37,721 bases of DNA, taken from positions 1 to 37,721 of the forward strand of contig ONFC01000003.1 in the NCBI GenBank assembly GCA_900317035.1, read 5' to 3'. Position 1 is the first letter of the stretch. The number at the start of each line of letters is the position of its first letter. Made by a program: the position numbers and the translations under genes. Below, one piece after another: positions 1-37,721 of the stretch. This DNA is from an uncultured Eubacteriales bacterium (lineage in GTDB: Bacteria > Bacillota > Clostridia > Saccharofermentanales > Saccharofermentanaceae). The notes under the pieces are model-generated. The model worked only from the letters and a program-made list of their open reading frames with translations, did not search any database and had not been told where the DNA came from.

Positions 1-93
1 GCTGCTTTCCAGAAGCATATGGCCCGCTTCGATCTGGACTGGAATATCATCACCCAGGAGTATAAGCAGTACATCATCGACAGCAGCAAATGA
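1..93 (+). CDS. 3' end of an unidentified protein
   Basis: The first 93 bases are open in frame 1 and encode 30 C-terminal residues ending in a TGA. That stop overlaps the ATG of the next gene in an ATGA arrangement, so the two are probably translationally coupled and in one operon. The visible tail (ending IIDSSK) has no motif that I recognise. Because the next gene is an FkbM-type methyltransferase, a glycan-biosynthesis enzyme is possible, but nothing in these residues shows it. Confidence 0.6.
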   Translation, partial: AAFQKHMARFDLDWNIITQEYKQYIIDSSK

Positions 94-1163
94 ATCAGCC
101 AAAAGAAAGAAAAGAAGATCTTTGGGGGTATCTGGCATCCGCCGGAAGACCTGTCGTGTTATACGGCACGGGAAATGGAGCGGACAAGATCCTGGACCAG
201 CTGATCCTCCGTAACATTCCCGTCTCCGGTGTATTTGCCAGCAGCGGCTTTGTACGTGACCGCTCGTTTCGGGGCTTCCCTGTCGAGACCTATGACGCGC
301 TGAAAGAACGCTTCCCCGACATGATCGTCCTCATCTGCTTCGGCACTTCCCTCCCTGATGTCCTCGCAAATATCGACCGTATCGCGAAAGAATGCGAGAC
401 CTATGCCCCGGATGTACCTGTTTATGGAGATTCTCTCTTTGACAAAGCCTTCTACGAGGCGCATCAGGAAGAACTGTCCGCTGTCCGCGGCTTTCTTGAA
501 GACGATATTTCGAGAGATACTTTTGACCGCGTGATTTCCTATAAATTGACAGGCAACTATCTTTTATTACGCCCGTGCGAGAGGCCTTCCGAGGAAATAG
601 ATCTCGGTGCATATAACGGGGATACGGTCCTTTTTTATTCGGGAATCTTCCCGCAGATCCGGAGCATCCTCGCTGTCGAACCGGACAAAAGGAACTTCCG
701 TAAGCTCACCGAGACCGTCCGCTCGCATTTCCCGTCCGATGTTTCCGATCCTTCTCAAGGATCCTTCGGAAAAGCATCGGTTTCCTGCATCCGTGCGCTC
801 ATTTCCGACCGCGACGGGACCGCTTTTGTCCCTAGAAACAGAGGCCGCGGAGTACACGAGACCGATTCTTCCGAAAAGGGCGAGGAGCTTACTGCCGTCT
901 CGCTTGTAACGCTGTTACAGAACCAGAAAGCAGACCTGATCAAGATGGATGTGGAGGGTAACGAGCGAAAAGCACTCGAAGGCGGCCGGGAGGTCCTCCT
1001 CCGGGACAAAACAGATCTCATAGTATCCTGCTATCATAGAAGCGAAGACCTCTTTTCTCTTCCTCTATTTATTAAAGAGATCGTACCGGAATACAAAGTA
1101 TATATGCGCCATCATCCGCATCTTCTCTGCTGGGAAACGGAGTTTATCTTCACCTGCCGCTAA
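90..1163 (+). CDS. FkbM-family SAM-dependent methyltransferase
   Basis: A 357-residue protein. The C-terminal half is a class I SAM methyltransferase of the FkbM type: IDLGAYNGDT at 170-179 is the glycine-rich SAM loop, VEPD at 196-199 is the acidic ribose-binding motif, and KMDVEGNE at 285-292 is the FkbM hallmark. FkbM enzymes usually O-methylate sugars or polyketides. The first 110 residues form a separate alpha/beta segment starting VVLYGTGNGADKIL (22-35), which resembles the nucleotide-binding domain often placed in front of sugar-modifying enzymes. The start overlaps the stop of the preceding gene (ATGA). The substrate cannot be read from the sequence; a cell-surface glycan is an inference from family habits. 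No clear terminator follows. Confidence 0.85.
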   Translation: MNQPKERKEDLWGYLASAGRPVVLYGTGNGADKILDQLILRNIPVSGVFASSGFVRDRSFRGFPVETYDALKERFPDMIVLICFGTSLPDVLANIDRIAKECETYAPDVPVYGDSLFDKAFYEAHQEELSAVRGFLEDDISRDTFDRVISYKLTGNYLLLRPCERPSEEIDLGAYNGDTVLFYSGIFPQIRSILAVEPDKRNFRKLTETVRSHFPSDVSDPSQGSFGKASVSCIRALISDRDGTAFVPRNRGRGVHETDSSEKGEELTAVSLVTLLQNQKADLIKMDVEGNERKALEGGREVLLRDKTDLIVSCYHRSEDLFSLPLFIKEIVPEYKVYMRHHPHLLCWETEFIFTCR

Positions 1164-1221
1164 AATAATCTTGCTATTTTGCCATCTTTTATGTGTTTCG
1201 AAACCCTATTTCAATGTACAA

Positions 1222-1227
1222 TATAAT
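1222..1227 (+). promoter_or_regulatory. candidate -10 element before the first zinc-ribbon gene
   Basis: A perfect TATAAT lies 54 bases before the ATG at 1281, in the 117-base gap after the methyltransferase gene. No good -35 hexamer sits 16-18 bases upstream and there is no TGn extension. A 10-base palindrome GTTTCGAAAC at 1195-1204 lies just upstream and could be an operator or chance. Confidence 0.4.
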
Positions 1228-1280
1228 TAGATCGGGTCTGTCCATCTAGTCTGAATGACCCGGGGAATGGGAGAATTTAT

Positions 1281-2522
1281 ATGGCTAAGAACTGTCCGGG
1301 GTGTGGTGCCCCGTTAGAGTATGATCCGGGATTTGATGCCCTGGTCTGCGGATCCTGCGGTAATATTGTCGATCCACAGTCCCTTCCGGATGCAAAGGAC
1401 TTCTACCTCAACTATGATTCCGATGAACCTGTCGATCTTGAGGATACTCTCGAAGAAGAAGAATTAAGCGGCGAGACGTATGACTGCCACATCTACACCT
1501 GCAGCCAGTGCGGTGGTGAAGTTATCGTATCCGGAACCGAAGCCTCCACGAAATGTATCTACTGCGGTTCCACGGCAGTAGTGTTCAGCCGTATTGCCAA
1601 GGAGCAGCGTCCGGATTATATCGTTCCTTTTAAGATCACGAAGGAACAGGCAATGACAAACGTCAAGAAGAAGCTGATCGCCGGACTCTTCGTCCCGAAA
1701 TATTTTAAGAAGGCCGAGCCCACTGTCATACGAGGCATCTATGTACCATATTTCCTTTACGAGGGCTGGTATAAAGATACTCAGCGCTTCCAGGTCGGTG
1801 ATACGGCAAAGATTTATGATGGTGAATGTGAATTTGTCGATCTTCCGGTCGAAGCCTGCCGGGCACTCGCCGATCAGACTTCCTCCCAGCTGGATCCTTT
1901 CCACCTGAATGAGAAGGTCCCGTTCGAGTCTTCGTACCTCATGGGTTTTTACTCGAATATCCAGGATCTTGACCTGAAGCATGCCAAAGGACAGGCGCAG
2001 ATGCGGGCCCGTGCGATCTTTGACAAAGCGATGCTGGACCAGATCCGGAATATGAAGAGTTCAAACCGGGTAACATCCGTCCCGACTTCCGAATTATCAT
2101 TTTCATCTTATGCACTGCTTCCGGTCTGGTTTATCTCGTTTGAAAAGAACGGTACTCCATATACATTCCTCGTAAACGGACAGACAGGAAAAGTCGTCGG
2201 TACGGTTCCTTGGAACCGGGCGCTGGCCGTAATTATGGTCGGCGGTTTTTTCCTGGCGATGGCCGCTCTTTCGACCTGGTTCTTTATCCAGTCCGGTCTC
2301 CTTCCGTCTGTGAACGAATTCTTCAATGGACGTTCCACACGGGTAATGAACAGATACGGAGACAATGGTGATGCTATGGCCAGTATCGGAATATTATCTG
2401 CTGCTGCCGGACTTTTCGGTTACGGTGTCGCCAAATTCAAGAAAGTCGTAAGAAACCTCAATCTGTCCAGATCTGTCGTTACATTTATTTTCTCGAAAAA
2501 GAGACAGGGGGATGTCAAATGA
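1281..2522 (+). CDS. membrane-anchored double zinc-ribbon protein, copy 1
   Basis: A 413-residue protein. It begins with a TFIIB/rubredoxin-like zinc ribbon (Cys 5, 8, 23, 26; NCPGCGA ... LVCGSCGN) and has a second four-cysteine ribbon at Cys 74, 77, 92, 95. A soluble region of about 200 residues follows (PFKITKEQA near 116-124, RGIYVPYF at 151-158). Two hydrophobic segments lie near 314-338 and 365-386, before a short basic tail ending SKKRQGDVK. The topology suggests a cytoplasmic zinc-binding region tethered to the membrane. The start has a GGAG site at spacing 7. It overlaps the next small gene by ATGA, and a paralogous pair follows at 2765-4341. Proteins of this kind are annotated only as zinc-ribbon proteins and I know of no established function. 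Confidence 0.8.
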   Translation: MAKNCPGCGAPLEYDPGFDALVCGSCGNIVDPQSLPDAKDFYLNYDSDEPVDLEDTLEEEELSGETYDCHIYTCSQCGGEVIVSGTEASTKCIYCGSTAVVFSRIAKEQRPDYIVPFKITKEQAMTNVKKKLIAGLFVPKYFKKAEPTVIRGIYVPYFLYEGWYKDTQRFQVGDTAKIYDGECEFVDLPVEACRALADQTSSQLDPFHLNEKVPFESSYLMGFYSNIQDLDLKHAKGQAQMRARAIFDKAMLDQIRNMKSSNRVTSVPTSELSFSSYALLPVWFISFEKNGTPYTFLVNGQTGKVVGTVPWNRALAVIMVGGFFLAMAALSTWFFIQSGLLPSVNEFFNGRSTRVMNRYGDNGDAMASIGILSAAAGLFGYGVAKFKKVVRNLNLSRSVVTFIFSKKRQGDVK

Positions 2523-2692
2523 TACTCATTGTTGTTGGTTATGTTGCTTCTATTATCGCATGTGCCGGTCTGGCATTACTTTTCGTTGCTAACATCCTCC
2601 GGATGTCCAACAGCTACGGCTCCGAGAGTGAGGACCATTCATGCATGAAAAGATTCAAGTGCATGGATGTCGATCAGCGGCCGCGTCTGTAA
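2519..2692 (+). CDS. small single-pass membrane protein, copy 1
   Basis: A 57-residue open frame whose ATG overlaps the TGA of the zinc-ribbon gene (ATGA), so translational coupling is likely. Residues 2-25 are a continuous hydrophobic segment, followed by a polar tail. The same arrangement recurs in copy 2 (4006-4341). The two tails share a pattern: an NxYG plus acidic stretch straight after the membrane segment, and a C-terminal CMKxFxxxDV. This recurrence, more than its length, supports it as a real gene. Function unknown; probably a partner of the zinc-ribbon protein. Confidence 0.65.
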   Translation: MILIVVGYVASIIACAGLALLFVANILRMSNSYGSESEDHSCMKRFKCMDVDQRPRL

Positions 2693-2719
2693 GTGCTTTT
2701 CCGGAAGATTCTGTAAAAG

Positions 2720-2728
2720 TGATATAGT
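2720..2728 (+). promoter_or_regulatory. extended -10 promoter before zinc-ribbon copy 2
   Basis: TGaTATAGT forms an extended -10 element in the 72-base gap between the two gene pairs, 36 bases before the ATG at 2765. There is no convincing -35, as is normal for extended -10 promoters. It suggests that copy 2 can be transcribed independently. Confidence 0.45.
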
Positions 2729-2764
2729 GTTGTTATAAGAAAGCTTTTTTGGGGGGAAAGAAGA

Positions 2765-4009
2765 ATGGCTAAGAGTTGTCCGGGCTGCGGAGCACCGATG
2801 GAATATGATCCGGGATTTGATGCTCTGGTCTGTACGTCGTGCGGCAACATTATCGACCCGAAGACACTTCCGGATGCCGACAGTTTCTACTACGAAAATC
2901 CGGATGCCGATAATGGACCGAAAGATATCAAGGACACACTCTCCGAGTTCGAAGAGCTCACCGGTGAGATGTATGACCGTCACGTCTATAAATGCAGCCA
3001 GTGTGGCGGTGAGGTCCTTGTGTCCGGTACCGAAATATCCACAAGATGCATTTACTGCGGATCGACTTCCGTCGTATTCTCCAGGATCTCGAAGGAGAAC
3101 CGGCCGGATAAGATCGTGCCTTTCTCCATCACGAAAGAAGAAGCCATCGAGACTGTAAAGAAAAACATCCTTTCCGGTGCTTTTATGCCGAAAGGATTTA
3201 AGAAGATCGATCCGGAGCTTGTACGCGGCATCTATATCCCGTACTTTACCTACGACGGAGTGATCTCTGACACGCAGCAGCACGTCATCGGAATCACGGA
3301 GAAGTCGTATGTATTCGACGGAAGTGCCGAGTTCGAGAATCTCCTGGTCGAGTGCTGTACTGCCCTAGATGACCGCTCCACGGCGCTGCTCGAACCATAT
3401 AATGTAAAAGCTGCCGTTGACTTTGACACATCGTATCTCATGGGTTTTTACTCGAATATTCAGGATGTTACTCCGAAAAAAGCAAAGGGAACCGCCGAAC
3501 TGAAAGCGAAGACGATCTTCAATGCCCAGATGCGTAAGATCACGAAAAACAGCACAGTAAAGAATGTATCTTCGCTTCCGAAGCTGGAACTGGAGCGCAC
3601 GGGATATATTCTCCTTCCCGCCTGGTTCATCACGATCACTTCAAATAACACGCCCTATACTTTCCTCGTAAATGGCCAGTCCGGCCGCTGCACCGGTACC
3701 GCTCCCTGGAGCAAGGTAAAGGTCTTTGGAACGATCGCGGCAGCGACAGCCGCACTATGGGCGCTGCTCTTTACATTGCTTACGAAGGTCGAAGTGCCTC
3801 ATATCAATAAAATCACGGATATAGAGAAAGCGGATTATATCATTATAAGAGGCGGACCTCAGATCGCTGCGGGACTTATCGCTCTTGCGGCCGGCATCAC
3901 TCTGCCTATCGCGATCAAAAAATTCCTGCGGCTGTACCGGAAGCTGAAGCGCACTGGTTCCGTAACGACGCTTATCTTCGCAAAGAAAAGACAGGGAGGT
4001 GTCAAATGA
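2765..4009 (+). CDS. membrane-anchored double zinc-ribbon protein, copy 2
   Basis: A 414-residue paralog of the protein at 1281-2522, colinear along its whole length. Ribbon 1 uses Cys 5, 8, 23, 26 (SCPGCGA, LVCTSCGN). Ribbon 2 uses Cys 77, 80, 95, 98 (KCSQCGGE, RCIYCGS). The central blocks SSYLMGFYSNIQD and TPYTFLVNGQ(T/S)G are nearly identical between the copies, as is the basic tail KKRQGGVK. The transmembrane segments differ most. A strong GGGGGGAAAG site precedes the ATG. It overlaps the next small gene by ATGA, like copy 1. The conserved soluble core with diverged membrane segments suggests an old duplication kept by selection. Function unknown. Confidence 0.8.
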   Translation: MAKSCPGCGAPMEYDPGFDALVCTSCGNIIDPKTLPDADSFYYENPDADNGPKDIKDTLSEFEELTGEMYDRHVYKCSQCGGEVLVSGTEISTRCIYCGSTSVVFSRISKENRPDKIVPFSITKEEAIETVKKNILSGAFMPKGFKKIDPELVRGIYIPYFTYDGVISDTQQHVIGITEKSYVFDGSAEFENLLVECCTALDDRSTALLEPYNVKAAVDFDTSYLMGFYSNIQDVTPKKAKGTAELKAKTIFNAQMRKITKNSTVKNVSSLPKLELERTGYILLPAWFITITSNNTPYTFLVNGQSGRCTGTAPWSKVKVFGTIAAATAALWALLFTLLTKVEVPHINKITDIEKADYIIIRGGPQIAAGLIALAAGITLPIAIKKFLRLYRKLKRTGSVTTLIFAKKRQGGVK

Positions 4010-4341
4010 TTCAGTTCCTGTTCACTATATTGTACTCGGACGTGGGTGACGATATAAGAGAAAAATGGCATAAGAATCTGCTCGAGGATTCTCTGCAGGA
4101 CCTTCGGGTTTTTGCCGTCATCATCACGCTGACCCTCTGCATTCTTGCCCTAGCTGTCGTCATGCTTGTCGTAGCAAAGATCCTCGAAAAGAAGAATGAT
4201 TACGGTGATGAGGATGAGATGCAGATGAGGAATGATAAGTCATCCTACAACTCCATCAATGCCAAAGTGTACTCGGAACTTGCCTCCGGCTCCATCAACT
4301 GTATGAAAAACTTCCGGTATGAGGATGTCTCCAGGCGGTAA
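4006..4341 (+). CDS. small single-pass membrane protein, copy 2
   Basis: A 111-residue protein overlapping the preceding zinc-ribbon gene by ATGA. One hydrophobic segment lies at about 36-60, preceded by an amphipathic stretch, which is longer at the N-terminus than in copy 1. The tail after the membrane segment (NDYGDEDEM, later CMKNFRYEDV) matches the pattern of the copy 1 tail, so the two are probably homologous. The gene converges on galactokinase with a 12-base gap and no obvious terminator. Function unknown. Confidence 0.7.
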   Translation: MIQFLFTILYSDVGDDIREKWHKNLLEDSLQDLRVFAVIITLTLCILALAVVMLVVAKILEKKNDYGDEDEMQMRNDKSSYNSINAKVYSELASGSINCMKNFRYEDVSRR

Positions 4342-4353
4342 AACGGTGTAGGA

Positions 4354-5649
4354 TCAGATGATCTGTACCGCACCCTTTGGCCGGATCCTTAAGATATGAC
4401 ATGCTCCGGTGCCAAAAAGGCCCTCCAGCGAAGTGGTGTATTCTATCACTTTTTCCTTCGGAACGAATGCCTGTATCGTCCCGGCAAATCCGCCGCCATG
4501 GACCCGGCATGCGCCTTTATTTCCGAGGATCCTTCTGCTCATCATAAGCGCCAGAGGGATCGCCTGCGATTGCGGAGTATTATTGCAATACAGGTTCTGA
4601 AGGAAACCGGCAGATGACTCTCCGGATTCATTGACCAGTGCAAGGAAAGCCGGCACATCTCCGGCGTCCAGCGCCTGTGCTTCCTTTCTCACGCGGGCAT
4701 TGTCCGAGAAGAAATGCGCGCTTCGAAGGATCGCACGTTCACAGATCTCCGGATCCTTCCGGAGCTTGCTGATCCTGGCGTAAAACTCCTTCTCATCCAC
4801 CTCGGAAAGGCGGTCTTTTCCAAAGAAACGCGCGACACTCTTCATCTCTTTCGGAATAGCAGAATATTCGTCCGAAAGATCCGCATGGCTTCCGCCGGTA
4901 TCTGTAATGATCAGTGCATATCCGGCCTTATCAAAATCAAATTGATGAGCATCTATCTTTGGATTCTTCGAATACCCGAAATCGATCTCTACCAGACCAC
5001 CCACAGAAGATGCCGTCTGATCCATTAGGCCGCAGGCCTTTCCGAAATACCAGTTTTCGGCAAATCGTCCGATCTTTGCAATCTCGATAGCCCCCGTCTC
5101 TCCTTCATTATCACGGGTGTCGATGATTTTTCCAAGAAGGACTTCAAATGCAGCAGAGGAAGACAATCCGCTTCCGGACAAAACATTCGATGTAATATAA
5201 GCGTCAAAACCGCTCACCTTCACTCCATGAGCGCCAAACTGTGCCACCACACCGCGGACCAGTGCTGCTGTCGTATTTTTCTCCTCCTCACGAGGCAGAA
5301 GATCATCTGTATCGATGGTAACCATCGGATACCCTTCTGACTGTATACGGATCAGATGCTTCTCTCCGGAAGATACGACCGCGACCGTATCCAGATCGAC
5401 CGATGCCGCCAGTACGCAGCCTTTCTGATGATCCGTGTGATTTCCGCAGATCTCTGTTCTTCCGGGCGCCGAAAAAATGGAAATATCACGGTCCGGGTCT
5501 TCCGGGAACGTGGAAGAAAACATCTCCAGTGCATGGATGTAGCGCTCTTTCTGTTTCTTTAGGATGTCCGTGTCTTCTCCATAAAGTTCGGAAAAGGTAT
5601 CATCCAGTGCGCATTCATTTATCTTCGTCAATATATCGCTGATCTTCAT
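4354..5649 (-). CDS. galK: galactokinase (GHMP kinase family)
   Basis: A 431-residue GHMP kinase that phosphorylates galactose at C1 in the Leloir pathway. The galactokinase signature is at 63-77 (GRTEICGNHTDHQKG), the GHMP ATP loop at 155-168 (SNVLSGSGLSSSAA), the catalytic-base motif CGLMDQ with Asp 210, and the C-terminal HGGGFAG at 384-390. In the signature the usual Glu/Asp after Gly is Asn (GNHTDH), a variant I associate with clostridial family members; it leaves some doubt about the sugar. A GGAGG site precedes the ATG. The gene lies 15 bases after the metallophosphoesterase stop, so they form an operon. The alpha-galactosidase fragment at the right edge could supply galactose, but it is about 32 kb away. 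Confidence 0.85.
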   Translation of the reverse strand: MKISDILTKINECALDDTFSELYGEDTDILKKQKERYIHALEMFSSTFPEDPDRDISIFSAPGRTEICGNHTDHQKGCVLAASVDLDTVAVVSSGEKHLIRIQSEGYPMVTIDTDDLLPREEEKNTTAALVRGVVAQFGAHGVKVSGFDAYITSNVLSGSGLSSSAAFEVLLGKIIDTRDNEGETGAIEIAKIGRFAENWYFGKACGLMDQTASSVGGLVEIDFGYSKNPKIDAHQFDFDKAGYALIITDTGGSHADLSDEYSAIPKEMKSVARFFGKDRLSEVDEKEFYARISKLRKDPEICERAILRSAHFFSDNARVRKEAQALDAGDVPAFLALVNESGESSAGFLQNLYCNNTPQSQAIPLALMMSRRILGNKGACRVHGGGFAGTIQAFVPKEKVIEYTTSLEGLFGTGACHILRIRPKGAVQII

Positions 5650-5664
5650 GGAGAAACCTCCTTT

Positions 5665-6402
5665 TTATCTCGAATATATGCCGGTCCTTATTTCTTTTGC
5701 ATATGCTTCCGCCAAGGGAAGTCCTTCTGCCGCAAGTGCGAGCTGCGCTTCTCTTTCATTATCGTACGGAACGGATAGGATTGTAAAGAAGATCGGTGAT
5801 TTTTCTTCGCTTCCCAGCTCGCCTTCCACCAGGAGCGCATGCGCACGCGGCACCCCGATACTGTTTCCCACGCTTCCGGTATTTACAGCATATCCGTCGT
5901 GAAGAGATCTCACATACGGACGATGGCTGTCCGCGCAGATGATACTGTCGAATTTCGTCTTTTTATCGGAAGAATAAAACCCTTCCTTCATCTTCTCATC
6001 CGGATCATAGCCCTGATAAAGCTGATCGACCGGACGGCCGTGAATAAGACGGATCCGAAGTCCGCTGATCAGGATCTCATCTTCGTAGGGCAGTGATCTC
6101 AGCCACATAAGCCGCTCCTCCCCCAGCTGCTCGTAATAGAAGCGGTTCTCGGTGGCATAGCGGCTGTGTTTATCCTCTCTTTTGAGATAACTCTCGATGA
6201 TCCACTCGTCCCAATTGCCCTTAAGAAAATGGTCGCAGTGTTCTTTTACCCAGTCACAGGTCTCGCGGTTGGAAGGTCCTTTTCCTACGGCATCTCCCAA
6301 AAACCAGACCTCGTCCGGCGCGATCTTTTCGATCGTCTTCGCCATCGCCTCGGTCGCGACAATATTCCCATGTAGATCTCCCAGAAAAACAATACGGCTC
6401 AT
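5665..6402 (-). CDS. calcineurin-like metallophosphoesterase (YfcE/MJ0936 type)
   Basis: A 245-residue cytoplasmic phosphoesterase. The di-metal motifs appear in order: GDLHGN (8-13), LGDAVGKGP (35-43), GNWDEW (62-67), a central ICADSHRP histidine motif, and NTGSVGNS near the C-terminus. This fits the compact Metallophos_2 family, which includes phosphodiesterases and symmetrical diadenosine tetraphosphatase-like enzymes. Substrate unknown. A GGGAGG site precedes the ATG, and galK follows closely. A role linked to galactose metabolism is suggested only by position. Confidence 0.8.
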   Translation of the reverse strand: MSRIVFLGDLHGNIVATEAMAKTIEKIAPDEVWFLGDAVGKGPSNRETCDWVKEHCDHFLKGNWDEWIIESYLKREDKHSRYATENRFYYEQLGEERLMWLRSLPYEDEILISGLRIRLIHGRPVDQLYQGYDPDEKMKEGFYSSDKKTKFDSIICADSHRPYVRSLHDGYAVNTGSVGNSIGVPRAHALLVEGELGSEEKSPIFFTILSVPYDNEREAQLALAAEGLPLAEAYAKEIRTGIYSR

Positions 6403-6430
6403 AATCGATCCTCCCTACTCATGATAATAC

Positions 6431-6460
6431 AAAAGACCCGCCCTTGCGAGCAGGTCTTTC
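6431..6460 (-). terminator. intrinsic terminator after the nucleotide-sugar dehydratase gene
   Basis: Read on the minus strand, AAAGACC pairs with GGTCTTT around a loop of about 14 bases, followed by TTTTGTATTAT. It lies about 40 bases past the stop of the gene at 6498-8396 and separates it from the phosphoesterase-galK operon. Confidence 0.75.
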
Positions 6461-6497
6461 ATGTTCTTTTAAGGGTTTTACGGGGTTTAGTAAGAAA

Positions 6498-8396
6498 TTA
6501 CATGGAGCCCGGCTTATATGTAGGAACGATCTCCTGGACGTATTTCTTGATGTTCTCGTCATCTTCCTGGCTATCCAGGTCGAGTTCCTCGATCTTCTTT
6601 CTGAGCCACTCGTCATCCATCTCGATCGGTTTTCCGATGAAGATGAGCTTATTATCTGTCGTCTGCATGCCTTCTTCGTCCATGAGTTTCTCTTCATAGA
6701 GCTTCTCACCCGGACGAAGACCGGTGTATACGATCTTAATATCGACATCCGGAGTCAGACCGGACAGCTTGATGAGGTTTCTGGCCATATCGTCGATCTT
6801 GACCGGATCACCCATATCAAGGACGAAGATCTCACCGCCCTTGGCATACTGGGATGCCTGAAGTACGAGCGATACCGCCTCCGGAATCGTCATGAAGTAA
6901 CGGATGATGTCCTTATGGGTAACCGTAACCGGGCCGCCCTCTTCGATCTGCTTTCTGAAAAGCGGGATAACGGAACCATTGGAACCGAGAACGTTACCGA
7001 AACGAACAGCAACAAAGTTCGTATCCGGTGTACGGCGGTTCATCATCTGGATGACCATCTCGCAGATACGCTTGGATGCACCCATCAGGTTGGTCGGGTT
7101 TACCGCCTTGTCGGTAGAGATCAGAACGAAGGTCTCAACTCCGGCATGTGCTGCAGCAACTGCTGTCTTATAAGTGCCCATAACATTATTCTTGATGGCT
7201 TCGTTCGGGCTGTCCTCCATCAGCGGGACGTGCTTATGTGCCGCCGCATGGAAAACGATATTCGGCTTATACTTCTGCATAACACTCTCGATACGGTGAG
7301 TATTACGTACCGAACCGATCAGTGTGACCAGATTCAGCTTGTTGTGATACTTACGGATCAGTTCCTGCTGGATGTCGTATGCGCCGTTCTCATAAATATC
7401 GAAGATGATCAGCTGCTTCGGCTGGTGTGCCGCGATCTGACGGCAGAGCTCGGAACCGATGGATCCGCCGCCGCCGGTAACCAGGATCGTCTTTCCCTTG
7501 AGCATCTGGAATACTTCGTCGTTGTTGATCTCGATCGGATCTCTGCCCAGAAGGTCCGTAAGTTCAACATCTTTCAGGCGGTTAACGCTGACATCACCAT
7601 TCGCCAGCTGATAAACACCCGGAAGAACACGAACCTTCGCGCCGGTCTCTTTGCAGATGGAAAGGATATCTTTTCTGTCTCTAGGCGATGCCGTCGGCAT
7701 AGCAAAGATGATCGATCCGATCTCATATTCTGCAGCCTTTTCGACGATAGCATTTCTTCCGCCGACGATCGGGATACCGTAGAGTTCTCTTCCGATCTTT
7801 GCCGGGTTATCGTCGATGATACATACCGGTCTCTGGTTCTGGTGCGTATCGCTCTTGAGTTCACGGATCAGGATGCTTCCTGCGGAACCGCCGCCGATGA
7901 TCATAACATTTTCCAGTTTTCCGGTCTTATACTCGAAACTCTTGCTGTACTGGTTGCGCAGATAACGGACCAGACGGTAGGAGAAACGGACGACCACGTG
8001 CAGTACGAAAGCGATGAAAACGCCGAAGAAATAGAAGGATCTCGGCTCATCGATCTTCAGGATATATTTCGTGGCAACATAGCAAAGCACGATCACGGCA
8101 TATGCTTTTACCATCGTGAAAGTTTCATCAATACTGACGTAGGTCCAGATACTGTGATACAGTTTAAATACTAAAAAGACCGCTATCGTGATGGCACACC
8201 AGATCGGAAGGATCCTCAGATAAGTCCTGAAATAGTCCTTCGGGATGCTCTGGAACCGCATATCGAAGCGAAGCCATAGTGCAGCAAAAAAGGAAAACAC
8301 TACTACCAGAATATCAGCAATGACAATCACAACAGAGTGGGTGACCCACTGCATGTCTATCTTTTTCTTTATTTTCTCAGGTTTATTCTTTTCCAT
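6498..8396 (-). CDS. membrane nucleotide-sugar 4,6-dehydratase/epimerase (CapD/PglF-like)
   Basis: A 632-residue polysaccharide biosynthesis protein. The N-terminus has about four membrane segments within 15-150. A first Rossmann domain follows (MIIGGGSAGSIL, 165-176), then the catalytic extended-SDR domain with TGGGGSIGSE (307-316) and STDKAVNPTNLMGASKR (427-443). The SDR tyrosine of YxxxK is replaced by Met 438, as in the long membrane-bound UDP-GlcNAc C6-dehydratases (WbpM, PglF), so this class is preferred over soluble epimerases. The product would be a UDP-4-keto-6-deoxy-HexNAc used for bacillosamine- or QuiNAc-type sugars; the exact product is not readable. A GAGGGA site precedes the ATG. 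A good promoter (8473-8501) and a terminator (6431-6460) indicate a single-gene transcript. Confidence 0.9.
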   Translation of the reverse strand: MEKNKPEKIKKKIDMQWVTHSVVIVIADILVVVFSFFAALWLRFDMRFQSIPKDYFRTYLRILPIWCAITIAVFLVFKLYHSIWTYVSIDETFTMVKAYAVIVLCYVATKYILKIDEPRSFYFFGVFIAFVLHVVVRFSYRLVRYLRNQYSKSFEYKTGKLENVMIIGGGSAGSILIRELKSDTHQNQRPVCIIDDNPAKIGRELYGIPIVGGRNAIVEKAAEYEIGSIIFAMPTASPRDRKDILSICKETGAKVRVLPGVYQLANGDVSVNRLKDVELTDLLGRDPIEINNDEVFQMLKGKTILVTGGGGSIGSELCRQIAAHQPKQLIIFDIYENGAYDIQQELIRKYHNKLNLVTLIGSVRNTHRIESVMQKYKPNIVFHAAAHKHVPLMEDSPNEAIKNNVMGTYKTAVAAAHAGVETFVLISTDKAVNPTNLMGASKRICEMVIQMMNRRTPDTNFVAVRFGNVLGSNGSVIPLFRKQIEEGGPVTVTHKDIIRYFMTIPEAVSLVLQASQYAKGGEIFVLDMGDPVKIDDMARNLIKLSGLTPDVDIKIVYTGLRPGEKLYEEKLMDEEGMQTTDNKLIFIGKPIEMDDEWLRKKIEELDLDSQEDDENIKKYVQEIVPTYKPGSM

Positions 8397-8472
8397 TTAT
8401 TCCCTCAACCACAGCAATAAATCTATAATACATATTAAACAGATAATATCATAAATCTAATATGCTTTCGAG

Positions 8473-8501
8473 ATATTAATATACAATCCGACATGTGTCA
8501 A
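8473..8501 (-). promoter_or_regulatory. sigma-A-type promoter for the dehydratase gene
   Basis: On the minus strand, TTGACA (8501-8496) is followed by a 17-base spacer and TAATAT (8478-8473). This is a near-consensus promoter, with transcription expected to start about 70 bases before the ATG at 8396. Confidence 0.7.
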
Positions 8502-8546
8502 CACATAAATGTCAATTATCAAATTTCCTCGCGAAATAGTGTTCGC

Positions 8547-10505
8547 CTATTTTTTCAGGTCACATGGAGCCCTTCCGTTAAGAGCATCTCCTCTGAAACA
8601 GGAAATAACGGCCTCCTCAAGATTCGGACAGTATGCGCTTCCTGCCCCGTTTTCAGGCCGTATGTCCTTCATTTCCGAAGAACAGTAGGAAAGGATCACC
8701 GCGTCCGCATCAGCAAAGCGCGCCGCATCATATGGCAGCTGGCAGGAGATCACAATAACCGTCTTCCCCGCGTCGTGCCTTGCTTTTATGATCCTGTCGA
8801 AGACTCCGGTAGAAAAACCTGCATCCTTTTCCGGATCCAGACAGGATCTGCTATACACACGGGAGATCAGGATCACATTCTCTGCCCGGGATGCCGCGTC
8901 GAGGCATTCCTGCTCATTCTCTTTCGTGCTTATCATCAGCGTGATGTTTTCCTCCGGAAGCTTATCCTGCACCAGTTTTCCATAGCCGATCCTGCTCTCT
9001 TCGCTTCCGGAAAACAGGATCAGTGTCTCTTTTCCGGTTCCGGAAGAAAGCGGATATGCACTGTTTTCATTCTTTAGAAGTGTCAGTGATTTTCTTGAAA
9101 TCCTATGGGACGCTTCTCTGTGTTCTTCCGAACCGGCCTTTTCTTTCGCAGCCGATATATCCTCTTCCGTTATGGCAAAATCACTTTCCTCCAGTATGCC
9201 GTGTTTTTCTTTCAGAACCAGAATCCTAAGAACAGAATCATCGATCTCTTCTTCCCTGATCCGCCCGTCTTTTACCATTTCTACGATCAGAGAGACCGCG
9301 CTGTCTGTCGTCTTAAATGTACTATCGCTAAAGACACCCGGAAGAAGCAGCATGTCCGCACCGGCGTTGATCGCCATGCAAAGTACATCTTCGAACCGGA
9401 AGTTTTCGGAGATGGCAGCCATCTCCAGAGAGTCGGTAACGATCACGCCATCAAAACCCATATCCTTCCGGAGAATATCCGTTAGGATCGTCCGGCTCAA
9501 TGTCGCCGGAAGGTATACTTCTTTGCCGGACGATGTTACATAGGTCTCCTTCTCGATCTGAGGATACTGGATATGCGCCGTCATGATCATCTCCGCTCCG
9601 TTACCGATAGCGGCTTCGTACGGGATAAGCTCAAATTTCTTAAGTTCCTCATACGTCTTCTCGATGCGCGGAAAGCCGGTATGACTGTCCGTATCCGTAT
9701 CGCCATGTCCCGGAAAGTGTTTCAGTGTCGATATCACTCCGCCATCGGAAAGTCCTTCAATATATGCTGTCCCAAACCTTGCGACCACCTCGGGTTCATC
9801 GGAAAAGGACCGCACTCCGATCACAGGATTATCCGGATTATTATTGACATCGAGCACCGGTGCAAAGTCCGTATTTATCCCTAAGGATCTCAGTTCCTCC
9901 GCATAGACCAGTGCCATCTCTTTTGCATTTGCCGGGTCACCTGTTGCCGCGAGCGCCATATTTCCGACACCGCATGTCCCGAAGTGTACCCTGGTGACCG
10001 GTCCACCCTCCTGATCCGTTGAGATCAGAAGCGGGATGCTGCTTCCTTTCTGATTCGATGTCTGAAGATCGCTGACAAAGCGCAGTGTCTGTTCCACATC
10101 TGAGAAGTTCCCCGTGCCAAGCATTACCCCGCCGAAATGATTTCTGCTAAGGCAATCCCTGACATCTGAAGAGAGTTCCGTTCCGCTGAAAGATGCAACC
10201 AGCATCTGGCCGGCTTTCTCTTCAAGCGTCATACGCTGAAGGATCCCATATGCTTTCTCTTCCGGTGCTTTTTCCGAAGGAGTGGTCTGCTCTTCAGAGG
10301 ACTCTGTAGATAGGATCACCGGATCTGTTTCTGACGATGTGATTTCCGTATGCGTTTCAGAAGTCCGGCTTACAGACTCCACCTCGGATGATACCTGTGT
10401 TTCCGCATCTTTTTTCTTTTCCGAGCAGCCGGAAAATACCCCGAGAACCATGCTAATACTCAGGATTAATGCTTGGATCTGTTTTTTTCGCTTAATCGTG
10501 CTCAT
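8547..10505 (-). CDS. nagZ: lipoprotein beta-N-acetylhexosaminidase, GH3 (NagZ-like)
   Basis: A 652-residue glycoside hydrolase family 3 enzyme. A lysine-rich N-terminus and hydrophobic stretch end in FSGC, giving a lipobox with Cys 27. A Ser/Thr/Glu-rich linker of about 60 residues then leads to the catalytic domain. KHFPGHGDTDTDSH (262-275) is the NagZ signature carrying the Asp-His general acid/base dyad. VIVTDSLEMAA holds the nucleophile Asp 358. A C-terminal region (about 430-650) resembles the second GH3 domain seen in Gram-positive NagZ. Expected role: release of N-acetylglucosamine from peptidoglycan fragments or other glycans outside the membrane. The ribosome binding site is weak (GAAG). 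Its start lies within 30 bases of the promoter for the divergent cNMP-domain gene. Confidence 0.88.
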   Translation of the reverse strand: MSTIKRKKQIQALILSISMVLGVFSGCSEKKKDAETQVSSEVESVSRTSETHTEITSSETDPVILSTESSEEQTTPSEKAPEEKAYGILQRMTLEEKAGQMLVASFSGTELSSDVRDCLSRNHFGGVMLGTGNFSDVEQTLRFVSDLQTSNQKGSSIPLLISTDQEGGPVTRVHFGTCGVGNMALAATGDPANAKEMALVYAEELRSLGINTDFAPVLDVNNNPDNPVIGVRSFSDEPEVVARFGTAYIEGLSDGGVISTLKHFPGHGDTDTDSHTGFPRIEKTYEELKKFELIPYEAAIGNGAEMIMTAHIQYPQIEKETYVTSSGKEVYLPATLSRTILTDILRKDMGFDGVIVTDSLEMAAISENFRFEDVLCMAINAGADMLLLPGVFSDSTFKTTDSAVSLIVEMVKDGRIREEEIDDSVLRILVLKEKHGILEESDFAITEEDISAAKEKAGSEEHREASHRISRKSLTLLKNENSAYPLSSGTGKETLILFSGSEESRIGYGKLVQDKLPEENITLMISTKENEQECLDAASRAENVILISRVYSRSCLDPEKDAGFSTGVFDRIIKARHDAGKTVIVISCQLPYDAARFADADAVILSYCSSEMKDIRPENGAGSAYCPNLEEAVISCFRGDALNGRAPCDLKK

Positions 10506-10529
10506 AAAAAATACTTCTACATGGTTTTC

Positions 10530-10538
10530 TGATATAAT
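10530..10538 (+). promoter_or_regulatory. extended -10 promoter for the cNMP-domain gene
   Basis: TGaTATAAT is a perfect extended -10. It lies 92 bases before the ATG at 10630 and 25 bases outside the divergent nagZ start. No -35 is recognisable at 16-18 bases. Confidence 0.6.
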
Positions 10539-10629
10539 TAAACAATAAAATATCTGACGTCGATAATCAATCAGACCGTACAGATCCGATACACAAGTTC
10601 ATTTGCTTGAGGGGAAGGGAGATAGCAAT

Positions 10630-11535
10630 ATGGGTATGGCTCAGAAAGAATTCAAAAAAGGTGAAGTTATCATCAAAGAAGGAGACAGCGGTAAGAGTTT
10701 CTTCTTCCTTTTGGAGGGCGGCGCCAGTGTATATGGCGGTTTTGGAAAGAACAATCAGCTTAAGATCGCCGATCTGGAAGCCGGAGAGTTCTTCGGTGAG
10801 ATGGCGATCCTTGAAGCTTATCCCAGAAGTGCTACTGTAGTTGCTAAGGGCAATACCCGGGTAGTTGAGATCCCCGGGAACGAGATGAACGAATTCTTTG
10901 ACGAAAACCCCGACATGATCCTCGAGCTGATGAGACACCTCGGAAACAGGATCCAGGTCATGACAAGTGACTATGCTGAATCAAAGGCTCTTCTCCGTGA
11001 ACTTCGCGGGTCAGAAAACGAGAATGCGAAGAAATCTCTCTTCTCTAAGATCAAGAAACACATCGATGTTTATCAGTCAAACAAGAATAAGCTGACGGAT
11101 ACGACAAAGTCTTTCGATGTGAAGTTCGATTATTTTGCGGCCAATGGCGCCGAATATACCAAGGAATTCCGAAAGGGCGGCATAATCTGCAATAAAGGCG
11201 ATGCAAGCAACTGCATGTATGTACTGCTCTCCGGTGAAGTCGGAATTTACGACAACTATAAAAAGCCGAATGAAGAGAAGCTCTCTTCTCTGGAAGCCAT
11301 TTCCTTCTTTGGTGAAATGGGTATGTTCACCGAAGATCCCAGAACTGCTTCTGCAGTAGCTGAGACAGATAACACAAAGGTCGAGATGATCGATCAGAAT
11401 GACATCATGGACACCTATAAGACCAACCCGGAGAAGATCGATATGCTTCTCCGCCACATGTCTTACCGCTTAAGAAGACTTACCTCTGATTTCTTGAGCG
11501 CCTGTAAGGAGATCACCGAAAACTACAACAGCTGA
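10630..11535 (+). CDS. protein with two cyclic-nucleotide-binding domains, no HTH
   Basis: A 301-residue protein with two CRP/PKA-type cyclic-nucleotide-binding domains (about 5-115 and 165-285) joined by a charged linker. Both keep a phosphate-binding cassette with its glutamate and arginine: FGEMAILEAYPRSATV (55-70, Arg 66) and FFGEMGMFTEDPRTAS (227-242, Arg 238). There is no helix-turn-helix, membrane segment or catalytic domain, so it is not a CRP-like activator. It resembles a stand-alone PKA regulatory subunit. The start chosen is the ATG with GGGAG eight bases upstream; an in-frame TTG at 10603 lacks a suitable site. A strong hairpin terminator follows. The ligand and any partner are unknown. 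Confidence 0.82.
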   Translation: MGMAQKEFKKGEVIIKEGDSGKSFFFLLEGGASVYGGFGKNNQLKIADLEAGEFFGEMAILEAYPRSATVVAKGNTRVVEIPGNEMNEFFDENPDMILELMRHLGNRIQVMTSDYAESKALLRELRGSENENAKKSLFSKIKKHIDVYQSNKNKLTDTTKSFDVKFDYFAANGAEYTKEFRKGGIICNKGDASNCMYVLLSGEVGIYDNYKKPNEEKLSSLEAISFFGEMGMFTEDPRTASAVAETDNTKVEMIDQNDIMDTYKTNPEKIDMLLRHMSYRLRRLTSDFLSACKEITENYNS

Positions 11536-11586
11536 TTAGATTTCTCCTCAGCGCTCTGTAAAATCCGTTTCCAGCAAAGATCGAAA

Positions 11587-11618
11587 AGAAGACCCGGGCA
11601 CTACTGCCCGGGTCTTCT
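11587..11618. terminator. strong bidirectional terminator
   Basis: A perfect 14-base-pair stem (AGAAGACCCGGGCA / TGCCCGGGTCTTCT) closes a CTAC loop. It has CTTT on the plus side and TTTTC on the minus side. It lies between the convergent cNMP-domain gene and the small membrane-protein gene and can serve both. Confidence 0.85.
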
Positions 11619-11657
11619 CTTTAGAGGGGGTATATTATGATTATGAGAAGCTGTCTA

Positions 11658-11858
11658 TTATTTTGATGTTGCCTCGTTTTTGTCATCTGTTTTTCCATTT
11701 AATCTGATCATGATGACTGCGAGTACACTTGCAATTCCGAAAAAGATAAGAGACAGCTGAAGTTTTTCAAGATTAAAAGCAATCGCTGAAATAGCCATGC
11801 ATACCGCAAAAATAGCAAATACGATTTTGAGAAGTGCTTTTCCTGTACGATTTTTCAT
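11658..11858 (-). CDS. small two-pass membrane protein
   Basis: A 66-residue protein with hydrophobic segments at about 8-28 and 33-52, a basic N-terminus (MKNRTGK) and a charged C-terminus. It matches no family that I recognise. A clean GGAGG site lies eight bases before the ATG. A promoter-like region carrying a perfect palindrome lies upstream (11896-11927). The XRE/GyrI-like regulator gene is immediately upstream on the same strand, so the small protein may be its target. Confidence 0.6.
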   Translation of the reverse strand: MKNRTGKALLKIVFAIFAVCMAISAIAFNLEKLQLSLIFFGIASVLAVIMIRLNGKTDDKNEATSK

Positions 11859-11895
11859 TGTCCTGCCTCCACGTCATTCCCTGTTCTATGACTCT

Positions 11896-11927
11896 ATCTT
11901 ACCTTTGAAAGGTTAAGTCATCGTCAA
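11896..11927 (-). promoter_or_regulatory. possible regulated promoter with a palindrome in a long spacer
   Basis: On the minus strand, TTGACG (11927-11922) and TAAGAT (11901-11896) are separated by 20 bases. The perfect palindrome ACCTTTgAAAGGT (11901-11913) sits in the spacer. A long spacer containing a palindrome is typical of promoters activated by DNA distortion (MerR-like), but the adjacent regulator is of the XRE type. The -10 assignment is uncertain. Confidence 0.4.
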
Positions 11928-12005
11928 ACGAAGTTAAAGAAAGGGTTAAGATTGATACGAGGCACCAGTCTTTGGGAAGACGGCCGAACTCACACGAATT
12001 CAGTT

Positions 12006-12710
12006 TTATACATCAACACAGATGTATATTTCCATGTACCCTGTGCCGTCTTTCTCATATTCATACTCGAAACAGCCGAGTACGTTATCGTCCTGTCTGC
12101 CCTTGATGTTATTTGCATCCAGGTATTCCATGATGTGCTTATATCCGACCGGGATACGTTCGAACGGTTGCACCATCGGATCTTTTACCGTGATCACCGC
12201 ATAGCTGGCTTCCTTGTTATCGCAATATTCCACGCCTTCGCAATTTGTCCGGAAACCATCAGGAAGAACATATGCAGCCGCATATCCGTGCATGCCGAAA
12301 CGCATGCTCTGTTCCTGGGACACAAACGGGAAATCCCATCCGATCCGCTTCGCCTTCGGATCCGCGGCAAGAAGGCCGCTCTTTTCCGCCCAGTTTTTCA
12401 TATGAGTCAGCACGTCATCTTCCGGCTCCTGGGAGATAATGGCATATTTCGCCATCCGGAAAGCAGGCACTTTCCGGATCGTGACATCGGAATAGATCTC
12501 CCCTTTAGAAGTCAGATCTCCTCTGACCAGTTCATCCATATTGCATGAAAACAGGGAACACATCTCCACCAGTTTGGGAAGTTCCGGTGTCACTTCGTCC
12601 GATTCCCAACGGGAAATGGTCTGTCTGCTGACGCCCATCTTCTCTGCAAGCTGGTCCTGCTTCAGCTTATTCATCTTACGCAAATATTGAATATTCTTTC
12701 CTAAACTCAT
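12006..12710 (-). CDS. XRE-family regulator with GyrI-like effector domain
   Basis: A 234-residue regulator. Residues 5-60 form an XRE/Cro-type helix-turn-helix (LKQDQLAEKMGVSRQTISRW). Residues 75-234 resemble the GyrI-like/AraC effector-binding fold: a KVPAFRMAKY opening strand, then DFPFVSQEQ, a Tyr/Val-rich middle, and a final GYMEIYICVDV strand. GyrI-like domains bind amphipathic or cationic small molecules, so a drug- or metabolite-responsive regulator is likely. A GGAG site precedes the ATG. Possible targets are itself and the small membrane protein downstream. Confidence 0.8.
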   Translation of the reverse strand: MSLGKNIQYLRKMNKLKQDQLAEKMGVSRQTISRWESDEVTPELPKLVEMCSLFSCNMDELVRGDLTSKGEIYSDVTIRKVPAFRMAKYAIISQEPEDDVLTHMKNWAEKSGLLAADPKAKRIGWDFPFVSQEQSMRFGMHGYAAAYVLPDGFRTNCEGVEYCDNKEASYAVITVKDPMVQPFERIPVGYKHIMEYLDANNIKGRQDDNVLGCFEYEYEKDGTGYMEIYICVDV

Positions 12711-12786
12711 GGTGTAATCTCCTCATCTTTATAGAACATTCTGCCGGCCGAAACAGTGTAGTCGGATCTTCCTGATCCGTGATGTC

Positions 12787-12795
12787 ATTATGTCA
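12787..12795 (-). promoter_or_regulatory. possible extended -10 promoter for the XRE regulator gene
   Basis: TGaCATAAT on the minus strand lies about 77 bases before the ATG at 12710. No strong -35 is present. The rest of the 270-base gap up to 12980 holds only the ATPase terminator. Confidence 0.35.
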
Positions 12796-12878
12796 TATGG
12801 AGATTTACATGTACACCAATCAGAGAGTGCTTTTCTGGAAGATCATGTCGCACCGGCTTTACATTTTTCCGCTAATAG

Positions 12879-12916
12879 AAAAATCCTGAACATCCAATCA
12901 GGGACATTCAGGATTT
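12879..12916 (-). terminator. intrinsic terminator after the ATPase gene
   Basis: A perfect 10-base inverted repeat, AAATCCTGAA (12881-12890) and TTCAGGATTT (12907-12916), with a 16-base loop. On the minus strand it runs into TTTTTC. It lies 65 bases past the stop of the gene at 12981-14210. Confidence 0.75.
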
Positions 12917-12980
12917 GAAGAGTACGAGCAATTCGAACACTTGCGCATAATGCTTGCAAACGAGACGCGCTAAACTTTTA

Positions 12981-14210
12981 TCAAAACTCCTTGCCCTCTT
13001 TCATATGTGCACTGATGTTCACATGTGTTATTCCGTTTCTCATTTGTATCAGACTGTCGCGGGTAATAACGTATTTAGGATAGTTGTCCCGTATGGATTC
13101 CAACGGTCTATACTCCCTGTTTTCTGTCTCGATGCTGCTTAGGATCGTCATGGCAACCTGAATATATGCATACTGCATCATTTGTTTTCGGACGATGAAA
13201 TCACATTCAAGTTTTCCGATTCTGCCCACACTTACATCGTATCCTTTAGACTTGGCGTAAATATATGTTATATTCTCCAGTACTGGACCATAATTGATTC
13301 TGTTGTCGGTATTCATGGCAAAATAGAAACCAAGATCTGAAAGATAGTATTTCTGTTCTCCGGAAATCGACCTGCGCGACTTAAGATCAAATCTCTCGCA
13401 TTTATGAATAATCTTTGCATCTATCAGGACCTGAATATATCTGTTCAGTGTCTCTCGTGTAATATCGCTCCCGGCCTTATGAAGATCCTCCAAGATGTTA
13501 GTTAGACTGGTTGTTGCACCGAAATTGTTAATGATATACCGCTGAACAATATTGAATACAGATACATTACGTATCTTAACCCGCTTTCTGATATCTTTCT
13601 CAAATATCTCCGCGATTATTCCATTTATGTAGGTTCTTTTATCTTCCGGATCATCGTAGCTTAAAGCCTTTGGAAATCCTCCTTCGATGATATACTTATC
13701 GAATTCGGCTTCTGTACTGATATCTACAGGAAGTTTAAGAAACTGCTTCATTCCAATATACTCATCGAAAGTCAGCGGAAATATCTCGAATTCCAGATAT
13801 CGTCCCGTTAGTTTGGTAACAAGTTCACCGCTAAGAAGGTAGGAATTTGAGCCGGTGATGAATATGGAATACTCCTCTTCCTCGCGAAAAGCATTGATGA
13901 CTTCTTCAAATCCATCAACATTTTGTATTTCATCAATAAAGAGGTATTTCACGCCTTTAGCTGTACAAAGACTATCGATTACAGATTCAAGTTTATCTGC
14001 TGTTTTTATGCTTTTGAATCCTCTTTTATCCAGATTCAGATAAACGATGTTTTCTTCTTTAACACCTGAAGATCTTAGTTCTTCTGCAATGGTCTGCATA
14101 AGACAGGATTTACCACATCTTCTTATTCCTGTGATCACTTTGATCAGATCTGTTTCGTGGTAGAAGGATCGGATCTTGCGAAGATAGTTTTCTCTATGAT
14201 ACAGCTTCAT
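12981..14210 (-). CDS. AAA-type ATPase with C-terminal DUF4143 domain
   Basis: A 409-residue ATPase of the AAA_14/DUF4143 class. Walker A is GIRRCGKS (28-35), Walker B is YLFIDEIQ (89-96), and a sensor-like FITGSNSYLL follows. The C-terminal part has the DUF4143 pattern with a nuclease-like core (GPVLENITYIYAKSKGY, later LECDFIVRK). Such proteins are common, often horizontally moved, and of unknown role; a toxin/antitoxin-like or mobile function has been suggested for relatives, without proof here. The DNA appears richer in A+T than its neighbours and the gene stands alone beside a tRNA-Ser gene, which is consistent with transfer. A GGAGG site and its own terminator frame it. Confidence 0.85.
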   Translation of the reverse strand: MKLYHRENYLRKIRSFYHETDLIKVITGIRRCGKSCLMQTIAEELRSSGVKEENIVYLNLDKRGFKSIKTADKLESVIDSLCTAKGVKYLFIDEIQNVDGFEEVINAFREEEEYSIFITGSNSYLLSGELVTKLTGRYLEFEIFPLTFDEYIGMKQFLKLPVDISTEAEFDKYIIEGGFPKALSYDDPEDKRTYINGIIAEIFEKDIRKRVKIRNVSVFNIVQRYIINNFGATTSLTNILEDLHKAGSDITRETLNRYIQVLIDAKIIHKCERFDLKSRRSISGEQKYYLSDLGFYFAMNTDNRINYGPVLENITYIYAKSKGYDVSVGRIGKLECDFIVRKQMMQYAYIQVAMTILSSIETENREYRPLESIRDNYPKYVITRDSLIQMRNGITHVNISAHMKEGKEF

Positions 14211-14344
14211 GGTTTATACCTCCTTTGATAGAATATTATCATCGATTTGGACTTATTTCAATGTTAACGCAGTATTTTTTGTCAAAATACAGAAATATAC
14301 TTCGTTAAATGCAGATTAACGCACGTGAAGCAAAAACGAGAAAC

Positions 14345-14376
14345 AAAAAACCCGTGATGGGGTAAACATCACGGGT
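14345..14376 (-). terminator. terminator after tRNA-Ser
   Basis: A 10-base-pair stem (ACCCGTGATG / CATCACGGGT) with a seven-base loop is followed on the minus strand by TTTTTT. It begins three bases past the encoded CCA end of the tRNA. Confidence 0.85.
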
Positions 14377-14378
14377 CA

Positions 14379-14471
14379 TGGCGGAGAAGGAGGGAGTCGA
14401 ACCCTCGCGCGGCTGTTACACCACCTAAAGCTTTAGCAAAGCCTCCCCTTCGGCCTCTTGGGTACTTCTCC
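14379..14471 (-). tRNA. tRNA-Ser (anticodon GCT)
   Basis: The minus strand folds as a class II tRNA. The acceptor stem is GGAGAAG / CTTCTCC with discriminator G and encoded CCA. The anticodon loop is TTGCTAA with GCT at 14437-14435. A long variable arm and a T arm GAGGG-TTCGACT-CCCTC follow. The long variable arm and G73 are serine features, and the tRNA reads AGC/AGU codons. It is flanked by its own extended -10 promoter and terminator. Confidence 0.95.
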
Positions 14472-14510
14472 ATGCCGAAGTCATTTGCTTCTATCGAAGC
14501 GACATGAGAT

Positions 14511-14519
14511 ATTCTAACA
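14511..14519 (-). promoter_or_regulatory. extended -10 promoter for tRNA-Ser
   Basis: TGtTAGAAT on the minus strand lies about 40 bases before the tRNA 5' end. A small hairpin (GCTTC-TATC-GAAGC) sits in the presumed 5' leader. Confidence 0.45.
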
Positions 14520-14639
14520 TAGAAAGTCAAACATTTCCACAATTAATTCTCTTTTTCTGCTCAGAACCCTCAAAGCGCCCTATAAAAGGCGTTTTGTTTC
14601 GATTGTAAAAGTCTGGATATATAGAGTTTGCTGATCAAG

Positions 14640-14648
14640 TGTTATAAT
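14640..14648 (+). promoter_or_regulatory. extended -10 promoter for the small membrane-protein gene
   Basis: TGtTATAAT is a perfect extended -10. It lies 39 bases before the ATG at 14688 and divergent from tRNA-Ser. Confidence 0.6.
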
Positions 14649-14687
14649 GTCTCAAGAACTGAAGAAGAAAAAGAGGAAATAGTAGTT

Positions 14688-15167
14688 ATGTCTGAATCTC
14701 AAGCAAATCCGTCCAATATCGATCTTTCCATTGTAAAACCATATGCACCGACTGAAGCACAGGTAAAAAGATATACGTCCAGGAAGATCGCCTCTGCTTG
14801 GACCTTGTTTGGGGGATCGCTCGCTGTTCTGGCAATCGTGATCGTCTGTATAATCCTTTTCGTCAGCATTTTTCACGTCATCGTATATAGCGCCAGGATC
14901 ATTTTCGCTCTTCTGATCGTTCTCATTTTTCCGATCTATGCGATATATAATCTCTTTGCCACTTTCAGCCGTGTGAAAAAGGGACAGTTCTCTTTTTATA
15001 GCAGCGAGATCTTCGCCAAAAATGATAAAGGATACATCGTCAAAGGAATCAGTGCTTCCGGTCTTTCGTTCATCGATAAAGCCGATGCCGGCGCCGAAAA
15101 AACACCCGGTGCTCCGGTTATCGTCGTCAATATGAAAGACGAGTTCGATCTTCTCGGCTGGGACTGA
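14688..15167 (+). CDS. two-pass membrane protein of unknown function
   Basis: A 159-residue protein with two adjacent hydrophobic segments (about 38-62 and 66-90), a polar N-terminus and a soluble C-terminal part of about 65 residues. The ATG at 14688 is chosen because GAGGAAA lies upstream and the promoter at 14640-14648 falls inside the longer open frame. It converges on the glycosyltransferase gene with an 11-base gap and no clear terminator. I do not recognise the family. Confidence 0.65.
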   Translation: MSESQANPSNIDLSIVKPYAPTEAQVKRYTSRKIASAWTLFGGSLAVLAIVIVCIILFVSIFHVIVYSARIIFALLIVLIFPIYAIYNLFATFSRVKKGQFSFYSSEIFAKNDKGYIVKGISASGLSFIDKADAGAEKTPGAPVIVVNMKDEFDLLGWD

Positions 15168-15178
15168 TCCTTTAAAGG

Positions 15179-16966
15179 TTATGTAGCATTGCGGCGTCTT
15201 CTTGCTTCCTGCATCAGACGCTTGTGTTCTTTTATTGCCTTTCTTCCCTGTCCGATACCTTCAGGCACAGGAGTTTCTTCGATCCCGATATACTTTTCGT
15301 TATGGAAGACTGTGCTCACCACCGGATCAAGATGGAAATAGGAGTCGATCTCCTGATCCGTGATGTCCGGTGCAAACTTGCGTCTTCTCAATGAACCGAA
15401 TCTTCTGCGGTTATACTCTTTCCAGATGATCAGGACAAGAAGCTCGATCAGTACCGCGATAAACAGAATCATGAAGAAGTGCTCGGTCTGGCGGATCTTA
15501 TTGAGATCGTAGAACAGGAATTCCTTCACCGGACGGTTCATCTTGTCGCAGATGATTCCGTAGATCATGTAACAGAAATACACCAGCATATAGATCCATG
15601 CGATCAGCGTCAGGACAACTCCGATAACCTTTTTCCAGGTCTTCTGTTTATTCTCATACTCGATATGTGAATCCCCGTTATGGGCAGGCGCGTGCTCCTC
15701 CAGCTGTATGAGCTGGGGATTTGTCTTCCTATCCTCTTCTTTTTGCGTCTGGGTAATACCGCGGTCCGGACTTTTCCAGGTCGCCAGTTTCTTTCTCGGA
15801 AGGATCGTCTTAAACAGTGCACCCAGTGTAATGAAAACATTGATATACCAGTATAGGATCGGATACCATATTACGCTCCAAGTGCTCTTCAGGATATCTT
15901 TGTCATATTTGGATTCCAGGATCATGGCAACGACAAATTGGAATAGACAGACAAACGACAGAAACTGGCTCTTCCAGATCAGATCGGTATATAGATGCTC
16001 ACCGCGGATCTCCGAGATAACAAGAAGGACCGTCAGGAACAGCCAGCAGACAGACCAGAAGAAGGAAGCAACCTGCTCCAAATAGATCGGTGTCATTCTT
16101 CTTCTTCTCCAACTCTTGAAAATATCCCAGTGCCGGAATACTACTTCCAGGCCGCCTTCCGCCCAGCGCTTACGCTGCCGCCAGAGTCCCTTTATCGTCT
16201 CCGGAACGAGCATCCAGCAGAGGGCTCTCGGTTCATACCTTACATCCCAGAAATTCTTTTCCAGTTTCCATGTGACGGCAATGTCCTCTGTCATCATGTC
16301 GCGGTCCCAGAAACCGCAGTCCAGGAGCGCTCTTTTTCTATATGCGACACATACGCCGGATACTGTCATTACCTTTCCGAGAACGCGCTGGGTACGCTTG
16401 ATCAGGCTGATAATGCTGGCGTATTCACAAAGCTGGATCTTTCCGAGAAGCGAGCCTCTGTTCCGCACGCGGGGATTACCGGTTACTGCGCCAACGCGCT
16501 CACCGTTATTCTTATTCACAAAATGGGATACCATATATCGAAGAGCATCTTTGTCGAGATATGAGTCGGCATCTACACCCACCAGGATCTCTCCTTTGGA
16601 GGCGATCAGGCCGAGATAGAGCGCATTGGCTTTGCCGCAGTTTTTCTTCAGATCGACGACTCGGACACAAGGATACTTCTCACAGAGCGCCTTCATGACC
16701 TCAGATGTGTTATCGGAGCTTCCGTCGTTGATCAGGATGATCTCATACTCAGGATAGTTCAGCTTCGTCATCTGTTCGACGACCGGAATCAGAACAGAGC
16801 TTTCATTATGTGCAGGCATAAGAATAGACACGAAAGGCGTTCTTTCGAGTTTCAGCGTCTTTTTTCTCTCATTGGAATAATAGAAGATCAGGGAACCAAG
16901 TACCCACATCATCGCCATTATGGCAGGATACCAAAAAACAAATTCCACTATCCAGTTTATGTTCAT
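15179..16966 (-). CDS. PgaC-type glycosyltransferase fused to a PgaD-like domain
   Basis: A 595-residue membrane polysaccharide synthase. Residues 1-390 are a processive GT2 enzyme of the PgaC/IcaA/BcsA type: an N-terminal membrane segment, DGSS (81-84), DADS (132-135), TED (226-228), RQRKRW (263-268) and then membrane helices. A polar linker (about 392-445) leads to a second part (446-562) with two membrane segments, LIIWKEYNRRRF (512-523) and a short soluble tail. That second part matches the layout of PgaD, whose second helix ends LIVWALYNKLRF in E. coli. PgaC and PgaD are normally separate proteins that together make poly-beta-1,6-GlcNAc and bind cyclic di-GMP. The polymer made here is inferred. 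The ribosome binding site is weak (AGAGGT at long spacing). Confidence 0.8.
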   Translation of the reverse strand: MNINWIVEFVFWYPAIMAMMWVLGSLIFYYSNERKKTLKLERTPFVSILMPAHNESSVLIPVVEQMTKLNYPEYEIILINDGSSDNTSEVMKALCEKYPCVRVVDLKKNCGKANALYLGLIASKGEILVGVDADSYLDKDALRYMVSHFVNKNNGERVGAVTGNPRVRNRGSLLGKIQLCEYASIISLIKRTQRVLGKVMTVSGVCVAYRKRALLDCGFWDRDMMTEDIAVTWKLEKNFWDVRYEPRALCWMLVPETIKGLWRQRKRWAEGGLEVVFRHWDIFKSWRRRRMTPIYLEQVASFFWSVCWLFLTVLLVISEIRGEHLYTDLIWKSQFLSFVCLFQFVVAMILESKYDKDILKSTWSVIWYPILYWYINVFITLGALFKTILPRKKLATWKSPDRGITQTQKEEDRKTNPQLIQLEEHAPAHNGDSHIEYENKQKTWKKVIGVVLTLIAWIYMLVYFCYMIYGIICDKMNRPVKEFLFYDLNKIRQTEHFFMILFIAVLIELLVLIIWKEYNRRRFGSLRRRKFAPDITDQEIDSYFHLDPVVSTVFHNEKYIGIEETPVPEGIGQGRKAIKEHKRLMQEARRRRNAT

Positions 16967-17082
16967 TACGCTGCGTCTACCTCTGCTGTCAAAACCAAGT
17001 TGCTGTTAATGCTGTCTTTTCTGTCGTTCAAGTCTGTCTATTCTTATTTATTTAGTAATTGCATGCGACAATATATCAGACG

Positions 17083-17110
17083 GAAAAAGCCGCGTCAAGC
17101 GGCTTTTTTC
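17083..17110 (-). terminator. intrinsic terminator after rmuC
   Basis: An 11-base-pair stem (GAAAAAGCCGC / GCGGCTTTTTTC) with a five-base loop. On the minus strand it is followed by the T-run that forms part of the stem. It lies 67 bases past the rmuC stop and would insulate the glycosyltransferase gene downstream. Confidence 0.8.
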
Positions 17111-17176
17111 CTGATTTCTTCGTCAAATTATCCAAATTTTGCTTAAATCCGGCAAATGTTAGAAATTCTCCCCTTA

Positions 17177-18541
17177 TTATTCATAGTTTGTCATGCCATC
17201 GGAAAGGTAAAGATCGTCATCCAGTTCCGTGATATTCTTCAGTGCGCGGTTGACGGCATTCGTTCTAGTCGTGCGGAGCGTGTCGAGATTATTCGTCGCT
17301 GCCTCCAGGCTCTTCTTCACCTTCTCGAGCGCCTCCTCATACTTGCCAAACTCCTTCTTTACAGCGCCCAGTGTTCTCTCGATCTCATGAGACTTCTTCT
17401 CGATCGCCAGCGCCTGGAAATAATTCGTGACAGTACTCAGGATCGCCATGAGGGTATAAGGGCCCGCCACTGTAACATGCAGCTGGTTCAGTTCTTCCAG
17501 AAGATCCAGGTTAACGATCTCGGAATACATTCCTTCAAAAGGCACAAACAGGATCGCATATGGCGTCGTATCCGGGACACTGATGTACTTCTCCGCGATC
17601 GACTTCGCGTCTTCCCTAATCGCCATCCCGAATTCCTTCTTTGCTCTCGCAATCAGGTCCTTCTCCCCGGAGTCGTATGCCTGTAACAGTGTTTCATATC
17701 GGTCCAGATGGCACTTCGAGTCGATCGGAAGATAGAAAAAACCATTCCCTTCTCTGGTCGGCATCTTAATGGCGATCTCGACGTGCTCTGAAGATCCGGG
17801 CTTGGTCGGCACCTCGACGTCATACTGCTGAGGCGTAAGAACATCAGCGATGATCTGTTTTAACTGGACCTCTCCGAGGATGCCTCGTGTTTTTACACCG
17901 TTCAAAGTCTTTTCCAGGCTTCCGACCTGGTTAGAAATACCCTTAAGCTCTCCCATCGTCTTCTGAAGCTCCGTCATCTGCGTCAGAACGCCTTTGAAGC
18001 TTTTCTCAAACTGCTCGTTCAGCGTCTTATCCAGTTTTTCATTTACCGTTTCACGGATCTTCTCGATCTGCTGGTTATTCTCTGTCCGCATGCGGGTAAA
18101 GTCCTCATGGAACGTCTCCGTCAGCTTGGAGATACGGGTCTCCATTGACTTATTCAGTGTATCCAGGCCATTGGTCAGTATCTTCGTATTCCCTTCCAAG
18201 ACAGCGGAATTCTGCTCCTTATCCGCCTTCAGCACAGCAACGATGCTGTTGTTCATGGAATCAAACTTCTGCGCATACAGGCGGTTGCTGAGATTACTCA
18301 TCTCCTCATTATGGCGTCTCGTCGCCTCCTGCCGGTCGTTCTCCACACGCGTCAGCGTCGTCTCCATAGAGGCGATCCTCTGGTCGATCACTTTACTTAA
18401 CTGATCGGTCATCTTCGACGGATCTTCTGTCTGCCGGGAAGCCAGAATATGTACTCCTGCATATGTACGCAGAAGAAGGAATGCTGCGATCAGAACTACG
18501 ATCAGCACAACGGAACAAAGAATTAAAACCGCAATATCCAT
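17177..18541 (-). CDS. rmuC: DNA recombination protein RmuC homolog
   Basis: A 454-residue protein with an N-terminal membrane anchor (MDIAVLILCSVVLIVVLIAA), a long coiled-coil stalk (about 50-200) and the RmuC domain. The conserved core is visible: GILGEVQLKQII, then FFYLPIDSKCHLDRYE with the nuclease-like Asp/Lys, and YAILFVPFEGMYSEI. RmuC limits inversions between short repeats and has been tied to DNA-end processing; the domain belongs to the PD-(D/E)XK nuclease superfamily. The start is the ATG preceded by GGAGG at five bases; the frame is open further upstream but with non-coding character. It lies 208 bases after the hemolysin III gene. Confidence 0.88.
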   Translation of the reverse strand: MDIAVLILCSVVLIVVLIAAFLLLRTYAGVHILASRQTEDPSKMTDQLSKVIDQRIASMETTLTRVENDRQEATRRHNEEMSNLSNRLYAQKFDSMNNSIVAVLKADKEQNSAVLEGNTKILTNGLDTLNKSMETRISKLTETFHEDFTRMRTENNQQIEKIRETVNEKLDKTLNEQFEKSFKGVLTQMTELQKTMGELKGISNQVGSLEKTLNGVKTRGILGEVQLKQIIADVLTPQQYDVEVPTKPGSSEHVEIAIKMPTREGNGFFYLPIDSKCHLDRYETLLQAYDSGEKDLIARAKKEFGMAIREDAKSIAEKYISVPDTTPYAILFVPFEGMYSEIVNLDLLEELNQLHVTVAGPYTLMAILSTVTNYFQALAIEKKSHEIERTLGAVKKEFGKYEEALEKVKKSLEAATNNLDTLRTTRTNAVNRALKNITELDDDLYLSDGMTNYE

Positions 18542-18671
18542 ACTTACCTCCATCGCCAGGCCTCCCGGCTGTTGTGAAAGTGAAATCCGCATGTAGCATT
18601 TTCGAAGGCTACTGCACACAACACCGGAAAGCCAGCTATGTCTCTTCGGCTCTAACGCCACTACGATATGG

Positions 18672-18680
18672 ATAATACCA
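18672..18680 (-). promoter_or_regulatory. extended -10 promoter for rmuC
   Basis: TGgTATTAT on the minus strand lies about 131 bases before the rmuC start. A perfect inverted repeat GTCCAA-TTAT-TTGGAC (18689-18704) sits just upstream, where a -35 or operator would be. Confidence 0.4.
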
Positions 18681-18749
18681 TCGGATCTGTCCAATTATTT
18701 GGACTGAAAACCACAAGTCCGGAAAAAGCAGAGATAGATCCTGATCCGG

Positions 18750-19421
18750 TCAATATACGAAAAGATATATACCGAACCACTGCGCTGCGGCACCCAGTAA
18801 AACAAAGATGTGCCAGATAAAGTGAGATCCCTTACGTCTCAGGCCAAAAGGGATCATTCCTATCGTATAAAGGATCCCACCGCCCAGAATAAACAAGAAC
18901 AGCAAAAAGTCGTTTCTAAACAGATCCGGAACGAAGATCAGTCCGCTCCAGCCGATCAGGAAATAAAGCGCATAGTGAAGCGGCTTAAACCGTGCCGGAC
19001 CGAAGATCCCGATACTGGTGATCCCCAGAGCGATCAGTCCCCACTGGATGCAGAACATGACGATACCTTTTGTATTGCCCCAGTACACGAGGCACATCGG
19101 TGCAAATGTCCCTCCGATAAGAAGGTAGATCGAACTGTAATCGAACCTCCTCCAGAGTTTCTTAACAAACATGCCATGTTTCCACGAATGGTACAGGCAG
19201 CTCATCGTGAAAAGAAGGATCAGGCAGATTCCGTAAAAGCAGGATGCCATAACTTTCATCGGTGTATCGGACCGTAAAAGCAGAAGGACAAAAGCCGCTA
19301 TGGATAAACCTGCACCTATACCATGTGTCACGGCATTCCCGATTTCTTCCAGCGCCGTCAGCTTCGGCGGTTCATTTTTCCGGTCGATCTCTTCCTTGCT
19401 TAGGTATCGAAAGCGCGGCAT
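18750..19421 (-). CDS. hemolysin III / PAQR-family membrane protein
   Basis: A 223-residue, seven-helix membrane protein. The family motifs are visible: ...EEIGNAVTHGIGAGLS near 25-40 (Asn, His), TMSCLYHSWKHG (Ser, His), and HFIWHIFVLLGAAAQW near the C-terminus (paired His). These are the putative metal ligands of the HlyIII/PAQR superfamily, thought to be hydrolases related to ceramidases. The name hemolysin comes from a Bacillus cereus protein, and most homologs are not known to be haemolytic. A GGGAGGG site precedes the ATG. Confidence 0.9.
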   Translation of the reverse strand: MPRFRYLSKEEIDRKNEPPKLTALEEIGNAVTHGIGAGLSIAAFVLLLLRSDTPMKVMASCFYGICLILLFTMSCLYHSWKHGMFVKKLWRRFDYSSIYLLIGGTFAPMCLVYWGNTKGIVMFCIQWGLIALGITSIGIFGPARFKPLHYALYFLIGWSGLIFVPDLFRNDFLLFLFILGGGILYTIGMIPFGLRRKGSHFIWHIFVLLGAAAQWFGIYLFVY

Positions 19422-19541
19422 CTTTGCCCTCCCTGCGAGATATTCAATGTTTCCATTCTATGCGTGAGGGACATCGTTTTCAAGATAAGGCAAGTGCTTT
19501 TACCGAGGTGTAAAAGCCCATATCTCCAGTAAATACAGGTA

Positions 19542-19570
19542 TTGAGAGAAACTTCGGGCTGTGATAAAAT
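19542..19570 (+). promoter_or_regulatory. promoter for the GGDEF sensor gene
   Basis: TTGAGA (19542-19547), a 17-base spacer, and TAAAAT (19565-19570) carrying a TGa extension. It lies 24 bases before the ATG at 19595, giving a very short leader with a GAGG site. Confidence 0.7.
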
Positions 19571-19594
19571 TTTTTATATATGTGAGGTAAAAAT

Positions 19595-21424
19595 ATGAAG
19601 ATATGCGCTTTCATCGGTGATATGTACCGTGATTATTCATCTGAACTCATTCTGGCCATACAGAAATGTGCGATCGAGCGCGGCCATAGTGTAGATGTTT
19701 TCGGTAACTGTTCTGTCCCGAGTGAAAACCCTCTTCATGCAGAAGGTCTGAAAAAGATCCTTTCTCTTCCGAATTATTCTGATTACGACGGTATTATCGT
19801 TTGTTCGGATACACTCCATCATGCCGGACTGAATTATGAGCTTCTCGAGAACCTCACCTCCGCTTCGGATCTTCCTCCGGTCGTAAGCGTACGTGCCGAA
19901 GAATCCGGGTTTTATTCGGTGGTTCCGGACAACCGGCAGATCATGTATGAAATCTCGCAATATGTCATCGGCAAAATCAAAAGCGACGATATCGGATTCG
20001 TTACAGGAAGAGATGATCTCCGTGACTCTCTTGAGCGTCTGGCCGGTTTCGAAGACGCCATGGAAGAAGCAGGCTATACGGTCAGAAAAGACATGATCTT
20101 CCATGGTAATTACTGGACAAATCAGGGACCGGAGACTGCAGATTTCTTCATTAAGGAGGACGGAACACTTCCTCAGGCCATCATCTGTTCAAATGACTAT
20201 ATGGCGATCGCGCTTACAGATGAGCTTATAAAGCGCGGATACTCCGTGCCGAGAGACACCCTGATCACCGGTGTAGATAATCTGGATGCATCGAGCGCGC
20301 ATGTCCCGTCCATTACTACTTCCGATATTCCGGAGACAGTTCTCGGAAAGACAGCGATCGATTGTCTGGAAAGGATCAATGCCGGAGAGGATGTAGATAT
20401 CTGCACGACTGTTCCTGGAAGAATGATCTACCGTGAAAGCACCGGTGATGATATGTCTGCCCGGGATATTGATGAGATGCACCGCCGTCTGGATGCGATC
20501 CAGAGAAACTATTACGATAAGACTCGCGCGTTTGTCCTTCTCAGTTCCGATTATGAGGATGTTCTTTCCTACGATACACTAGTGGATTACACTCTTGGGA
20601 ATCTGGACAGCTACGGTCTATTCAGCAGGATCCTCTTATGTGAGTACTGCGAAAATGACAGGAGACTGACAGGTTTCTGCGAGAACGGAAAAAAGACCCG
20701 TACGAATATCAGTTTCCCGAGTAGCCGCCTTTTCCCCGAGGAATTCGATACATCTGAGCCCAGACTTACGATATTCCTGCCGATCTTCTATAAGAGTGAG
20801 GTTTACGGGTATGCTGCGTTCAGGCTCCAATCGGACGTCAAATATATCCTCGATGAAAAGATGGAATTCACCATGGTACTGCTCGGGCAGACGTTGAACC
20901 GTCTAAGGCTATACGATAAGCTCTTTGAGGTAAACAACATCAAGGATCTGTATATCCGGGATGCGCTGACCGGACTTCTGAACCGCCGCGGTTTCGAGCA
21001 GGAGATCGCAAAATTCTTCACGAACGGTAAAGAAGCGGATTTTCCGATCGCTGTCGCCAGTATCGACATGGATGGGCTGAAAGAGATTAACGACAATCTC
21101 GGACATGCCGCAGGAGATGAGGCACTCAAAGGAATCGCCCACTGTCTTGAATCGGTTCTTAAGGAAGGCGAGATCGCTGCACGAATGGGCGGCGATGAAT
21201 TTGAAGCAGTCCTCGTACTGAACAGTTCCGCACGTATCGGTCAGTTTATCCGCAGTTTCCGAAGTGCCATTAAAAAGGCAAATGCCGAAAACAATGCGGA
21301 ATTCACCTTGAGCGCCAGTATCGGCACCTGTGAGGCCACAAACTGGGAGACGCTGATGGAATGCATGAATAAAGCCGACAAGATCATGTACATCGAAAAG
21401 AAGACGAAGAAGCACCGCACCTGA
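19595..21424 (+). CDS. LacI-type ligand sensor fused to a GGDEF diguanylate cyclase
   Basis: A 609-residue protein. Residues 1-285 form a LacI/GalR-type periplasmic-binding fold (KICAFIGDM, YDGIIVCSD, AIICSNDYMAIAL, ITGVDNLDASS, a PSITTSDIP hinge). There is no DNA-binding helix-turn-helix, signal peptide or membrane segment, so it should sense a ligand in the cytoplasm. A middle region (about 300-430) may be GAF-like. The GGDEF domain starts at DALTGLLNRRGFE (456) and has IDMDGLKEIND and GGDEF at 532-536, so it is probably an active diguanylate cyclase. The inhibitory RxxD site is replaced by KEGE. The ligand is unknown; a sugar is likely from the fold. A 71-base gap separates it from the next gene on the same strand. 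Confidence 0.88.
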   Translation: MKICAFIGDMYRDYSSELILAIQKCAIERGHSVDVFGNCSVPSENPLHAEGLKKILSLPNYSDYDGIIVCSDTLHHAGLNYELLENLTSASDLPPVVSVRAEESGFYSVVPDNRQIMYEISQYVIGKIKSDDIGFVTGRDDLRDSLERLAGFEDAMEEAGYTVRKDMIFHGNYWTNQGPETADFFIKEDGTLPQAIICSNDYMAIALTDELIKRGYSVPRDTLITGVDNLDASSAHVPSITTSDIPETVLGKTAIDCLERINAGEDVDICTTVPGRMIYRESTGDDMSARDIDEMHRRLDAIQRNYYDKTRAFVLLSSDYEDVLSYDTLVDYTLGNLDSYGLFSRILLCEYCENDRRLTGFCENGKKTRTNISFPSSRLFPEEFDTSEPRLTIFLPIFYKSEVYGYAAFRLQSDVKYILDEKMEFTMVLLGQTLNRLRLYDKLFEVNNIKDLYIRDALTGLLNRRGFEQEIAKFFTNGKEADFPIAVASIDMDGLKEINDNLGHAAGDEALKGIAHCLESVLKEGEIAARMGGDEFEAVLVLNSSARIGQFIRSFRSAIKKANAENNAEFTLSASIGTCEATNWETLMECMNKADKIMYIEKKTKKHRT

Positions 21425-21495
21425 TCTCCTTTCTCTGTAACAGGTTTTCTTCTTCATGTATAAATGCTTTTGTAATCACTGACGGAGGCGCTGTA

Positions 21496-24378
21496 ATGGA
21501 GGAGAAAAAGCGATCATTTCTTTGGGATAATGCGAAAGGTCTTCTGATTTTTCTGGTCGTTTTCGGTCATTTCCTGTCTGGCAACACGAATCATTCCGGA
21601 GCTCTTTTAGTACTCACCGTCATCTATTCGTTTCATATGCCGGCGTTTGCTTTTATCTCCGGATTTTTCACAAGAGAAAAGTATGACTTCCGAAAACTTC
21701 TTACGGCCTATGTGATATTTAACGGGCTTTTCCTTTTTTACAGATTGTATGAGGATGGCTCTTTCACGCTGATCCAGCCCTACTATGTCTGCTGGTACCT
21801 GATCGCGCTTATTGTCTGGCGGTTTCTGACACCGCGCATCGCAAAGTTCCGCTTCACTCTTCCGGTCCTTCTGCTGGTTTCCCTGTTATGTGGTTTTTCA
21901 AGTGAAATAACAAACAACTTTGCCCTTGCCAGGATCCTTTCTTTCTGGCCGTTTTTCATGAGCGGATATCTTCTTCAGAAAAAGGATATCAGCAAACTCC
22001 GGAAGAAGTATTCTCCGCTCTTTGGCCTGGCTTTCGGGCTGTTTTTTCTGGTGTCCATTATTCAGGGCTCCACACAATTCCACATCACTTCTGCCGATTA
22101 CACCATGATGCCCTATCCGGAACCTGCAAGTGTCTTTCTTCGTATAATCCTCTTCGCCTGTGCGGGATTTGCGATCCTCTCGATCCTTTTCAGCATGCCG
22201 GATAGTAAGATCCTGTTTATTTCGTCATGGGGCAGAAACTCCATGTCTATCTTTCTTCTCCACCGTTTCTTCACACTACTTGCCGGAAAGCTCTACCCCT
22301 CGAATATGCGGAGCATTGAGATCCTCGGTATCTCTTTTGTACTCTCCCTAGCTTTATGCTTTGTGCTTGGCAATGACCGGGTCGCATCTCTTCTGAACCG
22401 GCTTCTGTCTCCGTCAAAAAAGAGCGAGTCTCTCTGCAGAAATGCCATCGTGTCCCTTGTCGCATGTTCTATCGCTATCGTTGTGGTCGTCGATTCCGCG
22501 ATGCCGTTCCTTACATCTTCCCCGGAGCAGAAATCCGAGGATACGAAGATCAAGACAGACCCTATCTATCAGGTGATGTCGGACGGGCAGGAACAGGAGT
22601 TTGACCAGGCATTTAAGATCGTTTTTTCAGGAGATCTGATTCTTCTGGAAGATCAGGTCAAGCGCGGATATAGCGAGGAGAACGGCACTTATGATTTCCA
22701 TGACTGCTTCGAATATACGAAAGACGAGATCTCCTCGGCCGATCTTGCGATCGGTGTCCTGGAAGGCCCGCTTGTCGGAGATCCGTCCCTCTACTCAATC
22801 GGAAATTATGATGATGGAAAGATGCTTCGCATCGGTTTCCCGGATGCCTGGGCAGAGGCCATCAAAGATGCAGGATTCGATCTGGTCACGACCTCCAATA
22901 ATCACCTTCTTGATCGTGGAGAGGAATCTGCCTATCGAACCATCGATGTCCTGGAGGATCTCGGTCTTCCTTCCACAGGATCCTATAAAAGCCGGGAAGA
23001 CAAGGAGCGCCGCCATATCCACATCATCGAGCAGGATGGCCTTCGCATCGCAGTTCTTTCCTATACTTTCGGAACGAATTACTATAAGACATCGGAACTG
23101 ATGTCCGGAGATCTTTCCTACATTACGTCTTTCATCGTCGATCCTTCCGACCCGGATTATGAGAAAGTCAGAGCATCCGTGAAAGAAGATTTTGCTGCGG
23201 CAAAAGCACTTTCGCCGGACCTCATCCTCGTCCTCCCGCACATGGGCGAACAGTTCCTCGATGCACCGGATGAATTCCAGAAGACCTGGCACGATAACTT
23301 CGTAGAATTCGGCGCGGACATCATCCTCGGCGACCACACGCACTCCGTGCAGCCGTCCTTCCTCGAGGAAGCCGGCGGGAAGACCGTTTTTACCGCTTAC
23401 TGTCCCGGCAACTATGCGAATGTCTATCGGGAACATAACGGTGACGCATCCGCGCTGATCGAGGTCTATATCGACCGTGAGACCAAGCGCCCCATCGGCG
23501 GCGGAATTATCCCGATGTGGACCTCCTGCCCGATGAACGGGAATTACCGTGCCGTTCCGATCTACGATATCCTCACGGATCCTTCTCTTTCTTCAGCCTA
23601 TACCACCACGGACCTTGACCGTGTAAAAGAAGTACACGAACATATCACGGGAGTCATGCTGGATACACCTCTTTCCATGGACATGATCGAGCCTGTCTAT
23701 CACTTTGACGGAGATGGCTTCCTGCGTAAACAGTGCGATCCTCTAACGATATCTTCCGAACTGGAGGAAAGTGCTTTTCTAAAAGAGATCAGATCAAGGG
23801 ACTCCGTATGCTTCCTAGGTGACAGTATCACCTTCGGAACAAAGAACGGCGGTATCCCGTGGTACGAACCACTTCTTCCCGCTATCCCGGGAAAAGTTTC
23901 CAATACTTCCTACGGAGGGTGGACATCGAAAGATCTTCTCGAGCATAAAGAGGAGATCGGAAAAGCCTCTCTCTATGTCATCGCGATCGGAACCAATGAC
24001 GTAAGATATAACGATGCGAATAAGGGCGCGATCGATCCTGACGGATATATCCGTAACCTTCAGGAACTAAAGAAAACGATCCGCACTCTCGCGCCGGGTG
24101 CAAAGATCATCTTCATCGCACCATGGATCTCGACGGACGGAGATAAAGCCAGCCCGCTTACGATCGAAGAAGTGACGGAAAGACGCCTGTCTTACAGCAA
24201 GGCTCTTTCGGAATTCTGCAGCTCGGAAGGGGACATGTACATCGATCCGAATCCGTATATCGAAGAGAATCTTCTTCATACGACGCAGAGCTATTATCTT
24301 CTCGACTGGATCCATCCGAACCGCCGCCATGGCATCGCGATGTACTGTGAAGCGGTCCTTGCTTCAAGCATCTCCTGA
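21496..24378 (+). CDS. three-domain envelope protein: acyltransferase 3 / CapA / SGNH hydrolase
   Basis: A 960-residue protein. Residues 5-300 form a multi-pass acyltransferase-3 domain (WDNAKGLLIFLVVFGH, with the catalytic-type His, and SFHMPAFAFISG). A further membrane segment at about 313-335 would place the rest outside. Residues 373-640 form a CapA/PGA_cap-type metallophosphoesterase fold: SGDL (378-381), SNNHLLDRG (Asn 468, His 470), LPHMGEQ and GDHTH (612-616). Residues 769-955 form an SGNH/GDSL hydrolase: GDSI with Ser 777, GTND (832-835) and DWIH with Asp 937 and His 940. Acyltransferase-SGNH fusions are known for O-acetylation of surface glycans. The inserted CapA domain is unusual. 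A GGAGG site precedes the ATG. It ends two bases from the convergent MerR-type gene. Confidence 0.88.
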   Translation: MEEKKRSFLWDNAKGLLIFLVVFGHFLSGNTNHSGALLVLTVIYSFHMPAFAFISGFFTREKYDFRKLLTAYVIFNGLFLFYRLYEDGSFTLIQPYYVCWYLIALIVWRFLTPRIAKFRFTLPVLLLVSLLCGFSSEITNNFALARILSFWPFFMSGYLLQKKDISKLRKKYSPLFGLAFGLFFLVSIIQGSTQFHITSADYTMMPYPEPASVFLRIILFACAGFAILSILFSMPDSKILFISSWGRNSMSIFLLHRFFTLLAGKLYPSNMRSIEILGISFVLSLALCFVLGNDRVASLLNRLLSPSKKSESLCRNAIVSLVACSIAIVVVVDSAMPFLTSSPEQKSEDTKIKTDPIYQVMSDGQEQEFDQAFKIVFSGDLILLEDQVKRGYSEENGTYDFHDCFEYTKDEISSADLAIGVLEGPLVGDPSLYSIGNYDDGKMLRIGFPDAWAEAIKDAGFDLVTTSNNHLLDRGEESAYRTIDVLEDLGLPSTGSYKSREDKERRHIHIIEQDGLRIAVLSYTFGTNYYKTSELMSGDLSYITSFIVDPSDPDYEKVRASVKEDFAAAKALSPDLILVLPHMGEQFLDAPDEFQKTWHDNFVEFGADIILGDHTHSVQPSFLEEAGGKTVFTAYCPGNYANVYREHNGDASALIEVYIDRETKRPIGGGIIPMWTSCPMNGNYRAVPIYDILTDPSLSSAYTTTDLDRVKEVHEHITGVMLDTPLSMDMIEPVYHFDGDGFLRKQCDPLTISSELEESAFLKEIRSRDSVCFLGDSITFGTKNGGIPWYEPLLPAIPGKVSNTSYGGWTSKDLLEHKEEIGKASLYVIAIGTNDVRYNDANKGAIDPDGYIRNLQELKKTIRTLAPGAKIIFIAPWISTDGDKASPLTIEEVTERRLSYSKALSEFCSSEGDMYIDPNPYIEENLLHTTQSYYLLDWIHPNRRHGIAMYCEAVLASSIS

Positions 24379-24380
24379 CG

Positions 24381-25550
24381 TCAGCGGGAGCAGTGCAGGA
24401 AATGGTAATCTATGGTTAGGGTCAGTTCGCCCTCTTCCTCGATTTTTCTTTCAAAATACGACTTGATCTTACTGCCGTTTTTCAGGAAGAATTTCTCCTG
24501 CCCCTCAAAGGTCTCCTTCATGCGAAGGAGCATATCGTCCGCGCTATCAAAACGGAGTGAATTCTGAAGGGGCTGGATCTCGATTTTCCCGAAATACTTA
24601 CTGACCATCGATCGGAAATCATCCCTCGCTTTTTTCTGTTCAGAGATGGATCCTTCGATGAACGGCGCATCGATCCCGGCCTCTTTCATGGCCTCTTTGA
24701 AGTACAGATTCCAGGGGCTGACATTCGGCCCGTTTATGGAGAAGATACCGTCTTCTGCCAGGACCTGGCTTGCCCTGGCAATGAGAGTTTCCGGGTCTTT
24801 CAATTCATAAAAGAGATAGTGCGCTACGATGCGGCTGTATGTTTTTTCTTTCGCGATCTTCTTCCATGTGGAATCCTTCTCCAGATCCGCGAAAGTGAGA
24901 TCGATCTTCACACCGGCTGGCAGTTCTTTCTCGTTCTCGGAAAGATACTTCTCAAAGTCGTCCGCCCAGCTCCCGTGAACATCGTAAGCATAGATGCTGG
25001 TTCCCTCCGGAATGTCTTTCCAGTTATTTCTCCAGAGCTTGGAAAAACCGCAACCGAGATCGAGTACTTTCTCTTCTTTTTGGAGATGAAGGGAACGAAA
25101 GATCGTGACATACCAGTCCATCCCCGGAAGTGTATGCTGTACCGCCATCATGTGGTGCCTGTCGGCACTCTGGTCGATGGTCACGCTCTGCACGATCGAA
25201 GCTACATCGTCCCAGTCGGGAGTATCGTTGCTCTGCACCAGGGTCCTCTTGATGGCATCGATCACCATCTCGATACGGTAGCGCTGCTCTTCCATCTCTT
25301 TCAGCTGGATCTCAAGTGCCTCACGGATATCCTTCGCATCGCCGGAATCAAGATTATCACGGATCTCTTCGAGTGAGAATCCGATCTGCTTCAGCGCCAC
25401 GATCTTCTCCAGCACCTGAAGAGACGCCTCATCATAAAGGCGGTAGTTACCTTCGGAATATCCGGCAGGTTTTAGTAGTCCTTTTTCATCATAAAGGCGC
25501 ACCGCTTTCTGAGAGACTCCTGCTCTCTTCGCGATCTCGCCGGATGTCAT
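24381..25550 (-). CDS. MerR-family regulator fused to a SAM methyltransferase
   Basis: A 389-residue protein. Residues 1-70 are a MerR winged helix (SGEIAKRAGVSQKAVRLYDE, GNYRLYDE), followed by a coiled-coil dimerisation helix (about 75-105). Residues 145-330 are a class I methyltransferase with VLDLGCGFSKLW (162-173), YAYDVHG as the acidic motif, and LTFADLEKD. The start at 25550 is chosen because the HTH begins there and a GGGAAA sequence lies between the trxB stop and this ATG; an in-frame ATG at 25571 would overlap trxB by 14 bases and lacks a site. It is the last gene of the nrdD-trxB run. MerR-methyltransferase fusions exist in Clostridia but the substrate is not known to me. Confidence 0.82.
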   Translation of the reverse strand: MTSGEIAKRAGVSQKAVRLYDEKGLLKPAGYSEGNYRLYDEASLQVLEKIVALKQIGFSLEEIRDNLDSGDAKDIREALEIQLKEMEEQRYRIEMVIDAIKRTLVQSNDTPDWDDVASIVQSVTIDQSADRHHMMAVQHTLPGMDWYVTIFRSLHLQKEEKVLDLGCGFSKLWRNNWKDIPEGTSIYAYDVHGSWADDFEKYLSENEKELPAGVKIDLTFADLEKDSTWKKIAKEKTYSRIVAHYLFYELKDPETLIARASQVLAEDGIFSINGPNVSPWNLYFKEAMKEAGIDAPFIEGSISEQKKARDDFRSMVSKYFGKIEIQPLQNSLRFDSADDMLLRMKETFEGQEKFFLKNGSKIKSYFERKIEEEGELTLTIDYHFLHCSR

Positions 25551-25557
25551 TTTCCCG

Positions 25558-26472
25558 TTAGTTGAGTTCATTGATATAATCGCATGCACGGATCGCCGCA
25601 TATGCACCGTCGGAGCATGCTGTCGTTACCTGACGGAGCGTCTTGCTGCAGCAGTCTCCTGCGACGAAGAGACCCGGGGTCTTCGTATTCACGATATTCT
25701 CCGGAACGAAGTATCCTCTGCTGTCCAGATCCGCATATCCGGCAAAAGCACTGTTATCCGGAATCAGTCCTACCGCAAGGAAGACACCGTCACACTTCGC
25801 GGTCTTCTGCTCACCGTTTTCTTCGTAGATCACACCTGTAAGGGTTCCATCTTCGGAAGTCTCATATGCGAGGACCTTCGTGCTGACATGCGCTTCGACC
25901 TTCTCACTCGGAAGTACCTGATCCTGCAGCTTCTTATCCGCAGTAAAAATCGGCATATCCTGAAGGATGATGAGCTTGCTGACGATACCGACGAGCATCG
26001 CGGACTCGACGAATGCGGAGTTACCGCCGCCGACCATGACGACTGTCTTGTCTCTGTAGAATTCTCCGTCACAGACAGCACAGAAGCTGATAGAAGATCC
26101 GATCAGATTCTCCTCACCGGGAAGTCCCAGTGTTCTATGTGTGGTACCTGTCGCGAGGATAACTGTCTTTCCTTCAAATGTATTGCCGTCTTCCGTGAAT
26201 ACCGAGAATCCTTCGGATGTCTTCTCCACACCGGTAACATTTTCCATCGCGACTTCAGCGCCCTGGCCCATAGCCTGTTCGAGGAGCTTGTCGCCGAACT
26301 CATCGCCGCTGATGGACTCAAAGCCCGGGATGTTCTCGACCTTCGGGGAATTGACGATCTGTCCGCCGAATACCGACTTCTCGATCACCAGTACTGTCTT
26401 AAGATTTCTTCTTCCGTAAATAGCGGCGGTGAGACCCGCAGGTCCCCCGCCGACTATGATGATATCGTACAT
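25558..26472 (-). CDS. trxB: thioredoxin-disulfide reductase
   Basis: A 304-residue flavoprotein with the bacterial TrxB layout: FAD-binding IIIVGGGPAGLTAA (4-17), the redox pair CAVC (Cys 131, Cys 134), an NADPH-binding GGGNSAFVE segment near 149, and the C-terminal FAD motif GLFVAGDCCSKTLRQ. In place of the usual GDVR/GDCR the motif reads GDCCSKTLRQ. It reduces a thioredoxin-like partner with NADPH. The start is the ATG with GGAG eight bases upstream, four bases after the nrdD stop. That tight coupling makes the redoxin domain fused to NrdD its likely partner. Confidence 0.93.
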   Translation of the reverse strand: MYDIIIVGGGPAGLTAAIYGRRNLKTVLVIEKSVFGGQIVNSPKVENIPGFESISGDEFGDKLLEQAMGQGAEVAMENVTGVEKTSEGFSVFTEDGNTFEGKTVILATGTTHRTLGLPGEENLIGSSISFCAVCDGEFYRDKTVVMVGGGNSAFVESAMLVGIVSKLIILQDMPIFTADKKLQDQVLPSEKVEAHVSTKVLAYETSEDGTLTGVIYEENGEQKTAKCDGVFLAVGLIPDNSAFAGYADLDSRGYFVPENIVNTKTPGLFVAGDCCSKTLRQVTTACSDGAYAAIRACDYINELN

Positions 26473-26476
26473 TCTC

Positions 26477-28918
26477 TTATACTCCTGCAGAAACGTTGTC
26501 TGTAGCGTGTGCCTTGAGCCACTCGGATGCCGCGTTATCTCCGACGTATCTTGTTCCGTCCGGATCAATGATGGTCGGTGTCTGCTGGATATTCAGCTCT
26601 CTGGCGATGTCCATGTTCTGTGAGCAGTTTACAACTTCGAACTCTACCTTGGAGAGCTTGAACTTCTGCTCTGCGCCTTTGCACTTCGGGCAGTGATCTT
26701 TGACATACATGACCGGAAGACCGGAAGCACTCTCTGTCTTTGCTTCTACGACGTTCAGCGGCTCATTGATCGCGCCGACTGCCTCAAGTGTCGCATCAGA
26801 TGCGCAGCATCCGCCCATTACATGGATCGGGCCATTATGTGTGAGGTGGCTGTTACCGATGTTGTATTCTTTTCTGTCGTTATACTCCTGGGCCTTACCA
26901 TCGTTCCAGTTCTGGATCGGACGGTAGTAACCGGTAATACGGCTGTATACTTCTGTCTTCTCTCCGCAGTCCGGGCAGACATATACTTCACCGGTGATGT
27001 ATCCGTGGTTCTTGCATACGGAATATGTCGGAGACATCGTGTAGTACGGAAGTCTGTAGTTCTCTGCGATCTTTCTGACCAGAGTAGCAGCTGCTTTCCA
27101 GTCCGGAAGCTTCTCGCCGAGGAATGCGTGGAATACGGTTCCGGATGTGTAGAGTGTCTGCAGGTTGTCCTGAACATCCAAAGCGGTGAAGATATCCTCC
27201 GTATATCCTACCGGAAGGTGGGAAGAGTTGGTGTAGTAAGGTGTGCCGTTCTCATTTGCGGTAATGATATCCGGGAACTGCTCCTTATCGTGCTTAGCAA
27301 ATCTGTATGTTGTAGACTCAGCCGGTGTAGCCTCAAGGTTATAGAGGTCTCCGTACTTCTCCTGATAGTCGGAGAGCTTCTCTCTCATGTGGTTGAGAAC
27401 CTTCGCTGCGAATTCCTGTGTCTCCTTATGTGTCAGGTCTCTATGCAGCCACTTCGCATTCAGGCCGACTTCGTTCATACCGATCAGGCCGATCGTGGAG
27501 AAGTGGTTGTCGAATGTGCCGAGGTATCTCTTCGTGTACGGATAGAGTCCTGTGTCGAGGAGCTTCGTGATAACGGTTCTCTTTGTCTTCAGGGATCTAG
27601 CGGCGATATCCATCAGGCGGTCAAGTCTTGTGAAGAAATCAGCCTCGTCTGCTGCCAGGTATGCGATACGCGGCAGGTTGATGGTTACAACACCGACAGA
27701 ACCTGTCGATTCACCGGATCCGAAGAATCCGCCGGACTTTTTTCTGAGCTCACGAAGGTCGAGTCTTAAGCGGCAGCACATGGATCTTACATCGCTCGGC
27801 TCCATATCGGAATTGATATAGTTGGAGAAGTAAGGTGTACCGTACTTCGCGGTCATCTCGAACAGGAGCTTGTTGTTCTCGGTCTCGTCCCAGTTAAAGT
27901 CTCTGGTGATGGAGTATGTCGGGATCGGATACTGGAATCCGCGTCCGTTCGCATCGCCCTCGATCATGATGTCGATGAAGGCCTTATTGACCATATCCAT
28001 TTCCTTCTGGCACTCGCCATAGGTGAAGTCTACCTGCTTGCCGCCGACCCAGCACTTCTCCTCCATCATGTCTCTCGGAACTGTCCAGTCGAGAGTGATG
28101 TTGGTGAACGGAGACTGAGTACCCCATCTGGAAGGTGTGTTTACACCGAAGATGAAGGACTGGATGCACTGCTTTACTTCTTTCTGGGAAAGATTATCGA
28201 TCTTTACGAAAGGAGCCAGGTATGTATCGAAGGAAGAGAATGCCTGTGCGCCTGCCCACTCATTCTGCATGATACCTAAGAAGTTGACCATCTGGTTGCA
28301 GAGTGTGGAGAGGTGGCCTGCCGGAGCGGAAGTGATCTTGCCGACGACGCCGCCGAGACCTTCCTGAATGAGCTGCTTGAGGGACCATCCTGCGCAGTAA
28401 CCTGTCAGCATGGAGAGGTCGTGGATATGGATCTCAGCCTTTCTGTGAGCTTCTGCGATCTCATCGTCGTAGATCTCGGAGAGCCAGTAGTTCGCTGTGA
28501 TCGCACCGGAGTTACTGAGGATCAGTCCGCCTACGCTGTAGGTAACAGTGGAGTTCTCCTTAACACGCCAGTCATTGATCTGCAGATAGTTATCTACGAT
28601 GTCCTTATAGTTCAGCATCGCATTTCTGACGTTACGGACCTTCTCACGGTTCTTTCTGTAAAGGATGTATGCCTTTGCAACATCAGAATAACCTGCTTCG
28701 GACAGGATCTTCTCGACGCTGTCCTGAATATCTTCTACGGAGATCACATCATTTTTGATCTTCGCTTCAAAATCACTGGTAACACGAAGTGCCAGCATGT
28801 CGATCACACTCGGGTGATACTGCTTATTGCATGCTACAAATGCCTTTTCGATAGCTGCGCTGATCTTCGCTACATTAAAATCTACTACTTCTCCGTCTCT
28901 CTTTGATACCCGATACAT
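26477..28918 (-). CDS. nrdD: anaerobic ribonucleoside-triphosphate reductase with fused redoxin domain
   Basis: An 813-residue class III ribonucleotide reductase. Residues 1-95 are an ATP cone, the allosteric regulator. The glycyl-radical barrel follows, with an adjacent cysteine pair at 381-382 (MCCRL) and VVTINLPRIAY. The zinc-site region has Cys 635, His 638, Cys 648 and Cys 651. The radical glycine is Gly 663 (SRITGY). Residues 735-803 are an extra glutaredoxin/NrdH-like domain: VMYVKDHCPKC with Cys 743 and Cys 746, then the cis-proline motif QTPTI. Many NrdDs end shortly after the radical loop and use formate; a fused redoxin with trxB next door points to the redoxin-dependent type. The start follows GGAGGGACGGAG. 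Confidence 0.95.
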   Translation of the reverse strand: MYRVSKRDGEVVDFNVAKISAAIEKAFVACNKQYHPSVIDMLALRVTSDFEAKIKNDVISVEDIQDSVEKILSEAGYSDVAKAYILYRKNREKVRNVRNAMLNYKDIVDNYLQINDWRVKENSTVTYSVGGLILSNSGAITANYWLSEIYDDEIAEAHRKAEIHIHDLSMLTGYCAGWSLKQLIQEGLGGVVGKITSAPAGHLSTLCNQMVNFLGIMQNEWAGAQAFSSFDTYLAPFVKIDNLSQKEVKQCIQSFIFGVNTPSRWGTQSPFTNITLDWTVPRDMMEEKCWVGGKQVDFTYGECQKEMDMVNKAFIDIMIEGDANGRGFQYPIPTYSITRDFNWDETENNKLLFEMTAKYGTPYFSNYINSDMEPSDVRSMCCRLRLDLRELRKKSGGFFGSGESTGSVGVVTINLPRIAYLAADEADFFTRLDRLMDIAARSLKTKRTVITKLLDTGLYPYTKRYLGTFDNHFSTIGLIGMNEVGLNAKWLHRDLTHKETQEFAAKVLNHMREKLSDYQEKYGDLYNLEATPAESTTYRFAKHDKEQFPDIITANENGTPYYTNSSHLPVGYTEDIFTALDVQDNLQTLYTSGTVFHAFLGEKLPDWKAAATLVRKIAENYRLPYYTMSPTYSVCKNHGYITGEVYVCPDCGEKTEVYSRITGYYRPIQNWNDGKAQEYNDRKEYNIGNSHLTHNGPIHVMGGCCASDATLEAVGAINEPLNVVEAKTESASGLPVMYVKDHCPKCKGAEQKFKLSKVEFEVVNCSQNMDIARELNIQQTPTIIDPDGTRYVGDNAASEWLKAHATDNVSAGV

Positions 28919-28998
28919 ATATCTCCGTCCCTCCAAAATCTGATTTGTGGCAATGGCAGTTTTGCCATTCCGCCACCCCCTTAACGGCTGATATATAA

Positions 28999-29026
28999 AT
29001 GCTATCACTACGGGCAAAAAAGTCAA
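28999..29026 (-). promoter_or_regulatory. candidate nrdD promoter
   Basis: On the minus strand, TTGACT (29026-29021), a 16-base spacer, and TAGCAT (29004-28999) carrying a TGa extension. The proximal NrdR-like box overlaps the -35, so a bound repressor would block polymerase. Confidence 0.5.
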
Positions 29027-29036
29027 TATCTTGTGA
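29021..29036 (-). promoter_or_regulatory. NrdR-like box, proximal
   Basis: TCACAAGATATTGACT on the minus strand matches the NrdR palindrome pattern ACACwATATATwGTGT in its core and agrees with the distal box at 13 of 16 positions. It overlaps the -35 of the candidate nrdD promoter. Confidence 0.6.
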
Positions 29037-29052
29037 GTGAGAATTTACCCAA

Positions 29053-29068
29053 ACACAAGATATTGTAT
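29053..29068 (+). promoter_or_regulatory. NrdR-like box, distal
   Basis: ACACAAGATATTGTAT is a good NrdR-type imperfect palindrome. Its centre is 32 bases, about three helical turns, from the centre of the proximal box, the usual spacing for paired NrdR boxes. Confidence 0.65.
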
Positions 29069-29100
29069 ATTACGTTTTCATTACGTATTTGATTTTTTCG

Positions 29101-29790
29101 TCAGACGCCCCTCAAAGCCGCCTCTTTTACACACGGTTTTACGATTTCCAGGAAGGTCTTCATCTGATCTCCGGTACATGCTTCCAATCCGCTGTATTTT
29201 ACCGTCTCTCTGTCCACAAATTCCTGTATAAAGTACCGGTCTGCCCCGGAGATCCATTCTCCGATGCCTCTCATGGACTCCTCATCATGGAACTGTCTGA
29301 CTACCGTGGTGCGGAATTCATACGGAACTTTTCCGGAAAGAAGATACTCCACGCTCTTTTTAACATTTGATAAATCAAACTCCGGAAGACCGATGGTGAT
29401 GCCGTACTTGTCCGGACTGTTCTTTATATCCATCGCAACATAGTCCACAAGGCCGGCCTCCACGATCTCCTTTAAGCGTTCGGGGTGATTGCCGTTCGTG
29501 TCGAGCTTGATCTTAAATCCCATCTCACGGATCTTCGCCATGACTTCCGGAAGATCTTTCCGAAGAAGAGGCTCACCTCCGGTGAAGACCACACCGTCCA
29601 GAAGGCCCTTTCTCTTCCCGAGAAAATCATAAAGACCATTCTCATCCATCTCTTCCGGAGCATTCATATCCAGCAGTTCGGAGTTGTGGCAGAACGGGCA
29701 GCGCATGTCGCATCCTCCCAGAAAGACCGTGCACGCCACAAGTCCCGGGAAGTCCAGAAGTGTCATTTTCATTAAGCCGTGTATCTTCAT
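29101..29790 (-). CDS. nrdG: anaerobic ribonucleotide reductase activating protein (radical SAM)
   Basis: A 229-residue radical SAM protein that installs the glycyl radical on NrdD. The cluster-binding motif is CDMRCPFC (Cys 27, 31, 34), followed by FTGGEPLL. The N-terminus KMTLLDFPGLVACTVFLGGC is typical of the NrdG2-like group, longer than E. coli NrdG. The start at 29790 is preferred over 29808: it has AAGGG eight bases upstream, and the promoter at 29829-29821 would leave only about six leader bases for the upstream ATG. It lies 182 bases before nrdD on the same strand, with the NrdR-like boxes in that gap. Confidence 0.9.
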   Translation of the reverse strand: MKIHGLMKMTLLDFPGLVACTVFLGGCDMRCPFCHNSELLDMNAPEEMDENGLYDFLGKRKGLLDGVVFTGGEPLLRKDLPEVMAKIREMGFKIKLDTNGNHPERLKEIVEAGLVDYVAMDIKNSPDKYGITIGLPEFDLSNVKKSVEYLLSGKVPYEFRTTVVRQFHDEESMRGIGEWISGADRYFIQEFVDRETVKYSGLEACTGDQMKTFLEIVKPCVKEAALRGV

Positions 29791-29820
29791 CTTTGCACCC
29801 TTTTTCATAAATCCGTACCA

Positions 29821-29829
29821 ATTTTATCA
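29821..29829 (-). promoter_or_regulatory. extended -10 promoter for nrdG
   Basis: TGaTAAAAT on the minus strand lies just before the nrdG start region. No strong -35 is seen at 16-18 bases. The divergent promoter for the coiled-coil gene starts about 40 bases away. Confidence 0.5.
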
Positions 29830-29869
29830 TATTTGCCTAAAAACAAGTACCAAAAAGATGCTTTGATTA

Positions 29870-29897
29870 TTGAAATTGCCTGTGAGCCGTGTATAAT
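29870..29897 (+). promoter_or_regulatory. promoter for the coiled-coil gene
   Basis: TTGAAA (29870-29875), a 16-base spacer and a perfect TATAAT (29892-29897), with transcription expected to begin about 40 bases before the ATG at 29945. Confidence 0.65.
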
Positions 29898-29944
29898 AAA
29901 ATATAAAGTTGTTATGAAAATTATAGGAAGTATGGGTGGTTAAC

Positions 29945-31393
29945 ATGGCAGGTTTTTTCGATGCATTAACAGGCAGACAGGACAATAAATTTAATCGTCC
30001 TGCAGTTGAACTTTCCGGTGCAGGTGGAAATCTCAATAATATGGTAGACATGCAGCGCCCGGAGAAGCCTCTGGATCGTAATTATCGTGCAGCTGAACTG
30101 AAGGGCAGTTCTTCCTCGACAGAGTATGCCAGAGAGCGTGCCGCAGCTGCAAAAGCACAGATCGAATATAGAAAAGCAATGGAGGAATCCCGAAAAGCAA
30201 AGGAATCTTCTGCGAAGAGCGAGGCTCCGGAGAAGAAGGCAGCTGCCGGTATTACTCCTATCGAGCCATATCCGGAGCTTCCGCCGCGCGGCCGTTCCGC
30301 TATCAATCAGCAGTCTTCCCGTCCGGGAGTCATCGCCCGCAATACCGATAGACCGGTAGTTGCCTCTTCAAGAGCAGTCGCTCCGTCCTTAAGACCGTCA
30401 GCGCCCTCTGTAAGACCTGCAGCACCGTCTCCAAGAGCCGTAACTCCGGCAGTAAGACCTGCATCTCCGTCCGTAAGACCGACTGCTGTAGTATCTGATC
30501 CGGCTGCTGATTTTGCTGCCGCAGATCCTTCGGCGAGAAGAGCATTTAATAGAAACAAGTCCGCAGCGACCATCGCCGCAGAAAAAGCAGAGCTCGAGCT
30601 GAATCAGGCAAAGGCCCGTGAGAGCAAAGCCATTCAGGAAGCATCCGATGCTCAGGCGAAGGCAGAAGAAGCCAGACAGGCTGTCACGAAGACCAGCGAG
30701 GTCTTAGAGGCCGCTGTAAAGGCAGAGACAGAAGCCGAGACTGCAGCAAAGACCGCGGAAGACGAGTACATCGCAGCTATGGAAGCTGCCAAGGATGCGC
30801 AGGCTGCTGCTAATGAAGCTGAGCAGGTCGCCCGTGCCGCGATGAAGAAAGCAAATGAAGCCGTCCGCTTCGCTTCCCAGAAGAAGACCGAGCAGGATGC
30901 GAAGTTTACAGCCAGAAGAGCCCGTGAAGATGCGAGAAAAGCAGCGGAAGAATCCGAGCAGGAAGCAAAGAATGCTGCACTTCGTGCGGAAGAACTCGTA
31001 AAGAGCACGGAAAAGAAGGCAGAGGAAGCAAAAGAGGCTACTAAGAAAGCCGAAGAACTCTACGAGCAGGCCAATAAGAAAAAGGTCGAGGAAGATGAGC
31101 GCATCGCTGCTGAAAAGGCACAGGAAAGCGCCAAGATCGCAGCCGCCAAGGCAAAAGAACTTGCGGAAGCCGCTGCCAAGAGAGCCGAAGAAGCTCTGGC
31201 TGCTGCAAGAAAAGCCGAAGAAGAAGCGAAGGCTGCTGCAGCTGCTGCGGAAGAAGAAGCAAGAAAACTCGAGGAAATTGCAAAGAACAATGCAAAGTAT
31301 GCTTCTGTTGTTGAGGAAACAGCAGCCGCTGAGATCACTGTAGAAGAAGACGAAGCGGAAGAAGCAGTAGTTGCAAATGTGGGAGAAGCTTAA
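29945..31393 (+). CDS. alanine-rich coiled-coil protein with a proline repeat
   Basis: A 482-residue protein of very biased composition. Residues 1-60 are a distinctive non-repetitive N-terminus (MAGFFDALTGRQ). Basic and acidic helical sequence follows, then a Pro/Ser/Arg-rich segment with seven-residue repeats (145-186). Residues about 205-450 are a long Ala/Glu/Lys/Arg helix, and an acidic tail (TVEEDEAEEAVV) ends it. There is no signal peptide or membrane segment, so it is probably cytoplasmic. The composition resembles TolA or cytoskeletal spacer proteins, but that is a low-complexity similarity and does not show function. The GTG at 29936 is rejected in favour of the ATG. It has its own promoter and terminator. 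Confidence 0.75.
   Translation: MAGFFDALTGRQDNKFNRPAVELSGAGGNLNNMVDMQRPEKPLDRNYRAAELKGSSSSTEYARERAAAAKAQIEYRKAMEESRKAKESSAKSEAPEKKAAAGITPIEPYPELPPRGRSAINQQSSRPGVIARNTDRPVVASSRAVAPSLRPSAPSVRPAAPSPRAVTPAVRPASPSVRPTAVVSDPAADFAAADPSARRAFNRNKSAATIAAEKAELELNQAKARESKAIQEASDAQAKAEEARQAVTKTSEVLEAAVKAETEAETAAKTAEDEYIAAMEAAKDAQAAANEAEQVARAAMKKANEAVRFASQKKTEQDAKFTARRAREDARKAAEESEQEAKNAALRAEELVKSTEKKAEEAKEATKKAEELYEQANKKKVEEDERIAAEKAQESAKIAAAKAKELAEAAAKRAEEALAAARKAEEEAKAAAAAAEEEARKLEEIAKNNAKYASVVEETAAAEITVEEDEAEEAVVANVGEA
30377..30502 (+). repeat. six tandem 21-base units coding a seven-residue Pro-rich repeat
   Basis: Units read VAPSLRP, SAPSVRP, AAPSPRA, VTPAVRP, ASPSVRP and a degenerate TAVVSDP. They encode an extended, positively charged linker between the N-terminal part and the long helix of the coiled-coil protein. 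Confidence 0.75.
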
Positions 31394-31432
31394 GACCGAT
31401 CTTCTGTAGATCGTCTATCAATCGCCATCTTT

Positions 31433-31460
31433 AAGGAGCGCTTGACAAAGCGCTCCTTTT
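31433..31460 (+). terminator. intrinsic terminator after the coiled-coil gene
   Basis: A perfect 11-base-pair stem (AAGGAGCGCTT / AAGCGCTCCTT) with loop GACA is followed by TTTT. The loop and stem contain TTGACA (31442-31447), which could also be the -35 of the thi operon promoter. Confidence 0.85.
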
Positions 31461-31487
31461 CATGTCTACTATTCTACAGACCGTGAA

Positions 31488-31545
31488 ACAGCGTGTCCGG
31501 GGTGTACCACCATCGGTGCAGACTCTGGACGTGCTGTATTTTTTT
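31488..31545 (+). promoter_or_regulatory. attenuator-like leader hairpin before thiS
   Basis: ACAGCGTGTCC (31488-31498) pairs with GGACGTGCTGT (31527-31537), an 11-base-pair stem with two G-U pairs, directly followed by ATTTTTTT. An inner hairpin CACC-ATC-GGTG (31508-31518) is possible. The distal CTGTA (31534-31538) could instead pair with TACAG at 31545-31549 or at 31475-31479, so exclusive folds exist. No TPP (thi-box) consensus is visible. No gene ends on this strand between here and the terminator at 31433-31460, so this hairpin looks regulatory. The ligand or factor is unknown. Confidence 0.55.
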
Positions 31546-31589
31546 ACAGAAAAAACGGCCCACTTTAAAGAAAAAAGGAAGTGATCCTG

Positions 31590-31781
31590 TTGGTAACGAT
31601 TAACGGAGAACAGAAAGACTGCGCCGGAATAACTGTCCTTTCCCTTCTTTCCTCCATGAATCTCGATCCGAAAAGATCCGCCGTCATGATCCGGGGCGAG
31701 ATCGTGCCGAAAGCGGAGTATGACCGGACCTTGTCCGACGGCGATGATATCGATATCGTCGGATTTGTCGGAGGCGGCTGA
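31590..31781 (+). CDS. thiS: thiamine biosynthesis sulfur carrier ThiS
   Basis: A 63-residue ubiquitin-like protein starting VTINGEQ and ending in GFVGGG. The terminal Gly-Gly is adenylated by ThiF and then carries the thiocarboxylate sulfur used by ThiG. The start is a TTG: an in-frame GTG at 31581 lies directly on the ribosome binding site, whereas AAGGAAGTGATCC, almost fully complementary to the 16S rRNA tail, lies at proper spacing before the TTG. It is the first gene of the thiS-F-G-H-tenI operon. The stop is one base before the thiF ATG. Confidence 0.9.
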   Translation: MVTINGEQKDCAGITVLSLLSSMNLDPKRSAVMIRGEIVPKAEYDRTLSDGDDIDIVGFVGGG

Positions 31782-31782
31782 T

Positions 31783-32445
31783 ATGTGCGGACCGAAGAAA
31801 ATGAAAATCACCGAAGCTGAGCTGGAAGAGGCACTGGACAGTAGAAGCGACAAGCCGATCTACCGTATCCTGAAGAAGGCACGGGTCGGTATCGCCGGCC
31901 TGGGCGGACTGGGATCGAACATCGCTTCCGCACTGGTCAGAAACGGCGTCGGTCATCTCGTCATCGCGGACTTCGATGTGGTCGAGCTCTCCAATATCAA
32001 CCGGCAGCTATATACCCTGTCCCATGTCGGTATGGAAAAAGCACCCGCCCTGAAAAAAATCCTCTCCGGGATCAATCCGTTCTGCGAGATCGAAGATCAC
32101 GTCACCCGGGTCACCGAAGAAAACGTACAAGTGCTTTTCGGGCAGTGCGATATCGTGATCGAGGCCTTCGATGTACCGGAGCAGAAAGCAATGCTGGTCA
32201 ATGCGGTCCTTGAGAAGATACCATCTGCCATCGTCATCTCCGGGTCGGGCATGGCAGGATACGGAAACGCCAATGCCATTACGACCAGGATCCTGAACCG
32301 GCATCTGACTATCTGCGGAGACGGCACGACCGATGTCGCGGACGGCGTGGGCCTTACTGCCTCCCGCGTGATCATCTGCGCCGGGCACATGGCATCCCGG
32401 GCCATTGAACTGATACTGAATAAAGAATCAACAACAAAGGAGTAA
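31783..32445 (+). CDS. thiF: ThiF-type adenylyltransferase
   Basis: A 220-residue E1-like enzyme that activates the ThiS C-terminus. The nucleotide loop is GLGGLGS (39-45), followed by IADFDVVELSNINRQ (61-75) with the adenylation Asp and Arg. It is shorter than E. coli ThiF and lacks the four-cysteine zinc site, which fits the short ThiF family found with ThiS in anaerobes. GGAGG inside the thiS end serves as its ribosome binding site. Its position between thiS and thiG supports the assignment over MoeB or other E1-like proteins. Confidence 0.9.
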   Translation: MCGPKKMKITEAELEEALDSRSDKPIYRILKKARVGIAGLGGLGSNIASALVRNGVGHLVIADFDVVELSNINRQLYTLSHVGMEKAPALKKILSGINPFCEIEDHVTRVTEENVQVLFGQCDIVIEAFDVPEQKAMLVNAVLEKIPSAIVISGSGMAGYGNANAITTRILNRHLTICGDGTTDVADGVGLTASRVIICAGHMASRAIELILNKESTTKE

Positions 32446-32451
32446 ATAACT

Positions 32452-33213
32452 ATGAGTGACAAATTGATTATCGGAGGACATGAATTTACATCCCGTTTTA
32501 TCCTGGGGTCCGGAAAATATGACCCTGAACTGATCCGTGCTGCGGTAGAGCATGCAGGAGCGCAGATCATCACGCTGGCGCTCCGCCGCGTCAACAGCTT
32601 CAGCGGAAACATCCTGGAGCATATCCCGGAAGGAGTCACGCTGCTTCCGAATACCTCCGGCGCTAGAAATGCCGAAGAGGCCGTGAAGATCGCCCGTCTG
32701 GCAAGAGAAGCCGGCTGCGGTGAATTCATCAAGATCGAGGTCATCCACGATTCCAAGTATCTTCTGCCGGATAACTACGAGACGGCAAAGGCCTGCGAGA
32801 TGCTGGCAAAGGAAGGCTTCATCCCGATGCCGTACATGTATCCGGATCTGAATGCCGCAAGAGATATGGTCAATGCAGGAGCTGCCGCCATCATGCCGCT
32901 GGCGGCGCCGATCGGCTCGAATCAGGGCCTCGCGACGAAGTCCTTTATCCGCATCCTGATCGAGGAGATCGATCTGCCGATCATCGTGGATGCCGGCATT
33001 GGAAAACCATCCCAGGCCTGCGAGGCAATGGAGATGGGCGCTTCCGCCATCATGGCAAATACCGCGATTGCTACCGCCGGAAATATCGTCGAGATGGCTG
33101 AGGCCTTCCGCCATGCGATCATCGCCGGAAGAACCGCTTATCTGGCCGGTACCGGAAGAGTCCTCGACCGCGCATCCGCTTCTTCCCCGCTGACGGGATT
33201 CCTTCAGGACTAA
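32452..33213 (+). CDS. thiG: thiazole synthase ThiG
   Basis: A 253-residue TIM-barrel enzyme that joins DXP, ThiS thiocarboxylate and dehydroglycine into the thiazole phosphate. Visible family features are FILGSGKY (17-23), the Schiff-base lysine in FIKIEVIHD (Lys 94), [23 protein letters not shown] and the phosphate-binding VDAGIGKPS. Length matches the family (about 255). A GGAG site precedes the ATG, and thiF ends six bases upstream. Confidence 0.97.
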
Positions 33214-33227
33214 AGGAGGGATCGAAG

Positions 33228-34448
33228 ATGGATCATCAGGAAGAAATCGAAAAGAACGAACAGATCGGCATCTCCGACGTCGAAGAAGACCTGCCGAGAA
33301 CCGATCACATGGCCTACCTTCCGGATATGGAGAAACTGCCGGACTCGGATATCGAAGAGCATGTCATCCGCGCGATGAATGAGTATGACTATACACGCTA
33401 TACCGCAGCGGATGTAAAGCGCGCACTTGCGAAAGAATACCTGACACCGGAAGACTTCGGCGCACTTCTGTCCCCTGCCGCGGAACCCTTTCTCGAGCAG
33501 ATGGCCCGGCGCGCTACGGAAGAGACGCAGAAGCACTTCGGAAATTCCGTACTTCTCTTCACTCCGCTTTATATCTCGAATTACTGCGAAAACTACTGCA
33601 TCTACTGCGGTTTTAACTGCAGAAATAAGATCCGCCGCGCCCGTCTCGACGAAGATGGCATCCGCCGTGAGATGGAAGCCATCGCGAAGACCGGTATGGA
33701 GGAGGTTCTGATCCTGACCGGTGAGAGCCGGAAGATGAGCGATGTGGAGTATATCGGAAAAGCATGCTCCATCGCCCACGAGTACTTCAAAAATGTCGGT
33801 GTCGAGGTCTATCCGATGAACACCGATGAATACGAGTATATCCACAAGTGCGGCGCGGACTATGTAACAGTGTTCCAGGAAACCTATGACAGCGACCGCT
33901 ACGAGCAGCTCCATCTGGCAGGACACAAGCGCGTCTTCCCTTACCGCCTGAATGCACAGGAAAGAGCCATCCGCGGAGGGATGAGAGGCGTCGCATTTGC
34001 TGCACTGCTGGGTCTTTCCGACTTCCGGAAGGATGCTTTTGCCGTCGGAAACCATGCGTATCTTCTGCAGCGCAAATACCCGCACGCGGAGATCTCTTTC
34101 AGCTGTCCGAGACTGCGCCCGATCATCAATAACGATAAGATCAATCCGAAAGACGTTCATGAGAAACAGCTTCTTCAGGTCATGTGCGCCTACCGCATCT
34201 TCATGCCGTATGCGGGCATCACGATCTCGACCCGCGAGCGTGCAGGCTTCCGTGACCATGTCATCGGCATGTGTGCCACCAAGATCTCCGCAGGTGTCAG
34301 CACCGGCATCGGAAGCCATGTGGAAGGGGACGAAGGAGAAGGAGATTCCCAGTTCGAGATCAGTGACGGACGTTCACTCTCTGAAGTGATCGACGCCATC
34401 CGCGCACAGGGGCTCCAGCCGGTATTAAACGACTATGTGTTTATTTGA
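33228..34448 (+). CDS. thiH: 2-iminoacetate synthase ThiH (radical SAM)
   Basis: A 406-residue radical SAM enzyme that cleaves tyrosine to dehydroglycine and p-cresol. The cluster motif is CENYCIYC (Cys 120, 124, 127). The C-terminal CATKISAGVSTGIGSH segment is typical of ThiH. It is about 30 residues longer than E. coli ThiH, the extra being an acidic N-terminus (1-35). ThiH rather than the oxidase ThiO fits an anaerobe. A GGAGG site precedes the ATG. Its end overlaps the tenI start by 14 bases. Confidence 0.95.
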   Translation: MDHQEEIEKNEQIGISDVEEDLPRTDHMAYLPDMEKLPDSDIEEHVIRAMNEYDYTRYTAADVKRALAKEYLTPEDFGALLSPAAEPFLEQMARRATEETQKHFGNSVLLFTPLYISNYCENYCIYCGFNCRNKIRRARLDEDGIRREMEAIAKTGMEEVLILTGESRKMSDVEYIGKACSIAHEYFKNVGVEVYPMNTDEYEYIHKCGADYVTVFQETYDSDRYEQLHLAGHKRVFPYRLNAQERAIRGGMRGVAFAALLGLSDFRKDAFAVGNHAYLLQRKYPHAEISFSCPRLRPIINNDKINPKDVHEKQLLQVMCAYRIFMPYAGITISTRERAGFRDHVIGMCATKISAGVSTGIGSHVEGDEGEGDSQFEISDGRSLSEVIDAIRAQGLQPVLNDYVFI

Positions 34449-34998
34449 GGGAAAAAACATCATCGCAGTGACATCGCGTGTACTCTGCCCGCGCCCGCTG
34501 TGGGAGCAGATCCCCAGGATCCGGGAAGCGGGCATCACGCGCGTGATCCTGCGTGAGAAGGACTTATCTTCCGGCGAATACCTCTCCCTCGCGGAAAAGG
34601 TGCTCCGGGCGTGCGAAGAGTGCGGCGTCAGCCTGACGATCCATTCTTTTCCGGAAGCCGCGGAATCGCTAGGCGTAAAAAGCCTGCATATGCCGCTGCC
34701 CCTTATGGAGAAAGACCTGTGCCGGTGCTTTTCCAGTCTGGGGACATCGGTCCATAGTATCGAGCAGCTCCGGGAAGCGGAATCTCTGGGCGTCACTTAT
34801 GTCACGGCAGGACACATCTTTGCGACAGACTGCAAAAAGGACCTCGCGCCACGAGGTCCCGGGTTTCTTTCAGATATCTGTGAAAATACGGATCTTCCGG
34901 TGTATGCCATCGGCGGAATCACTCCGGAAAATCTTCCGGAAGTCCTTCTTTGCGGAGCGAAGGGAGCATGTATCATGTCCTCCGCGATGCGGCTGTAA
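34435..34998 (+). CDS. tenI: thiazole tautomerase TenI (ThiE/TenI family)
   Basis: A 187-residue TIM-barrel protein. VILREKDLS (38-46), AGHIFATDCKKDLAPRG (125-141, with His 127) and VYAIGGITPENL (156-167) place it in the ThiE/TenI family. GHxFxTDCKKxL and SVHSIEQ match the B. subtilis TenI pattern closely as I recall it, and the thiamine phosphate synthase motif GVHLGQxD is replaced by SLHMPLPL. TenI is therefore preferred: it isomerises the ThiG product to the aromatic thiazole. ThiE activity cannot be fully excluded. It overlaps thiH by 14 bases and has no clear ribosome binding site, suggesting coupled translation. Confidence 0.75.
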   Translation: MCLFEGKNIIAVTSRVLCPRPLWEQIPRIREAGITRVILREKDLSSGEYLSLAEKVLRACEECGVSLTIHSFPEAAESLGVKSLHMPLPLMEKDLCRCFSSLGTSVHSIEQLREAESLGVTYVTAGHIFATDCKKDLAPRGPGFLSDICENTDLPVYAIGGITPENLPEVLLCGAKGACIMSSAMRL

Positions 34999-35025
34999 AT
35001 ACGGTCATGCCGGTACCGGTGACCT

Positions 35026-35712
35026 TTACAGGTCACACAGGAAACCTCCGCAAGGGAACTGATACAGTAATGCATCTATTCCAAAAGCACTGACCTTTCT
35101 GCCTTCTGCTTTCCCGTTCTGCACCTGCTTCGCGGCTTCAAGAAGCTGACGGACGGCCTCCGGCTTCTGGGGAAAATCCCCGTGCATCGGATAGATCTCG
35201 TCGTAGGTTCCGTCATATTCCTGAAGATGCATGAGGCTCATGATATAAAGGCCCAGATTCCTGTATTTTCCGAACATGAAGATATGTCCGTTCTGGATCG
35301 TATCTCCTGCGATCAGCACTCGGTTCTTCTCATCGAGGATCGCGATGCTTCCCGGTGTATGTCCCGGAATATCGATGATGCGAAGAGGCCTGTCACCCAG
35401 ATCGATCACGTCACCCTCCACGACCGGAAGGATCTTCCCTTTTCCGTTATTTGCCCGGTAGTTATCTTCTTCCTCCGGGTTCATATATACTTTGTCAAAA
35501 GCACCGTTGCCCGCGATATGATCCGGGTCTCCGTGGGTATTGATGAGGATGATCGGCAGGTCCGTAAGATCTTCCACGATCTCCCGGGCATTCTTCGTCG
35601 TCATGCCGGTATCGATCAGCGCGGCCTTTTTCGTACCGCAAAGGAGGAGAAAGCGAACTCCACGGTCTTCGATACGCCATGTGGTCTCATTGATCTGGAT
35701 TGCATTTGCCAT
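35026..35712 (-). CDS. MBL-fold metallohydrolase
   Basis: A 228-residue metallo-beta-lactamase-fold protein. The metal motif reads THGDPDH (59-65): the canonical HxHxDH has Asp in place of the second His. IPGHTPGSIAI, LIAGDTI and PMHGD supply the later ligands. It is cytoplasmic, with no signal peptide. Substrate unknown; glyoxalase II-like thioester hydrolysis is typical but unproven. A GGAGG site precedes the ATG. Its stop lies in a small hairpin (GTGACC / GGTCAC) between it and tenI, which converges on it with a 27-base gap. Confidence 0.85.
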   Translation of the reverse strand: MANAIQINETTWRIEDRGVRFLLLCGTKKAALIDTGMTTKNAREIVEDLTDLPIILINTHGDPDHIAGNGAFDKVYMNPEEEDNYRANNGKGKILPVVEGDVIDLGDRPLRIIDIPGHTPGSIAILDEKNRVLIAGDTIQNGHIFMFGKYRNLGLYIMSLMHLQEYDGTYDEIYPMHGDFPQKPEAVRQLLEAAKQVQNGKAEGRKVSAFGIDALLYQFPCGGFLCDL

Positions 35713-35794
35713 TGCCTGTTCCTCCTAATCCGGTGCCTCTATGCTGATATCTTTACGGTGTCCTTTTCTGATCCTGCCGGGTTTCTATGTTCGT

Positions 35795-35803
35795 AGTATA
35801 TCA
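35795..35803 (-). promoter_or_regulatory. extended -10 promoter for the MBL hydrolase gene
   Basis: TGaTATACT on the minus strand lies about 80 bases before the ATG. It is bracketed by a perfect 7-base inverted repeat, CCTGCCG (35773-35779) and CGGCAGG (35806-35812), which may be an operator. Confidence 0.4.
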
Positions 35804-35853
35804 TGCGGCAGGTGTGCGTGCGGATCTTTTTCTGCTTTTCGGAAATTCATTTC

Positions 35854-36843
35854 TTACGATACGATGCCCGAGTGAATGATCGTATCCACGTGTTTTTCCA
35901 GATACGGATCATTACTCTGGATCAGATCATGTTTCCGAAGCATCTTTACGATCTCCTCTGCGATCCTCTCTGAAAGCAGTACGACAGGATCCGAAAGATT
36001 CAGATAGTTGGGGCTGTATTTCTTTCCGGCCCACGCCTCCGGATCGCCATTGGTCTCAGAGAGTTCCCTGATCCACCTGCTGATCCTGCCCTCCTCATCC
36101 AGCTCCACAAGTCTTCTGTATGTCCACTTATAGTACGGCGGGTACTGACGTTTCAGAAGGAAAAACAGCTGCATGGCCGATTCGATTCCATGCAGCCGGC
36201 ACAGTCCTGCCGCCACGCGGTCGTCTCTGGACATGCACCGGGCATAGTTGACCTGAAGTGCCGCGGAGAAGGTGTGCAGCTCGTTTACGATGCGGATCTT
36301 CCAGATCCGGTCCGGATAGTAGGAAAGAAGCATATTTCTATATGCGGTAAAAGCACCTGTGTCGTCACGGAATACTTCTCCGTTCGTGGCTGTTGCCAGA
36401 CAGGAGTGGTCGATCTTTTCCCATTCTGCTTCACTAAGGGAAAGTTTCTTCACGTCGCAGTCTGCCCCCAGGATCTTGCTGTAGAAATCATGGATGGTCA
36501 TGACCCCTCTTCTTGCACGAAGGCGCGCGGTCAGATTGTTTCCCGGCTGCCGGTCGATTAGATCGTTATACGCCTGGTCCAGCGCTTGACCAAAGAGAGC
36601 CATATCCTCATCGGTCAGCCACAGGCACACACCGGTTCCGAAATCGTGATCCCGGGAGATACCGTCTTCGTATCCGAAGCAGTCCGAGCCTTCGCCGGAG
36701 AGACCCACGGCGATGCGGTCCTCATACTGCGGGAATTCCTTACGGATCATCGGCGCGACCTGGTTTTCATAGAAGCGCCGGCTGTTGCTGATCTGTGTCA
36801 TCCCCTCGGGATTCTCTATCCGTTCATCATTTCTATAGGTCAT
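35854..36843 (-). CDS. DUF4037 protein (nucleotidyltransferase-like)
   Basis: A 329-residue protein carrying the DUF4037 signature: GLSGEGSDCFGYEDGISRDH and the following DFG (47-69), which looks like a nucleotidyltransferase glycine/aspartate motif, then helical sequence with YPPYYKWTYRRL. No biochemical role is established for the family. The ATG at 36843 has GGG eight bases upstream and is preferred over a GTG at 36852. It overlaps the end of the preceding gene by 11 bases, so the two are coupled. Confidence 0.8.
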   Translation of the reverse strand: MTYRNDERIENPEGMTQISNSRRFYENQVAPMIRKEFPQYEDRIAVGLSGEGSDCFGYEDGISRDHDFGTGVCLWLTDEDMALFGQALDQAYNDLIDRQPGNNLTARLRARRGVMTIHDFYSKILGADCDVKKLSLSEAEWEKIDHSCLATATNGEVFRDDTGAFTAYRNMLLSYYPDRIWKIRIVNELHTFSAALQVNYARCMSRDDRVAAGLCRLHGIESAMQLFFLLKRQYPPYYKWTYRRLVELDEEGRISRWIRELSETNGDPEAWAGKKYSPNYLNLSDPVVLLSERIAEEIVKMLRKHDLIQSNDPYLEKHVDTIIHSGIVS

Positions 36844-37279
36844 TATCTTCACCCTTCTGCCGCACCATCTGCATCCTGCGGATATATTCTAACGCTTCTT
36901 CACGGCGCACTTCGCGGTTCCCCTCAAACAGCTGAAGGCTTCCTCTTTCTTCAGTCTCCATGATGCCTCTTGCAAGGACCTGGGAGATATGCGGCGCGCA
37001 GATCCGGCAGTCGTAGATGTCCCTTACTTCCTCATACGAAGGAAGTCCCGCGGATAGATCTTTCACACCCGCCACCTTCTGAAGATACCGGTGCAGGATC
37101 CGGGCGCAGTTTTTACGCAGAAGCACTTCGTCCTCAGTACCGAAATCTTCGCCTGCTGTCCAGTCCGTGCATACAGTTCCGGCCGTCCGGTCCTCCGCGG
37201 CGGCGGGCTCTGTTTTCCGGCACTCCGGCTCTTGCCCCGCCGCATCTTTTACACATAGAAGAAACTCACCGACCGTCAT
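36833..37279 (-). CDS. small protein with an SLH-like C-terminal segment
   Basis: A 148-residue protein with no signal peptide. Its C-terminal 65 residues (CAPHISQVLARGIME, then FEGNREVRREEALEYI) resemble an S-layer-homology repeat, where a gIxxG segment is followed by F.p...vtReE. SLH repeats normally work outside the cell, so a soluble cytoplasmic version is odd and the likeness may be superficial. The N-terminal part is low-complexity and cysteine-containing. It lies one base after the alpha-galactosidase stop and overlaps the DUF4037 gene, suggesting a three-gene operon. Confidence 0.65.
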   Translation of the reverse strand: MTVGEFLLCVKDAAGQEPECRKTEPAAAEDRTAGTVCTDWTAGEDFGTEDEVLLRKNCARILHRYLQKVAGVKDLSAGLPSYEEVRDIYDCRICAPHISQVLARGIMETEERGSLQLFEGNREVRREEALEYIRRMQMVRQKGEDNDL

Positions 37280-37280
37280 T

Positions 37281-37721
37281 TCATCCGGCTTTCCCGATGA
37301 TCAGCGTGATGTTCCCGTACGGGTCCAGTACCAGGAGTTTCCCAAGAAGATCTCTTCCCACTACGCTCTCCTCACCTGTCCAGACATTTCGTTCCAGGAG
37401 CGTTTTTGCATCCCTTAATTCTTCCGGAAAAGCACTTCCCAGTTTTTCGGATATCAGATCCAGGCCGATATGGATGTCTTCTTCGGCGATTTCTCCGGAA
37501 AGGTTATAGACCGAAAGCGCGATCCTTCCTCCGGACAGGGGCTTCGCCAGCACATCGACACGGTGATTGTCTCTGATATATTCCTTCGAAGGATCGGAGC
37601 AATCATAGGTCGTCCAGATCCTCTTTGCCTGGATCCCCAGCGGATCCTGATCAATGGCGATCAGTTCTTTGTTCGCGATGATGCGGTAGATCGCATCGTC
37701 TTTTTCTACCTTCCGCAGATC
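37281..37721 (-). CDS. C-terminal part of a GH27-type alpha-galactosidase
   Basis: The frame is open from the right window edge to a TGA at 37281, giving 146 C-terminal residues. The first part carries IIANKELIAIDQDPLG, the hallmark that ends the catalytic barrel of GH27 alpha-galactosidases. LAKPLSGGRIALSVYNLSGE follows, as in the C-terminal beta domain. The catalytic aspartates lie beyond the window. It would release galactose from alpha-galactosides. It is at the head of the visible operon with the SLH-like and DUF4037 genes. Confidence 0.85.
   Translation of the reverse strand, partial: DLRKVEKDDAIYRIIANKELIAIDQDPLGIQAKRIWTTYDCSDPSKEYIRDNHRVDVLAKPLSGGRIALSVYNLSGEIAEEDIHIGLDLISEKLGSAFPEELRDAKTLLERNVWTGEESVVGRDLLGKLLVLDPYGNITLIIGKAG

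Follow-up and report, generated by a model that had tools for sequence, protein, structure and literature searches.

Architecture of the locus

The window, the whole stretch of 37,721 nucleotides that was analysed (contig ONFC01000003.1), carries at 21496..24378 on the forward strand a single open reading frame of 960 codons, which begins with ATG and is stop-free in the ORF listing. Its 960-aa product matched three Pfam families, all above the curated cut-offs: Acyl_transf_3 (PF01757, AT3; aa 11–291, E = 3.1e-16, 59.8 bits, cut-off 31), PGA_cap (PF09587, CapA; aa 374–642, 4.1e-47, 161 bits, cut-off 27) and Lipase_GDSL_2 (SGNH; aa 773–943, 7e-17, 62.9 bits, cut-off 32.9). AlphaFold predicted all three folds, in agreement with an earlier sequence-only reading that had proposed three real domains in one continuous frame. 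As read from the sequence, the domain order from the N- to the C-terminus is AT3, CapA, SGNH and the active-site residues are intact. The residues named in the earlier reading are all present (W10-D11-N12..K14 and F23-G24-H25; S378-G379-D380-L381, S467-N468-N469-H470 and G612-D613-H614-T615-H616; S777, D937 and H940).

The fusion gene, whose extent is defined by the ORF, the Pfam matches and full-length homologues, starts 71 bp downstream of a gene (19595..21424, forward strand; Pfam) that joins a LacI-type periplasmic-binding domain (PBP-like) to a GGDEF domain, with no DNA-binding match. This PBP-GGDEF gene was present in 23 of 23 genus genomes, with or without the fusion next to it, and was rejected as a specific partner. 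Directly downstream, on the reverse strand (24381-25607), lies a gene for a 408-aa protein that combines a MerR-type regulator with a methyltransferase-like domain. A fused PgaC-PgaD of 595 aa, the synthase of poly-N-acetylglucosamine (PNAG), is encoded on the reverse strand at 15179-16966 (TIGR03937, 488 bits; TIGR03940, 42 bits; both above cut-off). Beyond synteny within the genus no conserved operon partner was found and neighbours vary by lineage, which is consistent with a self-contained enzyme.

The AT3 domain (aa 8–305; 21517..22410, forward strand) has ten transmembrane (TM) helices. Modelled alone (AlphaFold2; pLDDT 94.4, pTM 0.91), it has a predicted 10-TM TmAT fold that matched HGSNAT (Z = 16.9, rmsd 4.8 over 279 residues) and GWT1 (Z = 11.9); the next, unrelated, structure reached only Z = 3.5. 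HGSNAT and GWT1 belong, as does AT3, to the TmAT superfamily (PMC12423673). Sequence searches against solved structures gave no matches for AT3 or for the whole protein, and the best NCBIfam match of AT3, to NolL, was weak (1.7e-5, far below cut-off). TM1 contains D11-N12-A13-K14-x10-H25, an instance of the D-x-x-R/K-x10-H motif described for AT3 enzymes (PMC7448272, PMC12423673), and D-x-x-K-x10-H was found in 27 of 27 rows of an alignment of homologues, which bears out the acylation theme of the earlier reading. An eleventh helix (TM11, aa 309–339; 22420..22512, forward strand) was predicted in both the full-chain and the AT3 models, with a hydrophobic peak at 318–336, and is followed by a disordered linker. 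The full-chain model (AlphaFold; pLDDT 88.8) had confidence below 50 only at residues 1–4 and 339–355, the latter being the stretch of lowest confidence, after TM11, and its domain-domain contacts are uncertain at a pTM of 0.63. Coming after the ten AT3 helices, TM11 would be expected to leave CapA and SGNH on the outside of the cell; both the folds and this outer placement, which had also been anticipated earlier, are model predictions. OafB likewise has a TM11 that places its C-terminal part outside (PMC9833829).

The CapA domain (22597..23718, forward strand; Pfam, structural match, conservation), assigned to the metal-dependent, calcineurin-like class, matched MslH with Z = 29.6 and rmsd 3.4 over 314 residues at 15–16% identity; as this match covers aa 368–741, the domain is longer than the Pfam boundary. 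Its sites are D380, E423, N469, H470, D473, H582, H614 and H616. N469, H470, D473, H582 and H616 align with MslH N87, H88, D91, H259 and H295, and D380 pairs with MslH D11 by motif position. Compared with the MslH metal ligands (E44, N87, H259 and H261), N469 and H582 match, E423 corresponds by motif only, and the position of H261 is taken by G584. Judged by these alignments, CapA keeps most of the residues that serve metal binding and catalysis in MslH-like enzymes of the calcineurin fold. The cut-off of the NCBIfam MslH equivalog (NF038314) was not reached (19.8 bits versus 700).

The SGNH/GDSL hydrolase domain (aa 752–960; 23749..24375, forward strand; Pfam, GDSL structural matches, conservation) matched Axe2, acetylxylan esterases and other GDSL enzymes with Z = 19 (aa 763–960). 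Its structural neighbours are mostly esterases and less often transferases, and no OatA or OafA SGNH structure was among the best 50 matches listed. The Ser, Gly, Asn and His blocks and the Asp are complete (S777, G808, N834, D937 and H940), with S777, D937 and H940 as the putative triad.

Occurrence, conservation and loss

End-to-end matches to the fusion were found in 28 genomes of the host family, spread over four genera, at 38–85% identity (search of 198 relatives; ~115 family genomes sampled); one of these copies ends at a contig edge and one contains a stop. A scan with one genome for each species also gave full-length homologues, down to ~35% identity, in records of Clostridiales, Oscillospiraceae, Saccharofermentans and Ruminococcus flavefaciens, most of them rumen or gut MAGs. 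A chimera, frameshift or assembly artefact is ruled out by the ~28 full-length homologues in the family. Because full-length homologues exist and key residues are almost invariant, the fusion is not a product of chance. Only four of 398 genomes sampled throughout the phylum had the fusion, two of the copies being damaged (two stops in G533; AT3 portion broken in G206). PGA_cap proteins are common (269 of the same 398), and the best-scoring PGA_cap matches among those listed lie in frames of 324–754 codons. The AT3-CapA-SGNH arrangement is real, conserved and rare, and the earlier impression that it is unusual has held up: no paper describing such a fusion, or naming PGA_cap together with Acyl_transf_3, was found in the open-access literature.

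In the 27-row alignment, D11, N12, K14 and H25 of AT3 were invariant and the catalytic residues of CapA and SGNH were kept in 24–27 of the rows. CapA is the most conserved domain (mean pairwise identity 58% for the CapA core, 47% for SGNH, 40% for AT3). Pairwise identities between domains correlate at 0.87–0.90, and the three domains have therefore diverged together. Three homologues, in which the motif regions are unambiguously aligned by eye, depart from this pattern. L055 has lost D380, E423, N469, H582, D613 and H616 of the CapA site with AT3 and SGNH sites intact; L058 has lost S777, D937 and H940, and L057 has lost G808, N834, D937 and H940, both retaining most of CapA. The AT3 catalytic residues are never degraded. 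The outer activities are separable, since one homologue has lost its CapA site and two others their SGNH site, all with AT3 intact; SGNH looks dead in L057 and L058, as does CapA in L055, and neither appears to be universally needed.

In the AT3 tree, AT3-only proteins of the same type are interspersed with the fusions, and well-supported branches require five or more label changes. Repeated loss of the outer modules is the probable explanation, although gain and loss are not distinguishable on this tree. The SGNH tree places 254-aa TM-anchored SGNH proteins of two genomes (G002 and G013) inside the fusion gene's own clade, and their SGNH-only genes occupy the fusion's slot, flanked by the GGDEF gene and TrxB. 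The same slot holds only a 26-residue match to the SGNH tail in G004 and is empty in G012; therefore the full fusion, SGNH only, a remnant and an empty slot all occur. At loci of sister species (L137, L138, L149, L152, L154 and L143) the slot has a lone TM-anchored SGNH, a 26-residue SGNH remnant or nothing. Broken copies include one with an in-frame stop (L047), one with a frame break between CapA and SGNH (L061) and one with a break in the AT3 frame (L050, 10250-10300) near eight consecutive G residues, compatible with either phase variation or misassembly. Single breaks in MAG copies could be sequencing errors. No partner gene was recognised adjoining the AT3-only relatives. An apparent alanine racemase gene, identified by eye, follows one of them (L064, 11142-12287) and recalls VanT.

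Relation to known acyltransferase and CapA systems

Besides AT3-only proteins, the bacterial AT3 proteins described in the literature consulted are AT3-SGNH and AT3-racemase fusions (PMC9833829, PMC7448272, PMC12423673, PMC9558356). OatA, OafA, OafB and PglI share with the present fusion an N-terminal 10-TM AT3 with D-x-x-R/K-x10-H, a TM11 and an outer C-terminal SGNH with a Ser-His-Asp triad, but they do not have its ~370-aa CapA domain between AT3 and SGNH. AT3-SGNH fused transferases are marked by a GG-F/Y-XGV-D/P/V motif between TM1 and TM2 (PMC7448272). In contrast, this loop motif (GG[FY]xGV[DPV]) was found in 0 of 27 fusion rows, RxxR in TM3, as in the OatA/OafA group, in only 5 of 27, and the SGNH domain, unlike the OatA/OafA type, gave no match to PF19040 (Pfam; own genome at E ≤ 0.1). 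A simple OatA/OafA protein with a CapA insert was rejected on the loop motif and the lack of a PF19040 match. On sequence grounds, the fusion is best regarded as a distinct form of AT3-SGNH protein, outside the OatA/OafA group. In OatA the acyl group is relayed from AT3 to SGNH, an acetyl relay that involves a tyrosine in an AT3 loop (PMC12148441), and OafA requires both its domains (PMC7448272). By comparison with the OatA tyrosine, two tyrosines are candidate acyl carriers, as a lead only: Y101, which lies towards the outer end of TM4 and is conserved in 26 of 27 rows, and Y97 (22 of 27).

Other systems resemble single parts of the protein. IcaC and NolL have the AT3 type of the fusion, but are AT3-only with no outer domain. 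MslH, a lasso peptide C-terminal Trp epimerase, shares with CapA the whole-domain fold, NNHxxD and further His sites; it works as a free-standing enzyme on a lasso-peptide precursor, whereas the CapA domain is membrane-tethered and predicted outside. CapA/PgsA of poly-gamma-glutamate synthesis is, like the fusion, a membrane-tethered protein with a PGA_cap domain predicted outside; the fusion differs in that CapA is joined to an acyltransferase and SGNH. In VanT (PMC12423673, PMC9558356), AT3 is likewise joined to another enzyme class, a serine racemase, and the fusion may also contain a stereochemical enzyme; the VanT racemase, however, is cytoplasmic and unrelated to CapA, and the protein has no SGNH.

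Proposed function and alternatives

We consider it somewhat better than an even bet that the fusion is a self-contained, membrane-bound extracytoplasmic O-acylation machine combined with a metal enzyme that acts on the same acceptor. By analogy with the family, the ten-helix pore of AT3 would bind cytoplasmic acyl-CoA and deliver its acyl group at the outer side of the membrane. Ser777 of SGNH, held outside on TM11 and the flexible linker, would accept the acyl group, and SGNH would transfer it to a hydroxyl of an envelope molecule or remove it again; in another route, the acyl group would pass from AT3 straight to the acceptor. CapA would bind and process the same acceptor, by hydrolysis or epimerisation. 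AT3 may work without SGNH, as it differs in type from the AT3 of the OatA/OafA fusions and AT3-only relatives lie among the fusions. The acceptor class may likeliest be peptidoglycan or a wall glycan; standalone TM-anchored SGNH paralogues adjoin diaminopimelate dehydrogenase genes in L125 and L126, a weak hint at a peptidoglycan acceptor.

If AT3 acylates the acceptor directly, SGNH could instead strip these acyl groups, making the mark reversible, with CapA mainly binding the polymer. The resemblance of SGNH to acetylxylan esterases, an AT3 that looks like the AT3-only class needing no SGNH, and the dispensable catalytic residues of CapA (L055) and SGNH (L057 and L058) are consistent with such editing. 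However, both outer active sites are intact in almost all homologues, and SGNH is a transferase in the known AT3-SGNH fusions; we regard this alternative as unlikely.

A role in surface stereochemistry, with CapA as an MslH-like outer epimerase of an amino-acid residue in the wall or in a peptide, coupled to acyl transfer, is suggested by MslH being by far the best structural match, by the counterparts in CapA of both MslH His/Asp dyads, and by the AT3-racemase precedent of VanT. Among solved structures of the PGA_cap family, though, none nearer than MslH was found, and the match indicates fold rather than reaction; the CapA residues also fit phosphoesterases such as YmdB, the metal ligand H261 aligns with G584, and the VanT racemase works in the cytoplasm. 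The epimerase role is accordingly quite improbable, and we give still less credence to its fullest form, a VanT-like protein at the outer face in which one chain would export the acyl group, epimerise a wall or peptide acceptor through CapA and acylate the same acceptor through SGNH.

The PgaC-PgaD gene, 4.5 kb from the fusion and in the same synteny in L033 and L035, raises the question of PNAG modification, in which an IcaC-like AT3 would act on PNAG and SGNH and CapA would trim it. Both genes occurred together in 12 genomes against 7.4 expected (28 with the fusion, 30 with PgaC, n = 113; Fisher p = 0.046, uncorrected for kinship). In contrast, PgaC (E ≤ 1e-60) was absent from 16 of the 28 fusion genomes and the fusion from 18 of the 30 PgaC genomes, so that PNAG is not a required partner, and PgaC does not adjoin the fusion in more distant homologues. 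We judge this alternative very unlikely. Polyglutamate or capsule assembly, with CapA acting as in poly-gamma-glutamate synthesis on a polymer that the acyltransferase modifies, was hinted at in the earlier reading and is in line with the PGA_cap match, but can hardly be maintained: none of the 113 family genomes gave a CapC (PF14102) match above cut-off, whereas the B. subtilis control did, no capsule operon surrounds the fusion gene, and with PGA_cap so prevalent across the phylum a PGA_cap label is no sign of polyglutamate.

AT3 proteins modify polymers of the wall and capsule and influence sensitivity to lysozyme, phage and antibiotics. The fusion bears on the question of how acyl groups are handed over from AT3 to acceptors, and the homologues with inactivated CapA (L055) or SGNH (L057 and L058) are natural tools for separating the activities. 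MslH is the one CapA-family member whose chemistry we found described in the open-access literature; a CapA tied to an acyltransferase and SGNH gives a testable clue to the substrates of CapA enzymes. The fusion is conserved in gut and rumen Clostridia, where it probably decorates a cell-surface molecule.
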